Of a stretch of 64,000 nucleotides of DNA, positions 1 to 64,000 are shown one piece after another. The position numbers and the translations under genes were made by a program. Under the pieces are notes generated by a model that made no database searches, was not told the origin of the DNA, and saw only the letters and a list, made by a program, of their open reading frames with translations. The stretch covers positions 1 to 64,000 of the forward strand of contig JAHEDT010000002.1 in assembly GCA_024641085.1 (NCBI GenBank), read 5' to 3'. The stretch is from Geobacteraceae bacterium (GTDB lineage Bacteria > Desulfobacterota > Desulfuromonadia > Desulfuromonadales > BM103). The number at the start of each line of letters is the position of its first letter. The first letter of the stretch is position 1.

Positions 1-111
1 TCGATTGGCACCGAGCACCGATACGTTAGAAGAACTTACCGTCTACGCTTCGACCACCCTGGCGGGGGCCCTTCTGTGTGGCCCCCGGATGGTCCGCGAG
101 TCGAACCATAG
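1..111 (+). CDS. Possible 3' end of a gene cut by the window edge
   Basis: Frame 1 is open from the first base to a TAG at 109-111, giving 36 codons rich in Arg and Pro (including RRTYRLRFDHPGG). No start is available in the window. The basic, Pro-rich tail could be the C-terminus of a transposase or integrase-like protein, but that is only an impression. A short GC hairpin (64-70 pairs with 80-86) lies inside it. An open frame of this length is not rare in GC-rich DNA, so this is weak. Confidence 0.18.
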   Translation, partial: SIGTEHRYVRRTYRLRFDHPGGGPSVWPPDGPRVEP

Positions 112-143
112 AACCCGGGACACGCTACATGCGACGATTGAGT

Positions 144-169
144 GGGGTCAGGTCTACACATTTCACAAA
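144..169 (+). repeat. 26-bp repeat, inverted copy at 58160-58185
   Basis: This 26-mer begins GGGGTCAGGTCTACACAT and is the exact reverse complement of 58160-58185. After both copies, on the repeat's own strand, comes a loosely similar stretch rich in GAGGTGCGAG / GAGGCGCGA words. From memory, similar 'GTCAGGTCTACACATTT' sequence flanks IS200-like REP-associated tyrosine transposases, so both copies may be end fragments of such elements. No transposase gene accompanies either copy. Confidence 0.6.
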
Positions 170-817
170 TTTAGTACCGGAGGTGAGAGGTGCAAGGTTC
201 GAGGTGCGAGAGAAACCAGTTAAAGCCCTATTAAAAGTTGATTCAAAATGGCTTGGGTTTCTCGGTCTGCGAAGTTGGATAGCAGCAGAGTATTTGATAT
301 GACCTGCGGAGTTACATTCGGAGACCCCGGTGGCCCGGTAAAATAGGGCCCCGTAGTGCTGACAATGGCAAAGGCGTGGTCGTGGCTGTGTTGCGGATTG
401 ATCCGTAGAGTAATCGCGCAAGACATGCCCACCGCGAGGTGACGGCACTTTTGCATACTTTTGCTGCCGGGCAAAAGTATGGCGTCTGGCGGGACGCGAC
501 CCGCCGGTTTTAAAGCCTTTGAACTGAGAATTGCGAAGTGAGAAAAGGCAACATCACAAGCAAAGGGGAAAGTCATAAGGGCAACGGATGGCCAATCTGT
601 TGCCCTGCTACTTCCGTAATTCATGAAAAGCTCAAACCACCCTCGACATGGATCATTCGCATCCATTGCAACTTCCGGCTGCAAATTCTCGTCAAGTTCA
701 AAAGACAAACCCTGTCTGAAGATACACGGGTGTCAATTACCTGAGACGGAACGGAGTGCTGTCCCGCCTTTTTTAGGGTCAACCGGCTGATAATCGCAGG
801 GCCGCAGCAGCAAGACT
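170..817. other. Gene-free stretch, no supported gene
   Basis: About 650 bp without a convincing gene. A 162-codon minus-strand open frame (220-708) has no ribosome binding site, odd composition and no recognisable motif, so I do not call it. An imperfect hairpin followed by six T residues (742-775, plus strand) could be a decayed terminator. The segment may be decayed mobile-element DNA given the repeat at its left end. Confidence 0.4.
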
Positions 818-1732
818 TCAGAAAACCGAGACACCGGTCTTGGTCGTAAACAGCTCCAGGGCTTTGCTGCCGGCCAATGAGTTGCCCGAGGCATCGAGCC
901 CTGGGGACCAGACGCAGGCACTGAATTGTCCCGGCATGATGGCGACAATGCCACCGCCGACGCCACTTTTGGCTGGGAGCCCGACCCGGTAGGCAAAGTC
1001 GCCGACCGCATCGTAGGTGCCGCAGGTCAAGAGCAGGGAATTGACGTACTTGACCTGGTTGCCGGTCATCACCAGGTCGCCGCTGAGCGGCGCAACGCCG
1101 TTGTTGGCCAGAAACAGCACGGCTTCGCAGAGCTCCAGGCAGGTCATGGCCAGTGAGCAGTGGTGGAAATAGGCATCGAGAACCCGTTCCGGCTGGTTAT
1201 CAAGGTTGTTGAAGCTTTTCAGAAAGTACGCCATGGCCTTGTTGCGATGCCCGGTGGCCTGTTCCGAACCGGCAACGGCCAGGTCGAAATCGATGTCGTC
1301 CTTGTCGCACAGGCCACGCACGATGTCCCGTACAGTCTCGGTGGCATTGTCGAGGTGGCCGAGGATGACGTCGGTGACGACCAGGGCCCCGGCGTTGATG
1401 AAGGGGTTGCGCGGCTTGCCGTTTTCGTACTCCAGCTGCACCAGGGAATTGAACGGGTTGCCGGAAGGCTCGCGCCCGACTCGCTTCCAGAGGTCATCCC
1501 CGGCCAGCTGCATGGCCATGGTCAGGGTGAATATCTTGGAAATGCTCTGGATGGAAAAGCGCTCCCCGGCATCGCCGACAGCGTAGCTGGCGCCATCGAC
1601 GGTACGCACCACCATGCCGAACTTGTCGCCCGGCACCACGGCCAGTTCCGGGATATAGCTGGCGACCCGGCCCTGGTCGAGCAAGGGCCGCACTTCGGCC
1701 TGGATGTCTTCGAGAATCTGCTGGATGTCCAT
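818..1732 (-). CDS. glsA: Glutaminase A
   Basis: A 304-residue cytoplasmic glutaminase that hydrolyses L-glutamine to glutamate and ammonia. The length is that of the serine-dependent beta-lactamase-like glutaminase family. The catalytic Ser-x-x-Lys pair is visible at S63-I-S-K66, followed by the family's glycine and asparagine-rich blocks (PSGNPFNS near residue 90, NPFINAGAL near 110, KSGVGGG near 255). The start is supported by GAGGG five bases upstream. It lies 94 bp downstream of recQ on the same strand and may be read from it, although the two functions are unrelated. No clear terminator follows. Confidence 0.93.
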   Translation of the reverse strand: MDIQQILEDIQAEVRPLLDQGRVASYIPELAVVPGDKFGMVVRTVDGASYAVGDAGERFSIQSISKIFTLTMAMQLAGDDLWKRVGREPSGNPFNSLVQLEYENGKPRNPFINAGALVVTDVILGHLDNATETVRDIVRGLCDKDDIDFDLAVAGSEQATGHRNKAMAYFLKSFNNLDNQPERVLDAYFHHCSLAMTCLELCEAVLFLANNGVAPLSGDLVMTGNQVKYVNSLLLTCGTYDAVGDFAYRVGLPAKSGVGGGIVAIMPGQFSACVWSPGLDASGNSLAGSKALELFTTKTGVSVF

Positions 1733-1826
1733 AAAGCCCTCGTATTTGATCTCGCCGCCTCTCGCCCTGCCCCTCGCTGGACGGCTCGTCTACCCTGTGG
1801 CCACGCTGCCGGCACATCATGCCAGG

Positions 1827-3632
1827 CTACCGGCAGAGATAACTGATGATTTCGTCGATAAATTCGCCGCCAAAACGCTGCAGCTTGTGCCTGCCTACGC
1901 CGTTGACCGCCAGCAGCGCCGCCTCGTCAGTCGGCATTTTCGCCGCCATCTCTGCCAGGGTCGCGTCGCCGAAGATCACGTACGGCGGCACCCCGGCCTC
2001 GTCGGCCAGGCGCTTGCGGCGCAGGCGCAGAGCGTCGAACAACTCGTCGTCATAGTCGAAGTCGCCGACCTGCGGCTTGCCCTTCTTCTGCAGGGTCTTC
2101 ACGCGGATACGCGGCTTGGCCAGCACCAGTTTTTCCTCGCCGCGCAGCAGCGGCCGGGCTGCTTCGGTCAGCTTCAGAACCGAGAAGGCCGCCATATCCT
2201 GCACCAGGTAGCCGCGGTGGATCAACTGGCGGATCAGGCTGGCCCAGGCCTCGGCGACCTTTTCGGCACCGATCCCGTAGGTTGACAGCTGGTCGTGCTG
2301 CAGTTCGCGGATGCGCTGGGTCTGCGCGCCGCGCAGTACATCGACCACGTGGCCGACGCCGAAGCGCTGGCCGACGCGGAATACGCAGGAGAGCGCCTTC
2401 TGTGCGTCGAGGGTGGCGTCATAGGTCTCCGGCGGATTGAGGCAGACATCGCAATTGCCGCAGTCTTCCTCGAGCCGTTCGCCGAAGTAGCCGAGCAGCA
2501 CCCGCCGACGGCAGGTCTGGGCCTCGCCGAAACCGACCATCGCCTGCAACTTGTGCAGCTCGATGCGCTTCTGCTCGGGGTTGCCGCCCTTTTCGATCAG
2601 GCCGCGGCTTATGGCGATGTCGCCGTAGCCGAACAGCAGCAGCGCCTCGGCCGGCAGGCTGTCGCGACCGGAACGCCCGGTTTCCTGATAGTAGCTCTCG
2701 ATGTTTTTCGGCAGGTCATAGTGTACCACGAAACGCACGTTGGGCTTGTCGATGCCCATGCCGAAGGCGACCGTTGCCACGACGATCTGGATGTCGTCGC
2801 GCAAAAACATCTCCTGGACCTGCTTGCGCTCCCGGTCCCCCAGCCCGGCATGGTAGGCCCGGGCCTTGAGGCCCGCTGCCGCCAGGCGGTCGGCGACTTC
2901 TTCGACCCGCTTGCGCGAAAGCGCGTAAATGATCCCGGCGTCCTGCCGGTGTTCAGTGAGAAAAGCGGTCAGCTGCTCGAAGGGTTTCAGCTTTTCGACC
3001 ACCGTGTAGCGGATATTCGGCCGGTCGAACCCGGTCACGAAACAGCGGGCGTTTTGCAGGCCGAGCCGCTGCAGAACATCCTGGCGGGTCTGGGGATCGG
3101 CAGTGGCGGTCAGCCCGATCATCGGCACACCGGGGAAGAGGGTGCGCAGCTGGCCGAGCTGGACATATTCGGGGCGGAAATCGTGTCCCCACTGGGACAC
3201 GCAGTGGGCCTCGTCGATGGCGAACAGCGCGATCGACAGCCCTTTGAGACGCTCGAGGAAACCGTTGCTGAGGAGCCGCTCCGGAGCCACGTAGAGCAGG
3301 TCGAGGTCCGCCGAATGCAGCCGGGCCAACACCTGGCGGGACTCTTCGGCTTTCTGCGACGAGTTGTAAAACGCCGCACGCACGCCGTTGGCAACCAGCG
3401 CGTCAACCTGGTCTTTCATCAGTGAGATCAGTGGCGACACCACGATCGCCACACCATCGCGATGCAGGGCCGGAATCTGGTAACAGAGGGATTTCCCGCC
3501 GCCAGTCGGCATCAGGACAAAAGCGTCCTGTCCCGCGATCAGCGCCTCGACGATCTCTTCTTGCTGGGGACGGAAACTGCTGTAACCGAAGACCTCGAGC
3601 AGGGTCTGGCGTGGGCCGGTTGGATGTGACAT
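1827..3632 (-). CDS. recQ: ATP-dependent DNA helicase RecQ
   Basis: A 601-residue 3'-5' DNA helicase used in recombination and replication repair. The order of elements is classical: Walker A TGGGKS (K47), DEAH box at 140-143, the aromatic-rich loop and helicase C domain with the RxxGRxGR finger, a zinc-binding Cys cluster (CRRR...CGNCDVC) near residue 385-410, a winged-helix RQC domain and a C-terminal HRDC domain. Length matches E. coli RecQ (about 610). The Shine-Dalgarno is weak, but the start agrees with the family N-terminus. All key motifs are intact. The gene is first of a probable pair with glsA. Confidence 0.96.
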   Translation of the reverse strand: MSHPTGPRQTLLEVFGYSSFRPQQEEIVEALIAGQDAFVLMPTGGGKSLCYQIPALHRDGVAIVVSPLISLMKDQVDALVANGVRAAFYNSSQKAEESRQVLARLHSADLDLLYVAPERLLSNGFLERLKGLSIALFAIDEAHCVSQWGHDFRPEYVQLGQLRTLFPGVPMIGLTATADPQTRQDVLQRLGLQNARCFVTGFDRPNIRYTVVEKLKPFEQLTAFLTEHRQDAGIIYALSRKRVEEVADRLAAAGLKARAYHAGLGDRERKQVQEMFLRDDIQIVVATVAFGMGIDKPNVRFVVHYDLPKNIESYYQETGRSGRDSLPAEALLLFGYGDIAISRGLIEKGGNPEQKRIELHKLQAMVGFGEAQTCRRRVLLGYFGERLEEDCGNCDVCLNPPETYDATLDAQKALSCVFRVGQRFGVGHVVDVLRGAQTQRIRELQHDQLSTYGIGAEKVAEAWASLIRQLIHRGYLVQDMAAFSVLKLTEAARPLLRGEEKLVLAKPRIRVKTLQKKGKPQVGDFDYDDELFDALRLRRKRLADEAGVPPYVIFGDATLAEMAAKMPTDEAALLAVNGVGRHKLQRFGGEFIDEIISYLCR

Positions 3633-3891
3633 GGGGAATACAGCCTCATGGGGTGAAACGACGCAGCGGCGTCAATAACATAGCAATAGTCGAACTGAGC
3701 CGTCAGCATACCGCCATGCCTCGTCCTGATCAAGTTACTTTTAGGTTTGGCGCCGTTCGTGTTTCTGCTTTGGCTCTTGGTGCCCAAATATCCTTAGGGC
3801 TGCCGAAAAATACAATCCACCAATACATATATGTATGGCCCAGTCAGAAAGATCATGGTGAGGCATGATTGCCTAGGGATGAGAGCGCATC
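3633..3891. other. Intergenic, upstream of recQ
   Basis: AT-richer than its surroundings, as expected of a promoter region for the minus-strand recQ. It contains a small palindrome, ACATATATGT (3825-3834). I see no ORF with a ribosome binding site and no recognisable RNA. Confidence 0.4.
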
Positions 3892-3938
3892 AAAAAAGGA
3901 CGCCTTCGTCTCCTGGCTGCGAAAACAAAGGCGCCCCT
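3892..3938 (-). terminator. Intrinsic terminator of the TRAP operon
   Basis: Read on the minus strand, GGGGCGCCTT pairs with AAGGCGTCC (one G-T pair) around a loop of about 21 nt. Six T residues follow. It begins 23 bases past the dctP stop codon, so it should end the dctQMP transcript. Confidence 0.75.
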
Positions 3939-3960
3939 GCGCTGTTGTGCCTGCTGAAGA

Positions 3961-4932
3961 TTACTGGTTCTTCAGAACCGCCTGCACCAGGCCATTGTGG
4001 AACCGGGCTTCATACTCATCCCAAAGGCCTTTGACGGAATTGACGAAGGGGCTGATGTCCTTGACATCGTTGAACTTCACCCAGCCCTTGTCGGTCATTT
4101 CCTTGACCATGGCGCCTTCGTTCTTGGCCCAGAGTTCACGCTCCAATTGGCTCGCTTCGCCGGACAATTGCTTGAGGATCGCCAGGTTCTTTTCGCCCAT
4201 TTTCTTGGCGGTCACGGCGCTCAGGGCAACCAGGTCGGGGGTCATCAGGTGACGCGAGTAGGAGAAATACTTGGACTGCTCATAGAGTTTCAGCGAGTAC
4301 ATGGTGACCGGGCTGTTTTCCCAGCCATCAAGCACCCCCTGCTGGAGAGCTGAATAGACGTCGGCCTGATTCATCGGGGTGGCGATGGCGCCCATCCGAT
4401 TGATGGCGTCGATGACGGTTTTGACGCCAATGACGCGGATCTTCAGACCTTTGAGGTCTTCCACGGTGTTAATCGGCCGAACGTTGTTGATGAAACTGCG
4501 GGACCCGCCGTAGAAATAGGTCAGGGGCACGAAGCCTTTTTGCTCCAGGGCCTTGGCGAGGATCTCGCCGGCTTCGCCGTTCAGAGCCCGGAACAGACCT
4601 TCTTCGGACTTGAAGAGGAAGGGCTGGGCCAGGATGTCCATCTCAGGGACATAGGAGGAGAAAGTCCCGGCGAACTGCTGGGCGATATCGATGGTGCCGA
4701 GCACCACGCCTTCGACCATCTCCTTGTTGCCGCCCAGCTGGCTGTTCGGGTAGACGTCGAGCTTCACTTCGCCGTTGGTTCTTTTTTCGATTTCCTTGCT
4801 CATGAACCGCAGAGCCATGGTCATCGGATGATCCTCGCCCAGAGTGTTTGTCGCCCGCAGGACGATGGGATCAGCATAGCTGAAACCGGCCAGAAGGCTG
4901 AACAACAGGGTCAAACACAGCAGCTTTTTCAT
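3961..4932 (-). CDS. dctP: TRAP transporter substrate-binding protein, DctP family
   Basis: A 323-residue periplasmic solute-binding protein of a tripartite ATP-independent transporter. It delivers its ligand, usually a carboxylate, to the membrane subunits. A signal peptide is clear: MKKL, a hydrophobic core and cleavage after FSYA (about residue 20). DctP landmarks include the LRATNTLGEDHP opening, IDIAQQFAG near 85, and the YGGSRSFINN and LKGLKIRV blocks that hold the conserved arginines. GAGG lies just before the ATG. It is the last gene of a QMP operon, so the binding protein comes last rather than first. The substrate cannot be read from sequence; the hydroxyacid dehydrogenase and SDR upstream hint at a small (hydroxy)carboxylate. 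Confidence 0.93.
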   Translation of the reverse strand: MKKLLCLTLLFSLLAGFSYADPIVLRATNTLGEDHPMTMALRFMSKEIEKRTNGEVKLDVYPNSQLGGNKEMVEGVVLGTIDIAQQFAGTFSSYVPEMDILAQPFLFKSEEGLFRALNGEAGEILAKALEQKGFVPLTYFYGGSRSFINNVRPINTVEDLKGLKIRVIGVKTVIDAINRMGAIATPMNQADVYSALQQGVLDGWENSPVTMYSLKLYEQSKYFSYSRHLMTPDLVALSAVTAKKMGEKNLAILKQLSGEASQLERELWAKNEGAMVKEMTDKGWVKFNDVKDISPFVNSVKGLWDEYEARFHNGLVQAVLKNQ

Positions 4933-4945
4933 TGGTACCTCCTCG

Positions 4946-6232
4946 TTAAGGTTGGATATATCCCGTCATGGATGGAATCCATGTGGAGAAAAACGGTACG
5001 AAAATGACGACCAGCAGGACAAAAACCATTGCCAGCAGGTACTTCCAGTAAGCGCCGAGAACCTCGCTGAGAGTGATCCCGGAAATTCCCGAGGCGACGA
5101 ACAGGGCGATCCCCACCGGGGGAGTGCACTGACCGATGGCCATATTGACGATCATCGCCACCCCGAAATGAATCGGTTCGATGCCGATTTTCATGACAAT
5201 CGGCCAGACGATCGGCACCAGGATGATGATGATAGCCGACGGATCGAGAAAAGTGCCCATGATCAGGAAGAGGCCATTGAGCAGCAGCATGATCACCCAC
5301 TTCGAATCTGACAGCGAGATGACAAATGAAGCGATCTCGGTCGGAATGTTCTCCGCAGTCAGGATCCAGCCGAACCCGGAAGCGGTGGCCACGGTGAACA
5401 CCACCACGCCGGTGGTCACGGCACTCTTGACGAAGATCGCGGGCATGTCCTTGAACGTCAGCTCTTTGTAGATAAAAAAACCGACCACAAATGAATAGAG
5501 GGCCGCGACCACCGAGGCCTCGGTGGCGGTGAAGATGCCGCCGACAATGCCACCGACGATAATCACCACCGTGAGAATGGCAAGAATGGAGTCCAGGCAG
5601 GAACGCCAGAGTTCCTTGAGGGTGGCGCGTTCTTCCGGTTCGATCTTGCGAACCTTGCAGTAGAAATAATTGACCACCATCAGGCACAGGCCCATCAGCA
5701 GGCCGGGGAGCACTCCGCCCATGAAAAGACCACCGATCGAGACCCCGGCGGTGACACCGAGGATGATCATCGGAATCGACGGTGGGATGATGATGCCGAT
5801 AGAACCGGCGGTGGCCATGACCGAAGTGGCGATATCCGACCCGTAGCCTTTGCGCTTCATGGCCGGAATCAGCAGGCTGCCGACTGCCGCGGTATCGGCG
5901 GCGGCTGCGCCCGACAACCCGGCGAAAAACATCGCCGCTGCTACGCTGGTGTTGGCCAGGCCGCCGCGGACATGGCCGATCAGCGCCGAGGAGAAGGCCA
6001 CCAGGCGCCGGGAGATCCCGCCGGATTCCATGAAGCCGCCGGCGAGGATGAAGAATGGAATGGCGATCAGGTGATAGTTGCCGCAGGAGCGGAACAGCTT
6101 CAGAATAATGGCAATCGTATCGATATCGCTGGCGACGAACATCGCCAGCACGGTGGCAATGATCAGGGAGAATGAAACCGGCATCTGGAAGACCAGAAAT
6201 GCCACGAAAATAATAAAAAGCGTTGTCGCCAT
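4946..6232 (-). CDS. dctM: TRAP transporter large permease, DctM family
   Basis: The 428-residue, roughly 12-helix membrane subunit that carries out sodium-coupled substrate translocation. The start at MATTLFIIF fits the family length (about 425); open frame further upstream overlaps dctQ and is rejected. Family blocks visible include the PFFILAG motif, GLSGAAAADTAAVGSLLIPAM, IGIIIPPSIPMIILG and, near the C-terminus, GQCTPPVG. It lies 17 bp after dctQ and 13 bp before dctP, so the three are co-transcribed. Nothing is missing. Confidence 0.93.
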   Translation of the reverse strand: MATTLFIIFVAFLVFQMPVSFSLIIATVLAMFVASDIDTIAIILKLFRSCGNYHLIAIPFFILAGGFMESGGISRRLVAFSSALIGHVRGGLANTSVAAAMFFAGLSGAAAADTAAVGSLLIPAMKRKGYGSDIATSVMATAGSIGIIIPPSIPMIILGVTAGVSIGGLFMGGVLPGLLMGLCLMVVNYFYCKVRKIEPEERATLKELWRSCLDSILAILTVVIIVGGIVGGIFTATEASVVAALYSFVVGFFIYKELTFKDMPAIFVKSAVTTGVVVFTVATASGFGWILTAENIPTEIASFVISLSDSKWVIMLLLNGLFLIMGTFLDPSAIIIILVPIVWPIVMKIGIEPIHFGVAMIVNMAIGQCTPPVGIALFVASGISGITLSEVLGAYWKYLLAMVFVLLVVIFVPFFSTWIPSMTGYIQP

Positions 6233-6249
6233 GTGGATTGCTCTCCGCT

Positions 6250-6744
6250 TCAGTCCGACACAAGGTTGAAGTTCCCGGTCAGCAGTTTCTCCAGGGTATG
6301 CACGAACATGAAGACTGCCGAAACGGGAATGGACATGTAAGCCCACACCATCGAAATGGGGAGGACATCCATAGTCTGGACGATGTTCAACTTGGCCAGA
6401 ATGTACCCCTTGTAGGCAAGGAAAGCGGTAAACCAGAGCATAACCAACCAGATGACATAGAGCACAAACTTGGCCAACGGCGGCGGGAAATGACGGATGA
6501 ACACATCGACATTGAAATGTGCGAGTTTGTCGATCGCCAGGCTGGCACCGAGGAAACTCGACCAGACGAAGGAATAGGTGAGCAGCTCTTCCGACCAGGA
6601 GATTGGGGTCTGCAGGATGAAACGCGCAACGATCTGCAGCGCACCGCAGACCAGCATGCTGATGAACAAGATGATCAGCGCCCATTTTTCCAGTAAAGCG
6701 ATCCCCCGGTTTAACCTGACCCACCCCGCCACAATGGATTGCAT
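6250..6744 (-). CDS. dctQ: TRAP transporter small permease, DctQ family
   Basis: A 164-residue membrane protein with four predicted helices (about residues 22-40, 55-70, 92-112 and 133-152). This is the layout of DctQ, the small subunit that partners DctM. The SWSEELLTYSFVW segment is the typical DctQ loop with its conserved WxEE. It is the first gene of the operon. An inverted repeat at 6787-6806, just upstream, overlaps a plausible -10 box and may control all three genes. Confidence 0.9.
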   Translation of the reverse strand: MQSIVAGWVRLNRGIALLEKWALIILFISMLVCGALQIVARFILQTPISWSEELLTYSFVWSSFLGASLAIDKLAHFNVDVFIRHFPPPLAKFVLYVIWLVMLWFTAFLAYKGYILAKLNIVQTMDVLPISMVWAYMSIPVSAVFMFVHTLEKLLTGNFNLVSD

Positions 6745-6786
6745 GCCGCTACTCCCCGGTGAACTCTTATATTTTCAGTGTATTAC

Positions 6787-6806
6787 CTTTCGAAAATCGT
6801 CGAAAG
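6787..6806. promoter_or_regulatory. Operator-like dyad before the TRAP operon
   Basis: CTTTCGA and TCGAAAG form a perfect 7-bp inverted repeat with a 6-bp spacer, 43 bp upstream of the dctQ start. On the minus strand a TATACT hexamer overlaps the dyad, which suits a repressor site on the promoter. No regulator gene is adjacent. Confidence 0.45.
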
Positions 6807-6952
6807 TATAGCACAATATTTTAAACTTATTTAATTGGTGAATATTCAGAGGAAGGCCATATCTTGCTTGCCTAAAGTTGTCATGCCCGACTGTTAATCA
6901 TGCCCGCATGAAATCATTTTACGGTTCTATAGCCCATAAAAAGGTGATGCAT

Positions 6953-7072
6953 GCCACGAAGACACGAAGACTCCAAAACGCATTTTATTTCCGGTTAAGA
7001 TCAATGGATCAGCTAAAGCAATGGGGCTCCTTGCAAAATAACACTGTAATCCCTTCGTGCCTTGGTGACTTA
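6953..7072. repeat. Intergenic repeat with imperfect inverted ends
   Basis: The left end (CCACGAAGACACGAAG) and the right end (CTTCGTGCCTTGGTG) are imperfect inverted repeats about 90 bp apart. The pattern resembles the 'CACGAAG...CTTCGTG' intergenic elements I recall from deltaproteobacterial and other genomes. It is related in style to the three copies at 16670, 40036 and 50622. The rest of the 6807-7210 gap holds no supported gene. Confidence 0.5.
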
Positions 7073-7210
7073 GCGGCGAGCTTTTGGCTATATGTTCGAA
7101 GATTTAAGTGCCGGCGACCGCCCCTGGACACTTCTAAGCGGGTTCAGTTAAACCATTGGCATGACCAGGCGCCGATTGTGCGACCGGCAACGGCAGCTTG
7201 CAAGCGATGA

Positions 7211-7957
7211 TCAGCCGCGCCCGATGTAGGGCATGGTCGTGGCCATCACGGTCATGAACTGCACATTGGCCTCCAACGGCAGTTGGGCCATGTGCAGCAC
7301 CGAAGCCGCCACATGCGCGACATCCATCACCGGCTCCTCCCGGAGGCTGCCATCGGCCTGGGGCACCCCCCGGATCATCCCTTGGGCCATATCGGTGAAC
7401 GCGTTGCCTATATCGATTTGGCCGCAGGCAATATTGAAGGGCCGCCCATCCAGCGCCAGAGCCCGCGTCAACCCGGTCACCGCATGTTTCGACATCGTAT
7501 AGGGGGCCGATCCCGGCCGCGGCACGTGCGCCGAGACCGAGCCATTGTTGATAATCCGTCCGCCCTGTGGCGCCTGCCGCCGCATCAGGCCGAAGGCGGC
7601 GCGGGCGCACAGGAACATGCCGGAGATATTGACCTGCGACACGGCCAGCCAGTCCTCCACCGTTATCTCGTCAATCAGGGTGCATGGCAGGGCCATACCG
7701 GCATTATTGAACATGATGTCCAGATAGCCCCAGTCCCGTTCGATTTTGGCAAAAACCTCCGCGACGGCCTCAGGGCGGGCAACGTCACATGGCAGGACGA
7801 GCGCATGCTGGTACCCCTCCGCGGTTTCTGCAAGGGTGGCTTCGCGCCTTCCGACCAGGCCGACATGATAGCCTTCCGCCAGGAACCGCCGGGCGGTCAC
7901 ACGACCGATCCCGCTGCCAGCTCCGGTTATCAGAATGGTTTTGGCTTGCTTGCTCAT
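7211..7957 (-). CDS. Short-chain dehydrogenase/reductase
   Basis: A 248-residue classical SDR oxidoreductase. The cofactor motif GAGSGIG (about 12-18), the NNAG motif (near 89) and the catalytic YTMSK (near 152-156) are all present, with a preceding Ser in NNGSVSAHV. The acidic-residue position after strand 2 carries GRREAT, an arginine pair that suggests NADPH. The substrate is not predictable. It lies 112 bp downstream of a D-2-hydroxyacid dehydrogenase gene on the same strand, and the TRAP operon follows further downstream, so all may serve one carboxylate or hydroxyacid route. AGGAATAGAG precedes the ATG. Confidence 0.85.
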   Translation of the reverse strand: MSKQAKTILITGAGSGIGRVTARRFLAEGYHVGLVGRREATLAETAEGYQHALVLPCDVARPEAVAEVFAKIERDWGYLDIMFNNAGMALPCTLIDEITVEDWLAVSQVNISGMFLCARAAFGLMRRQAPQGGRIINNGSVSAHVPRPGSAPYTMSKHAVTGLTRALALDGRPFNIACGQIDIGNAFTDMAQGMIRGVPQADGSLREEPVMDVAHVAASVLHMAQLPLEANVQFMTVMATTMPYIGRG

Positions 7958-8069
7958 GCTCTATTCCTGTTTGCTTGGGGAAACTGCCCTGGCCCACCGC
8001 TTCAAGCCGCCCGAAATCCGATATTACCCCCTCTGGACTGCCCGGGCATCACTGATAGCCGATAGCCTC

Positions 8070-9014
8070 CTAGGCCAGTTCTCTGATAAGAGTAAGCACC
8101 TCTTTGCGTGCAAACCAGGCGTCGAGGTTGGCTTTGCACAGGTCACCCATGGCCTGGCGCGTTTCAACCGTCGCGCTGCCGACGTGTGGGAGCAGCACAA
8201 CATTATCCATCGTCAAAAGCTCCGTGGGGATGTTCGGCTCACTGGCAAACACGTCCAGCCCGGCGGCCTTGATCTCCCCCTTACGCAGGGCGTTCACCAA
8301 CGCCGGTTCATCGACGACGGAACCGCGCGCGATATTGATAAGCGTGCCGTGCTTGCCCAGCGCAGCGAGCACCTCAGCATCAACCAGGTTTTTCGTCACC
8401 GGGCCGCCGGGACATGCGACAACGAGAAAATCGGCCGCTGCCGCCAGCTCTTTCAGGTCGGGGAAGAACTCGTAGGCGACATCCTGCGGCTTGCGGCCCG
8501 TGTAGACGACCTGCATGCCCATGGCCACGACGCGCTGCGCAATCGCCTTGCCGATACGGCCTAGGCCGAGGATGCCGACGGTCTTGCCGCCGAGCTTGGT
8601 CGTGAGTTCCGGGCCCCTCTTCTGCCACCCCCCGGCGAGAGCGAACCGGTTGAGCCGAAGGAAACCGCGGCCCGTCATCATAATCAAGCCCACGGCGACA
8701 TCCGCGACGTCGTCGGTCAACACGTCCGGCGTGTTGGTGACTTTAATCCCGCGCTGGCGGCAGAATTCGACCGGGACGCCATCGTAGCCAACCCCGAGCA
8801 CGGAAATGATTTCGAGGTTGGACAGCTCATCGAGCAGCGAGGTCGGCGTCGTGGTCCCGCCATCCTGCACCAGGCCACGGATCTTTTTGCTCACTGAGGC
8901 CAGGAGTTCCAGCTTGTTGCTGGACTGAAAGTAATCGTGACAACGATAGCTGGCTTTCAAGGGTTCATACAGAAACGAAGGGACTGGTGCCGTTATGATA
9001 ATGTCGAGTTGCAT
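8070..9014 (-). CDS. D-isomer-specific 2-hydroxyacid dehydrogenase (hydroxypyruvate/glyoxylate reductase-like)
   Basis: A 314-residue NAD(P)-dependent dehydrogenase. The start MQLDIIITAP is chosen because GGAGAGG lies eight bases upstream; a longer frame to 9179 has no such support. The Rossmann motif GLGRIG is near residue 155. The substrate-binding and catalytic residues are visible as Arg in NIARGSVVDE, Glu in SEPNIP and His in LLPHVGS. An Arg after the GxGxxG strand (TGRKPQD) suggests NADPH, as in GhrB and plant HPR2-type glyoxylate/hydroxypyruvate reductases. A perfect dyad at 9120-9144 probably controls it. It may feed the glyoxylate metabolism encoded at 17-23 kb, but that link is inference. 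Confidence 0.85.
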   Translation of the reverse strand: MQLDIIITAPVPSFLYEPLKASYRCHDYFQSSNKLELLASVSKKIRGLVQDGGTTTPTSLLDELSNLEIISVLGVGYDGVPVEFCRQRGIKVTNTPDVLTDDVADVAVGLIMMTGRGFLRLNRFALAGGWQKRGPELTTKLGGKTVGILGLGRIGKAIAQRVVAMGMQVVYTGRKPQDVAYEFFPDLKELAAAADFLVVACPGGPVTKNLVDAEVLAALGKHGTLINIARGSVVDEPALVNALRKGEIKAAGLDVFASEPNIPTELLTMDNVVLLPHVGSATVETRQAMGDLCKANLDAWFARKEVLTLIRELA

Positions 9015-9119
9015 GTCGTCATCCTCTCCCTGAAAAGGTGGGTGGGCAATCATTCCAGGGGACCGTAGGGTAGGCCCTCTCAAAACTGATGACCGTACTC
9101 GTGATAACTCTATTAAATA

Positions 9120-9144
9120 ATTGTCACATTGTTGATGTGACAAT
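9120..9144. promoter_or_regulatory. Perfect 25-bp operator-like dyad
   Basis: ATTGTCACAT and ATGTGACAAT are exact inverted 10-mers separated by TGTTG, 106 bp upstream of the hydroxyacid dehydrogenase start, in an AT-rich patch. The TTGTCAC / GTGACAA half-sites resemble GntR-type operators. The half-sites face opposite to a CRP site (TGTGA-N6-TCACA), so CRP/FNR is unlikely. Confidence 0.55.
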
Positions 9145-9283
9145 CCAACTGTAAAGTTTGCGGCTTCTAAAAATATCACTAATCACAGTCTTGCTGACGC
9201 CAAAATATCCCAAGGGTCAACCCACCAGGCAGCAGCATTGCCGTCTCAAGGGTTCCATCGACAATCGACCGGCCAAGTGCAAT

Positions 9284-10036
9284 TCACAACCGGGCTCTTT
9301 TCCTGAGCATCCGCAGCAACTGCCAGGCCGCCATGGCCGCAGCCAGATGTTTGAGAGTGTGCCCACTGACGCCTGTGAGGTTGAACATGGACCGATCAAA
9401 GAACTCGAGCAGCTTGGCCGCCAGATACCAGCCAGCGACCATCCAGTAATCGGTGCTGCGGCTCCAACGCGGCGGGTACCACAAAAAGATCAGGGGTAGC
9501 AGGAACATCGGCAGGAACTGGACCAACCCATAGGGGCGCAGGTCACCCTGTCCGAGCTGCTCGGTATACTGCCACCAGAGCACGGAGCAGATTCCGATGG
9601 TCAGGAGCGGCCAAAGGAGCCGCCGGCCCAAAGAGAGGTTGATGTACTCCCCGGCCACCAGGGCAAACAACCCCATGAACGCCAGGGTCATGGGCAGACG
9701 GTCCCAGACCAGAGAGGCATTATCCGGCCGCAGGTGGTAAAAAGCGGAGCCGAACGCCGTCAGGATCACGCCGAGGTAGAATAACGCGATGGCTGGTCTG
9801 AGTTCCGCATCGGACCGCAGCTTTCGAGTCGCCAGCTGTTCAAGTCCCGCCAGGCCAATCACCAGGAAGGGTAGATTGGAGACGACATCGAACAGGTTGG
9901 GGATGCTGAAAAACGTACGCCGGTCGGCAAACGCGTGATAACTGAGGGGCTGCGGGATCGGGTCGAGCAGCATAACGCCGAGGATCGCCGCAAAGGTCAC
10001 CCCGACCAACAGGCGGCCTTTCGACAGGGCTGTCAT
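9284..10036 (-). CDS. CREST-superfamily integral membrane protein (alkaline ceramidase-like)
   Basis: A 250-residue protein with about seven hydrophobic segments. The start MTALSKGRLL has GGAAAGG seven bases upstream. Conserved polar residues lie where the CREST superfamily (alkaline ceramidases, PAQR receptors, Per1) has its metal site: S97 with H101 (GSAFYHLRPDN), D112 (WDRLPMT) and a C-terminal H226-x3-H230 (SGHTLKHLAAA). The DVVSNLPFL block near 50-58 is typical of the ceramidase-like branch. These residues imply a zinc-dependent amidase or hydrolase acting on a membrane lipid; the substrate is unknown. No lipid genes adjoin it: aroC is upstream and a hydroxyacid dehydrogenase downstream. 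Confidence 0.75.
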   Translation of the reverse strand: MTALSKGRLLVGVTFAAILGVMLLDPIPQPLSYHAFADRRTFFSIPNLFDVVSNLPFLVIGLAGLEQLATRKLRSDAELRPAIALFYLGVILTAFGSAFYHLRPDNASLVWDRLPMTLAFMGLFALVAGEYINLSLGRRLLWPLLTIGICSVLWWQYTEQLGQGDLRPYGLVQFLPMFLLPLIFLWYPPRWSRSTDYWMVAGWYLAAKLLEFFDRSMFNLTGVSGHTLKHLAAAMAAWQLLRMLRKRARL

Positions 10037-10124
10037 CTTGCAGCCTTTCCTGGACCCCGGGATCACGCCAGGGCTGGAGGATTGCACCACGGGAACCTCC
10101 ATTTGGCAGGAATCGGAGCGCAAA

Positions 10125-10152
10125 GGGGGCCAGGATGATCGTCCTGGCCCCC
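10125..10152 (-). terminator. Hairpin after aroC
   Basis: A near-perfect 28-base palindrome (GGGGGCCAGGAT / GTCCTGGCCCCC, loop GATC) sits 40 bp after the aroC stop on the minus strand. Only three T residues follow, so it may act as a weak terminator or an mRNA-stabilising hairpin. Confidence 0.55.
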
Positions 10153-10191
10153 TGATATTGTCTGCTCTTCCGGTAAAAGGGCCCGGCGGCA

Positions 10192-11271
10192 CTATTCCCA
10201 GAGCTTTTGCCGCAGGGCCAGGTCGATCAGGGCCAGGGCCGCCATCGACTCGACGATCGGCACAGCACGCGGCACGACACAGGGATCGTGGCGGCCCTTG
10301 GCTTCCAGGGTCACCGGTTTGCCATCAAAGCCAACGGTCTGCTGAGGTTGGCCGATTGTTGCCACCGGCTTGAATGCCACCCGGAACAGCACCGGTTCGC
10401 CGCTGGAGATGCCACCCAAAGTGCCGCCGGCGTTATTGGTCACCGTCCCGAGCCGCGCGCCCTTCTGCACGAACGGGTCGTTGTGCCGGGAACCGCGCAG
10501 CTCCGTTCCGGCAAACCCGGAACCGATTTCGAAGCCCTTGGTCGCCGGCAAGGACAACATCGCCTGGGCCAGCATCGCTTCGAGCTTGTCGAACACCGGC
10601 TCACCCCAGCCTGGAGGCACGTTGCGGCAGACGCAGGAGACGACCCCGCCGATCGAATCCTTGGCCGCGAGAACCTCGCGGACCAGCGCCTCCATGCGTA
10701 CCGCGGACGCCTGGTCCGGGCAGCGCGACAGGGTGGCGTCGACCTGTGCCCGGCTGACCAGATCCGAGTTGATTCCGGCCGCCTTCTCGGCGCCAATCGA
10801 ACTGACCCAGGCGACGATCTCAACACCCCACCTTTCTCGCAGGATCTTCTCGGCAATCGCCCCGGCAGCCACCCGGCCGATGGTTTCACGGGCACTGGAC
10901 CGGCCACCGCCGCTGCTGGCCCGGGTGCCGTACTTGGTTTGGTAGGTGAAGTCGGCATGGGAGGGCCGCGGCACCTGGTCCATTTCGTCATAATCGCCGG
11001 GGCGCTGATCCTTGTTGTGCACCAGCAGGCCGATCGGGGTGCCAAGGGTCAGGCCGTTCTCCACCCCGGACAGGATGGTCACCCGGTCCGCTTCCTCGCG
11101 CGGCGTGGTCAGGTCGCTTTGGCCGGGCCTGCGGCGGTCGAGCTGCGGCTGGATATCGGCCTCGGACAACTGCAGGCCCGCAGGGCAGCCATCGACGATG
11201 GCGCCGACACCGATGCCATGGGATTCACCGAATGTACTGACCCGAAACAAGGTACCGAGTGAACTGGACAT
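10192..11271 (-). CDS. aroC: Chorismate synthase
   Basis: A 359-residue flavin-dependent lyase that makes chorismate from 5-enolpyruvylshikimate-3-phosphate, the last common step of aromatic amino acid synthesis. The N-terminal [18 protein letters not shown] block, the [14 protein letters not shown] motif near 45-60, [11 protein letters not shown] near 120-130 and the C-terminal [13 protein letters not shown] are all family signatures. Length is standard (350-390). AGGAG lies eight bases before the ATG. It is monocistronic or the head of a short transcript; no other shikimate gene is adjacent. Confidence 0.97.
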
Positions 11272-11396
11272 CGTCTTACTCCTGATTGATTTTAGATATT
11301 ATAAACAATTCTCCAGACCAGGAAAGCCCTCAAAAAGGCTCGATTTGCACAGCAGCGCACATCCTGGTGCGCGCACCGTTGGTCTGCAGTAATCGC

Positions 11397-12077
11397 CTAG
11401 GATTGATCCGCCTGGAGCCGTTCGCAAAGTTCCACGAGATTGCCAACGGTCAGGGTCGGCTGGATTTCCCAGGGGTCGAACACCGCTTTCGATGAACGTT
11501 TGACCCAGGCGCCGCGCATCCCGGCTGAAATAGCGCCGATCACATCAAACGGATTGCCGGAAATCAGCCATGACTCGCAACCGCCGGCGCCCGCCTGACG
11601 CAGGAAGTGGGCATAGACCGCCGGGTTCGGCTTGAAGCTCTTGATCTCGTCGGTGCTGACTACCCCCTCCAGATACTGGTCGATACGCGCATGCTTCAGC
11701 AGGTTGCGCACATCGTCGGGTTTGCCGTTGGAGAACGCATACAGCCGGCAGTCGGCGGCCTTGAGCCGCGCCAGGCCCTGTTCGGCATCAGCGAACGCGG
11801 GCAGGTAGCGGTACGCGTCCAGCAGGCTGACCCGCTCTGCAGCGCTCATCTCGACCTGCAGGGCCTCACAGCAGAAATCGAGGGCGTTGCGGGTGCAGAC
11901 GGAGAAATCACGATAGTTCTGCATCAACCCCCGGCGAAATGAATACTCGAGCTGCTTGGCACGCCAGAGGTTGGAGAAGGCCTCGGCACGATCGCCGATC
12001 AGTTTGTCCAGGGCGGTGACGATGCCGGCCGTATCGATCAACGTGCCGTAGACATCGAAGGCGATTGTTATTGACAT
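11397..12077 (-). CDS. HAD hydrolase, type II haloacid dehalogenase family
   Basis: A 226-residue HAD-superfamily protein. Motif I is DVYGTLID (nucleophile D8), motif II SNG near 115, motif III the Lys in KSFKPNP near 147, and motif IV SGNPFDVIGA near 172. The DVYGTL opening and the SxNxxDVxGA motif IV identify the L-2-haloacid dehalogenase (type II) branch rather than phosphatases. L-DEX enzymes remove halide from short 2-haloacids with inversion; many genomic homologues have unknown true substrates. GGAG lies before the ATG. It is 125 bp upstream of aroC on the same strand. Confidence 0.85.
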   Translation of the reverse strand: MSITIAFDVYGTLIDTAGIVTALDKLIGDRAEAFSNLWRAKQLEYSFRRGLMQNYRDFSVCTRNALDFCCEALQVEMSAAERVSLLDAYRYLPAFADAEQGLARLKAADCRLYAFSNGKPDDVRNLLKHARIDQYLEGVVSTDEIKSFKPNPAVYAHFLRQAGAGGCESWLISGNPFDVIGAISAGMRGAWVKRSSKAVFDPWEIQPTLTVGNLVELCERLQADQS

Positions 12078-12251
12078 GATGTCACTCCATATACCAGTGG
12101 ATTAACCCTCCGCCCGGCCTGCCGGATACCGCTCAAGCCCAACATATGGTGACAGGGAACCCGGTGCGGAGGATCAGGCGTTGTCATTACCGGGTCGGGA
12201 CGTTATTATAGCAGAAGAATCTCACATCGAAACCTACGAGAGGATGCGGCT

Positions 12252-12992
12252 TTGCAAACCATCTCCATAGAACTGGTCCCGCGCAACGCAGAGACCCTGA
12301 ACCGGGATCTACAGCAGGTGCGGGAGCATTTCCCGGCAATCGACACGATCAATATTCCCGACCTGCTCAAGTTCTCGCTGAGGAGTTGGGAGGCCTGTGT
12401 CCAGGCCAGGCAACTCTTCCCGCACGCCATCCCGCATTTACGCGCCATCGACTACGACCTGGGCAAGCCCTTCCCTCTCGTGGAGACCTTCAGGCAGCAT
12501 GGCATCGACAGCGTGCTGGTCATCGCCGGCGACCAGCCCCAGGACATGTCCCGCCGGGTGTTTCGCACCAGTTCGGTCGATTTGATTCGCGCCATCAAGG
12601 CGCAGATGCCTGACTTGAAGGTCTACGCCGGCATCGACCCTTACCGCACCGGGATCAAGACAGAGCTCGATTACGCCAAGCGCAAGCTCGACGCCGGCGC
12701 CGCGGGCTTCTTCACCCAGCCGTTCTTCGACCTGCGCCTGATGGAAATCTACCACGACCTGCTGTCTGGCCTGGAGGTCTTCTGGGGGATCAGTCCGGTG
12801 ATGAGCGAGCGCAGCAAGGACTACTGGGACAACCTCAACAACGCCATTTTTCCGCCTGACTTCACCCCGACCCTCGAATGGAACCGGACGTTTGCCAGAC
12901 AGGCCCTGGAATTCGTCGCAAAAACCGACTCGAACCTCTACTTCATGCCGATCCGCGTCGACCTGGTCGCTTACCTGGACGGCATCCTCTGA
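12252..12992 (+). CDS. Methylenetetrahydrofolate reductase (MetF) family protein, short form
   Basis: A 246-residue TIM-barrel protein of the MetF family, which reduces 5,10-methylene- to 5-methyltetrahydrofolate. The TTG start at 12252 has GAGAGG seven bases upstream. The SIELVP opening, VLVIAGDQPQ near 97, and AGAAGFFTQPFFD near 155 (the family's FxTQ block) support the call. It is about 40 residues shorter than E. coli MetF. In anaerobes such forms sometimes work with other partners. It lies 235 bp past the 3' end of the split methionine synthase genes, which are convergent to it, so it may supply their methyl donor. Confidence 0.75.
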   Translation: MQTISIELVPRNAETLNRDLQQVREHFPAIDTINIPDLLKFSLRSWEACVQARQLFPHAIPHLRAIDYDLGKPFPLVETFRQHGIDSVLVIAGDQPQDMSRRVFRTSSVDLIRAIKAQMPDLKVYAGIDPYRTGIKTELDYAKRKLDAGAAGFFTQPFFDLRLMEIYHDLLSGLEVFWGISPVMSERSKDYWDNLNNAIFPPDFTPTLEWNRTFARQALEFVAKTDSNLYFMPIRVDLVAYLDGIL

Positions 12993-13008
12993 TCAGGTCG
13001 CCAAGGTG

Positions 13009-13167
13009 TCAGTCGAGCGGATCGAACTGCCCTTTGTCGGCGTAGCACAAGGGACAGACCCAGTTGTCGGGCAATTCGTCAAAGGCTGTCCCCGGGGCGA
13101 TTTCATTCATCGGGTCGCCCTTGTCCGGGTCGTAAATGTAACCGCAGTTGGCACAGATGTAGCGCAT
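13009..13167 (-). CDS. Rubredoxin
   Basis: A 52-residue protein with the two iron-binding Cys pairs of rubredoxin: C5-x-x-C8-G-Y and C38-P-x-C41, plus the conserved YDPDKGDP and [11 protein letters not shown] blocks. One Fe is held by the four Cys. It is a cytoplasmic one-electron carrier in anaerobes, for example for oxygen or superoxide reduction. GGAGGAG just before the ATG makes the start certain. It lies downstream of the methionine synthase genes on the same strand (60 bp gap) and tail-to-tail with the MetF-like gene, so it might be co-transcribed with metH. Confidence 0.95.
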
Positions 13168-13226
13168 GCGCTTCTCCTCCCTTACCCATTATTCATTGTT
13201 CACGTCCCGCGCTGCCCATACCGTGA

Positions 13227-15677
13227 TTAAACAGCAAAATACTTGGCCTGCGGGTGGTGGGCGATGATCGCCGAGGTGCTCACTTCGGGGACCATCTCCA
13301 TGGTCTCGGTCAGGGTGACGCCGATCCGCTCCGGCTCCAGCAGCCGGAATAGCAGCTTATGGGCATCGAGGTCGGGACAGGCCGGGTACCCGAAACCATA
13401 GCGCGATCCCTGGTACCCCTGGGTCACATAGCCGGTCAGGTCGGCGGGCTTCTGCCCGGCGATGCCGAGTTCGACGCGCATGACCTCGTGCCAGTACTCG
13501 GCCAGGGCATCGGTCACCTCGACGCTGAAACCGTGCAGCATCAGGTAGTCGTGATAAGCGTCGGCCTCGAACAGCTTCTTGGTCTCCGCCGCGATCTGAT
13601 CACCAATCGTGACCACGAAGAACGCGGCCACGTCGCCGCCCTCGTCGCGGCTGCGGTAGTAATCGGCGATACACAGGTGCGGCGGCGCCTGCTGGCGCGG
13701 AAAGTCAAAGGCCAGCGTCTCGCCGTCGGCCTCGATAAACACCGTATCGCCCTCGCTGTAACAGCGGAAATACCCGTAGGCAGCCTTCGGCTGGAGCAGG
13801 CCCTCGGCCAGGGAGCGCTCCTTGAGCTTTTCGTAGAGCGGTATGACCGTGTTTTGGGTCAGTTTGACGTATTCCTCGGCGCTGGTGCTGGCCGTGCGCC
13901 GGTAACCCCAGCGGCCGCGGAACAGGGCGGCTTCGTTGACATAGGGGAAGAGTTTGGCCGGATCGATATCGGTGACATGCCGCAGACCGTAGAAAGGGGG
14001 CTCCGGGACCGGGTGACTGCGGTCGATTTCGACGTTCTTGAGCCCCGGCTTCATACGTGGCTGGCCACTTGGCGCCGCCAGTTGGGTCGAGACCAGCCGG
14101 CCGGCCTCGTAATCCTTCAAGGCCTTGAGCCCGGCGAAGGCGTCGCCGCAGTAAACCACCGGAGCATCGTATCCCGGCACGCATGACTTGGCAACGAACT
14201 CAGGGGTCAGGGCGGCGCCGCCGAGCAGGATCGGTATCTTGAGCCCCGCCTCGCGGTATTGGGGCATGCTCTCCTGCATGACGATCGCCGACTTCACCAG
14301 CAGCCCGCTCAAGCCGATGATGTCGACCTTGAATTCGCGGGCCTTGGCGATAATCGTTTCGGCCGGCACCTTGATGCCGATGTTGAAAACCTTGTAGCCG
14401 TTATTGGTCAGCAGGATGTCGACCAGGTTCTTGCCGATATCATGCACGTCCCCCTGCACGGTGGCCAGCAGCACCTTGATCCCCTCGTCCTGCTCGACCC
14501 GCTGCATGTGCGGTTCCAGCCAGGCAACGCTTCTCTTCATGACTTCGGCCGACAGCAGCACGAAGGGCAGCAGCAGTTCGCCCTTGCCGAACAGGTCGCC
14601 GACATGGCGCATGGCTGGCACCAGGATCTGGTTGACGATCTCGAGGGGCGGGTAGCGTTCGAGCAGAACGGCGAGAATATCCTCGATGCCGTCCTTGTCG
14701 CCGCGTACGATCTTCTGGTGCAGTTCCTCCTCGGGACGGCCGGCTTGCACCTCATCGTCGGCAGAGGTTTCGACCCGCTCGGCGAAATGATCGATGAAAC
14801 GCATCAGCGGCGACTTCTCCTGGCCCTGGCTGCGGTTATAGATCAGGTCGAGGCAGAAGGTCCGGTCTTCCTCGCTGACCTGGGCCAGCGGCAGGATCTT
14901 GCCGGCATCGATGATCGCTGCATCCAGCCCCACCTCGGTCGCCTCGTGGAGGAAGACCGAATTGAGGATCCTGCGTGCCGCCGGCGGCAGGCCGAAGGAG
15001 ATGTTGCTCAAGCCGAGCAGGGTGAAAACCCCCGGCAGTTCCTGCTTGATGAGACGGACTCCTTCCAGCGTCTGGATGGCGGCGTCGAGCAGGTTCTCGT
15101 CACCGGCTCCGATGGTGAAGGTGAGGGGATCGAAGAGAAGGTCCTGGGGGCGCAGGCCATAGCTGTCGACCGCCAGCGTGTAGATCTCTCGGGCGGTTGC
15201 CAGCTTGTCAGCGGCGGTCATGGCCATTCCCTGCTCGCTGATGGTCAGGGCGACCACCGCCGCGCCGTATTTCTTCGCCAACCGGCAGACTTTTTCGAGG
15301 GTCTTGCCGCCGTCTTCCAGGTTGATCGAGTTGATCACGCAGCGCCCCGGGTAAAGTTTGAGGCAGGCCTCGATGCAGGCCGGACTGGTCGAATCGATCA
15401 TGATCGGGACCTTGACCGACTCCGCGTAAAGCTTGACCAGACTGCTGAGGTCGGCGGCCTCGTCACGTCCGGCGTAAGCCGCACACAGGTCGAGCACCTG
15501 GGCACCGCGCGCCTCCTGGTCGAGACCGATGCGCACACAGCCGTCGAAGTCCTCGGCCAGCAGGCATTCGCGAAACTTCTTCGATCCGTTCGGATTGGAG
15601 CGTTCGCCGATCAACAGCGGGGGGATTTCCTGGGCGATTTCGACGGCCTGGTAGAGGCTCGACAACGACGGTTTCAT
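13227..15677 (-). CDS. metH: Cobalamin-dependent methionine synthase, folate-B12-activation part
   Basis: An 816-residue protein holding all of MetH except the homocysteine domain. The order is: pterin-binding TIM barrel (about 1-280, with IGERSNPNGS and DLCAAYAG), helical B12 cap (about 310-395), B12 Rossmann domain with the lower-ligand motif D410-V-H412-D-I-G415, and the C-terminal AdoMet reactivation domain ending in YGFGYPACPD. The homocysteine-binding part is the separate upstream gene, whose stop overlaps this start (ATGA). GGGAGG precedes the ATG. The two proteins together (1,123 residues) approximate one-piece MetH (about 1,230). Methyl transfer needs both, so they should form a complex. 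Confidence 0.95.
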   Translation of the reverse strand: MKPSLSSLYQAVEIAQEIPPLLIGERSNPNGSKKFRECLLAEDFDGCVRIGLDQEARGAQVLDLCAAYAGRDEAADLSSLVKLYAESVKVPIMIDSTSPACIEACLKLYPGRCVINSINLEDGGKTLEKVCRLAKKYGAAVVALTISEQGMAMTAADKLATAREIYTLAVDSYGLRPQDLLFDPLTFTIGAGDENLLDAAIQTLEGVRLIKQELPGVFTLLGLSNISFGLPPAARRILNSVFLHEATEVGLDAAIIDAGKILPLAQVSEEDRTFCLDLIYNRSQGQEKSPLMRFIDHFAERVETSADDEVQAGRPEEELHQKIVRGDKDGIEDILAVLLERYPPLEIVNQILVPAMRHVGDLFGKGELLLPFVLLSAEVMKRSVAWLEPHMQRVEQDEGIKVLLATVQGDVHDIGKNLVDILLTNNGYKVFNIGIKVPAETIIAKAREFKVDIIGLSGLLVKSAIVMQESMPQYREAGLKIPILLGGAALTPEFVAKSCVPGYDAPVVYCGDAFAGLKALKDYEAGRLVSTQLAAPSGQPRMKPGLKNVEIDRSHPVPEPPFYGLRHVTDIDPAKLFPYVNEAALFRGRWGYRRTASTSAEEYVKLTQNTVIPLYEKLKERSLAEGLLQPKAAYGYFRCYSEGDTVFIEADGETLAFDFPRQQAPPHLCIADYYRSRDEGGDVAAFFVVTIGDQIAAETKKLFEADAYHDYLMLHGFSVEVTDALAEYWHEVMRVELGIAGQKPADLTGYVTQGYQGSRYGFGYPACPDLDAHKLLFRLLEPERIGVTLTETMEMVPEVSTSAIIAHHPQAKYFAV

Positions 15678-16597
15678 ATCAACACCTCCCGGTCGGCCGG
15701 GACAAGGTTGCGGCAGGCCGTGGCGAGTTGCCGGATATGCTCCGGGGTGGTGCCACAGCAGCCACCGATGATGCTCACCCCGTCCTGTTCGATAAACGCA
15801 CGCATATGGCGCGTGAATTCGCCAGGGGTCATCGGGTAGAAGGTCCTGCCGTCGACCACCTCAGGCAGCCCCTGGTTCGGCATGCAGGAGATGCGCCCCG
15901 GCCAGTTCTGGCGGAGGAAGCGGATATGGGACACCATGTCGGCCGGACCGGTGGCGCAGTTGAGGCCGAGGGAGAAGATCGGAAAAGGTTCCAGGGAGGC
16001 ACAGATCGCGGCCATATCGCTGCCGACCAGCATGGTCCCCTGGCGTTCCATGGTCACCGAGACCAGGACCGGAACCGCGCGGCCAACCTGCTCGAACACT
16101 TCGAAACAGGACACGACGGCGGTTTTTACCTGCAGGAGGTCCTGGCAGGTCTCGATCACCAGAGCGTCGACCCCGGCCTCAACCAGCGCCCGCATCTGTT
16201 CAGCCAGCGAGGCGGCCAGTTGGTCGACAGAAATGTGCCCCAGCGAGGGCAGCTTGGTGGTCGGGCCGACCGAACCGGCGACGTAGCATCCCTTCCGGGC
16301 GCCGATTGCCGCACGCGCGTTGGCCACTGCGGCGCGGTTGATGTCCGCCGTCTTCTCCGCCAGGTCATACTCGGCCAGGACGATGGAGCTGGCACCGAAA
16401 GTATTGGTTTCGACCACCATCGCTCCGGCATCGAGAAACGACTCGTGGAGCGCAACGATCGTTTCCGGTGCCGTGAGATTCAACAGCTCGTTGCATCCGG
16501 CGCAACCCTGCCAGGCCGCCTCCGGAATCGTCACGTCCTGGAGGTTGGTACCACAGGCACCGTCAAACAGCAGCAGCTTTTCGTCGCTAAAACTCAT
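15674..16597 (-). CDS. Homocysteine S-methyltransferase subunit of the split methionine synthase
   Basis: A 307-residue zinc-dependent TIM barrel that binds and activates homocysteine. The three zinc Cys are visible: C214 in GLNCATGP and the C280-C281 pair in GGCCGTTPEH. It corresponds to the first domain of MetH. It could in principle act alone with another methyl donor, as YagD/MHT enzymes do, but the 4-bp overlap with the metH gene argues that it is the missing domain. AAGGA lies ten bases upstream of the ATG. No cobalamin riboswitch is apparent upstream. Confidence 0.92.
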   Translation of the reverse strand: MSFSDEKLLLFDGACGTNLQDVTIPEAAWQGCAGCNELLNLTAPETIVALHESFLDAGAMVVETNTFGASSIVLAEYDLAEKTADINRAAVANARAAIGARKGCYVAGSVGPTTKLPSLGHISVDQLAASLAEQMRALVEAGVDALVIETCQDLLQVKTAVVSCFEVFEQVGRAVPVLVSVTMERQGTMLVGSDMAAICASLEPFPIFSLGLNCATGPADMVSHIRFLRQNWPGRISCMPNQGLPEVVDGRTFYPMTPGEFTRHMRAFIEQDGVSIIGGCCGTTPEHIRQLATACRNLVPADREVLI

Positions 16598-16669
16598 GGA
16601 ATGAAAGTCCTTTTAAAAAAACGGCCCTAAAACCCAAACAAAGGCATAAAAAACTTATGCCATTCGACT

Positions 16670-16785
16670 AACGCAAAGATGCGGAGGCGCAGAGAGCAAT
16701 GCCCAGGTCGTGATAATTTCTTCAGATTAATGAATTTTCCCTCTGCAACCTTTGCGCCTCTGCCGTTAAACATTTTTTCAGGTTA
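16670..16785. repeat. Intergenic repeat, copy A
   Basis: About 115 bp, beginning ACGCAAAGATGCGGAGGCGCAGAG and ending CCCTCTGCAACCTTTGCGCCTCTGC then TTTTTTCAGGTTA. The ends are imperfect inverted repeats. Copies B (40036-40150) and C (50622-50728) share the same order of blocks, including a middle GTGATAaTTt word and the TTTTTCAGGTTA-like tail. Confidence 0.75.
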
Positions 16786-16995
16786 CTGAACCGTTCGAGA
16801 TCCATCTGTTTTGGACGCGGCACCGCAGGCGATACAGACTTCGGCGGTTTCATAAAGGCCGTTTTCTGCATTGTAAATGGACGCCGGACGCAGATGCAGG
16901 GCACAGGTCGTTCGGTAGCAGAGCGCACATGTCCTGCTTTCGGTTGCATCCGATTTAAAGTCACAGATGTGACAGAGCCAGGGGGATCTTTCCAT
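16783..16995 (-). CDS. Cys-rich mini-protein, probable zinc-binding
   Basis: A 70-residue protein with seven Cys and several His arranged as C8-x2-C11, C23-x2-C26, C31-x2-H34 and C54-x2-C57. The spacing suits one or two zinc sites of treble-clef or zinc-ribbon type. I do not recognise the family. No strong Shine-Dalgarno is visible. Its stop codon falls on the last bases of the intergenic repeat, and the methionine synthase genes lie downstream on the same strand. The ordered Cys pairs make chance unlikely, but expression is unproven. Confidence 0.6.
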   Translation of the reverse strand: MERSPWLCHICDFKSDATESRTCALCYRTTCALHLRPASIYNAENGLYETAEVCIACGAASKTDGSRTVQ

Positions 16996-17251
16996 GTCGC
17001 GGCTTGGGCTCTTCAGCCAAATCTTTCAGATCGTTCGATCTCAGCAATCGCACAATGACCGTTCAGGCATTATGCCTACGGCCTCACGCAAAGGCAAGCC
17101 GAGGCCTGGATTAGCATGAAAAGGCAAGTATTTCTTGACCCTTCTGCAGGAAAAGGTATTATTTTGCTTACCCTCGCACGTTGCATCTGCCCATCCGTTT
17201 ATTCCACGGATGATACTCAAAAGTCTATCATCATGAGGAGAACATTACCGC

Positions 17252-18430
17252 ATGGACATTCGATCATTCAATCCACCCGTTCGTACTCTGATGGGCCCCG
17301 GCCCGTCTGATGTTCACCCGCGCATTCTCGAGGCCCTGTCACGGCCGACCATCGGTCACCTGGACCCTGCCTTTATCGACCTGATGGACGAGGTCAAGGA
17401 ACTGCTCCAGTACGCATTCCAGACCGAAAACGCCCTGACCATGCCGGTCTCTGCCCCCGGTTCGGCCGGGATGGAAACCTGCTTCGTCAACCTGGTAGAG
17501 CCTGGCGACAAGGTGATCGTCTGCCAGAACGGGGTCTTCGGCGGGCGCATGAAGGAGAACGTCGAGCGTTGCGGCGGCATCCCGGTCCTGGTGGAAGACC
17601 CCTGGGGTACGGCCATCGATGCCGGCAAGCTTGAAGATGCCCTCAAGGCCCATGCCGATGCCAAAATCGTGGCCATGGTGCACGCTGAAACCTCCACGGG
17701 GGCGCAGTCGGACGTTGCCGCGCTGGTCAAACTGGCCCATGCGCATGACTGTCTGACCATCGTCGACACGGTCACCTCCCTCGGCGGGACCCCGGTCAAG
17801 GTCGACGAATGGGGGATCGACGCCATCTACTCCGGGTCGCAGAAATGTCTCTCCTGCACTCCCGGACTGTCGCCGGTGAGCTTCAACGAGCGGGCATTGG
17901 AAAAGATCCGCAACCGCCGGGCCAAGGTGCAGAGCTGGTTCATGGACCTGAACCTGGTCATGGGTTACTGGGGGACCGGCACCAAGCGGGCCTACCACCA
18001 CACGGCGCCGATCAACACCCTCTATGCCCTGCATGAGGCCTTGGTGATGCTCAAGGATGAAGGCCTGGAGAACGCCTGGGCCCGCCACATGAAAAACCAC
18101 CTGGCGCTCAGGGCGGGGCTGGAGGCGATGGGCCTGCAATTCATCGTCAAGGAGGCAGATCGCCTGCCGCAGTTGAATGCAGTCACCATCCCCGCCGGAG
18201 TCGACGATGGGGCGGTCCGCAGCCGACTGCTCAAGGAATACAACCTGGAGATCGGCGCCGGGCTCGGAGCCCTGGCCGGCAAGGTGTGGCGCATCGGTCT
18301 CATGGGACATGCCAGCCGCGCGGAAAACATCCTCCTCTGTATCGGCGCGCTCGAGTCGATTCTGGGTGATATGGGGGCCGAGATCAAGCGCGGGGTCGCC
18401 CTTCCGGCGATGCAGAAAGCTCTCGCCTGA
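17252..18430 (+). CDS. Alanine/serine-glyoxylate aminotransferase family protein
   Basis: A 392-residue class V PLP aminotransferase. The PGPSDVHPRILEAL opening, PGSAGMETCFVNL near 69-81, the DTVTSLGG cofactor Asp block (near 172) and the Schiff-base Lys K198 in SGSQKCL identify the alanine/serine-glyoxylate or (S)-ureidoglycine aminotransferase group. It converts glyoxylate to glycine using an amino donor. AGGAG precedes the ATG. It lies directly upstream of malate synthase and isocitrate lyase on the same strand, which makes glyoxylate the likely acceptor and forms a glyoxylate-handling cluster. Confidence 0.9.
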   Translation: MDIRSFNPPVRTLMGPGPSDVHPRILEALSRPTIGHLDPAFIDLMDEVKELLQYAFQTENALTMPVSAPGSAGMETCFVNLVEPGDKVIVCQNGVFGGRMKENVERCGGIPVLVEDPWGTAIDAGKLEDALKAHADAKIVAMVHAETSTGAQSDVAALVKLAHAHDCLTIVDTVTSLGGTPVKVDEWGIDAIYSGSQKCLSCTPGLSPVSFNERALEKIRNRRAKVQSWFMDLNLVMGYWGTGTKRAYHHTAPINTLYALHEALVMLKDEGLENAWARHMKNHLALRAGLEAMGLQFIVKEADRLPQLNAVTIPAGVDDGAVRSRLLKEYNLEIGAGLGALAGKVWRIGLMGHASRAENILLCIGALESILGDMGAEIKRGVALPAMQKALA

Positions 18431-18454
18431 ATACCGCTTTCAAGATCCTTGTGC

Positions 18455-18488
18455 GGCAGGGGTCACCCGACCGGGGGCCCCTGCCTTT
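18455..18488 (+). terminator. Probable terminator after the aminotransferase
   Basis: GGCAGGGG pairs with CCCCTGCC around a 15-nt loop and is followed by TTT. The short T tract makes it only moderately convincing. It separates the aminotransferase from the malate synthase promoter region. Confidence 0.45.
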
Positions 18489-18584
18489 CAGCGGACGTCA
18501 TCAACCGCTGGCATGACGATCTTGTCATCAAAAACCGCAGAGACTAAAAAAACAAGTTGACCTGAACCCTGAAAATGTTTTAAC

Positions 18585-18599
18585 TGACTAAAATAGTCA
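18585..18599. promoter_or_regulatory. Palindrome TGACTA-AAA-TAGTCA before malate synthase
   Basis: A perfect 6-bp inverted repeat with a 3-bp spacer, 62 bp upstream of the malate synthase start, in an AT-rich region. Its position suits an operator for the malate synthase-isocitrate lyase pair. Confidence 0.4.
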
Positions 18600-18661
18600 T
18601 GTTTGTATGTGAGTCAATGGCCCCACCTTCATTTGAATTCACTGCATTAAGGGAGGAAAAG

Positions 18662-20575
18662 ATGACTTCAGCAAAAACCAGCAACAGCGCAGGCCTGCAG
18701 ATCCGGGACAATCTCGCCGAAGCCTATCGTGACGTCTACACACCCGAGGTCCTGGCCGCTCTCGCACACATGGTGCAATTCAATGCCGAGCAGAAACGCC
18801 TGATGGCAGAGCGGACCCATCGCCGGACCGCGCGCATCAAAGAGCGTCGCCCGATCACCTTCCTGCCGGCTGACGCCGAGATCAAGGGGACCGGTATCCG
18901 CGTTCAGGATGCCCGCGACGGCAAGTTCGTTGGTGCGGTCATTCCCCATGACCTGCAGCGCCAGTGGCTGCAGGGCACCGGTCCGGCTGCCAAGCCGAAT
19001 TCGCCGGTCAAAGCCAACCTGCGCAACGTCGCCTACGCCCTGCTTTCCGGGGCCGACGGCTGGATGTTCGACGGCGAGGACGCCCTCGGCCAGGTCACGA
19101 CCATGTCACTGGACAACCAGCGCAGCCTCAAGCTGGCCATTGCCCGCGACCCGCTCTTTTACGAGGTTGCCGAAGGCGTCGCCGGTGAAATGAACGCCTG
19201 GGCCAGGGACTTTTTCGGCCATGAGATTATCAGCGACTGGCGCAGCCAGCTCGATTTCACCACCAAGATCTTTCGCGCCCGCGGGCTGCACCTCGACGAC
19301 CGGCACATCCGGGTGAATGGCCAATCGCTTTCAGCGTCGATCGTCGACATGACCCTTTACATCGTCAACAACCACAAGGCGATGCGTGCCGCCGGCTCTT
19401 CCATCGTCCTCTACCTGCCGAAAATGCAGACCGCCGAAGAGGCCGGTTTCTGGAACCGGCTGCTGTCCGCCCTCGAAGGCTACCTCGGTCTTGATCAGGG
19501 CACCATCAAGGTCTACGTGCTGGTCGAACAGCTTGAGCAGACCTTCCAGTTGATGGAAATCCGCGCCGCCCTGGGGCTCCATTTTGTCGGCTTCAACACC
19601 GGCCGCTGGGACTACATCAACAGCGTCTCCGATGCCAACTGCTGGGACGCCGACTTTGTCAATCCCAACATCGAATCGATCGTCATGACCTACGGCTACA
19701 TGCGCAATTACGAAGATCGCGTGCGCCGCGCCGTCAACACCCCGGATGTCAACGGCAACTACGCCCTCTGGCAGGGGGGCATGGAACCGAACATCCCGGT
19801 AGGTTCGGCGGAAGGGGTCGCCAGCAGCATGAAAAAAGCCCGCGCCGGCGCCGTGCGTGAACAGCAGGAAGGCGCCAGCGGCAAATGGATCGCCCACTGG
19901 AAAATGGCGCACATCATCCGTCCGGTCTGGGCAGAGGTCGGCGAAGCCAACCAACTCGGGCGCAAGTTCCCACCGCTGGGCTACACCGAAGCCGATGCCG
20001 CCGGGCTGACCCTGCTCGAACCGGCGCCGAGGACCGTGCGTGGCGCCCGCAACCTGCTGAGCGTGGCGCTGCAATACGGCAACGCTTTCGGCCAGGGGAT
20101 GCAGGCGGCGGCCCTCAAGCCCGCCGACTTCTTCGGCAACGACGACATCCTTTACCTCATGGAGGACATGGCCACAGGCGAAATCCGCCTGAGCATCCTC
20201 TGGGAATGGATCCACAAGGGCGCGGCTTTGACCGAGGACGATGCCGAAACCGGTTTGAAGGCCGGGGACGTGTTCACCGTGGAGATATTTCACCGCCTGC
20301 TCGAAGAGGAGTACGCCAAACTGCTGGCCGCCAGCAACCGCGACGTGCACGACAATTCCAAAGGCACCAGCCTGCCGGTCGCCAGGGCTATCGTCGAAGC
20401 CTACGTCCTCGATCCGGTCAAAACGCCCTGGTACATCGACCTGCTCAACCTCAACCTCAACAATTTTGACCTGGATACGGCCAGGAAGCGCATCGCCTTG
20501 TACCTGGAAACTCTGAAAAAAAGAGACGAGCGCATTACCGAAAACCTCGACACTTTGCCTCAAGGGAGCTGTTAG
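18662..20575 (+). CDS. aceB: Malate synthase, elongated form
   Basis: A 637-residue enzyme condensing glyoxylate with acetyl-CoA to malate. The start MTSAKTSNSA is fixed by GGGAGGAAAAG directly upstream; an earlier ATG at 18599 lacks one. Landmarks are the MFDGEDAL block (near 138-145), VGFNTGRWDYI near 320, GKWIAHWKMAH near 410 and LMEDMATGEIRLSILWEWIH near 500, which match malate synthase A and its catalytic Arg, Glu and Asp. It is about 100 residues longer than E. coli AceB and shorter than GlcB. Isocitrate lyase follows after 15 bp, so the two glyoxylate-shunt enzymes are co-transcribed. Confidence 0.93.
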   Translation: MTSAKTSNSAGLQIRDNLAEAYRDVYTPEVLAALAHMVQFNAEQKRLMAERTHRRTARIKERRPITFLPADAEIKGTGIRVQDARDGKFVGAVIPHDLQRQWLQGTGPAAKPNSPVKANLRNVAYALLSGADGWMFDGEDALGQVTTMSLDNQRSLKLAIARDPLFYEVAEGVAGEMNAWARDFFGHEIISDWRSQLDFTTKIFRARGLHLDDRHIRVNGQSLSASIVDMTLYIVNNHKAMRAAGSSIVLYLPKMQTAEEAGFWNRLLSALEGYLGLDQGTIKVYVLVEQLEQTFQLMEIRAALGLHFVGFNTGRWDYINSVSDANCWDADFVNPNIESIVMTYGYMRNYEDRVRRAVNTPDVNGNYALWQGGMEPNIPVGSAEGVASSMKKARAGAVREQQEGASGKWIAHWKMAHIIRPVWAEVGEANQLGRKFPPLGYTEADAAGLTLLEPAPRTVRGARNLLSVALQYGNAFGQGMQAAALKPADFFGNDDILYLMEDMATGEIRLSILWEWIHKGAALTEDDAETGLKAGDVFTVEIFHRLLEEEYAKLLAASNRDVHDNSKGTSLPVARAIVEAYVLDPVKTPWYIDLLNLNLNNFDLDTARKRIALYLETLKKRDERITENLDTLPQGSC

Positions 20576-20590
20576 TCCAGCAGGAGAACA

Positions 20591-22849
20591 ATGATGGGAC
20601 CCTTTGCCGAAAAAATCCGTTCGACCCGAGACTGGTTTGCCTCACCCCGTTTCAAGGATATTGTGCGTCTCTACACACCGGACCAGGTCGTCGAGCAGCG
20701 TGGCACCATTCCGGTCGATTACACCGTCGCCCGCGATGCCGCCGCAGCCTTCTACGACCGTCTGCACGAGCTGTTCGCCCAGAAAAAATCGATCACCACC
20801 TTCGGCCCCTACTCACCCGGGCAGGCCGTTTCTATCAAGCGCATGGGGATCGAGGGAATCTACCTGGGCGGGTGGGCCACCTCGGCCAAGGGTTCCGCCA
20901 AGGAGGACCCAGGCCCGGACCTGGCCAGTTACCCTTTAAGCCAGGTCCCTGATGAGGCGGCTCCGCTGGTCAGGGCTCTGCTCGCCGCCGATCGCAATCA
21001 GTATTTCCTGCGCCTGCGCATGAGCGAACAAGAACGGAGTCGGGTTCCCGAGGTCGACTACCGGCCGTTCATCATCGCCGATGCCGATACCGGCCACGGC
21101 GGGGATGCCCACGTGCGCAACCTGATCCGGCGTTTCGTGGAAGTGGGCGTTCCCGGCTACCATATCGAAGACCAGAAGCCCGGCGTGAAGAAATGTGGCC
21201 ACCAGGCCGGCAAAGTTCTGGTCCCGGTGGACGAGCAGATCAAGCGCCTCAACGCGGCACGTTTTCAGCTCGACGTCATGCAGGTGCCGGGGATTATCGT
21301 CGCCCGCACCGATGCCGAAGCCGCCACCTTCCTCGACGGTCGTGGCGATGAGCGCGACCAGCACTTTATCCTGGGAGCCACCAACACCAATATACCCAAC
21401 TACAAAACGGCCTTCCTGGCAGTCATGCGCCAGTTCCACACCAAGGGGGTACCGGAGATCAACGGCCACCTCATGTACCGCATCTCGGATGCGATGTACG
21501 CAGAAGCCGATGAGTGGCTCGTCAAGAATGGCCTCTCCGCAGAGATCGAAGCCGCCATCAAGAAAATGCCTGGCCGCAGCACCGCTGACATCAACGCAGC
21601 CCTCGACAATGCCGCAACCCGCCTGCTCGACCTCTGGCAGATGGAAGCCAGCATGAAAACCTTTGGCGAGGCCGTCGCCGACGTCATGGCCTTTCACCTC
21701 GACGAAGGCGCCGAGCTGCCGATGAGCGTGGATGAATGGCATGCGTTCGTGGAGGAGTCCTCCTTTAGTGAAGCACGGCAAAAAGCCCGCACCATGGGCT
21801 TCAATATCATCTGGAACTGCGACATCGCCCGCACACCCGAAGGCTACTACCAGGTCAAGGGCGGCATCCCTTACGCGGTGGCCAAGTCCCTGGCCGTGGC
21901 ACCCTTCGCAGATATCATCTGGATGGAGACCAAGACCGCCGACCTGCATGACGCCAAAATCTTCGCCGACGCCATCCATGCCGTCTACCCGGACAAGATG
22001 CTGGCCTACAACCTGTCGCCGTCTTTCAACTGGGATACCACCGGGATGAGCGAAGAGGAGATGCGACGCTTCCCTGAAGAGCTGGGCAAGCAGGGCTTCG
22101 TATTCAACTTTATCACCTACGGCGGCCACCAGGTCGACGGCATGGCCGGTGAGGAATTCGCCCGGGCCCTCAAGGAAGACGGCATGCTCGCCCTGGCCCG
22201 CCTGCAGCGCAAGCTGCGCCTGGTGGATTCGCCCTATAAAACCCCCCAGACCTACGTTGGCGGGCCGCGCTCGGATGCCGGCCTCATGGCAGTTTCCGGT
22301 GGCACCGCCACGACCAAGGCCATGGGCAAGGGCTCGACCCAGTACCAGCACCTGATCGAAACTGAAGTCCCCCCGCGACGCCTCGAGGAATGGCTCAAGC
22401 TGTGGACCGGCCACTACCAGCTGGATTCCGGGCTGCGCGTCACCCTCAGGCCGCATATCGCCGGTTCCGAACTTCTGGAATTGACCCTGGCCGACAGTCA
22501 GGGCACCAGGATGGCGAACATCATCTTCGCTGTCCTCCAGGACCGCCGTGAGCGCAACATGCTGTCGATCCGCGACCAGAACACCTTTAACGAGGACTTC
22601 CGCCAGAAGCGTTTGATGACCCTGATCACGCTGTTCCTCATCCACCGCTACAAGGCGGTCGCCGTCCACTATGTCACCCCGACCGAGGACAACCAGTTCC
22701 AGGCCGAAGGGATGAAGGGGCTGGGCCTCTACGAAAGCATCCAGATCGAGATCGGCCAGATCATCGTGGCCCGTGTCAACGTCGAGCTGGTCAAGGAACT
22801 GGTCAAGCCTGAGAGTGCAGACCTCAAGCGGCTCATCACCAAGGGCTAA
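20591..22849 (+). CDS. aceA: Isocitrate lyase, long (ICL2-like) form
   Basis: A 752-residue enzyme cleaving isocitrate to glyoxylate and succinate. The catalytic KKCGH loop is at 200-204, preceded by ADADTGHGG (metal site) near 163 and HIEDQKPG near 191; SPSFNWD lies near 477. Standard bacterial ICL is about 430 residues. The extra length here, with an insertion in the barrel and a C-terminal extension of more than 150 residues, matches the long class known from mycobacterial ICL2. AGGAGAACA precedes the ATG. It is the last gene of the glyoxylate operon and is followed by a terminator. Confidence 0.93.
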
Positions 22850-22925
22850 GCCCTGCCACCAGGCCTGGAGCGCGCTCCAAAATCCACCTGGGCCGATGAT
22901 CCACGACATTCTCCAAGAACCACCA

Positions 22926-22950
22926 AGAGACCGCTACGGCGGTCTCTTTT
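22926..22950 (+). terminator. Terminator of the malate synthase-isocitrate lyase operon
   Basis: AGAGACCGC and GCGGTCTCT form a perfect 9-bp stem with a TACG loop. It runs into TTTT, and an outer ACCAAG/CTTGGT pairing flanks it. It lies 77 bp past the isocitrate lyase stop. Confidence 0.8.
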
Positions 22951-23066
22951 ACTTGGTACCGGGAGCCACCCAGCCCCGGTTAATCACGGGCGGTCTCCAC
23001 CGCTACGGCCCCGACGATCAGTCGGTTTGCCGCATCCACTGGTTGCGATCCTTCGTGACCGTATGC

Positions 23067-23104
23067 AAAAAACCAACGGCGCAGGAGGAAACTCCTGCGC
23101 CGTT
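23067..23104 (-). terminator. Terminator of the cytochrome c gene
   Basis: A perfect 13-bp stem (AACGGCGCAGGAG / CTCCTGCGCCGTT) with a four-base loop. On the minus strand it is followed by a six-T run. It lies 27 bp beyond the cytochrome stop codon. Confidence 0.85.
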
Positions 23105-23130
23105 CGCTGTACGGTGGTTGCCAGTGAGCT

Positions 23131-23439
23131 CTACTTGCTTTTGCCGATCATGTAATCAACGGCCGCCTTGACCTCGGCGTCGCTCAGGGCGCTGTTGCCG
23201 CCCTTGGCCGGCATGGCGCCGTCACCCTGCAGGGCGCTCTTGTACATGACGTCCATACCCTCGCCAATGCGGTGAGCCCAAGCCGGCTTGTCACCCAGTT
23301 TTGGGGCCCCGGCAACACCACTGGCGTGGCAGACGGCACAGCTTTTCTGGTAGACCTGTTCGCCGGTCATGCCCTGGCTGAAGGCAGCGGCCGGCAACAA
23401 CAGTGCCGCAACAACGACAAAGATGATCGATACTTTCAT
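23131..23439 (-). CDS. Small periplasmic class I cytochrome c (c5-like)
   Basis: A 102-residue secreted monoheme cytochrome. A signal peptide runs to about AFS-QG (residue 22). The heme motif is C34-A-V-C37-H38 and the distal axial Met is M76 in DGAMPAKGG; the LSDAEVKAAVDYM helix closes the fold. This pattern is that of the cytochrome c5 / c555 group. It acts as a soluble electron shuttle in the periplasm, possibly linking inner-membrane donors to respiratory partners such as the decaheme system at 36.6 kb (inference). It is monocistronic with its own terminator. Confidence 0.92.
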   Translation of the reverse strand: MKVSIIFVVVAALLLPAAAFSQGMTGEQVYQKSCAVCHASGVAGAPKLGDKPAWAHRIGEGMDVMYKSALQGDGAMPAKGGNSALSDAEVKAAVDYMIGKSK

Positions 23440-23733
23440 AAGTCCTCCTGAACAGTTGAAAAGGGCATTTCTGTTTCTTGCCGGCCGGCACCGAGGGTGC
23501 CTGATCGCGGCCCTTGCGCTGCAAACAGCTCAAGGGTGATCTGATATCACTTCTACAGCATGACCATGAACCTGTCAAATGACGATCCCGCAAATCCCGA
23601 GAGCCACTGGCAGGATCGTCGTGCCGGCATTACCGGTCAAATGACACCTCGGCACGCCGTGGAGAATGAAACGACTTGTCGGCGGCATGTCAATCACAGC
23701 CTGCGGCCAGCCAAACCCACTTCCCCCCATCCA

Positions 23734-25362
23734 TCAGAAGTTTGCATGGCCGCTCTTGTTCAGGTAGTAATCGTAATCTCCCTCATAGGGGGTCATCTGC
23801 CCGTGATCGATCTCGAAGACCCTGGAAACCAGCGAACGCAGGAAATGACGGTCGTGGCTGACCAGGACCACGGTGCCGGCGAAATTCTGCAAGGCCTCGA
23901 GCAACACCTCGCGCGACTGGATGTCGAGATGGTTGGTCGGTTCGTCGAGCACCAGGACATTGAGCGGCCGTGCCAGCAGCATCGCCAGCACCACCCGGCT
24001 TTTCTCCCCCCCGGAGAGCTTGTCGATGCGCTTGTCGACATCATCCCCCTGGAAGAGAAACGCGGCACAGAGGTTTCGGACCACGCCGATCGAAGCCATG
24101 GGCAGCGCGGACTGGACGGTTGCAAAGACGGTCCTCTTCGGGTCGAGCAGATCCATTGAATGCTGGCTGAAGTAGCCGAGGTGAACGTTGGCGCCGATCG
24201 TCACGCTGCCGGAGCTCGCCTCGGTCTGACCGGCGAGGCACTTGAGGAAGGTTGACTTGCCGGCTCCGTTGACCCCGACCACGGCGATCTTCTCGCCGCG
24301 CCGAATCAGCCCGGACACCCCGCTGAAGACCGATTTTCCCGCGCCTTCAGGCACAGGCCAGACTTTGGCCAGTTGGTCGATTTTGGCGACGTCGTCACCG
24401 GAGCGCGGCGGTTCGTTGAAAGCGAACTTGATGACCTTCTGTTCGGCCGGAATCTCGATGCGTTCGATCTTGTCGAGCTTCTTGACCCGCGACTGCACCT
24501 GGGCGGCATGGGAGGCCCTGGCCGCGAAGCGGCTGATGAATTCCTCCTCCTTGGCGAGCATCTCCTGCTGGCGGCGGTGACTGGCGAGCAGCTGCTCGCG
24601 GCGGATGTCCCGCTCGCGCAGGTAGAAGTCGTAGTTGCCGCCGTAGGTGGTTATGGCGCCGTCGGCAACCTCGATAATCCGAGTGACCAGCCGGTTCATG
24701 AACTCCCGGTCATGGCTGGTCATCAGCACGGCGCCCTTGAACTCGGTCGCCAGCCAGTTTTCCAACCAGACGATCGACTCGACATCGAGATGGTTGGTTG
24801 GCTCGTCGAGGAGCAGCACATCAGGGTTGATGGTCAGGATCTTCGCCAGGGCGATGCGCATCTTCCAGCCGCCGCTGAAGCTCTCCACCGGCCGGATGTA
24901 GTCTTCCGGGCCGATCCCTAGGCCGGTCAGCACAGCCTGGGCTCGGCTCTCCAGGTCATAGCCGCCGCGATGCTCGAACTCTTCCTGGGCGTCGCCGTAC
25001 CTCTCGAGCAGTCCTGCCAGGGCGTCGTCCGCCATCGGCTCGCACATCGCGGACTCCATCACCTTGATCTCCTCACCCAGCTGCATGGTGCGGGCCGAGG
25101 CCGCCATAACCTCGGCCAGTGCCGAACGGCCGGCCATATCACCGACATCCTGGGAAAAGTAGCCGATCACGGTCTTCTTGCTGCAGCTGATCTCGCCGCC
25201 GTCGAGCTGCTCCTCACCGGTAATCAGCCGGAAAATGGTCGACTTGCCGGCGCCGTTCGGACCGACCAGACCGCTGCGGCTGCCGGGGGAGATCTGGAAG
25301 CTGGCGTTCTGAAACAGGGTGCGGGTGCCGTGCTGACGGGTGATATTGGCCAGATGAATCAT
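23734..25362 (-). CDS. ABC-F family ATP-binding protein
   Basis: A 542-residue protein with two ABC ATPase domains and no membrane segments. This is the ABC-F layout of translation-associated ATPases that act at the ribosomal E site. Each half has Walker A (GPNGAGKST near 35; GVNGAGKST near 355), an LSGG-like signature (SFSGGWKMR; LSGGEKSR) and LLDEPTNHLD / VLDEPTNHLD Walker B. A charged linker of about 80 residues (RRQQEMLAKEEEF onward) is the P-site tRNA-interaction motif. The start is MIHLANITRQ. It is preceded by the terminator of the upstream operon. The exact ABC-F subclass is uncertain. Confidence 0.92.
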   Translation of the reverse strand: MIHLANITRQHGTRTLFQNASFQISPGSRSGLVGPNGAGKSTIFRLITGEEQLDGGEISCSKKTVIGYFSQDVGDMAGRSALAEVMAASARTMQLGEEIKVMESAMCEPMADDALAGLLERYGDAQEEFEHRGGYDLESRAQAVLTGLGIGPEDYIRPVESFSGGWKMRIALAKILTINPDVLLLDEPTNHLDVESIVWLENWLATEFKGAVLMTSHDREFMNRLVTRIIEVADGAITTYGGNYDFYLRERDIRREQLLASHRRQQEMLAKEEEFISRFAARASHAAQVQSRVKKLDKIERIEIPAEQKVIKFAFNEPPRSGDDVAKIDQLAKVWPVPEGAGKSVFSGVSGLIRRGEKIAVVGVNGAGKSTFLKCLAGQTEASSGSVTIGANVHLGYFSQHSMDLLDPKRTVFATVQSALPMASIGVVRNLCAAFLFQGDDVDKRIDKLSGGEKSRVVLAMLLARPLNVLVLDEPTNHLDIQSREVLLEALQNFAGTVVLVSHDRHFLRSLVSRVFEIDHGQMTPYEGDYDYYLNKSGHANF

Positions 25363-25372
25363 GTGCAACCTC

Positions 25373-25408
25373 AAAAAGCCGGGGAGCAGCCGACTGGCTG
25401 CTCCCCGG
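25373..25408 (-). terminator. Terminator of the TAXI-TRAP catabolic operon
   Basis: A perfect 13-bp stem (CCGGGGAGCAGCC / GGCTGCTCCCCGG, loop GACT) followed on the minus strand by five T residues. It lies between the SDR stop (25519) and the ABC-F start (25362). Confidence 0.85.
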
Positions 25409-25518
25409 GATATTCCCCTACAGGGTTTACAGAACTCTCTTCTACAACAGACTACAACTTTTGTCACGTAAAACCCGACGACGGCAGACGCCCGGCCAAC
25501 GCGAACCCGGTGCAGCGA

Positions 25519-26304
25519 TCAGAAGCCCTTGACCATCCCGCCATCGACCATGATGGCACTACCGGTCACATAGGAGCTCGCTCCCGAGGCCAGGAAGGCA
25601 ACCACGCGGGCGAACTCGTCCGGATCGCCGTAGCGACCGAGCGGAATCAGGCCACGCGATTCGGCCACGACCTGATCAAGCGCCACGCCACGTTTATCGG
25701 CCTTGAGTTGATCGAGATAGCTGGTGCGGTCGGTGGCGATCCGTCCCGGGGCGACGGTGTTGACCAGGATCTTGTAGGGAGCCAGTTCATTGGCCAGGCT
25801 CTTGCCAAGGCCAAGCAGGCCCATACGGAAGACGTTGGAGAGGATCAGGCCGGGAATGGGCTGCTTGATGGACGACGACGTGATGTTGATGATGCGCCCG
25901 CCCTTCTCCTTCAGGTCGGGAAGCACCGCCCGGACCATCCTCACGCAGCTGAGCAGGTTGAGTTCGAAAGCCTGCTGCCAGGCCGCATCGTCGACCTGAC
26001 TAAAATCTCCACCCGGGGGGCCTCCGGCGTTGTTGACGAGGATATCGACCGGCCCCAGGCTTTCGCGGGTCGCCTTAACCAGGGCCTCGATGTCGGCCGC
26101 TACGGTGATATCGCAGGGCCGGCACGCCACCTTGCCCCGGGCCTCAGCCAGCAGTTCCTGGCGGGCGGCTTCCAGTTGTTCGGCATTGCGGCTGGTCAGC
26201 ATCACGTGGCAGCCCTCGCGTGAAAGCTGGGCGGCGACCGCCTTGCCCAGGCCCTTGCTGGAGGCCACCACCAGGGCGACCTTGTTCTGTAATTGCAAAT
26301 CCAT
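25519..26304 (-). CDS. Atypical SDR lacking the catalytic Tyr-Lys
   Basis: A 261-residue SDR-fold protein resembling 3-oxoacyl-ACP reductases. The cofactor motif is altered to ASSKGLGKA (normally TGxxxGxG); NNAGGPPGG is present near 90. The YxxxK active site is absent: the aligned segment reads IPGLILSNVFRMGL, with Asn where Tyr is expected. A subgroup of BKR-like SDRs with exactly these changes is known, so the loss is a subfamily trait rather than decay. Its reaction is not established. It is the last gene of the catabolic operon, 59 bp after the FAH gene, so it probably handles an intermediate of the same pathway. Confidence 0.82.
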   Translation of the reverse strand: MDLQLQNKVALVVASSKGLGKAVAAQLSREGCHVMLTSRNAEQLEAARQELLAEARGKVACRPCDITVAADIEALVKATRESLGPVDILVNNAGGPPGGDFSQVDDAAWQQAFELNLLSCVRMVRAVLPDLKEKGGRIINITSSSIKQPIPGLILSNVFRMGLLGLGKSLANELAPYKILVNTVAPGRIATDRTSYLDQLKADKRGVALDQVVAESRGLIPLGRYGDPDEFARVVAFLASGASSYVTGSAIMVDGGMVKGF

Positions 26305-26363
26305 CCGTCGAATTCTCCTTTTGCTGAGGTGCTAAGGTGTTATTGCGGGCGACTGTCGCAGAG

Positions 26364-27242
26364 TCAACCGGCCCGCTTGAGATCCTTGACCGGGTTGGCC
26401 AGGTTGGGGAAGCCGTCAATCCGCGCTTCGACCACGTCTCCGTCATTGATGACCACGGCTCCCGGGGTACCGGTGGAGATGATGTCCCCCGGCAGCAGGG
26501 TCATGACCCGGGAGTGGAAGGCGATCAGGAAGTCGGGCCGGAAGGTCATGTTGGCGACGACGTTGCGTCGGTGCAGCTGACCGTTGAGATAGGTCGCGAC
26601 CTGCAGTGACAAGGGATCGTCGACCTCGTCCGGGGTGACCAGGTGCGGGCCGAAGCTGAAGAAGCTGTCGAAACTTTTCGACAGAGTCAGGTTACGCGGA
26701 TTGCGCTGGAGGATGTCCTCGGCGGTCATATCGATGATTGGCACGAAACCGGCGACCACCCGGTAAGCCTGGTCCTGCGGGACGTCCTTGCAGCGCTGAC
26801 CGATGACGATGCCCAGCTCCGCCTCGCCGGTGGTTCGCTCGGAGAGCAGTGGCACGCGGATCGTCTCGCCCGGGCCGATGATGGTGGTGTCCGGTTTCAT
26901 GAAGCTGGCCGGTTCGGCGCTGGGGGCCGTCTCGCTGAGGTCCCGGGCATGCTCCGTATAATTCAGGCCGATCCCCCAGATCTTGCGGGGATGGCGGTAT
27001 GGCGGGGCGTAATCGGCATCCAGCGGCAGCCGGGCGGCGGACGGCCCTTGCAGCTTCGCATCACCACCATGGCGATACCAGCGGTTGAGTGCGGCGAGCT
27101 GGCCGGAGGTGATGAGTGTCAACAGGTCGGTTGGCCAGGCACTGTCGGTGATGCGATTGAGTTCTTCCAGGGTGATCAAGCCGTCGGCGGTGACGATGGC
27201 GGCAGTCTCCCCGCCCTGATGTCTGATGGTTGCCAGGCGCAT
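26364..27242 (-). CDS. Fumarylacetoacetate hydrolase (FAH) family protein
   Basis: A 292-residue enzyme of the FAH / acylpyruvase family, which cleaves or hydrates 2,4-dioxo or 2-oxo acids using Mg2+ or Mn2+. The family's GIGLNYTEHA motif is near residue 88. The metal-ligand Glu pair lies in TTGEAELGIVIG (near 137) and the Asp in PIIDMTAED (near 168). STGTPGAV near the C-terminus is also typical. It is flanked by a DHDPS-like lyase and an SDR. This trio resembles the enzymes that finish non-phosphorylative breakdown of sugar acids, such as 2,4-dioxo-3-deoxy acids (inference). Confidence 0.88.
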   Translation of the reverse strand: MRLATIRHQGGETAAIVTADGLITLEELNRITDSAWPTDLLTLITSGQLAALNRWYRHGGDAKLQGPSAARLPLDADYAPPYRHPRKIWGIGLNYTEHARDLSETAPSAEPASFMKPDTTIIGPGETIRVPLLSERTTGEAELGIVIGQRCKDVPQDQAYRVVAGFVPIIDMTAEDILQRNPRNLTLSKSFDSFFSFGPHLVTPDEVDDPLSLQVATYLNGQLHRRNVVANMTFRPDFLIAFHSRVMTLLPGDIISTGTPGAVVINDGDVVEARIDGFPNLANPVKDLKRAG

Positions 27243-27267
27243 AAGTCGTGTGTCTCCCTGCCGTCGG

Positions 27268-28206
27268 CTAGGCGATGAATGAATTCGGGTCCAGGCACCG
27301 GCTCAAATCGGCGCCGGGCAGCAGCTCCGCCAGCAATTTCTCAAGTTGTGCTGCGGCAGCCTGGTTGAGGGATGCCCCGGGGTGGCGGACGGTGCCGTCG
27401 GCCAGCAGGCCGCGCCGACGGAAGAGCTCTTTGCGAATGGCGATCCCCGGCTGCTGCTCGAAGACGATCAGGGGCAGGAAGTGGCGGTAGATGGCCGCCG
27501 CGGCCTCCGGGCGCTGCTCACGCATCGCCCGGACCATGGCCATCAGCACCTCCGGGAAGGCAAACCCGGTCATGAAGCCGCTGCTGCCGCTGCGCAGATC
27601 GAACAGGCCGTAAAGGGCTCCAAGCCCTGTGAGGATCGGGACCCTGCGCCCGGTCATGCCCCGAAGCAGCGCCTCGACACGGGCCGGAGTCGGCACGCCC
27701 TCTTCCTTGAAGCATGCAACCTGGGGCAGCTCCTCGACCAGGCGCAGCAACAGGGGGATCGACATGTGCACCTGAGTGGAGGCCGGATGATCCTGTACGA
27801 CCATCGGGATCGAAAGGCCGTCTGCGACCCGCCGGAAGTATTCGAAAACCCGCTCCTCGTTGGGAACCGGTTCCTGGGACGGGGTGACCATGACCGCCGC
27901 GGCGCCGAGGTCCTCGGCCATCTGGCAGAGGCCGCGGGTCGCCAGGGTGCCCTTGTGACTGACGCCGACCACGATCGGCATACATCCATCGGCGGCGGAG
28001 ACGGCCGTGCGAATCAGCCGTTCGCGCTCGGCATCGAGCATCCGGTTGGATTCACCGAGCACGCCGAGCACGGTGACGCCGTCAACACCGATGGCGGCCA
28101 TGAAACGAACCAAACGGTCAAAGGATGCGAGATCGAGTTGTTCCTTCGCATCGAAGGGGGTCACCAGTATCGGGTAGACTCCCTGGAAATCTGGTCTATC
28201 AGGCAT
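27268..28206 (-). CDS. Dihydrodipicolinate synthase/N-acetylneuraminate lyase family protein
   Basis: A 312-residue Schiff-base aldolase-type TIM barrel. The start MPDRPDFQGV has GAAGGAG upstream. The Schiff-base Lys is K167 in ACFKEEG. Where true DHDPS has a Tyr for proton relay before the (Y)NxP motif, this protein reads VVQDHPAST, and the GTTGE loop reads GVLGES. It is therefore unlikely to be DapA and more likely a lyase or dehydratase for a 2-oxo-3-deoxy acid. It follows the TRAP permease by 47 bp and precedes the FAH hydrolase by 25 bp, so it is a core step of this operon's pathway. Confidence 0.88.
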   Translation of the reverse strand: MPDRPDFQGVYPILVTPFDAKEQLDLASFDRLVRFMAAIGVDGVTVLGVLGESNRMLDAERERLIRTAVSAADGCMPIVVGVSHKGTLATRGLCQMAEDLGAAAVMVTPSQEPVPNEERVFEYFRRVADGLSIPMVVQDHPASTQVHMSIPLLLRLVEELPQVACFKEEGVPTPARVEALLRGMTGRRVPILTGLGALYGLFDLRSGSSGFMTGFAFPEVLMAMVRAMREQRPEAAAAIYRHFLPLIVFEQQPGIAIRKELFRRRGLLADGTVRHPGASLNQAAAAQLEKLLAELLPGADLSRCLDPNSFIA

Positions 28207-28253
28207 ACGTGCTCCTTCAACAAAAACCTTCAAGCTATCGGCCGAACGAGGAA

Positions 28254-30200
28254 CTATACCGTGACGCGCTCGCGAACAGCGGCACGCCGCGGCCACTGCT
28301 TGGCCACCACGACAATGAACAGGGCGAAGCCGATCAGGTCGATCCAGCCTTCCGGCCAGAGCAGGCCAATGGCCGCACCAAGCAGCAGCAGCACCTCCAA
28401 CCAGGTCGCATGGTCCAGCAGGTAGCGGTCCAGGCAGGCGGCAAAGGCGATCAGGCCGACCAGCGTGCTGAGCATGGTCATGAACACATCCCCGGGCGGA
28501 CCGTTCATCAGCAGAGGCCGGTAGGCCATGATGATCGGGATGATGTACAGCCCCTTGGCCAGCTTCCACGAGGTAAACGCCGTGCGCATCGGGTTGGCCC
28601 CGGCAATTCCGGCGGCAGCGAAACTGGCGAGGCTGACCGGCGGCGTCACGTTCGAGTCCTGAGAATACCAGAAGACGATCATGTGGGCGACAACGATCGG
28701 CACGCCCAGGTCCTCCAGGGCCGGCCCGGCCAGAATCACCAGTACGATGTAGGAGGCCGTGACCGGCAGACCCATGCCGAGCACCAGGGAGGCGGCCCCG
28801 ATGAGAAGCAGGGCAAAGACCTTGATCCCCATGGAGAGGTCGAGGACCAGGTGGCTGAACTGCAGCCCCAGGCCGGTCAGCGAAACCATGCCGACGATGA
28901 TCCCGGCTGCGGCACAGGCCACCGATACCATAACCGCATTCTTGGCACCGATCTCGAGGGTTTCGAGCAGCTGACGAATGCCCAGGCGGCTCTTCTTGCG
29001 GATGAAGCTGGCCGCGTAGGTGCTGACCACGGCCAGGAAGCCGGCCTTCATCGGCGAGACGTGTGACATCAGTGCGGCGACCAGGATCAGCACCGGGATC
29101 AGGAAGTGCAGGTTGTCCTTGATGACCGCCCAGGCCTTGGGCAGCTGGTCTTTGGGCTGCCCCTTGAGGCCAAGCTTCTGGGCCTCGAAGTGCACGAACA
29201 TCAGTACGGTGACGTAGTACATGATCGCCGGGACGATCGAGATCTTGACGATGTGCAGGTAGCTGGTGTTGGTGAATTCCGCCATCAGGAAAGCGCCGGC
29301 ACCCATGATCGGCGGCATCAACTGCCCGCCGGTGCTCGCCGCCGCCTCCACGGCGCCGGCCATATGTGCCGGATAGCCAAGCCGCTTCATCATCGGGATG
29401 GTGAAAGACCCGGTCGCCACCACGTTGCCGACCGCCGAACCGGATACCGAGCCCATGAAGCCGCTGGCGATCACCGCGGTCTTGGCCGCGCCGCCGCTGA
29501 AACGTCCGGTCAGGGCGTGGGCCAGGTCAATGAAGAAGTTGCCGCCGCCGGTCTCTTCCAGGAAGGCCCCGAACAACACGAAGATGAAGACGAAGGTCGA
29601 AGCCACGCCGAGCGGGATGCCGAAGACCCCCTCCGTGGTCAGCCAGAGGGTGGTGGCGATTCGTTCGATGCTGTAGCCCTTGTGGATGATCAGTTCCGGC
29701 ATGTAGGGGCCGAACATGGCGTAGAGCAGGAAAGCCACGCAGATGCCGGCCATGATGTTGCCGATCACGCGACGGCAGGCCTCGATCACCAGGCAGACCC
29801 CGATCGCACCGACGAAAACGTCCATGGGCAGCCAGTCCCCCTGGCGCCGGAAGATCTCGTCCATGTTGATGTCGACATACAAAATGGTGAAGAGGCTCGC
29901 GGCGACCAGCGCCAGGTCGAGCACCAGCCAGATGGTCAGCTTGTCCTTGCGGGCGCCCTTGAAGGGTGGCCGCAGCAGGAACGTCAGGCAGAGGATGGCG
30001 CCGAGATGCACCGAGCGCTGCAGCAGCGCGGTCATGGCCGTGAGGCCGGCGGTGTACAGCTGAAAGAGGCTTAAGGCCACCGCCACCGCGAAGACCACCT
30101 TGGCAATGGTCGCCACCAGATAGCGGTTCTGATCAGCAGGGATCCTGCCGCGGTCCCCGTGGTGGACTTCAGCGGGTTGAGGGGGCGTTGCTTCTGACAT
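28254..30200 (-). CDS. Fused TRAP transporter permease (DctQ-DctM, TAXI type)
   Basis: A 648-residue membrane protein in which the small (4-helix) and large (12-helix) TRAP subunits are joined. The DctM part shows the FGAFLEETGGGNFFIDLA, GSVSGSAVGNVVATGSFTIPMM and GLPVTASYI blocks. Such fusions go with TAXI-type binding proteins, and one is encoded just upstream. The start MSEATPPQPA lies inside the 3' end of the DUF1850 gene (32-bp overlap), which implies translational coupling. It imports the compound degraded by the downstream enzymes. The DctQ-like N-terminal helices run to about residue 190. Confidence 0.92.
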   Translation of the reverse strand: MSEATPPQPAEVHHGDRGRIPADQNRYLVATIAKVVFAVAVALSLFQLYTAGLTAMTALLQRSVHLGAILCLTFLLRPPFKGARKDKLTIWLVLDLALVAASLFTILYVDINMDEIFRRQGDWLPMDVFVGAIGVCLVIEACRRVIGNIMAGICVAFLLYAMFGPYMPELIIHKGYSIERIATTLWLTTEGVFGIPLGVASTFVFIFVLFGAFLEETGGGNFFIDLAHALTGRFSGGAAKTAVIASGFMGSVSGSAVGNVVATGSFTIPMMKRLGYPAHMAGAVEAAASTGGQLMPPIMGAGAFLMAEFTNTSYLHIVKISIVPAIMYYVTVLMFVHFEAQKLGLKGQPKDQLPKAWAVIKDNLHFLIPVLILVAALMSHVSPMKAGFLAVVSTYAASFIRKKSRLGIRQLLETLEIGAKNAVMVSVACAAAGIIVGMVSLTGLGLQFSHLVLDLSMGIKVFALLLIGAASLVLGMGLPVTASYIVLVILAGPALEDLGVPIVVAHMIVFWYSQDSNVTPPVSLASFAAAGIAGANPMRTAFTSWKLAKGLYIIPIIMAYRPLLMNGPPGDVFMTMLSTLVGLIAFAACLDRYLLDHATWLEVLLLLGAAIGLLWPEGWIDLIGFALFIVVVAKQWPRRAAVRERVTV

Positions 30201-30753
30201 CGACAGCTCCTGAATGAGGTGTTGCGGTATGCGGCACCAGGCGGCGCCAGAGTCCATAAAAATGGCTGACCGGTCGGGCCCAGACCCTGACTGCGGTTCC
30301 GGCGGCCAGTTCGGAAAGATTGGTGCGTGTCTCTCTCCAGAGAATGGTGTGGTCGACGCCGCGGCTGCCGATACGCAGGACGAACTCGCCGATCGGGTAG
30401 TGCATCTCCTTGAGCGACTGCAGCCCCCCCTGCCCGGTCCAATGGCCCCTGCCCGGCAGATCGCCCATGCCGGCACCGACCATGACGAAACGCTCCTCCT
30501 CGATGAAGATTCGCCCAGTGCGGTCGACGCTGTGCACTTCCCAGATCGGCTCCCGATCCACGGAATGGATGTAATTGAGCGTGAAGCCTTCCCCGAACGC
30601 CAGGGGGGCGACCAGCAAGGGCGCGCCCCCGGCGACCGGCTCGACCCTCAGTTCGAGGCTTCCAGGGGCCGCCAGATACCAGAGACCGGCCAACAGGAGG
30701 CCGAGGGTCAGCAAGACTTTGAAACGCAGCGCGGCAGGTATCGTTCGCTTCAT
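30169..30753 (-). CDS. DUF1850 protein, TAXI-TRAP accessory
   Basis: A 194-residue protein with one N-terminal membrane anchor (about 9-27) and the DUF1850 core, recognisable by YIHSVDREPIWEVHSV near 60-75, EEERFVMVGAGMGDLP near 85-100 and the later IGSRGVDHTILW. DUF1850 genes are regularly found beside TAXI TRAP transporters; their function is unknown, but a role with the binding protein on the outer face of the inner membrane is likely. The family usually ends soon after the core, so the final 30 residues, which overlap the permease start, may be extra tail. Confidence 0.85.
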   Translation of the reverse strand: MKRTIPAALRFKVLLTLGLLLAGLWYLAAPGSLELRVEPVAGGAPLLVAPLAFGEGFTLNYIHSVDREPIWEVHSVDRTGRIFIEEERFVMVGAGMGDLPGRGHWTGQGGLQSLKEMHYPIGEFVLRIGSRGVDHTILWRETRTNLSELAAGTAVRVWARPVSHFYGLWRRLVPHTATPHSGAVDVRSNAPSTR

Positions 30754-30801
30754 GAAGGCAGACGCCGCTCCCGGCAGGGAGCGGCGCTCATACGGTATCG
30801 A

Positions 30802-31767
30802 TCAGGGCTTGAGACGGTCCGGCACTTTGACGCCCTTCTCCTCAATGGCGCGGATGGCGCCTGGATGGAGTGCGATCGGGGTCTTGCTCACTGCGTTCTC
30901 GGGGGTCGAGTACTTGGCGAAGGGGTGGATCTTCTCCAGGAACCCGATGTTCTCGAACAGCGTCTTGCTGAGCTGGTAGACCAGGTCGTCGGGCAGTTCT
31001 TTCTGGACGATGATTACGTTCCAAACGCTGATGGTCGGCACCGGCTGGTCAACACCCTTGTAGGTGCCGGCATCCAGGTCCCAGCTGGAGTAGAAGCCAT
31101 ACTGGTCGGTGACCTTCTTCTGCTGCTCGGGGGTGAAGGCGACGACCTCGATTTCGTGGGTGGTCGCCAGGTCCATGATCGAGCTGGTCCCCGGGGCAAC
31201 GACCCAGAAACCGGCATCGATCGTGCCGTCCTTGAGGGCGTTGGCGGTCTCGTTGAAGGACAGGCGGCTGGTGTCGAAGCTGTTCATATCGACGCCGATG
31301 GCCTTGAGCACCAGGTCGGCCATGAATGCCGTGCCGCTGCCGGGTGCACCGAGGCTGATCTTCTTACCGGCAAAATCGGTGACATTCTTGATTCCCGACC
31401 CCTTCAGGGTCACCAGCTGCAGGACGTTCGGATACATGCTGGCCATCGCCAGCACTTTCTGCGGCTTGCCTTCGAATTTGCCTTCGCCACGGAAGGCCTG
31501 GAAGGCGACGTCGCCCATGATCATGCCAACCACGGTCTCGCCCCGGTCAGCCAGCTTGACGTTCTCGACGCTGGCGCCGGTGACTTCCGCCACCGCCTTG
31601 ACGCCCGGGATATTCTTGGTCCAGACCTCGGCGAGGCCGCCGCCATAGGGATAGTAGACACCGCCGGTACCGCCGGTACCGATGGACAGGAACGTGGTCT
31701 TGGCTGCAACGGTGACGGGCAGGCACAGGGCCACACAAATGCTCAGGGTAATCAGTATGCGTTTCAT
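30802..31767 (-). CDS. TAXI family TRAP solute-binding protein
   Basis: A 321-residue periplasmic binding protein. A signal peptide ends at VAA-K (about residue 22). The mature start FLSIGTGGTGGVYYPYGG is the hallmark of the TAXI family (TRAP-associated extracytoplasmic immunoreceptor-like). The SLGAPGSGTAFMADLVLKAIG block near 135-155 and the DAGFWVVAPG loop are also typical. It feeds the fused permease encoded 600 bp downstream. TAXI proteins bind glutamate, 2-oxoglutarate and other small acids; the ligand here is unknown. Confidence 0.93.
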   Translation of the reverse strand: MKRILITLSICVALCLPVTVAAKTTFLSIGTGGTGGVYYPYGGGLAEVWTKNIPGVKAVAEVTGASVENVKLADRGETVVGMIMGDVAFQAFRGEGKFEGKPQKVLAMASMYPNVLQLVTLKGSGIKNVTDFAGKKISLGAPGSGTAFMADLVLKAIGVDMNSFDTSRLSFNETANALKDGTIDAGFWVVAPGTSSIMDLATTHEIEVVAFTPEQQKKVTDQYGFYSSWDLDAGTYKGVDQPVPTISVWNVIIVQKELPDDLVYQLSKTLFENIGFLEKIHPFAKYSTPENAVSKTPIALHPGAIRAIEEKGVKVPDRLKP

Positions 31768-31792
31768 TGTTTGATGCCTCCTAGGGTCGTGG

Positions 31793-32227
31793 TCACTGGC
31801 TCACGGTTTTGATCAGCAGGGTCACGTTGCCGGCCTTCTCGGCCATTCCCTTGACGGGATAAGCGAAGGATGCTTCCATGCCGGGCTTGACGACCGGCGG
31901 CGTGCCTTTGGTGGGCAGCAGCCCGCCAACCGCCTTGCCGTTGTCGAGGAAGAAATTGACCCGGAAGCGCTGGTCGGCGCTGGAGACATTCTTCACCTTG
32001 ACATCGAAGTGCAGAGACGGAACGCCCTTGTAATCCTTGATGTAGCACTGGAGGCTGACGACTTCTGCCTCAGGGGCCACCTGGGCATCGATGCTGCCCG
32101 CTTCGGCGCAGGAAAGGCCAGAAGACGCGGCGGGCGCTGCGGACATCGAGCTGGTGGTGGCACAGCCGGCAAGGGCCAGCGCGCAGACCAGCAGAACCGG
32201 CATGGACAAACTGCGTGAAAACTTCAT
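31793..32227 (-). CDS. Lipoprotein of unknown function at the head of the TAXI operon
   Basis: A 144-residue lipoprotein. The lipobox LAGC has its lipidated Cys at C22, followed by an Ala/Ser-rich linker. The rest is one globular domain with two Cys (C40 and C61) and an immunoglobulin-like beta pattern (LHFDVKVKNVSSADQRFRVN), reminiscent of YcfL-like lipoproteins (DUF1425). AAGGAGGAACAG precedes the ATG. It is only 25 bp upstream of the TAXI binding protein, so it heads the operon. Whether it helps the transporter or only shares the promoter is unclear. Confidence 0.75.
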   Translation of the reverse strand: MKFSRSLSMPVLLVCALALAGCATTSSMSAAPAASSGLSCAEAGSIDAQVAPEAEVVSLQCYIKDYKGVPSLHFDVKVKNVSSADQRFRVNFFLDNGKAVGGLLPTKGTPPVVKPGMEASFAYPVKGMAEKAGNVTLLIKTVSQ

Positions 32228-32775
32228 TTCTGTTCCTCCTTTTTTTGGGTAAAAGATCTGCCCGGCACGGCACTCCGCACCCGGAAACGAACCTGCCTGC
32301 ATTGCATCTGTACAGGATTTTGCTGCGTTACTGGTGTTGTTGGTCTTGTGAAATTGCTGGCGGTTGCATCTAATGCTGCAGGGGAAATCCTCTAACACGT
32401 CGTTAAAACGTCTATTTTCTTGGATAAAACAGCGGCTATCGACCAGAGGCCAACATCCTAAAACGCGGATCAACCCATTATGTCACGCCAGACAATATTT
32501 ATAAAACGATGTTACTTTAAATTTGTAACCGGCCGCAACCCAAAAGTCCTCGTGTCCTATTGACGACAGCCCACGCCGGACGCAAACAGCCCCCTGCCTG
32601 GCCATCCTGATCAAACCATCATGGAATGCTGAGACGTAAGCTTCCAGGGCCCGACATTCCGCCGACACCCAGGCCGCGCCATGTAAAGCGGCAGAACCGT
32701 TGCCGGCACCGCCGCTTCCATCTTTTGATGCATTAGCATAAGCAGAAAAAAACCCTTTATGCGCGATAGAAAGAC
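32228..32775. other. Gene-free stretch upstream of the TAXI operon
   Basis: About 550 bp between the lipoprotein start and the ilvE terminator. It should hold the promoter and leader of the TAXI operon on the minus strand. Open frames here have no ribosome binding sites and odd compositions. I see no dyad or RNA that I can name. Confidence 0.4.
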
Positions 32776-32809
32776 AAAACGCCTTCCGCTCATAAGGGCG
32801 GAAGGCGTT
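32776..32809 (-). terminator. Terminator of ilvE
   Basis: AACGCCTTCCGC pairs with GCGGAAGGCGTT (12 bp, 8-nt loop). On the minus strand it runs into TTTTGTCTTT. It lies 25 bp past the ilvE stop. Confidence 0.85.
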
Positions 32810-32834
32810 CTCGGGTTCGTTCTTCGACATTCTA

Positions 32835-33902
32835 TCAGAGCAGGTCGACCCAGCCATGGGTATCCGGCAGACGACCATACTGGATGCCGGTCAAGGTGTC
32901 ATAGAGTTTACGGGTCACTTTGCCGGTGGTCTTGCCATCACCAAGCACCACCGTCTGGTCGCGATAGGTGAACTGGCCAACCGGGGAAATGACCACCGCG
33001 GTCCCGGTCCCGAAGGCCTCGCTCAGGCGACCGTTTTCCGCTCCGGCGAAGATTTCATCGACCGACAGGGCACGCTGTTCGATGTCCAGCCCCATGTCCC
33101 TGGCCAGGGCCAGGATCGAGCGGCGCGTGATGCCATCAAGGATGGTTCCGGCCAGAGGCGAAGTCACCAGCTTGCCGTCAAAGAGGAAACAGATGTTCAT
33201 GCTGCCCACTTCCTCGACGTGTTTTTTCTCCTTGGCATCAAGCCAGAGCACCTGGTCATACCCTTTTGCTCCAGCCTCACGGGCGGCGAACAGGCTCGCG
33301 GCATAGTTGCCGCCGGTCTTGACCTCCCCGGTACCGCCATGTGCAGCCCGCACATAATGGTCAGAGATCCAGATCTTCACCGGGGCCAGTCCGCCCTTGT
33401 AATAGGCGCCGACCGGGCAGAGGATGATAAAACAGAGGTATTCATCGGCCGGGCGCACGCCCAGCATCGGTTCGGAAGCGATCAGGGTCGGCCGGATATA
33501 GAGGCTGGTCCCTTCGCTGCGCGGAACCCAATCCGCTTCGAGACGCACCAGCTCCTTGAGGGCCTGCAGCATAAAGGATTCATCAACCTCGGGCATGCAC
33601 ATGCGCCGTGCGCCATGATTGAAGCGGCGGAAATTATCCATCGGCCGGAACAGGGCAACCTGGCCATCCGGGCGCCGGAAGGCCTTGAGGCCCTCGAAGA
33701 TTTCCTGAGCGTAGTGCAGCACCATCGCCGCGGGGTCAAGCGCAAAAGGCTGATAAGGCTGAATGCGCGCATCATGCCAGCCCTTGCCGGTCTTGTATTG
33801 CATGACGAACATGCGATCGGTGAACTGTTTACCGAAGGCCAGCTGGGTTTCGTCAGCAATGCGCGGCTTGTGTTTTTCCAATGGCAGGATCTGCAGGTTC
33901 AT
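32835..33902 (-). CDS. ilvE: Branched-chain amino acid aminotransferase
   Basis: A 355-residue fold-type IV PLP aminotransferase for Leu, Ile and Val. The length and the motifs FEGLKAFRRPDG (near 75), GTSLYIRPTLIA (near 142), the Schiff-base Lys in GEVKTGGNYAAS (near 200) and EAFGTGTAVVISP (near 305) match the longer, eukaryote-like BCAT class. An upstream extension of the frame to 34040 has no support. It stands alone with its own terminator; the small ORF at 34024-34203 lies upstream on the same strand. Confidence 0.95.
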   Translation of the reverse strand: MNLQILPLEKHKPRIADETQLAFGKQFTDRMFVMQYKTGKGWHDARIQPYQPFALDPAAMVLHYAQEIFEGLKAFRRPDGQVALFRPMDNFRRFNHGARRMCMPEVDESFMLQALKELVRLEADWVPRSEGTSLYIRPTLIASEPMLGVRPADEYLCFIILCPVGAYYKGGLAPVKIWISDHYVRAAHGGTGEVKTGGNYAASLFAAREAGAKGYDQVLWLDAKEKKHVEEVGSMNICFLFDGKLVTSPLAGTILDGITRRSILALARDMGLDIEQRALSVDEIFAGAENGRLSEAFGTGTAVVISPVGQFTYRDQTVVLGDGKTTGKVTRKLYDTLTGIQYGRLPDTHGWVDLL

Positions 33903-34023
33903 ATGTTTGACGCCCTCCCTAAAGCGCTGCGTTTCCCAAGACTTCAATCTTGGATTATGTAGCATAGGGGCGAGCGGATACGCAAGCCTTAAGCAGTCGA
34001 CAGAGCACAAGCCCTGCCCGGGG

Positions 34024-34203
34024 TCACCCTTCCTCGGCACCCTTGTCCTTCGATCCGAATCGGGCCTCGCCGTAAAGCAGACGGTTCATGTTGTCATCGA
34101 TCTCCTCATGTCGAAAACGCTCAAGGAAGCGATGGTATTCGGCCAGATCAGCCAGATCCTTCATATCGACGGCGGAACTCTTGACGCGCCAGAGATCTTC
34201 CAT
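34024..34203 (-). CDS. Small acidic/charged hypothetical protein
   Basis: A 59-residue frame beginning MEDLWRVKSSAVDM, with AAGGAGCCTCCC directly before the ATG, a strong Shine-Dalgarno at good spacing. It is rich in Glu, Asp, Arg and Lys, mainly helical in pattern, and has no Cys, signal or membrane segment. I do not recognise it. It is 121 bp upstream of ilvE on the same strand. The ribosome binding site and full-length clean frame make it more likely than not to be real. Confidence 0.6.
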   Translation of the reverse strand: MEDLWRVKSSAVDMKDLADLAEYHRFLERFRHEEIDDNMNRLLYGEARFGSKDKGAEEG

Positions 34204-34414
34204 GGGAGGCTCCTTGTGACGGGTTCAGCACTGTACGTGAAGACAGCATACGGCTTTTTATATGTTTTTCAAGGTATTTTTTACACGATTTAGTAAAACA
34301 CGGTCTCGAAAATACCATGGAGGACCCGCGGTGGAACCTGCTTACCACTTGATATCACATGCTATTGTCTGTTCTACTCAAGGTCAGGCGAGAATCCTAC
34401 AACTGGAGCGAAAC

Positions 34415-34723
34415 ATGACTTACCAGGAGTTCAAAGAGGCCGTAGAGGTCTTCGGCCTGGGGGAAAGGGCGACCCTCGAACAGATCAAGGATCGCCATCG
34501 ACAGCTGGTCAAGGCCCATCATCCCGACCGGGGAAGCAGCACCGACCCGCAGACGATTCGCGCGATCAATCGCGCCCACAAAACTCTCATGCAGTACTGC
34601 CGCAGCTATCACTTCTGTTTCAGCGAAGCGGAGTTCCTGGAGCAGACGCCGGCCGAGCGCATCAGGCGCCAGTTCGGCTGGGATCCCGTCTGGGGCGGTC
34701 GCGAGGAGACTCAGGAGGATTGA
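34415..34723 (+). CDS. Short J-domain (DnaJ-like) protein
   Basis: A 102-residue protein that is little more than a J domain. The signature H36-P37-D38 lies in AHHPDRGSS, preceded by the helix II pattern IKDRHRQLVKAHH. Unlike full DnaJ it has no Gly/Phe region, zinc finger or substrate-binding domain. It should stimulate an Hsp70 ATPase, but no dnaK is nearby. GGAG precedes the ATG at 34415. It ends at 34723, directly abutting the convergent carbonic anhydrase stop codon (shared TGATCA). Confidence 0.85.
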   Translation: MTYQEFKEAVEVFGLGERATLEQIKDRHRQLVKAHHPDRGSSTDPQTIRAINRAHKTLMQYCRSYHFCFSEAEFLEQTPAERIRRQFGWDPVWGGREETQED

Positions 34724-35365
34724 TCAGACGCCGTTCACCAGCTCGAAAGTTTCGTTCTGGTCGTTGAAATTGAAGATTTCGCCTGTCTCGATAATGTAGT
34801 ACCAGCCGTAAATATTCAGGCTGCCCTGCTGATAACGTTGCTTGACATAGGGATAGGTCAGCAGATTGCGCATCTGCACCAGGATATTGATCTGCTCGGT
34901 CAGCCACTCGCGTTTTTCGGGGCACTCCACATCCATCTGCCGGTCGACCCGCCCCCGCACCTCCCGGGAGATTTCCAGCCAGCGCCTGACGTTGGGCAGG
35001 TGGGCCAGCTGCTCCGGCGGCTGGTTCATGGCCGCACAGCCGCCGCAGTTTGAGTGGCCGCAGACGACGATATTTTTCACCTCGAGAGCCTGGACGGCAT
35101 ATTCAATCGATGAGGTCGTGCCGACATATTCTTCCGTGTGCCGAAAGGGTGGCACGATATTGGCGATATTGCGCACCGTGAAGAGTTCCCCGGGCATGGT
35201 ACGGGTAATCAGGTCCGGCACCACCCGCGAATCGGCACAGCCGATAAACAGGGTATGCGGCGTCTGCGTCCGCCGCAAGGACTGGAAAAGCTCCTTGTGC
35301 GATTCAAAATCATCCTGGCGAAACTTGGCAATCCCTTTGAAAAGCTTATCCATGATTTTTACCAC
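34724..35365 (-). CDS. Beta-class carbonic anhydrase
   Basis: A 213-residue zinc enzyme interconverting CO2 and bicarbonate. The zinc ligands and the catalytic Asp-Arg dyad are visible: C43-A-D45-S-R47, then H104-S-N-C107-GGC. A GTG start at 35365 with GAGG eight bases upstream is used; ATG at 35353 (four residues shorter) is the alternative. The YGWYYIIETGEIFNFN tail is typical. Length is standard. It stands alone and converges with the J-domain gene with no gap, so transcription terminators must lie in coding DNA or be absent. Confidence 0.94.
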   Translation of the reverse strand: MVKIMDKLFKGIAKFRQDDFESHKELFQSLRRTQTPHTLFIGCADSRVVPDLITRTMPGELFTVRNIANIVPPFRHTEEYVGTTSSIEYAVQALEVKNIVVCGHSNCGGCAAMNQPPEQLAHLPNVRRWLEISREVRGRVDRQMDVECPEKREWLTEQINILVQMRNLLTYPYVKQRYQQGSLNIYGWYYIIETGEIFNFNDQNETFELVNGV

Positions 35366-35430
35366 GAAGTGGACCTCAGGCGGCCCTGAAGGGCCAAGCC
35401 ATTATTGAACAGCGACGGTTCCCGGTGGCA

Positions 35431-36375
35431 TCATCTGGCTCGTTCATTGCCGTTCACCAGCTGTGGCCGCCAGGAAGGCGTCACCACCTCGAAGATACTC
35501 TCCAACAGGTCCTCCAGCAGAGCATCGTCACCGCCATGCGGATGCATGACCACGCTGCGGCCGCGGCGATGCTCGAAGCCATTCACCCGCAAACCGACAA
35601 GCTGTCCGGACGCCAGAGAACTGCTCACCAACGCCCGGGATACATAGGCAATCCCGGCCCCTTCCATAACCGATTGAATCGTAAAACGCAAGTCGTCAGA
35701 GACCACCACGCCATCAAAATCTGCGAATTCAAAACCACAGGCAAACAGGTTCCTGCGCATCAATTCCTTGGAGCTGCAACCATCCCGACGGGCAAACAGA
35801 CGGTAGGGCTTGAGGTCGGCAAGCTGAATCACCCCATCGGCATTCGGAATGGCCAGTGAAGCAGCAGCGACCACGAGCATTTCATCGTCTGGCATGGGAT
35901 AACGTTCAAAGTCGGAGAAATCATGCTCAAGGGCGTGCTCGATCGCGACCAGGTCGAACTCCTCGTTGCGCAGGCCCTGCAAGGCTTCCGCCGGCTGCAG
36001 GAAAACGAACTTGAAATCATTCAGGTCGGAGTTCCTCCGCAGGAAGCTGCTCAACACCTGGGGCAGGAATGCCATGCCGAAGGTTGGCGTGCAGCACAGG
36101 GACAGGTGTTTTTGTGCGGCAGACTCCCGCAGACAGTTCAACAGCTCCTTCTCTTTGTCGAGGATATCCTTCGCCTTGGCAAAAACAAGCTGGCCGGCAG
36201 GCGTCAGGACAAGCTTCTGCCCGGAACGGTCGAGCAGCTGCTGGCCGAAATGCTCTTCAAGCAGCTTGATCCTCTGCGACACCGCAGACTGGGTAATATG
36301 CAGGACTTCCGCGGCCCTGGAAAAAGTCCCCTCGTCGACAACAGCGATCAGCGTATTCAGGTAACGGGTCTCCAT
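35431..36375 (-). CDS. LysR-type transcriptional regulator (ArgP/IciA-like)
   Basis: A 314-residue LTTR. The N-terminal winged helix is textbook: FSRAAEVLHITQSAVSQRIKLLEEHFGQQLLDR at about 18-50. A periplasmic-binding-protein-like effector domain follows (about 90-300). It resembles the ArgP/IciA branch. It is divergent from the decaheme cytochrome operon with 232 bp between the two starts, the usual LTTR arrangement for controlling its divergent neighbour; that target is inference. An AT-rich 19-mer shared with the ppsR-prmA region lies nine bases upstream of its start. Confidence 0.9.
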   Translation of the reverse strand: METRYLNTLIAVVDEGTFSRAAEVLHITQSAVSQRIKLLEEHFGQQLLDRSGQKLVLTPAGQLVFAKAKDILDKEKELLNCLRESAAQKHLSLCCTPTFGMAFLPQVLSSFLRRNSDLNDFKFVFLQPAEALQGLRNEEFDLVAIEHALEHDFSDFERYPMPDDEMLVVAAASLAIPNADGVIQLADLKPYRLFARRDGCSSKELMRRNLFACGFEFADFDGVVVSDDLRFTIQSVMEGAGIAYVSRALVSSSLASGQLVGLRVNGFEHRRGRSVVMHPHGGDDALLEDLLESIFEVVTPSWRPQLVNGNERAR

Positions 36376-36383
36376 CTATCAAT

Positions 36384-36402
36384 CCATATATATTATTAAA
36401 AA
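36384..36402. promoter_or_regulatory. AT-rich 19-mer, copy 1 (second copy 48151-48169)
   Basis: CCATATATATTATTAAAAA occurs here, just upstream of the LysR gene, and identically at 48151-48169 between ppsR and prmA. An exact 19-base match in otherwise GC-rich DNA suggests a shared protein-binding or promoter element, although its low complexity weakens the case. Confidence 0.35.
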
Positions 36403-36607
36403 TTATAAATCTTGCTAATACACCCCATTAAAATCATTCGTTTTACCCTACCACCAAAGATCAATATCATACAACTGCCTGAAAAAAACTTATGAAATAG
36501 TTCACACCACGTGGCCGGCAGACCATGAGAGGAGGTTGACGCGAGCATGCCGGCTGAAGATCTTGCATTCGCATACATTGAGGCATTCAGCATCGAAAGG
36601 AGAGAGT

Positions 36608-37621
36608 ATGTACAGGAAGGTATCACTATCCAGGGCGCCCTGGCTGGTCAAGCTCCTTCCCCTGTTGCTGTTCCTGGGGGCATGTGCCACCGGAGCGATC
36701 AGGGAGAAGCAGCTGACACTACCAGTTATCGACGGCGCGACTGTGGTCGGTCAGGAGACCTGCCAGGAGTGTCATGAAGGCATGGGCGCAGGCGTGCATT
36801 CACGCCTCGCCGAATTTGAATACATGGGCGGCACCCGGGGGTGCGAAGCCTGCCATGGCGGCGGCAGCCTGCATGTCGGCGCTGCCGACAATGGCCAGAT
36901 TATCAAGTTTGGCGAACTGCGCCCAGAAGAATCCGCCGCAGTCTGTGCCAAGTGCCACAGCGACGGCAAACTGATGGACTGGACGCACAGCGAACACGCC
37001 CTGAGCGACGTGGCCTGCACCGATTGCCACGCGATCCATGGCGGCGGCAAGACGGCCCTGAAGCAGCAGGACCCGAAGCTCTGCTACTCGTGTCACCAGG
37101 AGCAGATGGCCAAGGGCAACTTCCCTTCCCATCACCCGATCAAGGAAGGCAAGATGACCTGCGGCGACTGCCATAATCCCCACGGCGAACTCAATACCGA
37201 GGAACGCACCAACGACCTGTGTCTCAACTGCCACAGCCGCTACCAGGGCCCGTTCGTGTTCGGTCATGCTCCGGTCGAGGAGGACTGTACCATCTGCCAC
37301 GATCCTCACGGCTCGGTCGCCAACAACATGTTGGTGCAGAACGAGCCGTTCCTCTGCCTGCAGTGCCACGAGGGGCATTTTCACATACTGCGCAAAGGTT
37401 TCGATCCGGCAACCGGTGCCTACACGCCTGCTGGAACTGTAAGGGGCGGCATAACGATTGGTGCGTCTGCGGTTGACCCTGCAAGGGTCGATGCAGCTAA
37501 CCCGCATGGTGCGGAAGGTTGGCAAATGTCATTCGGCACCAAGTGCACGACCTGTCACGATGTCGTGCATGGCAGCGATTTTCCGTCACAGCCGCTTAAT
37601 GGTGGCGCCCTGACCCGTTAA
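36608..37621 (+). CDS. DmsE/MtrA-like decaheme c-type cytochrome lipoprotein
   Basis: A 337-residue protein with ten CxxCH heme motifs (CQECH, CEACH, CAKCH, CTDCH, CYSCH, CGDCH, CLNCH, CTICH, CLQCH, CTTCH). A lipobox LGAC places a lipidated Cys at C26. The spacing and the HxPxxEGxMxCxxCHxPHG repeats match the DmsE/MtrA decaheme family, whose members thread electrons through an outer-membrane barrel. GGAGAGAG precedes the ATG. The partner barrel gene follows after 22 bp. Lipidation is unusual compared with the soluble periplasmic MtrA. No MtrC/OmcA-like surface cytochrome or DMSO reductase gene adjoins. Confidence 0.95.
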   Translation: MYRKVSLSRAPWLVKLLPLLLFLGACATGAIREKQLTLPVIDGATVVGQETCQECHEGMGAGVHSRLAEFEYMGGTRGCEACHGGGSLHVGAADNGQIIKFGELRPEESAAVCAKCHSDGKLMDWTHSEHALSDVACTDCHAIHGGGKTALKQQDPKLCYSCHQEQMAKGNFPSHHPIKEGKMTCGDCHNPHGELNTEERTNDLCLNCHSRYQGPFVFGHAPVEEDCTICHDPHGSVANNMLVQNEPFLCLQCHEGHFHILRKGFDPATGAYTPAGTVRGGITIGASAVDPARVDAANPHGAEGWQMSFGTKCTTCHDVVHGSDFPSQPLNGGALTR

Positions 37622-37643
37622 TTGAGAAATGAGGAGGCTAGAA

Positions 37644-39953
37644 ATGAAGCGAAGCCGTTTTGGGCTGCTTGCATTGTTGTCCATCCTGTCTCTGGTGGCG
37701 ACCTCCACGATCGCTGTCGCGGAAGAGGGCTCTGCCCATCTGAGCGGCAACGTGGAGATTGGCGTCACCGGCGTGGATACGAATGACAACCCTGCACGCG
37801 TCAATGAATATGCAAAATACCGGTCCGACGATGCGGTCAATTTTGCCCCGAGCCTGAACCTGGAATACCTGAGCAAAGCATTTTCGCTCGGGGTTGAAGG
37901 TGCTGTCAGGGGGCCCCAGGACCAGGACTACGCCATGGAGGCGAACGTCAAGCGGGTCCTTAATCTTGACCTCGACTACCAGGTCTTCCAGCACTGGAAG
38001 GACCATGACAACCTCGAGGCCCTCGGGGCGACCATGTTCGGTGACGTTGGCGGGCAGCAGCCACGCGTTACGACCGACCTGACCGCCGGACAGATTGGCG
38101 TTCCGGGCGACACGCTGACCGTCGCCAACGAGCGCTATTACCAGGAGCTCGATAACGACTACATTATCGACTACAAGGAATTTACCGGAGACACCGATCT
38201 GACGATCCCTTCCCTGCCGAATGTCACTTTTCATGCCGGGTATCGTGTCGAAACCCGCAAGGGTCTCGAGCAGGCTATCACCATGAGCAAATGCAACCAG
38301 TGCCACGTTCAGGCCAACGGCAAGGATATCGACGAAAAAACCCGGGATTATACCCTCGGTGCAACCGGTAAATTCGGCATGCTGACCATTGATTACGAGT
38401 ACCTCAACCGCACATTCGATGCCGACGGATCCTTGCCGGACTACAACTACCTGTCATCCGGCCTGACCCGCGACGGAGTTGCGGATGCGGATACGATGCT
38501 ATACACCGGCGTGCAGGAGTACAGCAACACGCCTGATTCCGAAAAGGACAGCCACAGTGTCGAGGCCCGGTTGGACCTGGCGAGGGGCACCATGCTTTCG
38601 GCAGGCTACGTCCACGCTGACATCGACTCCGACAAAAATGGTGAAACCGGGGTCTACACGCTCGACCAGGACACCCTGTCCAGCAAGTTCGAGTCCTTTT
38701 TCCTCAAAGGGGCCACACGCATCGGCAACCTGCGCCTCTCCGTAACCGGCGGGACTTATGAAATCGACGGCCCTGATTACAAGGTGAACTTTCCTGACCG
38801 GGATGACATGCTGATTGCAGATGGCGGCAACAGCACCTACGAGAACCAAGACTTCCCTAATCCGGAGCATTTCGAATCAGCCGAATCCCGTGATGTGACC
38901 CGGCTAGGCATTGACGGCGTTTACCGTCTGTCCCAGGGGACCACCTTGCGGCTTGGCTACGAATACGAAGATGTCGACCGTGATCTGGAAGAACTGGGCG
39001 CGACCAAGACCAACACGTTCAAGGTGGCCCTCAAGTCCCGCTTGAACAGCAAGTTGTCCGGTCGTATCAGCTACCAGTACCAGGACATCGACGATCCGTT
39101 CCACGGCGAAGACGCCACCGGCATCGCCCAGGGCATCGGCAGCACTGACCCGGCTTACCCTGGACTGGCATGGCTCAATACGGCGGATTACGTAGGGGTT
39201 TACCCAAACCCTGACAACAGCACCGTTTACTACTGGAACAGTGTCTATCCCAACCGGACCCTGGATGCCACCAATCAGCCCGACAGGGTCCACGAAGGTA
39301 AATTTACCTCAACCTGGGCACCGGCCAGCAACGTCGCCATGACAGTTTTTGCCCGGGTCCGCATCGAAGAGAACGATGACGTCGACTACAAGCAGAACAG
39401 CTACGTTCCCGGCGCATCTCTCTACTATGCTCCGAGCAACAACCTCATCCTGACCATGGCGTACACTTTCAACAAGATGCAAACGGAGAACCAGATGTGT
39501 GTCGGCTGGTACCATGGCTGAGCGAACGGCGTCTCATCGACCCAGTTTGGGTCGTACTGTGATAAAGCAGAATATGACTCCAATGTTCACACTCTCTCCT
39601 TGGCCGTGGATTATCAGGCAACTGAGAAACTCAAGTTGAATGCCAGTTTTACATACAACGATGCCGAAGACAGCTGGGATTGGGATTTTGCCGATCGTCC
39701 GTCGCTGGTCTACAGCGGGGGCGAAAAGCCTCACTACGATACCGTGGCGCAGAACAACTCGATCGACGATTACTCTGATTTGTCCTATCAGCAGTATGAA
39801 CTGACCGTCGGCGGCACCTATAACTTCACCGAGAGCCTTTATACCTCGGCCAGCGTCACCTACAGCGATTTCAACTCCGATGAAATGTATGTCTACGGAG
39901 ACGAGGACGGCTCCGCATACTACGGCTACCTCGGTGTTGGCTACCGCTTCTAA
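37644..39953 (+). CDS. MtrB/PioB-type outer-membrane barrel with heme motif and in-frame TGA (candidate selenoprotein)
   Basis: Read through one TGA (39519-39521), this is a 769-residue porin. A signal peptide ends near AVA-EE (27), about 28 amphipathic strands follow, and the chain ends in GVGYRF, the Phe-terminal signature for barrel assembly. It belongs to the decaheme-associated MtrB/PioB family, which sheathes the cytochrome. A CxxCH motif at C217-H221 could bind its own heme c. The TGA would be residue 626, flanked by C619 and C639. If it is a stop, the product ends at 625 residues without its last strands. The frame continues unchanged for 143 codons with normal barrel pattern. A hairpin at 39538-39554 fits a SECIS. 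A nonsense mutation or sequencing error is the alternative. Confidence 0.8.
39538..39554 (+). promoter_or_regulatory. Candidate bacterial SECIS hairpin
   Basis: CGACCCA and TGGGTCG form a perfect 7-bp stem with a GTT loop. The stem starts 17 nt, and the loop 24 nt, after the in-frame TGA. Bacterial SECIS elements lie in the coding sequence just after the UGA and carry a G at the start of a short apical loop, as here. The flanking bases do not extend the stem. A 7-bp hairpin can occur by chance, so this supports but does not prove Sec insertion. Confidence 0.45.
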
Positions 39954-39984
39954 ACAACCAGGCTGAAGAATACTGCCTCATGTC

Positions 39985-40018
39985 GCGCCCGGCTGGACAT
40001 CCCGCCGGGCGCTTTTTT
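39985..40018 (+). terminator. Terminator of the decaheme-porin operon
   Basis: GCGCCCGGC pairs with GCCGGGCGC (9 bp) and is followed by six T residues. It lies 32 bp after the TAA at 39953 rather than after the internal TGA. This fits 39953 being the operon's true end. Confidence 0.85.
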
Positions 40019-40035
40019 CTGCGGGCCGCCCAGAT

Positions 40036-40150
40036 ATGCGCAAAAAGGCTGAGACGTAGTGTACAAGGCCAAGGTCATGATATTTCCCTGAAGATTAGCG
40101 GCTTTCTCTCTGCGACCTTTGCGCTTTTGCGTGAGACCTTTTTCAGGTTA
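40036..40150. repeat. Intergenic repeat, copy B
   Basis: This copy has the blocks ATATGCGCAAAAAGGCTGAGACG, a central TCATGATATTT, CTCTCTGCGACCTTTGCGC and the CCTTTTTCAGGTTA tail shared with copies A (16670) and C (50622). The left inverted end is the most diverged of the three. Confidence 0.7.
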
Positions 40151-40157
40151 TGGACCG

Positions 40158-40192
40158 AAAAAAACCCCACAGCCAGGAGGTTGACTGTGGGG
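40158..40192 (-). terminator. Terminator of the AOR-aldolase operon
   Basis: CCCCACAG pairs with CTGTGGGG around a 12-nt loop and is followed on the minus strand by seven T residues. It lies about 150 bp past the aldolase stop. The rest of the 40193-40340 gap holds nothing I can support. Confidence 0.7.
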
Positions 40193-40340
40193 TAACGGGT
40201 TTTTGATTTTTCTTTAGGAGGAGGAGAACCTGAAGTAATGAAGTTCTCTTTGAGGATAGATTACCTTATTGGTCATAATTGTCAAGGGAAAAATAACAAG
40301 GGATTAATGCCCCCCCGGCGATCATGCCTGGCGGCCGGGA

Positions 40341-41516
40341 TTAACCTGGCGCAGGACCGGAGATAATCCTCATATAGCTCTCCCGGCACAAGGTCTCGAT
40401 CTTGGAAAGGTTGGCAAATGCGTCACGGAAATCCTTTGTGCCGACCGTAAAGACCCCGTGTCCATAGACGATCGCCCCCCGGCGCCCCAGCACTGCCGGA
40501 GGGAGTGTGCTGCTGAGCCCTCTGGGCCCGGTACCCACTTCACCGGGGATCACCGGGATATCCTCGACATAGCGCTCCCGATCGCACTTGATGTGGCATT
40601 TCCCCCGGTTCTCGCAGGCTGGCTCAAAACACAGCATCGACATGATCACGCTGAACTTTGGATGACCGTGGAGGATCGCCCGGTTGCCTCCTTCCAGGTA
40701 GATATCCCGGTGCGCCACCAGTTCGCTGGAAGCGGTGATCCCGGTGCTGGCCGAGTTGTCAAGCGGGCAGGCGTCGATGCAGCCGGCCAATTCATCCAGC
40801 GACGACCCCGTCTGGCTGATATACACGGTATCCCCGGCAAAATATGAAATATTGCCGAAGAACGAATCGACCATGCGCGCATCGACCGTCGCCTGGCCGG
40901 CATGGGCCATTGCCCTGAAAATAGCGTCCTCTTCGCTAAAAACCCCCCGCTCAAGATCGACGCGCGCCGCTGCCGGGAGAAACGTATCGTAAGCTGCGAG
41001 GACCTCCGGCAGCATCGCGGCCACGACCAAATCAGGGGTGCCGGCATACTGTGAATAGGCGTAATCGACAAAGAACTTGACGAATGCAGAGAAGATGATC
41101 GAGCTGAAGACCACGAAGGCCTGCTCCGGGCTGACCGTGCCGAAAGCGACCACGCCATGGCCCTCGACCACACAGCCTTTGCGCTTTTGCAGCAGGGGAA
41201 CGATCTCAGCGGCCGTCATTGAACGCGCCACGGGGATGGAGTGAAGAAAGGTACGGGTCTCGGTGTCTTCGGGGACGAATTCGGCACCGCTGCGGTGACA
41301 GTGCTCATTCAGGATGCTGAAGAAGGGCTCCGCCGGGCGGGCGCAGACGATACTGTTGATGTTCAGAGCCGCGATGATTTTTTCCAGTTCTGCCGCCCGT
41401 GGGTCCGGGCGGTTCCAGATCACGGCATCATTCACCCCGCCGACCAGCGGCTCGCCGGGGGAGCACAGGCCGTGTGCTACCAGCTTCTCTGCGTACTTAT
41501 TCAGTAATTTCAGCAT
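40341..41516 (-). CDS. Class II aldolase/adducin-family protein, probable tandem domain
   Basis: A 391-residue protein. The C-terminal half is a class II aldolase (AraD/FucA) domain with zinc-ligand His motifs HGHPKF (near 287) and YGHGVF (near 355). The N-terminal half shows a second GHG segment (EGHGVVAFG near 117) followed by the same helix pattern, so it looks like a degenerate first copy. A Cys cluster (C-x5-C-x3-C-x3-C in FEPACENRGKCHIKCD) sits in the C-terminal domain and is unusual. The start at 41516 overlaps the AOR stop by seven bases; MSGIGLA at 41537 is an alternative. It may make or cleave an aldehyde used by AOR. Confidence 0.8.
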   Translation of the reverse strand: MLKLLNKYAEKLVAHGLCSPGEPLVGGVNDAVIWNRPDPRAAELEKIIAALNINSIVCARPAEPFFSILNEHCHRSGAEFVPEDTETRTFLHSIPVARSMTAAEIVPLLQKRKGCVVEGHGVVAFGTVSPEQAFVVFSSIIFSAFVKFFVDYAYSQYAGTPDLVVAAMLPEVLAAYDTFLPAAARVDLERGVFSEEDAIFRAMAHAGQATVDARMVDSFFGNISYFAGDTVYISQTGSSLDELAGCIDACPLDNSASTGITASSELVAHRDIYLEGGNRAILHGHPKFSVIMSMLCFEPACENRGKCHIKCDRERYVEDIPVIPGEVGTGPRGLSSTLPPAVLGRRGAIVYGHGVFTVGTKDFRDAFANLSKIETLCRESYMRIISGPAPG

Positions 41517-43270
41517 GGCAAGGCCAATTCCTGACATTTTTCCGGCGTCGGCAGCCCCTGGGCATCAAGCCCGCGAATCCGATAATACGCCGCCCGTTCC
41601 TGGAGGAATGCTTCCCTGTCGATCGGGGCGATCTGGATGGATTCGCTGCTGCTGCCGCTTTCCTGGAAAAACCGGACGGGAATGTCGTCGTCTTCGGCGG
41701 TGAAGCCGTTCCGGGCGTTCATGATGCGTTCACGGTAGTAGATTCGCTCGCCGGTCTTGAGCAGCGCCTGTGCCGACGTGCGCATGCCGGTGACCCCTTG
41801 CAGAGCCCGGGCGTATTCCTCGAGAGAGGCCGCAAAGAACAGGAATTTGCAGGCCGTCAACGAATCGACCACGGCGTTCATATCTTCGCTGATCTTGATG
41901 ATCCGCGCTTTGCCGCTCAGTGAAAAGCGGTCTGTCGCCACAGGCTTGCGCAATATCTCGTGGGCGACAGGATAGGCCCGCAGATGGCAGCCGCCACGGG
42001 TGGACGTGGCGTATGCCAGCGCCATGCCGTAGGCGCCCCGGGGGTCGTAGGCGGGAAACTCCAGGCCCTTTGAGACCATGGCGACTTCCGGACGCCCCGC
42101 TTCACAGGCATAGCGCAGGGCGCCCTGGCCGAGCAGAGCAGCGTCGCCCCGGCCGGAGGCAATATTCTCGAGCATCGTCAAGATGGCTGCCGGGGTCATC
42201 TGCCGACCGGTTATTTCCGCATGGGTCGCCAGGGCGACGCCGGCGGAGATGGTATCCATGCCCGCCTCGTTGCATAACCGATTGGCCGCGACGACCGCAT
42301 CCAGGTCGGTGTTGCCCACCAGGGCGCTGAAGTGGGACATGGTCTCGAATTCCGGGATGATGTCCCCCTGCGCGCCGACCTTCTTGCACAGGATGTGACA
42401 TCCTGCACAGCCGAACTTCTTGGTAGCGTAGCGTTTCTTATAGGCATACGCGTTCATCGACGGAGCAGACTCAAAGTAGGTTTCCCGGAAGTTATTGGTC
42501 GGCATCATCCGGCGGCTGCGCATCAGGTCATAGAGGGCGCCGGTCCCGTAATTGGCAAGGCCCAAATCACCAGTGAGCACAGGGGATGCGGCGACCAGCC
42601 GGTAAATCTCCTCCTGGGCCGCCTTGAGCTCATCGCGGTCAAACACATCGGTTTTGAGGCTGCCGCTGACCGAGAGAAATTTCAGTTTTTTCTCTGCCAT
42701 CACCAGGCCGAGTCCGCCACGTCCCGCAAAATAATGCCCGTCGAACACGATTGCCGCATAGCGCACGCCGTTCTCCGCGGCCGGGCCCACCATGGCATGC
42801 GCGCCTTTTTGCAGGCCCGGAGCCGCCAGGAGCCGGCCATGGATGTCAGAGACGGCCAGCCCGGTTAGATGGGCCGCGTCCTGGAAAGCGACCCCGTTTT
42901 CGGTGATGACCAAACCACACCATTGCTCACTCCTGCCCGTCACCAGGACCCCGTCGTAGCCGGCTCGCTTGAGGACCGTCCCCAACCGTCCTCCGACAGA
43001 TGCGTCGCAAACGGCACCGGTCAGAGGTGAGCGGGACATGACTGTCATGCGGCCCGAGGTCGGCGATGACGTGTTGTTGAGCGGTCCGGTCATGAACGCC
43101 AGGGGCATGCGCGGGTCGTTCCATGCATGACAGAAATGCTCAAACAGCAGAGCGCCGCACAACCCCTTGCCACCGATTTCACGCTGGTAAACATTGACCG
43201 GCAGGTTGAGTTCTGCGGTTGTCTGTTCGGTCAGGTTGACCGTCAGTATTTTTCCGGTCCAGCCGTGCAC
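41510..43270 (-). CDS. Aldehyde:ferredoxin oxidoreductase (tungsten, AOR family)
   Basis: A 586-residue AOR-family protein that oxidises aldehydes to acids with reduction of ferredoxin, using a bis-pterin tungsten cofactor. The N-terminal domain has GWTGKILTVNLT and the GGKGLCGALL block. GRGGLGLVMAEKK near 183 and the [4Fe-4S] ligands C288-x2-C291-x3-C295 are visible, with a fourth Cys in SLTACKFLFF near 490. Length is usual (about 600). The aldolase gene overlaps its 3' end, so the two are coupled; an aldehyde from the aldolase could be the AOR substrate. No moaD or tungstate transport genes adjoin. Confidence 0.94.
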   Translation of the reverse strand: MHGWTGKILTVNLTEQTTAELNLPVNVYQREIGGKGLCGALLFEHFCHAWNDPRMPLAFMTGPLNNTSSPTSGRMTVMSRSPLTGAVCDASVGGRLGTVLKRAGYDGVLVTGRSEQWCGLVITENGVAFQDAAHLTGLAVSDIHGRLLAAPGLQKGAHAMVGPAAENGVRYAAIVFDGHYFAGRGGLGLVMAEKKLKFLSVSGSLKTDVFDRDELKAAQEEIYRLVAASPVLTGDLGLANYGTGALYDLMRSRRMMPTNNFRETYFESAPSMNAYAYKKRYATKKFGCAGCHILCKKVGAQGDIIPEFETMSHFSALVGNTDLDAVVAANRLCNEAGMDTISAGVALATHAEITGRQMTPAAILTMLENIASGRGDAALLGQGALRYACEAGRPEVAMVSKGLEFPAYDPRGAYGMALAYATSTRGGCHLRAYPVAHEILRKPVATDRFSLSGKARIIKISEDMNAVVDSLTACKFLFFAASLEEYARALQGVTGMRTSAQALLKTGERIYYRERIMNARNGFTAEDDDIPVRFFQESGSSSESIQIAPIDREAFLQERAAYYRIRGLDAQGLPTPEKCQELALPC

Positions 43271-43444
43271 GCCTCACCTCGTTGGGGATCCAGAGACCAA
43301 AGGTTCAGTCCGTCGCTGCAATTCCAGGACATCATAGACGATCGGGCCATTTTGTAAAAGAGTCACGCTTTGCGACCAGCCTGACCGGGCCCTTGCTGAC
43401 CAACGGCCCTGGAGTCGTCGGGGCGGGCCGCTGCAGGTCCCCGA

Positions 43445-43484
43445 GCACAGCAAAGGCCACCCCGCGGGGTGGCCTTTGCTGTGC
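43445..43484. repeat. 40-bp perfect palindrome
   Basis: The left arm (GCACAGCAAAGGCCACCCCG) and the right arm are exact reverse complements with no spacer. It lies 44 bp past the htrA stop. As RNA it would be a very stable hairpin, but no T run follows on the minus strand. It could be a terminator variant, an mRNA 3'-end stabiliser or a protein-binding site. The stem itself contains AAAGG/CCTTT. Confidence 0.85.
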
Positions 43485-43528
43485 CCGGAATGCGCACCTG
43501 ATAGCGTGGAGACGGCTCGCGACCAGCC

Positions 43529-44923
43529 TCACTTGAGCGTCACGGTGGTATAGAGCAGGGTCGACTTACGCTGAATCAGCAGACGCAGGACCTTGCCGGA
43601 CGATTTGCTGCCGACGATGTCTTCAAATGCGCTGACCGTTTTGACTTCCTTGCCGTCGGCCTCGACGATCAGATCGCCGACCACCAGGTTGGCTGCGGCG
43701 GCAGGGCCGTCAGGATCGATCCCGGTGATCAGAATGCCCTCCTTGCCTGCGAGTCCGAAACGCTCCACCAGCTCAGGGGTCAGGTTGGCCGCCGTGATAC
43801 CGAGGGACCCGCCCACGTCCTTCTTTCCGGCAGCCGTTTGCTGCGGACCTTCATCGAGTTGACCGACGGTGACCTTGACGGTACGTTCCTTGCCGTCTCG
43901 GAAGATGGTCACCTTGACGGTCCGGTCCACAGGTGTTGCCGCAACCAACCTCGGTAGATCGTTCAATTCGACGATCTGTTGACCGTCATAGGTCAGGATG
44001 ATGTCGCCACGCTGCAGGCCGGCCTTTTCGGCAGGAGAGCCCTTGGCAATCTCGCTGATCAACGCGCCATGGGTGTTCTTAAGACCGAAGGAATCGGCCA
44101 GGTCCTGGTTCAGGGCCTGCACGGTAACACCCAGCCAGCCGCGGATGACATGCCCCGCATCACGTAGCTGAGGGATGATCTGTTTGGCCATGTTGACCGG
44201 TATGGCAAAACCGATGCCCTGCCCGCCGGCGACGATGGCAGTATTGATGCCGATGACCTCGCCCTGGACATTGAACAGCGGCCCGCCGGAATTACCGGGG
44301 TTGATCGACGCGTCAGTCTGAATGAAATCATCATAGGGCCCAGCCCCGATCACGCGCCCCTTGGCGGAGACGATCCCCACCGTGACCGTCTGCTCGAGGC
44401 CGAAGGGGTTGCCGATTGCCATGACCCACTCGCCGACCCTGATGTCCTCGCTTTCACCAAGCTTGGCCACCGGCAGGCGTTCACCGGCGTCGATCTTGAC
44501 CAGTGCCAGGTCAAGCTTCGGGTCAAGACCGCGCACCTCGCCTTTGAATTCACGGCCGTCGGAGAGCGTAACCTTGATGTCGTCGGCACCGTCGACCACG
44601 TGGTCATTGGTCAGGATGTAGCCGTCTTCCGAGATGATGAAGCCGGTGCCGAGCGAGCGGGCTTTGCGTGGAGCCTGCGGGGTCCCACGGAAGAATCGTT
44701 CGAAGAACTCGTCAAAGGGGTCGTTCCCACCCGGGGCATCGGGGCCACGAAGCGAGGGCATCCCTGGCTTGACGGTTTTTTCGGTGCTGATGTTGACCAC
44801 CGAGGGCTTGAGCTGTTCGGCGAGAGCCGCAAAATCGGGGGGCTGGGCATTGGCAGGAACGACCCGGCAGCAGGTCAGTAGAACAATCAGAAAGGGGATG
44901 TTTAAACGTCGCATCTTGCTCAT
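43529..44923 (-). CDS. htrA: Periplasmic serine protease/chaperone HtrA (DegP family)
   Basis: A 464-residue Do-like protease. The start MSKMRRLNIP is fixed by GGAGG five bases upstream. A signal peptide ends near ANA-QP (27). The catalytic triad is H108 (TNDHVV), D138 (LDLALV) and S212 (NPGNSGGPLF). Two PDZ domains follow (about 265-350 and 375-460, the second with PDGPAAAANLVVGD). It degrades or refolds misfolded envelope proteins. A sensor kinase and response regulator lie directly upstream on the same strand, like other HtrA loci run by an envelope-stress two-component system. Confidence 0.95.
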   Translation of the reverse strand: MSKMRRLNIPFLIVLLTCCRVVPANAQPPDFAALAEQLKPSVVNISTEKTVKPGMPSLRGPDAPGGNDPFDEFFERFFRGTPQAPRKARSLGTGFIISEDGYILTNDHVVDGADDIKVTLSDGREFKGEVRGLDPKLDLALVKIDAGERLPVAKLGESEDIRVGEWVMAIGNPFGLEQTVTVGIVSAKGRVIGAGPYDDFIQTDASINPGNSGGPLFNVQGEVIGINTAIVAGGQGIGFAIPVNMAKQIIPQLRDAGHVIRGWLGVTVQALNQDLADSFGLKNTHGALISEIAKGSPAEKAGLQRGDIILTYDGQQIVELNDLPRLVAATPVDRTVKVTIFRDGKERTVKVTVGQLDEGPQQTAAGKKDVGGSLGITAANLTPELVERFGLAGKEGILITGIDPDGPAAAANLVVGDLIVEADGKEVKTVSAFEDIVGSKSSGKVLRLLIQRKSTLLYTTVTLK

Positions 44924-45024
44924 GATGTCCTCCACTGTGGTTATTGCATAAATGTAATAACCGTCGGAGGAATGTCAATTGCCCGCACCCTAAAACGGGT
45001 GGGACTGGTCCACAGTTGCGGAGG

Positions 45025-46485
45025 CTACTCCAGGATGGTCGACCTGGGATGCTTGCCCTCCTCCGGGCCGCCGACCGGCAGGCGTACTGAGAAGGAACTC
45101 CCCTTGCGGACTTCCGATCTGACCGTAATGCCGCCGCCGTGGGCCTCGGCGATCCACTTGACGATCGCCAGGCCAAGGCCGGTGCCGCCGTCCATACGGT
45201 TGCGCGCCTTGTCGACACGGTAGAAGCGATCGAAAATGTGCGGCAGGTGCTCGGCAGGGATGCCGATTCCCGAATCGTTGATAGCGACCCGGGCAAAGTT
45301 GTCTTCCATCGCCAGGACGATCTCCAGGTGGCCATCTTCGGGGGTATATTTGATGGCGTTGGAGATCAGGTTGAGGAACATCTGCCGCAGGCGCAGTTCG
45401 TCGCCGCGAATGCGAATCTCTTCATCGACATCGAGCAGCAGCTGCACCTCAATGCGCTTGGCCTCGCACAACAAGCGGCTCTGCAGGTAGAGCTCCTGCA
45501 CCATGTCGCTGAGGCTGAGCTCCTTCATCTCCAGGGTCAGCTCTCCGACCTCGCTCTTGGCCAGGGTCAGCAGGCTCTCGATGATGCGCTCCATGCGATC
45601 GATCTCCTCCATGTTGGAGCGCAGCATGTCGCGAAACTCCTCCGGGCTCTTGGCCCAGCGCAGGGTCACTTCGGTCTCGCCCCGAAGGATGGTCAGCGGT
45701 GTCCGCAATTCGTGGGAGGCATCGCCGGAAAACTGCCGGATGCGACGGAACGACTTCTCCAGGCGATCGAGCATCTGGTTCAGGCAGGCCACCATCTGGG
45801 TGAGTTCGTCCTGGTGGTTGCCAAAAGGCAGGCGGCGGGACAGGTGGTCGGCCGTAATTCCCTGGGCCGCTTCGGTGACTTCCAGGATCGGGGCAATCAG
45901 TCGTTCCGCCAGCAGCCAGCAGCCCAGGCAAAGCCAGAAAATCGCGAAGGGGCCGACCACCAGGTAGATCAGGCGCAGTTCTTCGATGGTCTGGAACAGC
46001 GGTCCGAGTTCCTCGCCAACCTGAGCGACGCCAACCAGGCGCCCGTTGTTGACCAGGGGGTAGGACAGGAGGCGCAGTTTGCCACCGTCTTCCTGGTCAA
46101 CCGTCTCCAGGTGCTCATGCAGCCAGCGCACCTGCTGACGGGCCACCGGTCCGAAGGGCAGTTCGCGACCCAGCAGGTTGTCTGAGGTACAGAGCTCCTG
46201 CAGACTGGCGTCACGCAGCAGCAGGAAAGCTCCCCAGTTGTGATTGTGGATCAGGTCCTGCAACTCGGCACAATTCTGCGCGGCTACGGAATCCCGGAGG
46301 ATTGCAGTACGGTTCCTGTCGAGGGTGCGCGCGATTTCCCTGACCTGAAGATCCACTTGCTCACTCAGGTTATGAGAAAAATAATGATACGAAAACAGCG
46401 CACTGACTGCCAGGATGACAGCCAGTGTCATGGCATACCAGAATGTCAGGCGAACCCGGATCGACCGTAAGGGAGAAACGGCCAA
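45025..46485 (-). CDS. Sensor histidine kinase, CusS/CpxA-like architecture
   Basis: A 486-residue membrane kinase. There are two membrane helices (about 15-35 and 170-195) with a periplasmic domain of about 135 residues between them. A HAMP domain follows (about 195-245), then the HisKA box DASHELRTPL with phospho-acceptor H258, and HATPase N, G1 and G2 boxes (NLISNAIKY, DSGIGIP, GTGLGLAIV). It starts just after the response regulator stop (2-bp gap) and ends about 100 bp before htrA. The sensed signal is unknown; linkage to htrA suggests envelope damage. Confidence 0.93.
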   Translation of the reverse strand: MAVSPLRSIRVRLTFWYAMTLAVILAVSALFSYHYFSHNLSEQVDLQVREIARTLDRNRTAILRDSVAAQNCAELQDLIHNHNWGAFLLLRDASLQELCTSDNLLGRELPFGPVARQQVRWLHEHLETVDQEDGGKLRLLSYPLVNNGRLVGVAQVGEELGPLFQTIEELRLIYLVVGPFAIFWLCLGCWLLAERLIAPILEVTEAAQGITADHLSRRLPFGNHQDELTQMVACLNQMLDRLEKSFRRIRQFSGDASHELRTPLTILRGETEVTLRWAKSPEEFRDMLRSNMEEIDRMERIIESLLTLAKSEVGELTLEMKELSLSDMVQELYLQSRLLCEAKRIEVQLLLDVDEEIRIRGDELRLRQMFLNLISNAIKYTPEDGHLEIVLAMEDNFARVAINDSGIGIPAEHLPHIFDRFYRVDKARNRMDGGTGLGLAIVKWIAEAHGGGITVRSEVRKGSSFSVRLPVGGPEEGKHPRSTILE

Positions 46486-46487
46486 AC

Positions 46488-47159
46488 CTACTCCTCCTTA
46501 AGGACGTAGCCAATCCCGCGCACGGTGTGAATCAGTCTCTTCGAAAAGTCACGATCAACTTTCTTGCGCAGATAGTTGACGTAGACATCGATGATGTTGG
46601 TGAACGAATCGAAAGTGTAGTCCCAGACGTGCTCCGCGATCATGGTGCGCGTCAGGGTCGTCTCCGGATTGCGCATGAAGAATTCCAGCAGGGCATACTC
46701 CTTGGCCGTGAGATCGATTTCCTGGTCGCTGCGCCAGATCTTGTGAGCAACCGGATCGAGGCGCAGGTCCGCATAGGTGATTTCCGCACCGCGCTCCTGT
46801 GACCCACGTCGCACCAGGGCCCGCACCCGGGCCAGAAGTTCGGCAAAGGCGAAAGGCTTGGTGAGGTAGTCGTCGCTGCCGGAATCGAGGCCGGCCACGA
46901 TATCTTCCACCGTATCCTTGGCTGTCAGGCAGAGGACCGGGGTCGGGACCCCTTTCTCTCGCAGGGTCTGGACCGCCTGGAGGCCGTCCATCTTCGGCAG
47001 CATGACATCCATGAGGATCAGATCGTAACTGTTTGTGGTCCCAAGTTCGACCCCGGATTCACCATCGTTGGCGACATCAACGGTGAACCCTTCGCCTTCC
47101 AGTCCTCGCTGGATAAAGCTGGCAACCTTCTTTTCATCTTCTACAACAAGTATGCGCAT
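46488..47159 (-). CDS. OmpR-family response regulator
   Basis: A 223-residue regulator. The receiver domain has the acidic pair near residues 7-8 (VVEDEKK), the phospho-acceptor D51 (ILMDVMLP) and the conserved K101 (LTKPF). The C-terminal winged-helix DNA-binding domain (about 125-220) ends in the usual VRGIGYVLK. It forms the first gene of a kinase-htrA series and is the likely activator of htrA. No operator could be identified by eye. Confidence 0.94.
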   Translation of the reverse strand: MRILVVEDEKKVASFIQRGLEGEGFTVDVANDGESGVELGTTNSYDLILMDVMLPKMDGLQAVQTLREKGVPTPVLCLTAKDTVEDIVAGLDSGSDDYLTKPFAFAELLARVRALVRRGSQERGAEITYADLRLDPVAHKIWRSDQEIDLTAKEYALLEFFMRNPETTLTRTMIAEHVWDYTFDSFTNIIDVYVNYLRKKVDRDFSKRLIHTVRGIGYVLKEE

Positions 47160-47221
47160 GACCTTTTCTCCTTTGCTTGCTTTGACCTTAGTTTGCTTGA
47201 CAGATAGACATTCGGAACCGG

Positions 47222-48028
47222 CTACTTGAGGCCCAGGCGGACCAGAACCTCGTTGGCAGTTTCCTCAATGGCCTTACTGGACACATCGACCACCACCCAG
47301 GGGTGACGACGGAAAAATTTTTTGGCGGCCTTGAGTTCTTCTTCGATCTCCTCGTAATCGGCATACGCCGTCCGGGGGTCCTGCCCCAGGTGACGTAGCC
47401 GTGCCGCGCGGACTTCGACCAGTCGCTCCGGATCGATAACCAGGGCAGCAATCCGTTTCGGATCAACGTCAAAGAGCTGCTCGGGTGGATCAATCCCCTT
47501 GACCAGCGGGACATTGGCAACTTTCCAGCCCCGGTGTGCCAGGTAGATTGACAGGGGCGTTTTGCTCGTTCGCGAAATCCCGACCAGAACGATATCGGCC
47601 TGGTAAAGGTTGCGTGGTTCCTGGCCGTCGTCATGTTTGACGGTAAATTCGATCGCCTCGATACGGCGGAAGTAAGCCTCGTCAATCCCATGCAGCAGGC
47701 CGGGCGTTTCTTTAGGAGACCGCCCGAGGAAATGGGCCACTTTCATCAACAGGGGGGTCAGCAGGTCGATGCTGACCAGGCCCAGCCCGTCACACTCATC
47801 GTGAACCAGTTGAGCGAGTTCCCGGTTGACAATCGTGTAAACGACCAGGCCCCGATTGCCAAGGGCTTCATCCAGCGCTTCGTAGACCTGATTATTGGTC
47901 CGCACGTTGTTAACACGTGTCAGGCGCACCGGCTTATCACGGAACTGGGTCAGCGCTGCCATGACCATTTTCTCAGCGGTTTCGCCGGTTGCGTCAGAAA
48001 GCAGATAGATGGCCTGGGCAGTCGACAT
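47222..48028 (-). CDS. ppsR: Pyruvate dikinase regulatory protein (PEP synthase/PPDK bifunctional kinase-phosphorylase)
   Basis: A 268-residue DUF299 protein. It uses ADP to phosphorylate a Thr on PEP synthase or pyruvate phosphate dikinase and reverses this with phosphate, setting the pyruvate-PEP balance. The [14 protein letters not shown] opening and the P-loop [15 protein letters not shown] near 148 are diagnostic. GAGGA precedes the ATG. It fits an organism that must run gluconeogenesis from acetate or C2 compounds, alongside the glyoxylate shunt at 18-23 kb. The target dikinase is not in this window. Confidence 0.93.
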
Positions 48029-48150
48029 TACAAATCCTCATGAAAATACCGATGAATTCTAACAGAATCTAATGAAAGTGCAAACTTCAAATATTCATTC
48101 CACAGCACTTTTGCATTTGCAAATCAGCAACTTCCAACCTTTGTCAGCAA

Positions 48151-48169
48151 CCATATATATTATTAAAAA
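48151..48169. promoter_or_regulatory. AT-rich 19-mer, copy 2
   Basis: Identical to 36384-36402. It lies in the 250-bp divergent region between ppsR (start 48028) and prmA (start 48279), so it could act on either gene. The rest of this region is AT-rich and holds no gene. Confidence 0.35.
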
Positions 48170-48278
48170 CTACATATGACCTCAGGCTCATTAGGCTGAT
48201 AAAGAATATTTCAAAGCCCGCATTGACCTGTCGAGAATTTCTATTGCAATAGCCTATAAACTTCGCTAAACAACGTCC

Positions 48279-49199
48279 ATGACGAACCGATGGCTGGAAA
48301 TACGCCTAACCATATCGGACCAGGCGGTCGACCTGGTTGTCCAGGCCTTGATGGACCTCGGCTGCACCGGAGTCACCAGTGCCGAAAAAGCCCTTGACAC
48401 TTTTGTTGTGCCGGCTCCGGGAGAACTCGCCAACGACCCGGTACTAAGAGCCTATTTCGTCTATCCGGACGATCTGAGCACATTCTGCCAGACGCTGCGC
48501 CAGGCCCTTGCCGAACTCACCGACATCTACCCGGAACTGGCCGATCCCCGCCCGGAGTGCCGGGAGCTGGCCGACCAGGACTGGGCAAGCGACTGGCAGC
48601 AGCACTTTCCGCCCTTCAGGGTCGGCAGACAACTGGTTATCTGTCCTTCGTGGGTCGACTGGCCGACAGCTGCCGGCGAAGTGGTGCTCACCCTGGACCC
48701 GGGGCAAGCCTTCGGCACCGGCACCCACGCGACGACCGGCCTCTGCCTTGATGCCCTGGCCGAACATTTCGCCAACGCCTGCCCGCCACGGCGCATCCTT
48801 GATGTCGGCACCGGCTCAGGAATCCTGGCGATGGCTTGCGCAGCATTGGGCGCAGACCGGGTGATTGCCTGCGACATCGATAAAGACGCATGCCGGGTCG
48901 CATCAGAGAACGTCGGGCAGAACCATCTGGCCGGGAAAGTCACGATCACCGACCAGCCCCTGGCAGAGATTCCCGGGCAATACGACCTGGTGCTGGCCAA
49001 CATCCTGGCGGCGGAAAACATCCGTCTGGCAGACCCCCTGATCGCACGGGTTGCACGCCAGGGGCGCCTGGTCCTCTCGGGCATTCTGATCGAGCAGGAG
49101 CAACAGGTCGTCGACGCTTTCGGTGCTTTCCCGCTGGAACTGCTCTCCATCAACCACCGCGACGAGTGGACCTGCATCGTCTACCAGCGCCATGAGTGA
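48279..49199 (+). CDS. prmA: Ribosomal protein L11 methyltransferase
   Basis: A 306-residue AdoMet-dependent methyltransferase that trimethylates ribosomal protein L11. The N-terminal L11-recognition domain spans about 1-95. The GQAFGTGTHATT block near 143 and the AdoMet motif ILDVGTGSGILAMA near 172-185 are diagnostic, and NILAAENI is the NPPF-like motif IV. It begins a three-gene unit: rsmE overlaps its stop codon, and a zinc-ribbon protein overlaps rsmE. No clear Shine-Dalgarno precedes the ATG. Confidence 0.95.
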   Translation: MTNRWLEIRLTISDQAVDLVVQALMDLGCTGVTSAEKALDTFVVPAPGELANDPVLRAYFVYPDDLSTFCQTLRQALAELTDIYPELADPRPECRELADQDWASDWQQHFPPFRVGRQLVICPSWVDWPTAAGEVVLTLDPGQAFGTGTHATTGLCLDALAEHFANACPPRRILDVGTGSGILAMACAALGADRVIACDIDKDACRVASENVGQNHLAGKVTITDQPLAEIPGQYDLVLANILAAENIRLADPLIARVARQGRLVLSGILIEQEQQVVDAFGAFPLELLSINHRDEWTCIVYQRHE

Positions 49200-49974
49200 C
49201 CCCTTACGCTTTTTCCTGCCCGCCGGAAGCCTGCAAGGCGATCAGATCATGATTATCGGCGACCCGTTTCACCATCTGCGCAACGTCCTGCGGCTGAAGC
49301 CGGGGGCGCTGCTTCTGCTGCTCGATGGTCATGGGCAATGCTGCCAGGTCCGGCTTGAGCAGCTGCATACGGACCGGGCCACCACGCGGGTCATCCGCCG
49401 CTGGCAGGAGCAGGACGCCTCCCTGCCGATCACCCTGCTCCAGGCACTGCCCAAGGGGGACAAATTCGACCTGATCCTGCAGAAGGGCACGGAGCTGGGC
49501 ATCAGCTGCTTCCAACCGATCGAAACGGCCCATGCCGTACCGAACCTCGACCCATCACGGCGGGGCAAACGCCAGCAGCGCTGGCAACGCATCGTTGGCG
49601 AAGCGGCCCGCCAGAGCCGCAGGAGCTTTCTGCCGGACGTCAGGCCGCTGCTCCCCCTGGCCAACGTCCTCGGCGAACCGTCCGATGACCTGAAGCTGGT
49701 CCTCTGGGAGGCCGGCTCCGTCGCACTCAGGGATGCCCTGCCACAAGCGACCCCCTGCGGGATCAGGCTGCTGGTCGGTCCGGAAGGCGGTTTTTCTGCG
49801 GCGGAGATCAACACCATAACAGCCGCCGGGTTCCAGGCCGTGCATTTGGGCCCGCGTATTTTGAGAACAGAGACCGCTGGCTTGGCAGCGACCCCCATCC
49901 TGCAATACCTTTACGGCGATTGGCAGGTCCCCCCCGCCGGGGAGCAAGCCCATCAGCACGAGGAGATCCCATGA
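49192..49974 (+). CDS. rsmE: 16S rRNA (uracil-1498-N3)-methyltransferase
   Basis: A 260-residue SPOUT methyltransferase. The N-terminal PUA-like domain has HHLRNVLRLKPG near 27. The KGDKFDLILQKGTELG block near 90 and the trefoil-knot AdoMet loop LLVGPEGGFSAAE near 200 followed by LGPRILRTETA are signatures of RsmE. ATG at 49192 lies inside the end of prmA (8-bp overlap). The prmA-rsmE pairing is common in bacteria. Confidence 0.95.
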   Translation: MSDPLRFFLPAGSLQGDQIMIIGDPFHHLRNVLRLKPGALLLLLDGHGQCCQVRLEQLHTDRATTRVIRRWQEQDASLPITLLQALPKGDKFDLILQKGTELGISCFQPIETAHAVPNLDPSRRGKRQQRWQRIVGEAARQSRRSFLPDVRPLLPLANVLGEPSDDLKLVLWEAGSVALRDALPQATPCGIRLLVGPEGGFSAAEINTITAAGFQAVHLGPRILRTETAGLAATPILQYLYGDWQVPPAGEQAHQHEEIP

Positions 49975-50360
49975 AATGCCCGAAATGCGGCTACCACAGT
50001 TTTGAGCACCTGGATAGCTGCAAGAAGTGCGGTCAAAGCCTGACCGAACACAAAGCGAAATTCAAGCTGTGGGGCTTCTTCGTCCCGGGGCATAAAGCGG
50101 CCGCAGCAAAATCTGCGCCTGTGCCTGTTGAAAACCTTACAGAAGAACAGCCGGCCGATGATCGTTCCGGGTATTTCGGTTTCAACTTGCTCGAAGAGCA
50201 AGATGACCCCTCCGACGAACTGACCGGCGTAATCCCCCTCGACGACAACGGCCCGGCCATCAACATCGACCAACCGTTCAGCGTTGACGGCGAAACCCTC
50301 CCGGCAGACTCACCGGTCCCTCTGGGCATGCCGGCGAATGGCTCCGGGTTCGGGGCCTGA
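49971..50360 (+). CDS. Zinc-ribbon protein of unknown function
   Basis: A 129-residue protein whose first 25 residues form a zinc ribbon (C3-x2-C6 ... C17-x2-C20). A low-complexity acidic tail follows, rich in Pro, Asp and Glu and probably disordered. It overlaps the rsmE stop as ATGA, so it is translationally coupled. It has no membrane segment. Similar small ribbon proteins sit after prmA-rsmE in related genomes as I recall, but no function is established. The acidic tail could mimic or contact nucleic-acid-binding partners. Confidence 0.8.
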   Translation: MKCPKCGYHSFEHLDSCKKCGQSLTEHKAKFKLWGFFVPGHKAAAAKSAPVPVENLTEEQPADDRSGYFGFNLLEEQDDPSDELTGVIPLDDNGPAINIDQPFSVDGETLPADSPVPLGMPANGSGFGA

Positions 50361-50621
50361 GCAGAAACGACACCCCCGGTTTCAGCCCCACAGGGCCCCC
50401 AAGGGAGAAGACGGGTCCGGTTTCCTTCATGGCGGGACTCTCCACAGACCCACGAACAGCCTTGTAGGCTCACCCCCGCGTCCTTGCGCAACATGGGTCC
50501 CGCCGGACGCTCGCCTCTCGGCGCAATAGGTCTTGACACAGATTAAAACAACATTTAAAACAGTGCTTTAATTGTCGGACTGTCAACCCGACCAAGGCAC
50601 AACAAAATTGCAGGCAATGGC
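50361..50621 (+). promoter_or_regulatory. Intergenic region with a promoter candidate
   Basis: A TTGACA hexamer at 50533-50538 is followed 16 bp later by TTAAAA (50555-50560). This is a plausible sigma-70 promoter for the efflux operon whose first gene starts at 50749. An ACAGT...ACTGT dyad (50561-50584) follows and could be the autoregulatory site of the TetR protein. The first 150 bp of the region hold nothing recognisable. Confidence 0.35.
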
Positions 50622-50728
50622 CAACGCGGAGACGCAGAGAGCACGGTCAATACCGTGATATTTACTTAAAGATGTGTGAACTTTCCCTCTGCGATCTTTG
50701 CGCCTCTGCGTCACACCTTTTTAAGTTA
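50622..50728. repeat. Intergenic repeat, copy C
   Basis: The best-formed copy: the left end CAACGCGGAGACGCAGAGAG and the right end CCCTCTGCGATCTTTGCGCC then TCTGCGT are imperfect inverted repeats. The middle contains the small dyad CACGGTCAATACCGTG. It ends in the ACCTTTTTAAGTTA tail and sits 21 bp before the TetR start, so it would be within the operon leader. Confidence 0.75.
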
Positions 50729-50748
50729 GAGAGCCGTTAATTAGAAAC

Positions 50749-51390
50749 ATGGCGACCTTGTGCACGGAAAAAGATACCAAGTCGAGCTTGCTCGACTGCG
50801 CTGAGCGGCTCTTTCTCAGGAAGGGGTTCGAAGCGGTCAGCGTGCGCGAAATCACCGATGCCGCCGGAGCCAACGTCGCCGCGGTCAATTATCATTTCGC
50901 CAGCAAGACGCAGCTCTACCGGGCCTGCCTGGAGCGCCGGCTGGCAAAAATCGCCGGCAAGAGAGTCGCGCTGATTGAACGGCTCAGCAATCAGGAACCA
51001 CCGGCAACGCTGCAGGAGATCATCTCGGCCTTCGTGCGCGACAGTTTCGAGGAGATGCTCCTGAACCCTGATGGAGCACGCCTGCTGCAGATCATCTACC
51101 GGGAGATGAGCCCCTCCGGAGTGGCCAGCGACCTGGTGACCAACAAACTGATCGCACCAATCCACCGGGCCCTGCTCAACGCGATCCTCAAGGTCCGGCC
51201 GAAATTGCCGGAAACGCATATCTCCCGCTGTGTCAGCAGCCTCTCCGGGCAGGTCCTGCATTTCATCCGCTTCCGCGAAGTCATCAACACTTTCGTGGAG
51301 ACCGGATCAGAAACAGAATACATCGATGAAGTGACGCACCACATAACAGCATTTTCCCTGCGGGGGATCGGGAGCCAGCAACATGACTAA
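50749..51390 (+). CDS. TetR/AcrR-family regulator of the efflux operon
   Basis: A 213-residue regulator. The N-terminal helix-turn-helix is clear (FEAVSVREITDAAGANVAAVNYHF at about 27-50). The C-terminal half resembles the ligand domain of the CerR (DUF1956) type. It overlaps the membrane-fusion gene by eight bases, so it is the first gene of a four-gene efflux operon and probably represses it. A dyad upstream at 50561-50584 is a candidate operator. No strong Shine-Dalgarno is visible before the ATG. Confidence 0.9.
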   Translation: MATLCTEKDTKSSLLDCAERLFLRKGFEAVSVREITDAAGANVAAVNYHFASKTQLYRACLERRLAKIAGKRVALIERLSNQEPPATLQEIISAFVRDSFEEMLLNPDGARLLQIIYREMSPSGVASDLVTNKLIAPIHRALLNAILKVRPKLPETHISRCVSSLSGQVLHFIRFREVINTFVETGSETEYIDEVTHHITAFSLRGIGSQQHD

Positions 51391-52447
51391 GTCGACCATC
51401 TCACTCATCTTCGCCCTCGGCCTGATGCTGGCCACCACCCTGGCCGCGGCCGAAGAAAAACCGGCGCCGGCCAAGCCCAAGGGGCTCCCCGTTGAAACCG
51501 TGCAGGCCACGGTGGCCCCACTCAAAAACGAGCTCACCGCCACGGGGACCCTCTATTCCAACGAGTCGGTCGTGATCACAGCCGAGATCGCCGGCAAGGT
51601 CACGGAGATTTTCTTCCACGAGGGACAGAAAGTCACGTCCGGCCAGGTGCTGCTGAAGCTTGACCAGTCCGTTTTGAGCGCCGAGCGGGATCGGGCGCAA
51701 GCCAACTTCAACCTGAGCGAGGCCAATATCAAACGGGCCGAACTGCTGCTCCAGGAGCAGGCGATTTCGGAGCGGGAGCGCGACGAGGCCTATGCTCAAT
51801 GGCGCCTCGATGAAGCCAACCTGCGCCTGACCGAGGCCCAACTGGCGAAAACCGTGATCCGCGCCCCTTTCTCAGGGCTGCTCGGTCTGCACCGGATCAG
51901 TATCGGCGAGTACCTGCAACCCGGTGAAGCAATCGTCAACCTCGACAATCTTGACCCGATCAAGGTTGACTTCAGAGTCCCCGAAGTTTTTGCCTACCAG
52001 CTCAAAGTCGGGCAGAAGATCCAGATGAACGTCGATGCAGTGCCCGGAAGATCTTTTGCCGGGCAGGTCTACGCCATCGATCCGCAGATTGACATCAATG
52101 GCCGCAGCGTGTTGCTGCGAGCCAAGGCCGAACAGCGGGAAGGGCCGCTGCGGCCGGGGATGTTCGCCAGGGTGACCCTGGTCCTCGAAGAGCGGCCGCA
52201 GGCCCTGATGATCCCCGAAGAGGCCCTGATTCCCAAAGGCAACCAGCAAACGGTCTTCAAGGTGGTCGATGGCATGGTGGTTGCGACCGAGGTGACCACC
52301 GGCCTGCGCACCAGGGGCCAGGTCGAAATCGTACAGGGGCTGGCCCCCGGCGACACGGTCATCACCGCCGGGCAGATCAAGGTCCGGCCGGGGATGCCGG
52401 TGACGGTCCTGCCGGCGGCGGGCAGCGCCAAGCAGAACGGGAACTGA
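51383..52447 (+). CDS. RND efflux periplasmic adaptor (membrane fusion protein)
   Basis: A 354-residue adaptor of the AcrA/MexA type that joins the inner-membrane pump to the outer-membrane channel. A signal peptide ends near AAA-EE (25). The lipoyl half-motifs (GKVTEIFFHEGQKVTSGQVLLKLD near 72 and VIRAPFSGLLGLHRISIGEYL near 155) flank a coiled-coil hairpin (about 98-150). A beta-barrel and membrane-proximal domain follow. It is not a lipoprotein. The pump gene starts four bases after its stop. Confidence 0.94.
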   Translation: MTKSTISLIFALGLMLATTLAAAEEKPAPAKPKGLPVETVQATVAPLKNELTATGTLYSNESVVITAEIAGKVTEIFFHEGQKVTSGQVLLKLDQSVLSAERDRAQANFNLSEANIKRAELLLQEQAISERERDEAYAQWRLDEANLRLTEAQLAKTVIRAPFSGLLGLHRISIGEYLQPGEAIVNLDNLDPIKVDFRVPEVFAYQLKVGQKIQMNVDAVPGRSFAGQVYAIDPQIDINGRSVLLRAKAEQREGPLRPGMFARVTLVLEERPQALMIPEEALIPKGNQQTVFKVVDGMVVATEVTTGLRTRGQVEIVQGLAPGDTVITAGQIKVRPGMPVTVLPAAGSAKQNGN

Positions 52448-52451
52448 CGCC

Positions 52452-55400
52452 ATGGTTCTGTGTGATATCTCCATCAAGCGCCCGGTGCTCGCATCGGTCA
52501 TGAGCCTGATCATCATTTTGGTCGGCATGATCAGCTACGATCGGCTGTCGGTTCGTGAATATCCGAATATCGACGAGCCGGTGGTCAACGTCGAAACGGT
52601 CTACCGCGGGGCAACCGCTGAAATCATCGAGTCGCAGATCACCCAGCCCCTCGAGGAGAGTCTTGCCGGGATCGAGAGCATCGATGTCATGACCTCGATC
52701 TCACGCCCGGAGAACAGTCAGATCACGGTCAAATTCCGTCTGGACCGCAACCCTGACGAAGCGGCCAACGATGTCCGCGACCGCGTGGCCCGGGTCCGTG
52801 GCCGCCTGCCCGGCGAAATCGACGACCCGGTGATCAGCAAGGTCGAGGCCGATGCCCAGCCGACCATCTACCTGGCCTTCTCCTCGAGCCAGCATACCCC
52901 GCTGGAGGTCACCGATTACGCCGATCGCTTCGTCAAGGATCGCCTGCAGAACATCCAGGGCGTCGCCAACGTGCAGATCCTCGGCGAGCGCCGCTACGCC
53001 ATGCGCATCTGGCTGAACAGCGCACGCCTGGCCGCCTACAACCTGACGCCCCAGGATGTGGAAAACGCCCTGCGTCAGCAGAACGTGGAGATCCCGTCGG
53101 GCAGGATCGAATCCTCGGAGCGTGAATTCACCGTGCTGGCCGAAACCGACCTGCGCAGCCCTGAACAGTTCAACGAAATGATTCTCAAGGATGCCGGCGG
53201 CTACCTGGTCCGGCTCAAAGACGTCGGGCACACTGAGCTCGGCGCCCAGAACGAGCGCAGCGTTGTGCGTTTCAAAGGACAGCCGGCCGTCGCCCTGGGC
53301 GTGGTCAAACAGGGCACGGCCAACCCACTGATCATCTCCGAGGCGGTGCGTGCCATGGTGCCGGAGATCGAAGCCAGCCTGCCCGCAGGGATGAAAGTCG
53401 CCGTCGCCTATGACCGGGCCATCTTCATCGACCGGTCGATCAGCAACGTCTTCCAGACCATAGGTGAAGCGGTCATCCTGGTCATCCTGGTCATCTTCCT
53501 GTTCCTGCGCAGTTTCCGCTCGACGCTGATCCCGCTGGTCACCATCCCGGTCTCACTGATCGGCGCCTTCGCCCTGATGTACCTGTTCGGGTTCTCCATC
53601 AACACCCTGACCCTGCTGGCCATGGTTTTAGCCATCGGGCTGGTGGTCGACGACGCGATTGTCGTGCTGGAAAACATCTTTCGGCATATCGAGGAAGGCA
53701 TGCCGCCCCGCCAGGCCGCCTTCCAGGGCAGTCGCGAGATCGCCTTCGCGGTCATCGCCATGACCCTGACCCTGGCAGCCGTCTACGCCCCGATCGGCTT
53801 CATGCAGGGGCGCACCGGCCGCCTGTTCACCGAGTTCGCCCTGACCCTGGCCGGCGCCGTGCTGGTCTCGGGATTCGTCGCCCTGACCCTGTCGCCGATG
53901 ATGTGTTCCAAGCTGCTGCGTCACCGCCAGCAGCATATGGCGATCTATAACGTGATCGAAACCTTTTTCAACAGCGTCACACGTGTCTACCAGCGCCTGC
54001 TGCGCCGGGCGCTGCGGGCGCGGACCCTGGTGGTCCTCATGGTCCTGGTTGTCGCCGGCGCTGCCTGGTTCCTGATCGGCACGCTCAAGTCCGAACTGGC
54101 CCCGACCGAGGACCGCGGCACCATCATCGGCATCGGCATCGCCCCCGAGGGCTCGACCGTGGCCTATACTGACAAGTATGCCCGCATGATGGAGAAGGTT
54201 TATGCCAACACGGCTGAAGTCGAACGCTACTTCGTCGTGACCGGCCGACCGGTGGTGTCGCAGGTGCTCTCCTTCTGCGGGCTGGTCGACTGGCAACAGC
54301 GGGAGCGCAAGCAGCAGGAGATCGTCAAGGAACTGCAGCCCAAGCTCTACGGCGGGATTCCCGGCATCATGGCTTTCCCGCTCAACCCGCCGTCGCTGGG
54401 ACAGAGCCCTCTCTCCAAGCCGGTGCAGTTCGTGATCCAGACCACGGCCCCTTACGAAGAACTGCAGGCCATGACGGACGCGGTCATGGATGAGGCGCGC
54501 AAATGGCCGGGCTTCCTCAATCTTGACAGCGATCTCAAACTCAACAAGCCCCAGCTCTCCGTCGATGTGGACCGCGACAAGGCGGTCGACATCGGGGTCG
54601 ATGTGGCAACCGTCGGCCGGACTATGGAAACCATGCTCGGCGGGCGCCAGGTGACCCGCTTCAAACGAGAAGGTAAGCAGTACGACGTCATCGTTCAGGT
54701 GGAAGACGTCGACCGCGCCACGCCCGCCGACCTCGCCTCGATCTACGTCCGGGGCGACAGCAACCAGATGGTACAGCTGGCCAACCTGGTCACCGTGCGG
54801 GAAACCGTCTCACCGAAAGAGCTCAACCACTTCAACCAGCTGCGCGCCGCCAAGATCACCGCCAGCCTGGCACCGGGCTATGCCCTTTCGGACGGGCTGA
54901 GCCAGCTTGAGACCATCGCCAAGACGGCCCTGCCGGGCAGCGCTGTGATCGATTACGACGGCCCGTCGCGGGAGTTCAAGGAGAGCAGCGCCAGCCTGTA
55001 TATCACCTTCCTGCTGGCACTCGGCTTCATTTACCTGGTACTCGCAGCCCAGTTCGAGAGCTTTATCGACCCCTTCATCATCATGCTCTCGGTGCCACTG
55101 AGCATTACCGGCGCCCTGCTGGCGCTGAAACTGACCGGCAACACGCTGAACGTCTACAGCCAGATCGGCCTGGTTACCCTGATCGGCCTGATCACCAAGC
55201 ACGGCATCCTGATCGTCGAATTCGCCAATCAACTGAGCGCCCAGGGGCGGGCCAAGCTTGATGCGGTGGTCGAATCGGCTTCGCTGCGCCTGCGCCCGAT
55301 CCTGATGACAACCGGGGCCATGGTCCTGGGCGCGCTGCCTCTGGCCTGGGCTCATGGTGCCGGAGCGGAGAGCCGCCAGGCGATTGGCTGGGTCATCGTC

Positions 55401-55559
55401 GGCGGCATGTCCTTTGGCACCATACTGACGTTGTTCGTCGTGCCTACCGCCTACCTGCTGATCGCCCGGCAGCGTGGCCCGGGACATGACGCACCAGCGC
55501 CGCCCAGGCACCAAGCTCCGCCTCCCACTGAACATCAACCAGGAGAGTGCATATCATGA
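52452..55559 (+). CDS. RND multidrug efflux transporter, HAE-1 type
   Basis: A 1035-residue proton-driven pump with the 12-helix, two-large-loop RND layout. The proton-relay Asp pair is in GLVVDDAIVVLENIF (about 396-410). The opening ISIKRPVLASVMSLIIILVG, REYPNIDEP and GIESIDVMTS blocks identify the hydrophobe/amphiphile efflux (HAE-1) family. Heavy-metal pumps have a different relay motif and are excluded. It forms a tripartite system with its flanking adaptor and outer-membrane protein. The substrate range is unknown. Confidence 0.95.
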   Translation: MVLCDISIKRPVLASVMSLIIILVGMISYDRLSVREYPNIDEPVVNVETVYRGATAEIIESQITQPLEESLAGIESIDVMTSISRPENSQITVKFRLDRNPDEAANDVRDRVARVRGRLPGEIDDPVISKVEADAQPTIYLAFSSSQHTPLEVTDYADRFVKDRLQNIQGVANVQILGERRYAMRIWLNSARLAAYNLTPQDVENALRQQNVEIPSGRIESSEREFTVLAETDLRSPEQFNEMILKDAGGYLVRLKDVGHTELGAQNERSVVRFKGQPAVALGVVKQGTANPLIISEAVRAMVPEIEASLPAGMKVAVAYDRAIFIDRSISNVFQTIGEAVILVILVIFLFLRSFRSTLIPLVTIPVSLIGAFALMYLFGFSINTLTLLAMVLAIGLVVDDAIVVLENIFRHIEEGMPPRQAAFQGSREIAFAVIAMTLTLAAVYAPIGFMQGRTGRLFTEFALTLAGAVLVSGFVALTLSPMMCSKLLRHRQQHMAIYNVIETFFNSVTRVYQRLLRRALRARTLVVLMVLVVAGAAWFLIGTLKSELAPTEDRGTIIGIGIAPEGSTVAYTDKYARMMEKVYANTAEVERYFVVTGRPVVSQVLSFCGLVDWQQRERKQQEIVKELQPKLYGGIPGIMAFPLNPPSLGQSPLSKPVQFVIQTTAPYEELQAMTDAVMDEARKWPGFLNLDSDLKLNKPQLSVDVDRDKAVDIGVDVATVGRTMETMLGGRQVTRFKREGKQYDVIVQVEDVDRATPADLASIYVRGDSNQMVQLANLVTVRETVSPKELNHFNQLRAAKITASLAPGYALSDGLSQLETIAKTALPGSAVIDYDGPSREFKESSASLYITFLLALGFIYLVLAAQFESFIDPFIIMLSVPLSITGALLALKLTGNTLNVYSQIGLVTLIGLITKHGILIVEFANQLSAQGRAKLDAVVESASLRLRPILMTTGAMVLGALPLAWAHGAGAESRQAIGWVIVGGMSFGTILTLFVVPTAYLLIARQRGPGHDAPAPPRHQAPPPTEHQPGECIS

Positions 55560-56992
55560 CTTTCAAGCGTAGGATTTTGCTTCCGGGGATTATTCTGACG
55601 CTGTACTCCGGCCTGAGCGGATGCACCCTCGGGCCCGATTACCAGCGTCCCCAAGTGCAGGTGCCGACCGCATACCGCGAGGAAGCCCCCTGGAAAGAAG
55701 CCACGCCCGCCGATGCTCTGGACAAGGGGGCCTGGTGGCAGATTTACGGGGACCCGGTGCTGGGGGGACTGCAAGAGCGTGCCCTGGCCGCGAACCAGGA
55801 CTTGAAAGCCGCCGTCGCCCGCGTGGACCAGGCTCGGGCCCTGGCCCGCATCAGTGAAACGGGGCTCTATCCACGGCTCGACCTTGACCCTTCGGTTCAA
55901 CGCGGTCGCAGCGCTGCGGACCTGAGCGGCGGGGTGGCCGTAACCAGGACGACCATGAGGTTGCCTCTCGACCTCGGCTATGAAATCGACCTCTGGGGGC
56001 GGGTCCGCCGCTCCGTTGAGGCGAGTACGGCTCTGTACGAGGCCAGCCAGGCCGAGATGCAGAACGTGCTGCTGACCCTGCAGACCGATGTGACGCGTAA
56101 TTACTTTAACCTGCGCATCCTTGATGCCCAATTGGACCTGCTGCGGCGCACGATCGAGCTACGCAGCAGGAACCTGCAGCTGGTCACCAGCCTGTTCAAC
56201 AACGGCCAGGTCGGACGCCTGGATGTCGCGACCGCCGAAACAGAACTGGCCAACGCCCAAGCCGAAACCGCGGCACTTAAGCGTCTGCGGACGGCCACAG
56301 AGCATGCTCTGGCCGTGCTGGTTGGCGAACCGGCAGCAAGCTTCAACCTGCCGCTGCCACCGCCGAACCTCGAAGTACGACCCCCGAAAATCGCCGCGGG
56401 CCTGCCTTCGGCGCTCTTGGAGCGCCGCCCGGACATAGCTGCTGCCGAACGCCAGATGATTGCCGCCAACGCGCGCATTGGCATGGCCAAGGCCGCCTTT
56501 TTCCCGGCCGTCAGCCTGACTGGCAGCGCCGGCTATGCCAGCGACGAACTGTCCCGCCTCTTCGAATGGGACAACCGCACCTGGTCATTGGGGCCGTTTA
56601 TCACCCTGCCGGTGTTTGACGCCGGAAGCAACCGGGCCAAGCTGGCCCAGGCCGAAGCCGCCTGGCAGGAGTCGGTCGCCAGATACCGCCAGCAGGTCTT
56701 GATCGCGTTCCGCGAGGTCGAAGACGCCCTCGCCGACATCCGCATCCTGGCCGAGCAGGCCGAGGCCCAGCAGCGGGCCCTGACATCCGCCCGCCAGGCG
56801 GCCGAGCTTTCCGGAAAACGATATCGGGCCGGGCTGGTCAGCTATCTCGAGGTGGTGGTCAGTGAACGGACCGCCCTGGCGATTGAGCTGCTGACCAACC
56901 AGGTCCTGGAACAGCGCTTCCAGGCGAGTGTTTCGTTGATCAAGGCGCTGGGCGGAGGGTGGCAGGATGCCGGCACGTCAGTCCCGAAATAA
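55556..56992 (+). CDS. Outer-membrane efflux lipoprotein (NodT/OprM family)
   Basis: A 478-residue TolC-like channel. The start at 55556 has AGGAGAG at good spacing and overlaps the pump stop as ATGA. A lipobox LSGC gives a lipidated C23, followed by TLGPDYQRP, the usual NodT/OprM start. The two outer-membrane-efflux repeats (about 60-250 and 270-465) with long coiled-coil helices are apparent, including LEVVVSERTALAIE near the end. It completes the TetR-adaptor-pump-channel operon. Confidence 0.94.
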   Translation: MTFKRRILLPGIILTLYSGLSGCTLGPDYQRPQVQVPTAYREEAPWKEATPADALDKGAWWQIYGDPVLGGLQERALAANQDLKAAVARVDQARALARISETGLYPRLDLDPSVQRGRSAADLSGGVAVTRTTMRLPLDLGYEIDLWGRVRRSVEASTALYEASQAEMQNVLLTLQTDVTRNYFNLRILDAQLDLLRRTIELRSRNLQLVTSLFNNGQVGRLDVATAETELANAQAETAALKRLRTATEHALAVLVGEPAASFNLPLPPPNLEVRPPKIAAGLPSALLERRPDIAAAERQMIAANARIGMAKAAFFPAVSLTGSAGYASDELSRLFEWDNRTWSLGPFITLPVFDAGSNRAKLAQAEAAWQESVARYRQQVLIAFREVEDALADIRILAEQAEAQQRALTSARQAAELSGKRYRAGLVSYLEVVVSERTALAIELLTNQVLEQRFQASVSLIKALGGGWQDAGTSVPK

Positions 56993-57024
56993 CCGGGCAC
57001 GGGGCGGGGAATGGCTTAAAATCA

Positions 57025-57060
57025 AGCGAGGGCAGATTGAATCTGCCCTCGCTTTGTCTT
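57025..57060 (+). terminator. Terminator of the efflux operon
   Basis: A perfect 12-bp stem (AGCGAGGGCAGA / TCTGCCCTCGCT, loop TTGAA) followed by TTGTCTT. It lies 33 bp after the channel gene stop. It could also serve the convergent metallo-beta-lactamase gene (TGATTTTA on the minus strand). Confidence 0.8.
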
Positions 57061-57100
57061 GTCTGCCGGGGTTCTGACTGTCGCGTCACGCGGCCCGGAG

Positions 57101-57715
57101 TTAGCCCATGCGCAGCCGAAGGAAACTCTCCAGGTCGGGGCATTTCATATATTCGTTGTACTCTCGCTCAAAAGCGATCGTCGAATGCGGCTTGGGCCCG
57201 TAATCGTGCCCTGGGAAGACGCGCGTTTCGGGGGGGAAAGCGGCCAGGCGCAGCAGGCTGTGGTAGAGCGAAGCCGGATCGCTGCCGGGCAAATCAGCGC
57301 GACCGCAGCGCGTCACAAAGAGGGTGTCGCCGGTGATCAAGGCGCCCGGCGGATTAAAAACCAGGGAACCTGGGGTGTGCCCTGGGGTATGCAGGACACC
57401 GATCGTGAGCTCGCCGACCTGTAGGAGGCTGCCTTCGCCCAACAAAATCTGAGCCCCCTCGACATCGAGGGGGTTGGCCGCCAGTTTCGCACCGGTAGCC
57501 CTGATGATCTCGGCATTTCCGGCGATATGGTCGCGGTGGCCATGGGTGTTGGCCAACATGACCAGGGCCAGTTCGCGGCTTCGAATGACGCCCAGAAGGC
57601 TCTCCGGTGAGATTCCGGGATCGATCCCGAGGGCCTTGCCGGTTTGCCGGCAGATCACCAGGTATGAAAAGTTGTCGGTGCCGGCGATCGGCACCTGCAG
57701 AATTTCCGGGGTCAT
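57101..57715 (-). CDS. MBL-fold hydrolase (glyoxalase II-like)
   Basis: A 204-residue metallo-beta-lactamase-fold protein. The metal motif H58-x-H60-x-D62-H63 (THGHRDH) is followed by HTPGHTPGSL, GDTLFVTRCGRADLPGSD and the terminal PGHDYG. The GRADLPGSD block and short length place it with glyoxalase-II-like thioester hydrolases or persulfide dioxygenase relatives. The ATG start overlaps the stop of the 74-residue gene upstream (ATGA), so the two are coupled. The C-terminal substrate domain of true GloB is short here. Confidence 0.88.
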   Translation of the reverse strand: MTPEILQVPIAGTDNFSYLVICRQTGKALGIDPGISPESLLGVIRSRELALVMLANTHGHRDHIAGNAEIIRATGAKLAANPLDVEGAQILLGEGSLLQVGELTIGVLHTPGHTPGSLVFNPPGALITGDTLFVTRCGRADLPGSDPASLYHSLLRLAAFPPETRVFPGHDYGPKPHSTIAFEREYNEYMKCPDLESFLRLRMG

Positions 57716-57936
57716 GTCAGCCACGCCTCAACCTCATAGGGCTTGTTGCCGATTCTGCGGATCTCGCCGTCGACGACCTTGAACAGGTCGCCGGTTTCCT
57801 TCACATGCCACTCGTCGCCCTCCTCCGGTGGCAGCGGGAACTCTCGGCTGCCGAGGTAAACATCCTCGTTGCCGAGCATGGCCCACCAGTCCAGGGAACC
57901 GGTTTGCCAGATGCGGGTTTTCAGGTTGAACGCCAT
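57712..57936 (-). CDS. Small hypothetical protein coupled to the MBL hydrolase
   Basis: A 74-residue soluble protein beginning MAFNLKTRIWQTGSLDWW, rich in Trp, Gly and acidic residues, with a likely all-beta fold. AAGGAGATGATCG just upstream of the ATG contains a Shine-Dalgarno. I do not recognise a named family. The 4-bp overlap with the downstream hydrolase suggests a shared function or a small regulatory or binding partner. No Cys, signal or membrane segment. Confidence 0.75.
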   Translation of the reverse strand: MAFNLKTRIWQTGSLDWWAMLGNEDVYLGSREFPLPPEEGDEWHVKETGDLFKVVDGEIRRIGNKPYEVEAWLT

Positions 57937-58159
57937 CGATCATCTCCTTGAGTCGTTATCGTCACGACGGTTCCACGGAAACCGTTCGATTAATTATCAC
58001 CCCACGCCCGGACCAGAGGCAAGAGCGGCCAGAAAATAATTGCGCCGCGTCAGATTGCCAGGGACGATGACCCGCCGACGGTGGCTTTAACAACGTGGGT
58101 GATTGTGCTCTTGTCTATTCTTACGTCTCGTTTCGCGCCTCGCATCTTGTGTTACTGTT

Positions 58160-58185
58160 TTTGTGAAATGTGTAGACCTGACCCC
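58160..58185 (-). repeat. 26-bp repeat, inverted copy of 144-169
   Basis: Exact reverse complement of 144-169. It ends at the stop codon of the tautomerase gene and is preceded by a GTCTCGTTTCGCGCCTCGC stretch similar to the one beside the other copy. The 57937-58159 gap otherwise holds no gene. Confidence 0.6.
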
Positions 58186-58580
58186 TAATCCTTCAGCGGA
58201 TCCTCCCCCGCCCGCCAGGACGGCAGCACTCGGTCGCTCAACTGAAAATCCGGGCCATCGTGCTCGGTATAGACAATGTAGACATGCTCTCTCGGCAATC
58301 CCCAGCAGGTGCCCAGCTCATCCATGATCGCCAGCGCGAGGCGTCGTTTCTGGTCGGCAGTCCGCCCCAGGCGGATATCGGCATTCAGAAAGGCGATCTG
58401 CCCGTTAATGCCGGCGCGGCCAAACACCAGATCACCGGGCTGATAACAGCGGAAGGTTATGCCGATGTGATCCGTCCCGGTACTCATGATCGTGGCGAAA
58501 TGCCGGCGGACCGCGACGGCGAACGCCGCCTTGGACTGTGTCTCTGGGGTGAAATTAAGCTCGAACTGCAGGTGGGGCAT
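58185..58580 (-). CDS. Tautomerase-superfamily protein
   Basis: A 131-residue protein starting Met-Pro (MPHLQFELN), leaving an N-terminal Pro as in tautomerases and 5-carboxymethyl-2-hydroxymuconate isomerases, where it is the catalytic base. GGAGGAAACG precedes this ATG and decides it over one six codons upstream. Two beta-alpha-beta halves are suggested (QFELN...FATIMS and [13 protein letters not shown]...[10 protein letters not shown]), as expected of the fold. It stands alone between the MBL pair and dapF. Its substrate is not known. Confidence 0.75.
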
Positions 58581-58707
58581 CGTTTCCTCCATCCTCACGT
58601 CTAGTCACAAGGATAGCAAGGAAGTGGAGATCGGCAATGCACGGTTGTGGGAAAAATCCTTTCCCCCTATAATGGGTGTTCAAGATTCTCAACCACGTGA
58701 GGGCGCC

Positions 58708-59547
<840 letters not shown>

Positions 59548-59657
59548 AAAAAATCATGCTAACGGAATTCAGCCGACAGGAGGGAGAAAAGAGAAGACTT
59601 AAGCCAATTCATCATTGACCTGCTTTGCATGCTGTCTTCTGTATTCTGGATACGCTA

Positions 59658-60296
59658 ATGGATGTCCTGATCTTCGACCTTGATAATACCCTTTACTCTG
59701 CTGACAAAAAGATCTTCAGCCTGATCGATGTCCGCATCAACCGCTACATGACCGAGGTTGTCGGCATTCCTGCCCCGCAGGTCGATGCGCTGCGGCGCGA
59801 ATACTGGCGTTCGTACGGCGTCACCCTGCAGGGGCTGATCCGCCATCACGGCGTCGATCCCGAAGACTACCTGTGGTACGTCCACGACGTCGATGTGACC
59901 ACCCGGCTTGATCCCGACCATATCCTGCGCGAGGTCCTGGTCGCCCTGCCGCAGCGCAAGGCGGTCTTTACCAACGGCTCGCTCTGCCATGCCAGCCGGG
60001 TGCTGGCGGCACTCGGCATCGAGGATCTGTTCGAGAAGATCTACGATATCCGCATCGCCGCCTACCAGCCGAAGCCCTTCCCGGAGCCCTACCATGCCGT
60101 GCTGGCCGAATTGGGTGCCACGCCGGAGCGTTGCGTGATGATCGAAGATTCCCGCGACAACCTGCACACTGCAAAAAAACTCGGCATGGGGACCGTCCTG
60201 GTCGGCGCCGGTCAAACCCCCGCATTCGTCGATGTCCACCTCGACAGTGCCCGGCAGATTCACTCCGCCATGCGCCACTGGGAAAAGGCTTCATGA
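59658..60296 (+). CDS. HAD-family pyrimidine 5'-nucleotidase (SDT1-like)
   Basis: A 212-residue HAD phosphatase. Motif I is DLDNTLYSA (nucleophile near D7), motif II TNGS near 115, motif III the Lys in YQPKPFPEPY near 144, and motif IV EDSRDN near 167. The DxDNTLY opening and spacing match the SDT1/pyrimidine 5'-nucleotidase subfamily. Its stop overlaps the nfo start (ATGA). The Shine-Dalgarno is weak, and a start 11 codons upstream is possible. Confidence 0.85.
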   Translation: MDVLIFDLDNTLYSADKKIFSLIDVRINRYMTEVVGIPAPQVDALRREYWRSYGVTLQGLIRHHGVDPEDYLWYVHDVDVTTRLDPDHILREVLVALPQRKAVFTNGSLCHASRVLAALGIEDLFEKIYDIRIAAYQPKPFPEPYHAVLAELGATPERCVMIEDSRDNLHTAKKLGMGTVLVGAGQTPAFVDVHLDSARQIHSAMRHWEKAS

Positions 60297-61150
60297 CGCG
60301 CTTGCTCGGAGCGCACGTCTCCGTTGCCGGCGGCCTCGATATGGCTTTCGCCCGCGGCCTCGAAAGCGGCTGTACGGCATTGCAGATTTTCACCAAAAAC
60401 GCCAACCGCTGGCAGGGCAAGCCGATTGCGGCGGCCGATGCAGCAGCTTTTCGCCAGGCATGGCTGGAGAGCGGGATTGGCCCGGTCATGGCCCATGATG
60501 CCTACCTGATCAACCTGGCCTCTCCGAAGAGTGGCGTCTGGGAAAAATCGAAAGCCGCCCTGCGCGACGAACTGCTGCGCTGTGCGCAGCTCGGTATCAC
60601 CGACCTGATCATGCATCCCGGTGCTCACCTCGGGACCGGGGTGGACATTGGCCTGGCGCGCATCCGTGAAGCCTTCAGGGAGATTCTTGGGCAATCCCCG
60701 CCGGACGTCCGACTGCTCCTTGAGAACACGGCCGGCCAGGGCAGCTACCTGGGTGGCGAGTTTGCCCACCTGGCCGCCTTGCTCGAAGAGTTCGATGAAA
60801 GTCGCTTCGGGGTTTGCTTCGACACCTGTCATGCCCATACGGCCGGCTACAATCTGGCCACCGCGGAAGGCTATGCACAGACCATGGCCGAATTCGACCG
60901 CTTGATCGGCCTCGACCGGATCAAGGCCTTCCATCTCAACGACTGCCTGAAGCCGTGCGGGAGCAAGATTGACCGCCATACCCACATTGGCCAGGGGACG
61001 ATCGGCCGCGCCGGCTTTGCCTGCCTGATGCAGGACCGGCGCTTTGTCGAAATCCCCATGATCCTGGAAACCCCCAAGGGGGAGCGGGGCGACATGGACC
61101 GTGTCAACCTGGCGTTGTTGAGGGAGCTGGCAAAGGAGGACGCCCTATGA
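60293..61150 (+). CDS. nfo: Endonuclease IV
   Basis: A 285-residue AP endonuclease that cuts DNA 5' to abasic sites in base excision repair. GAHVSVAGG (1-15), the metal-ligand blocks MHPGAHLG near 105, [10 protein letters not shown] near 143, [14 protein letters not shown] near 175, [22 protein letters not shown] near 212 and ILETPKG near 262 together give the three-zinc site. It overlaps the HAD gene upstream and dtd downstream by four bases each, so the unit is tightly coupled. Confidence 0.96.
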
Positions 61151-61596
61151 GGGCCGTCGTTCAAAGGGTCAGCCGGGCCTCGGTCACCGTCGCGGGACAG
61201 ACCGTCGGGGCTATCGAGCAGGGGCTCATGGTCTTGCTCGGCGTGGCCCGGGGGGACACGGCCGGGGACGCCGCCTATCTCGCCGAGAAGACCGCCGGCC
61301 TGCGCATCTTCGAAGACCACGACGGCAAGATGAACCGCTCACTCGAAGAGCTTGGCGGCAGCATCCTGGTGGTGTCCCAGTTTACCCTGCTCGGCGACTG
61401 CCGCAAGGGACGGCGGCCGGGCTTTACCGAGGCCGCGCCGCCGGAGTTGGCCGAGGCCCTTTACAAAACGTATGTTGACGTGCTGCGCAACCGCGGCCTT
61501 ACGGTTGCCACCGGGGTTTTCCAGGCCGACATGCAGGTGGCCCTGGTCAATGACGGCCCGGTGACCCTGATGCTCGATAGCCGAAAGCAATTCTGA
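61147..61596 (+). CDS. dtd: D-aminoacyl-tRNA deacylase
   Basis: A 149-residue proofreading enzyme removing D-amino acids from tRNA. The [15 protein letters not shown] opening, the catalytic VSQFTLLGD motif (near 76) and the [11 protein letters not shown] cross-subunit Gly-Pro motif (near 136) are all intact. ATG overlaps the nfo stop (4 bp), and its own stop overlaps the yjgA start (TGATG). Confidence 0.97.
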
Positions 61597-62102
61597 TGAA
61601 AAACAGCGACGAAATCGAAGGCCGTGGCCGCAGCGCCAAGAAGCGCGAAGCCAAGGCCGTGGAGCAACTGGCCCAGCGCCTGGCAGACCTGCCGGAGTCA
61701 GAACTCGCCACGCTGCCGCAGGACCCGGAGTTGGCCAGGGAGATCGCGCTGGTTCGCAGCACCTCCGGCCACAGCTCACGCAAGCGCCAGATCAAGCACC
61801 TCGCCGGGCTGCTGCGGCGCGACGACGAGAAGCGGGAAAAGATTGCCGAGGCCCTCGACAGCCAGGCGGTCAGCCAGCGCCAGGACATCCTGGCCTTCCA
61901 TCATTTGGAAGAGCTGCGCGACCGGTTGTGCAGCGCGGCAACCTTCGAGGCGGCACTGGCAGAAGTACGTTCCGCCTTCCCGCAGATCGACGAAGGCAAG
62001 CTGTCCCGCTTAGCCGGATCTGTCCATGAGCACGGCGACAAACGGGCCGCCAGGGAAATTTTCAGAAGATTGCGCAAGGCGGAAGAGGCCAGGGAGGCCT
62101 GA
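61596..62102 (+). CDS. yjgA: YjgA/DarP-family ribosome biogenesis protein (DUF615)
   Basis: A 168-residue, highly charged helical protein. The motif KREAKAVEQLAQRLADLPESEL near 18-40 and the Arg/Lys-rich SGHSSRKRQIKHLAGLLRRDD near 60 match DUF615, in which E. coli YjgA (DarP) acts in 50S subunit maturation. It is the last gene of the dapF-HAD-nfo-dtd unit. No terminator follows closely. Confidence 0.9.
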   Translation: MKNSDEIEGRGRSAKKREAKAVEQLAQRLADLPESELATLPQDPELAREIALVRSTSGHSSRKRQIKHLAGLLRRDDEKREKIAEALDSQAVSQRQDILAFHHLEELRDRLCSAATFEAALAEVRSAFPQIDEGKLSRLAGSVHEHGDKRAAREIFRRLRKAEEAREA

Positions 62103-62560
62103 CCCGGGGCAGCCGCTGTGACATGCGGGTTGGCAGTGAAGCTGCGCCAGGACCGGCTACTGGCTGGCAACCGATTGTGAGATGGTCCAAAAGCCCCGCT
62201 CATGAGGAGAGTGACCTCTTAGATAAAATGTCGTATTCCGGGCTTGGATCATCAGCCCTGATCTAGTTTTTCCCGCTCCGCAAACACCACACCTAGCATC
62301 CAAAATACCCTTGGCTGAAGCAGGAACACGTTGCAGGCATATAGAGAAGAACCTGGGCCACCAGATTTCAGGTTGTCCTATGCATCGTGATATTTAAGAG
62401 CGTAGCGCTGCCTGGCATAGCACATACCTTGAGAGCAGGCGCTGGTTCGACGCCAACCATCCAAACCGGTATTTACATGAGAACTGCCTTCCAGGGCGCG
62501 TACTCTTTTTTTTGTAAACCTATCTTGTTGATACCCGTTTTAGTAAGTGAAGAACACATG
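62103..62560. other. Gene-free stretch with possible small RNA
   Basis: About 460 bp with no supported ORF, lying between the yjgA stop and a strong plus-strand terminator. A GGTTCGACGCC stretch near 62450 looks like a tRNA T-arm, but no matching cloverleaf could be built. The distance from yjgA suggests either a long 3' untranslated region or an unannotated small RNA ending at 62615. Confidence 0.35.
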
Positions 62561-62615
62561 GCCCCTGTAATGCCCTCCTCCTAAAATATATATCAGCATT
62601 GCAGGGGCATTTTTT
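62561..62615 (+). terminator. Orphan intrinsic terminator
   Basis: GCCCCTGTAATGC pairs with GCATTGCAGGGGC (13 bp with one G-T pair) around a 22-nt A/T-rich loop, followed by ATTTTTTG. It is 460 bp beyond yjgA and 137 bp before the next gene start, so it ends an unknown transcript or acts as a leader attenuator. Confidence 0.75.
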
Positions 62616-62751
62616 GTTAAGCAAGGCATTCGCCAGGAAAATCACAGCCCCTGTCAACCAATCCGCTCAGCATGCGTTTTCATATCTATAAGGCATAGAT
62701 TTCTCCCAACTGAAAGGACGTCAAAATATCAACAGAAAGAGAGGCATCGCC

Positions 62752-63084
62752 ATGAAGAAAATATGCTTGCTGGCAGGATTGATCATGCTGCTCGGGACTG
62801 GCCAGGCCTTTGCTCATCATGCTGCAGAGGGAATTGTTGACGAAGAGATTTACGAGATGATCGACACCATGGTTGCCGACACGCCCCATGCAGAATTGAC
62901 CCTGGACGACCTCGGCTCGGGCATGACAGAGCTCACGGTCGAGACCAGAACGGCGGTCGCAATGGAAAACCTTTTGGAAGATGGCATGCTAACCTATATC
63001 AGCATGTTGGACGGTGAAGTCCGGGTCGAGATCGATTTTGAATCGAACGGAACCGTCGTGTTGACCGTGTTCCAGGAGGAATAG
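62752..63084 (+). CDS. Small secreted protein of unknown function
   Basis: A 110-residue protein with a clear signal peptide (MKKICLLAGLIMLLGTGQAFA, cleaved near residue 21). The mature protein starts with a His pair (HHAAEG), which could bind a metal through the free N-terminus. The rest is acidic, with one short helical part and a C-terminal beta pattern. AGAGAGG precedes the ATG. No family is recognised. The sigma-factor gene follows after 111 bp on the same strand. Confidence 0.8.
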   Translation: MKKICLLAGLIMLLGTGQAFAHHAAEGIVDEEIYEMIDTMVADTPHAELTLDDLGSGMTELTVETRTAVAMENLLEDGMLTYISMLDGEVRVEIDFESNGTVVLTVFQEE

Positions 63085-63195
63085 CCGTTCATGTACAAAT
63101 TATTGCCTTAGTGCTGACAGAACAATTTGGGCACATTTGATCGGATTCCTTTATTGTGCAGAGAAACTCATGAAAAACATGTCATTATATATGAC

Positions 63196-63756
63196 ATGAA
63201 TGAACGCCCTCTGGAGACAAGTCAGGCTTGGGATGAGTTTTTAAAAACGGTCGAGCGCAGAGCTCTGCTGATGGCCAGGGTAGCGACCGGTTTCGAGGAT
63301 GAAGCGTTCGATATCGTGCAGGACGCGATGCTCGGCCTGGTCAGGAAATATCGCAATAAACCAGTCGAAGAGTTGAAGCCCTTGTTCTACCGTATTCTGC
63401 AAAACAGGATACGGGACTGGTACCGCCGCCAGGCTGTCCGTCGTCGTTGGCTGTCCTGGGGAAACATGAGGCCTGATAATGAAGGAGCAGATTATGACCC
63501 GATCAACAATCTTCCGGCCCCGGACTCCGGCAATCCCGCCGGGCTTCTGATCCGCGACGAAGCGATGAAAGCCTTGGATACCGCATTACGGAGGTTGCCC
63601 TTGCGTCAACAACAGACGTTCTTACTCCGAGCTTGGGAGGGGTTGACTGTTTCAGAAACTGCGCTAGCGATGAAGTGCTCCGTGGGAACGGTAAAAGTGC
63701 AGTATTTCCGAGCACTGCACACACTGCGCGAAGAGTTGGAGGACCATTGGCCATGA
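63196..63756 (+). CDS. ECF-like sigma-70 family RNA polymerase sigma factor
   Basis: A 186-residue sigma factor with region 2 (about 15-85, including DEAFDIVQDAMLGLVRKYRN and FYRILQNRIRDWYRR) and region 4 (about 125-180, RLPLRQQQTFLLRAWEGLTVSETALAMKCSVGTVK helix-turn-helix). Regions 1 and 3 are absent, as in ECF sigma factors. Its stop overlaps the next gene (ATGA), which encodes a single-span membrane protein, so the pair looks like a sigma factor with an associated membrane partner. The target promoters are unknown. Confidence 0.9.
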   Translation: MNERPLETSQAWDEFLKTVERRALLMARVATGFEDEAFDIVQDAMLGLVRKYRNKPVEELKPLFYRILQNRIRDWYRRQAVRRRWLSWGNMRPDNEGADYDPINNLPAPDSGNPAGLLIRDEAMKALDTALRRLPLRQQQTFLLRAWEGLTVSETALAMKCSVGTVKVQYFRALHTLREELEDHWP

Positions 63757-64000
63757 CCTCGCAGCCAGATCGTGAACAGCAATTTCTCGAAAGTGTCAGA
63801 AGCTCCCTTGATGACGCTGCCGAAAGCCTTGATGCCTCGGCACTGTCCAGGTTGACCCAGGCCCGCAACAAAGCCATGGAAACCGGATCAAAGACTCGAC
63901 GTCAATGGGTGATCTGGCCAGCCGGGGCCATAATGGCAAGTGCGGTCCTCTTGCTCCTGCTGTCTCCGGTTTTCGAACACAAGCCCCAGCCCATCAATCA
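63753..64000 (+). CDS. Single-span membrane protein, DUF3619/anti-sigma-like (truncated by the window)
   Basis: The frame is open to the window edge (82 complete codons). The cytoplasmic N-terminal 50 residues are acidic and helical (LDDAAESLDASALSRLTQARNKAM), followed by a transmembrane helix at about 53-71 and a periplasmic part that is cut off. This resembles DUF3619-type proteins found after such sigma factors, which may control them. It is translationally coupled to the sigma gene by a 4-bp overlap. Confidence 0.7.
   Translation, partial: MTSQPDREQQFLESVRSSLDDAAESLDASALSRLTQARNKAMETGSKTRRQWVIWPAGAIMASAVLLLLLSPVFEHKPQPIN

Follow-up and report, generated by a model that had tools for sequence, protein, structure and literature searches.

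The omcL gene of this Geobacteraceae bacterium, located on the forward strand of the 64,000-nucleotide window (the whole stretch of DNA analyzed here), almost certainly encodes a selenoprotein. The in-frame TGA at 39519-39521, residue 626 of an MtrB/PioB-type outer-membrane barrel, is predicted to be read as selenocysteine (Sec), because all the readable relatives found share this TGA and a hairpin that matches. The gene adds a well-supported member to a family for which selenoproteins are already on record, and any chemistry of its Sec is putative. The features of the locus are the following:

36608-37621, + strand: omcK, a decahaem lipoprotein cytochrome of the NF041028 GSU2203 / DmsE (MtrA-like) family, assigned from profile scores, translation and haem count
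37644-39953, + strand: omcL, an MtrB/PioB-type outer-membrane barrel selenoprotein of 769 residues with Sec626, assigned from PF11854, NF041027, the structural model and its match to 6r2q_B
37992-37994, + strand: His117, invariant in 68 homologues
38292-38306, + strand: CNQCH (C217-H221), an invariant c-type haem motif on a barrel hairpin and a predicted haem site, from the alignment of 68 homologues
39498-39500, + strand: Cys619, seven residues N-terminal of Sec
39519-39521, + strand: TGA, the predicted Sec codon, residue 626
39538-39554, + strand: predicted SECIS apical hairpin of 7 bp with a GUU loop, from the synonymous-recoding test and covariation
39558-39560, + strand: Cys639, found in the Desulfuromonadales group and not universal
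39985-40018, + strand: terminator-like hairpin followed by T6, 3' of the full-length stop, by direct reading

The omcL frame opens at ATG 37644, preceded by GAGGAGG at 37631-37637, meets a single TGA and stays open beyond it, with no change of frame, for another 143 codons, ending at F769 and a TAA at 39951-39953. The initial annotation had described this frame with its Phe-terminal end at 39953, and had placed C619 and C639 on either side of residue 626; our reading of the frame and its translation agrees on both counts. It had also located the terminator after 39953 and not after the TGA, and the hairpin found past the TAA has a GC-rich stem of 9 bp and a loop of 10 nt, the length of which explains why it is missing from the output of the terminator scan. 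Further downstream, the opposite strand carries an aldehyde ferredoxin oxidoreductase gene (41510-43270) and then a gene for an Aldolase_II-domain protein (40341-41537).

Profile comparisons place the omcL product within NCBIfam NF041027, the "GSU2204 family CXXCH-containing (seleno)protein", with 609.3 bits against a cut-off of 350; this profile stops at residue 625, directly before Sec. The product also scores 54.3 bits against PF11854 (MtrB/PioB; gathering cut-off 23), and it falls below the cut-off of TIGR03509, the MtrB/PioB decahaem-associated subfamily (32.8 versus 240 bits). The AlphaFold2 model of the protein (pLDDT 85.1, pTM 0.80) predicts an MtrB-like barrel of approximately 26 long strands, the top PDB match of which is the MtrB chain of the Mtr complex (6r2q_B, E 1.1e-25). 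The predicted fold and the pairing with an MtrA-like decahaem cytochrome are shared with MtrB of the Shewanella MtrCAB conduit, to which the omcL product is 13% identical and from which it is set apart by its invariant CXXCH and its Sec-bearing hairpin. It differs in nothing essential from the NF041027 GSU2204 family, the OmcL of PMC10553843. Homologs were also sought in viral contigs, and none were found among those checked.

The suggestion of the initial annotation that a selenoprotein in this family could be new is not sustained by these comparisons, since NF041027 already models a (seleno)protein and two reviews include these MtrB/PioB barrels among predicted selenoproteins (PMC9312934, and PMC13188914 under the name GSU2204/NF041027). 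The source cited there is a 2008 marine survey (PMC2398784), in the main text of which MtrB, PioB and GSU do not appear. Another predicted Sec protein tied to Geobacter outer-membrane electron transfer is ExtKL (GSU2937-GSU2936; PMC1914089, PMC5877670), but this is a candidate multihaem cytochrome selenoprotein of a separate family (NF040886), whereas omcL encodes a barrel.

Searches with the barrel returned matches in 32 genomes among 58 relatives, with some two dozen of these genes presenting one in-frame TGA, in 61 of 395 genomes of the phylum, and in 59 named loci on GTDB contigs, ranging from the Desulfuromonadales to Thermodesulfatator, Thermosulfurimonas and some Acidobacteria bins. The Sec column is TGA in all 109 cleanly readable homologous loci, down to 22-30% protein identity, a set in which many loci are one gene taken from both of two collections and which comprises 84 distinct nucleotide contexts. 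The Sec motif reads G-U-(A/G) in each of the 77 distinct 21-residue contexts, and the positions invariant across 68 aligned proteins are M1, H117, G207, C217, C220, H221, T233, R538, Y607, G625 and U626.

Three distant paralogs (L136, L138 and L139) have instead TGC, encoding Cys, at the Sec column. These paralogs resemble omcL in their fold family and in their CXXCH, but they carry the motif G-C-F-S-E-S, for which a SECIS element is not needed. The profile behind their alignment had C written for Sec and could favor a Cys match; the absence of gaps in the columns around the site, however, argues against an alignment artefact. The initial annotation had held that Cys or TGA at the column of residue 626 in homologs would support Sec, and these are the two codons that the readable loci and the Cys paralogs present. 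A further relative, L137, has the CXXCH with neither Sec nor Cys at this column. The single exception to TGA at the column, L093, was discarded as a non-Sec homolog, because its contig is broken in frame at many places and has 3 nt inserted at the Sec site. The Cys-type paralog L139 (G103, contig C87) contains an additional TGA approximately 87 residues before its Cys site, which was rejected as a second Sec site, as it sits on the conserved Arg column corresponding to R538, and which is likely a mutation or an error.

The hairpin that the initial annotation had reported 17 nt past the TGA is present as CGACCCA-GTT-TGGGTCG, its first base lying at that distance. It agrees with the bSECIS model (PMC13188914), which calls for a G at loop position 1 or 2, a loop 16-37 nt from the UGA and a stem of 4-16 bp. 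In homologs a hairpin likewise lies shortly 3' of the TGA, with GUU, GGU, GUA or GUC at its apex in most genes, and its offset relative to the codons shifts by one base in the L108 group and by three in the L032 group. Compared to 300 synonymous recodings per gene, the natural hairpin ranks in the top 5% in 68 of 84 genes (mean 17.6 versus 9.8). All seven pairs vary on both sides, with 88.7% of cells pairing across 38 distinct 17-mers, and the covariation score (0.546) is reached in none of 500 shuffles (0.126) and falls to approximately 0.14 when the partner is slid by one column; the loop served to choose these 17-mers and to set their register, in some cases at shifted positions, a procedure that leans towards structure. 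The synonymous-recoding test is independent of this loop-based choice. The signal is weaker when minimum energies are simply compared with those of codon-order shuffles (26 of 84 genes at p<=0.05).

Among the Sec genes to which the initial annotation had pointed, selA, selB and selD are all present above cut-off in the genome (G000), together on contig C146, and selC was not found. The selD gene (6537-7457 of that contig; L145) also contains a TGA in frame, at SGUAAK, and SelD is thus probably a selenoprotein too. Searches for selC in this draft with Rfam, with three anticodon-based patterns, by BLAST with the gene of a relative and through its YedF-like neighbor were negative, and the second genome of this genus, G001, likewise yielded no selC. 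The initial annotation had named the absence of selC among its refuters, and these negative searches count against the Sec reading. The YedF-like gene, which adjoins selC in several relatives, was not detected in either genome in a search that had no positive control. selC itself was identified in all of the other 11 relatives scanned (68-79 bits), and ARAGORN agrees for the three tested; a gap common to the two drafts would be the likely reason for its absence from them. A match to the Rfam tRNA-Sec model RF01852 on contig C129 (14912-14988; L009) was rejected as selC, as ARAGORN identifies it as tRNA-Trp; it scores 47.9 bits against a cut-off of 47, and similar matches occur in relatives. 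The RF01852 score alone is therefore not proof of selC.

The missing selC would fit a reading in which translation really stops at the TGA, or in which the TGA arose by sequencing error or by mutation in a pseudogene, so that the barrel is truncated or broken. We reject this reading, which we consider highly improbable, on the conservation of the TGA in all readable loci, the conservation of the protein beyond it and the covarying hairpin. Moreover, the stray TGA of L139 illustrates what mutation or error is expected to produce, as it hits a column that is Arg in L136. TGA conservation, the Sec/Cys pairs, SECIS covariation and the presence of selA, selB and selD strongly favor the original proposal of a Sec codon in an MtrB/PioB-type barrel.

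The residues surrounding Sec626 bear on what it might do. The initial annotation had placed residue 626 in a loop with C619 and C639, as a sensible site for a redox selenium. One possible role of Sec is that of a thiol-type group forming a selenenylsulfide with C619 (or C639), which would lock the outer loops structurally or switch them by redox state and would lie outside the electron path. In favor of this role, 65 of the 77 distinct contexts have Cys at position -7 (Ser, Tyr or Ala in the remainder), and C639 occurs in the Desulfuromonadales group. Nevertheless, C639 is often absent among homologs, only G625 and Sec626 are invariant around the site, a sub-clade of the L108-L117 type retains Sec with Cys at neither position, and the Cys paralogs have Ala or Ser at -7. 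The selenenylsulfide is therefore rejected as a family-wide mechanism, both cysteines being missing in sub-clades, and the partnership does not hold as a rule of the family; as an account of Sec in general, we regard a thiol-type role as unlikely.

Two features escaped the initial annotation: the CXXCH of the barrel (C217-H221), which is invariant, and the upstream gene for a 10-haem cytochrome. If both termini are assumed to be periplasmic, the order of strands and the lengths of loops in the model (DSSP string) suggest that H117 and the hairpins with CXXCH and Sec share the long-loop, normally outer side of the barrel. Sec could serve as a ligand of the barrel's own haem, or of a metal ion at the barrel mouth, an idea consistent with the invariance of both Sec and CXXCH and with their location on the same predicted side. 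Yet the CXXCH occurs with neither Sec nor Cys in L043, L046 and L137, so the haem and Sec need not act together, and we hold ligation to be slightly less probable still than a thiol-type role. As C619 is not required and CXXCH persists in relatives devoid of Sec, neither selenenylsulfide formation nor haem ligation would apply family-wide. The case for H117 as a family-specific haem ligand is also weakened, since MtrB-type porins without CXXCH (L140, L141) have this residue too.

The omcK product has ten CXXCH motifs and an LGAC lipobox, and scores 446 bits against NF041028 and 216 bits against TIGR03508. In all 31 loci checked, a gene with ten CXXCH lies upstream of the barrel gene, separated from it by 11-73 nt. 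No MtrC-type extracellular cytochrome gene is fixed beside the barrel in these loci, where other multihaem genes occur occasionally; the MtrCAB conduit, in contrast, has an MtrC-type partner, whereas the omcL loci fix only the 10-haem gene.

We propose a mechanism in which SelB and Sec-tRNA would decode UGA 39519 as Sec via the hairpin at 39538-39554, yielding an MtrB-like outer-membrane barrel beside the MtrA/DmsE-like lipoprotein cytochrome OmcK. OmcK would bring electrons into or through the OmcL barrel, which may bear one extra, eleventh c-type haem attached at the CXXCH of an outward hairpin. Sec626 would top a second outward hairpin and provide, where the conduit opens to the outside, a redox group of low potential that may hand electrons to an external acceptor, either as a redox relay or as the reactive center of a reductase at the surface. 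The codon, the SECIS hairpin, the CXXCH and the gene pair are all read from sequence, the barrel fold is predicted, and the outward side, the haem attachment, the electron path and the role of Sec are deduced from these; we give the scheme as a whole, an OmcK-OmcL conduit with haem and Sec at its outer side, an even chance of being correct. OmcK is regarded as extracellular in PMC10553843, in which case the electron path would change. More speculatively, and in our estimation improbably, the haem and Sec on outward hairpins might replace a separate MtrC-type surface cytochrome, the barrel itself being the terminal reductase or contact and Cys being inadequate. Under such a built-in selenium outlet, Sec would be retained almost without exception because Cys fails at the needed potential.

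In Geobacter, hematite induces GSU2203 (OmcK) and GSU2204 by 2.4-2.7-fold, and magnetite by 1.5-1.7-fold (PMC4070692). An OmcK-OmcL conduit has been proposed in sulfate reducers partnering methane-oxidizing archaea, in a report where selenocysteine goes unmentioned (PMC10553843); on the basis of shared expression data, we infer that the OmcL of that report corresponds to GSU2204. In the literature searched, which did not extend to two selenoprotein papers by Haft and colleagues, we found no paper joining the selenoprotein lists to OmcK-OmcL.

The identification of Sec626 connects these lists, where the GSU2204 / MtrB-PioB barrel appears without a function, with the OmcK-OmcL electron-transfer papers, including the expression of this conduit in a sulfate reducer living with methane-oxidizing archaea (PMC10553843). 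If Sec is needed, a host unable to read the SECIS element would make a truncated barrel, and selenium supply would limit the OmcK-OmcL route of extracellular electron transfer.
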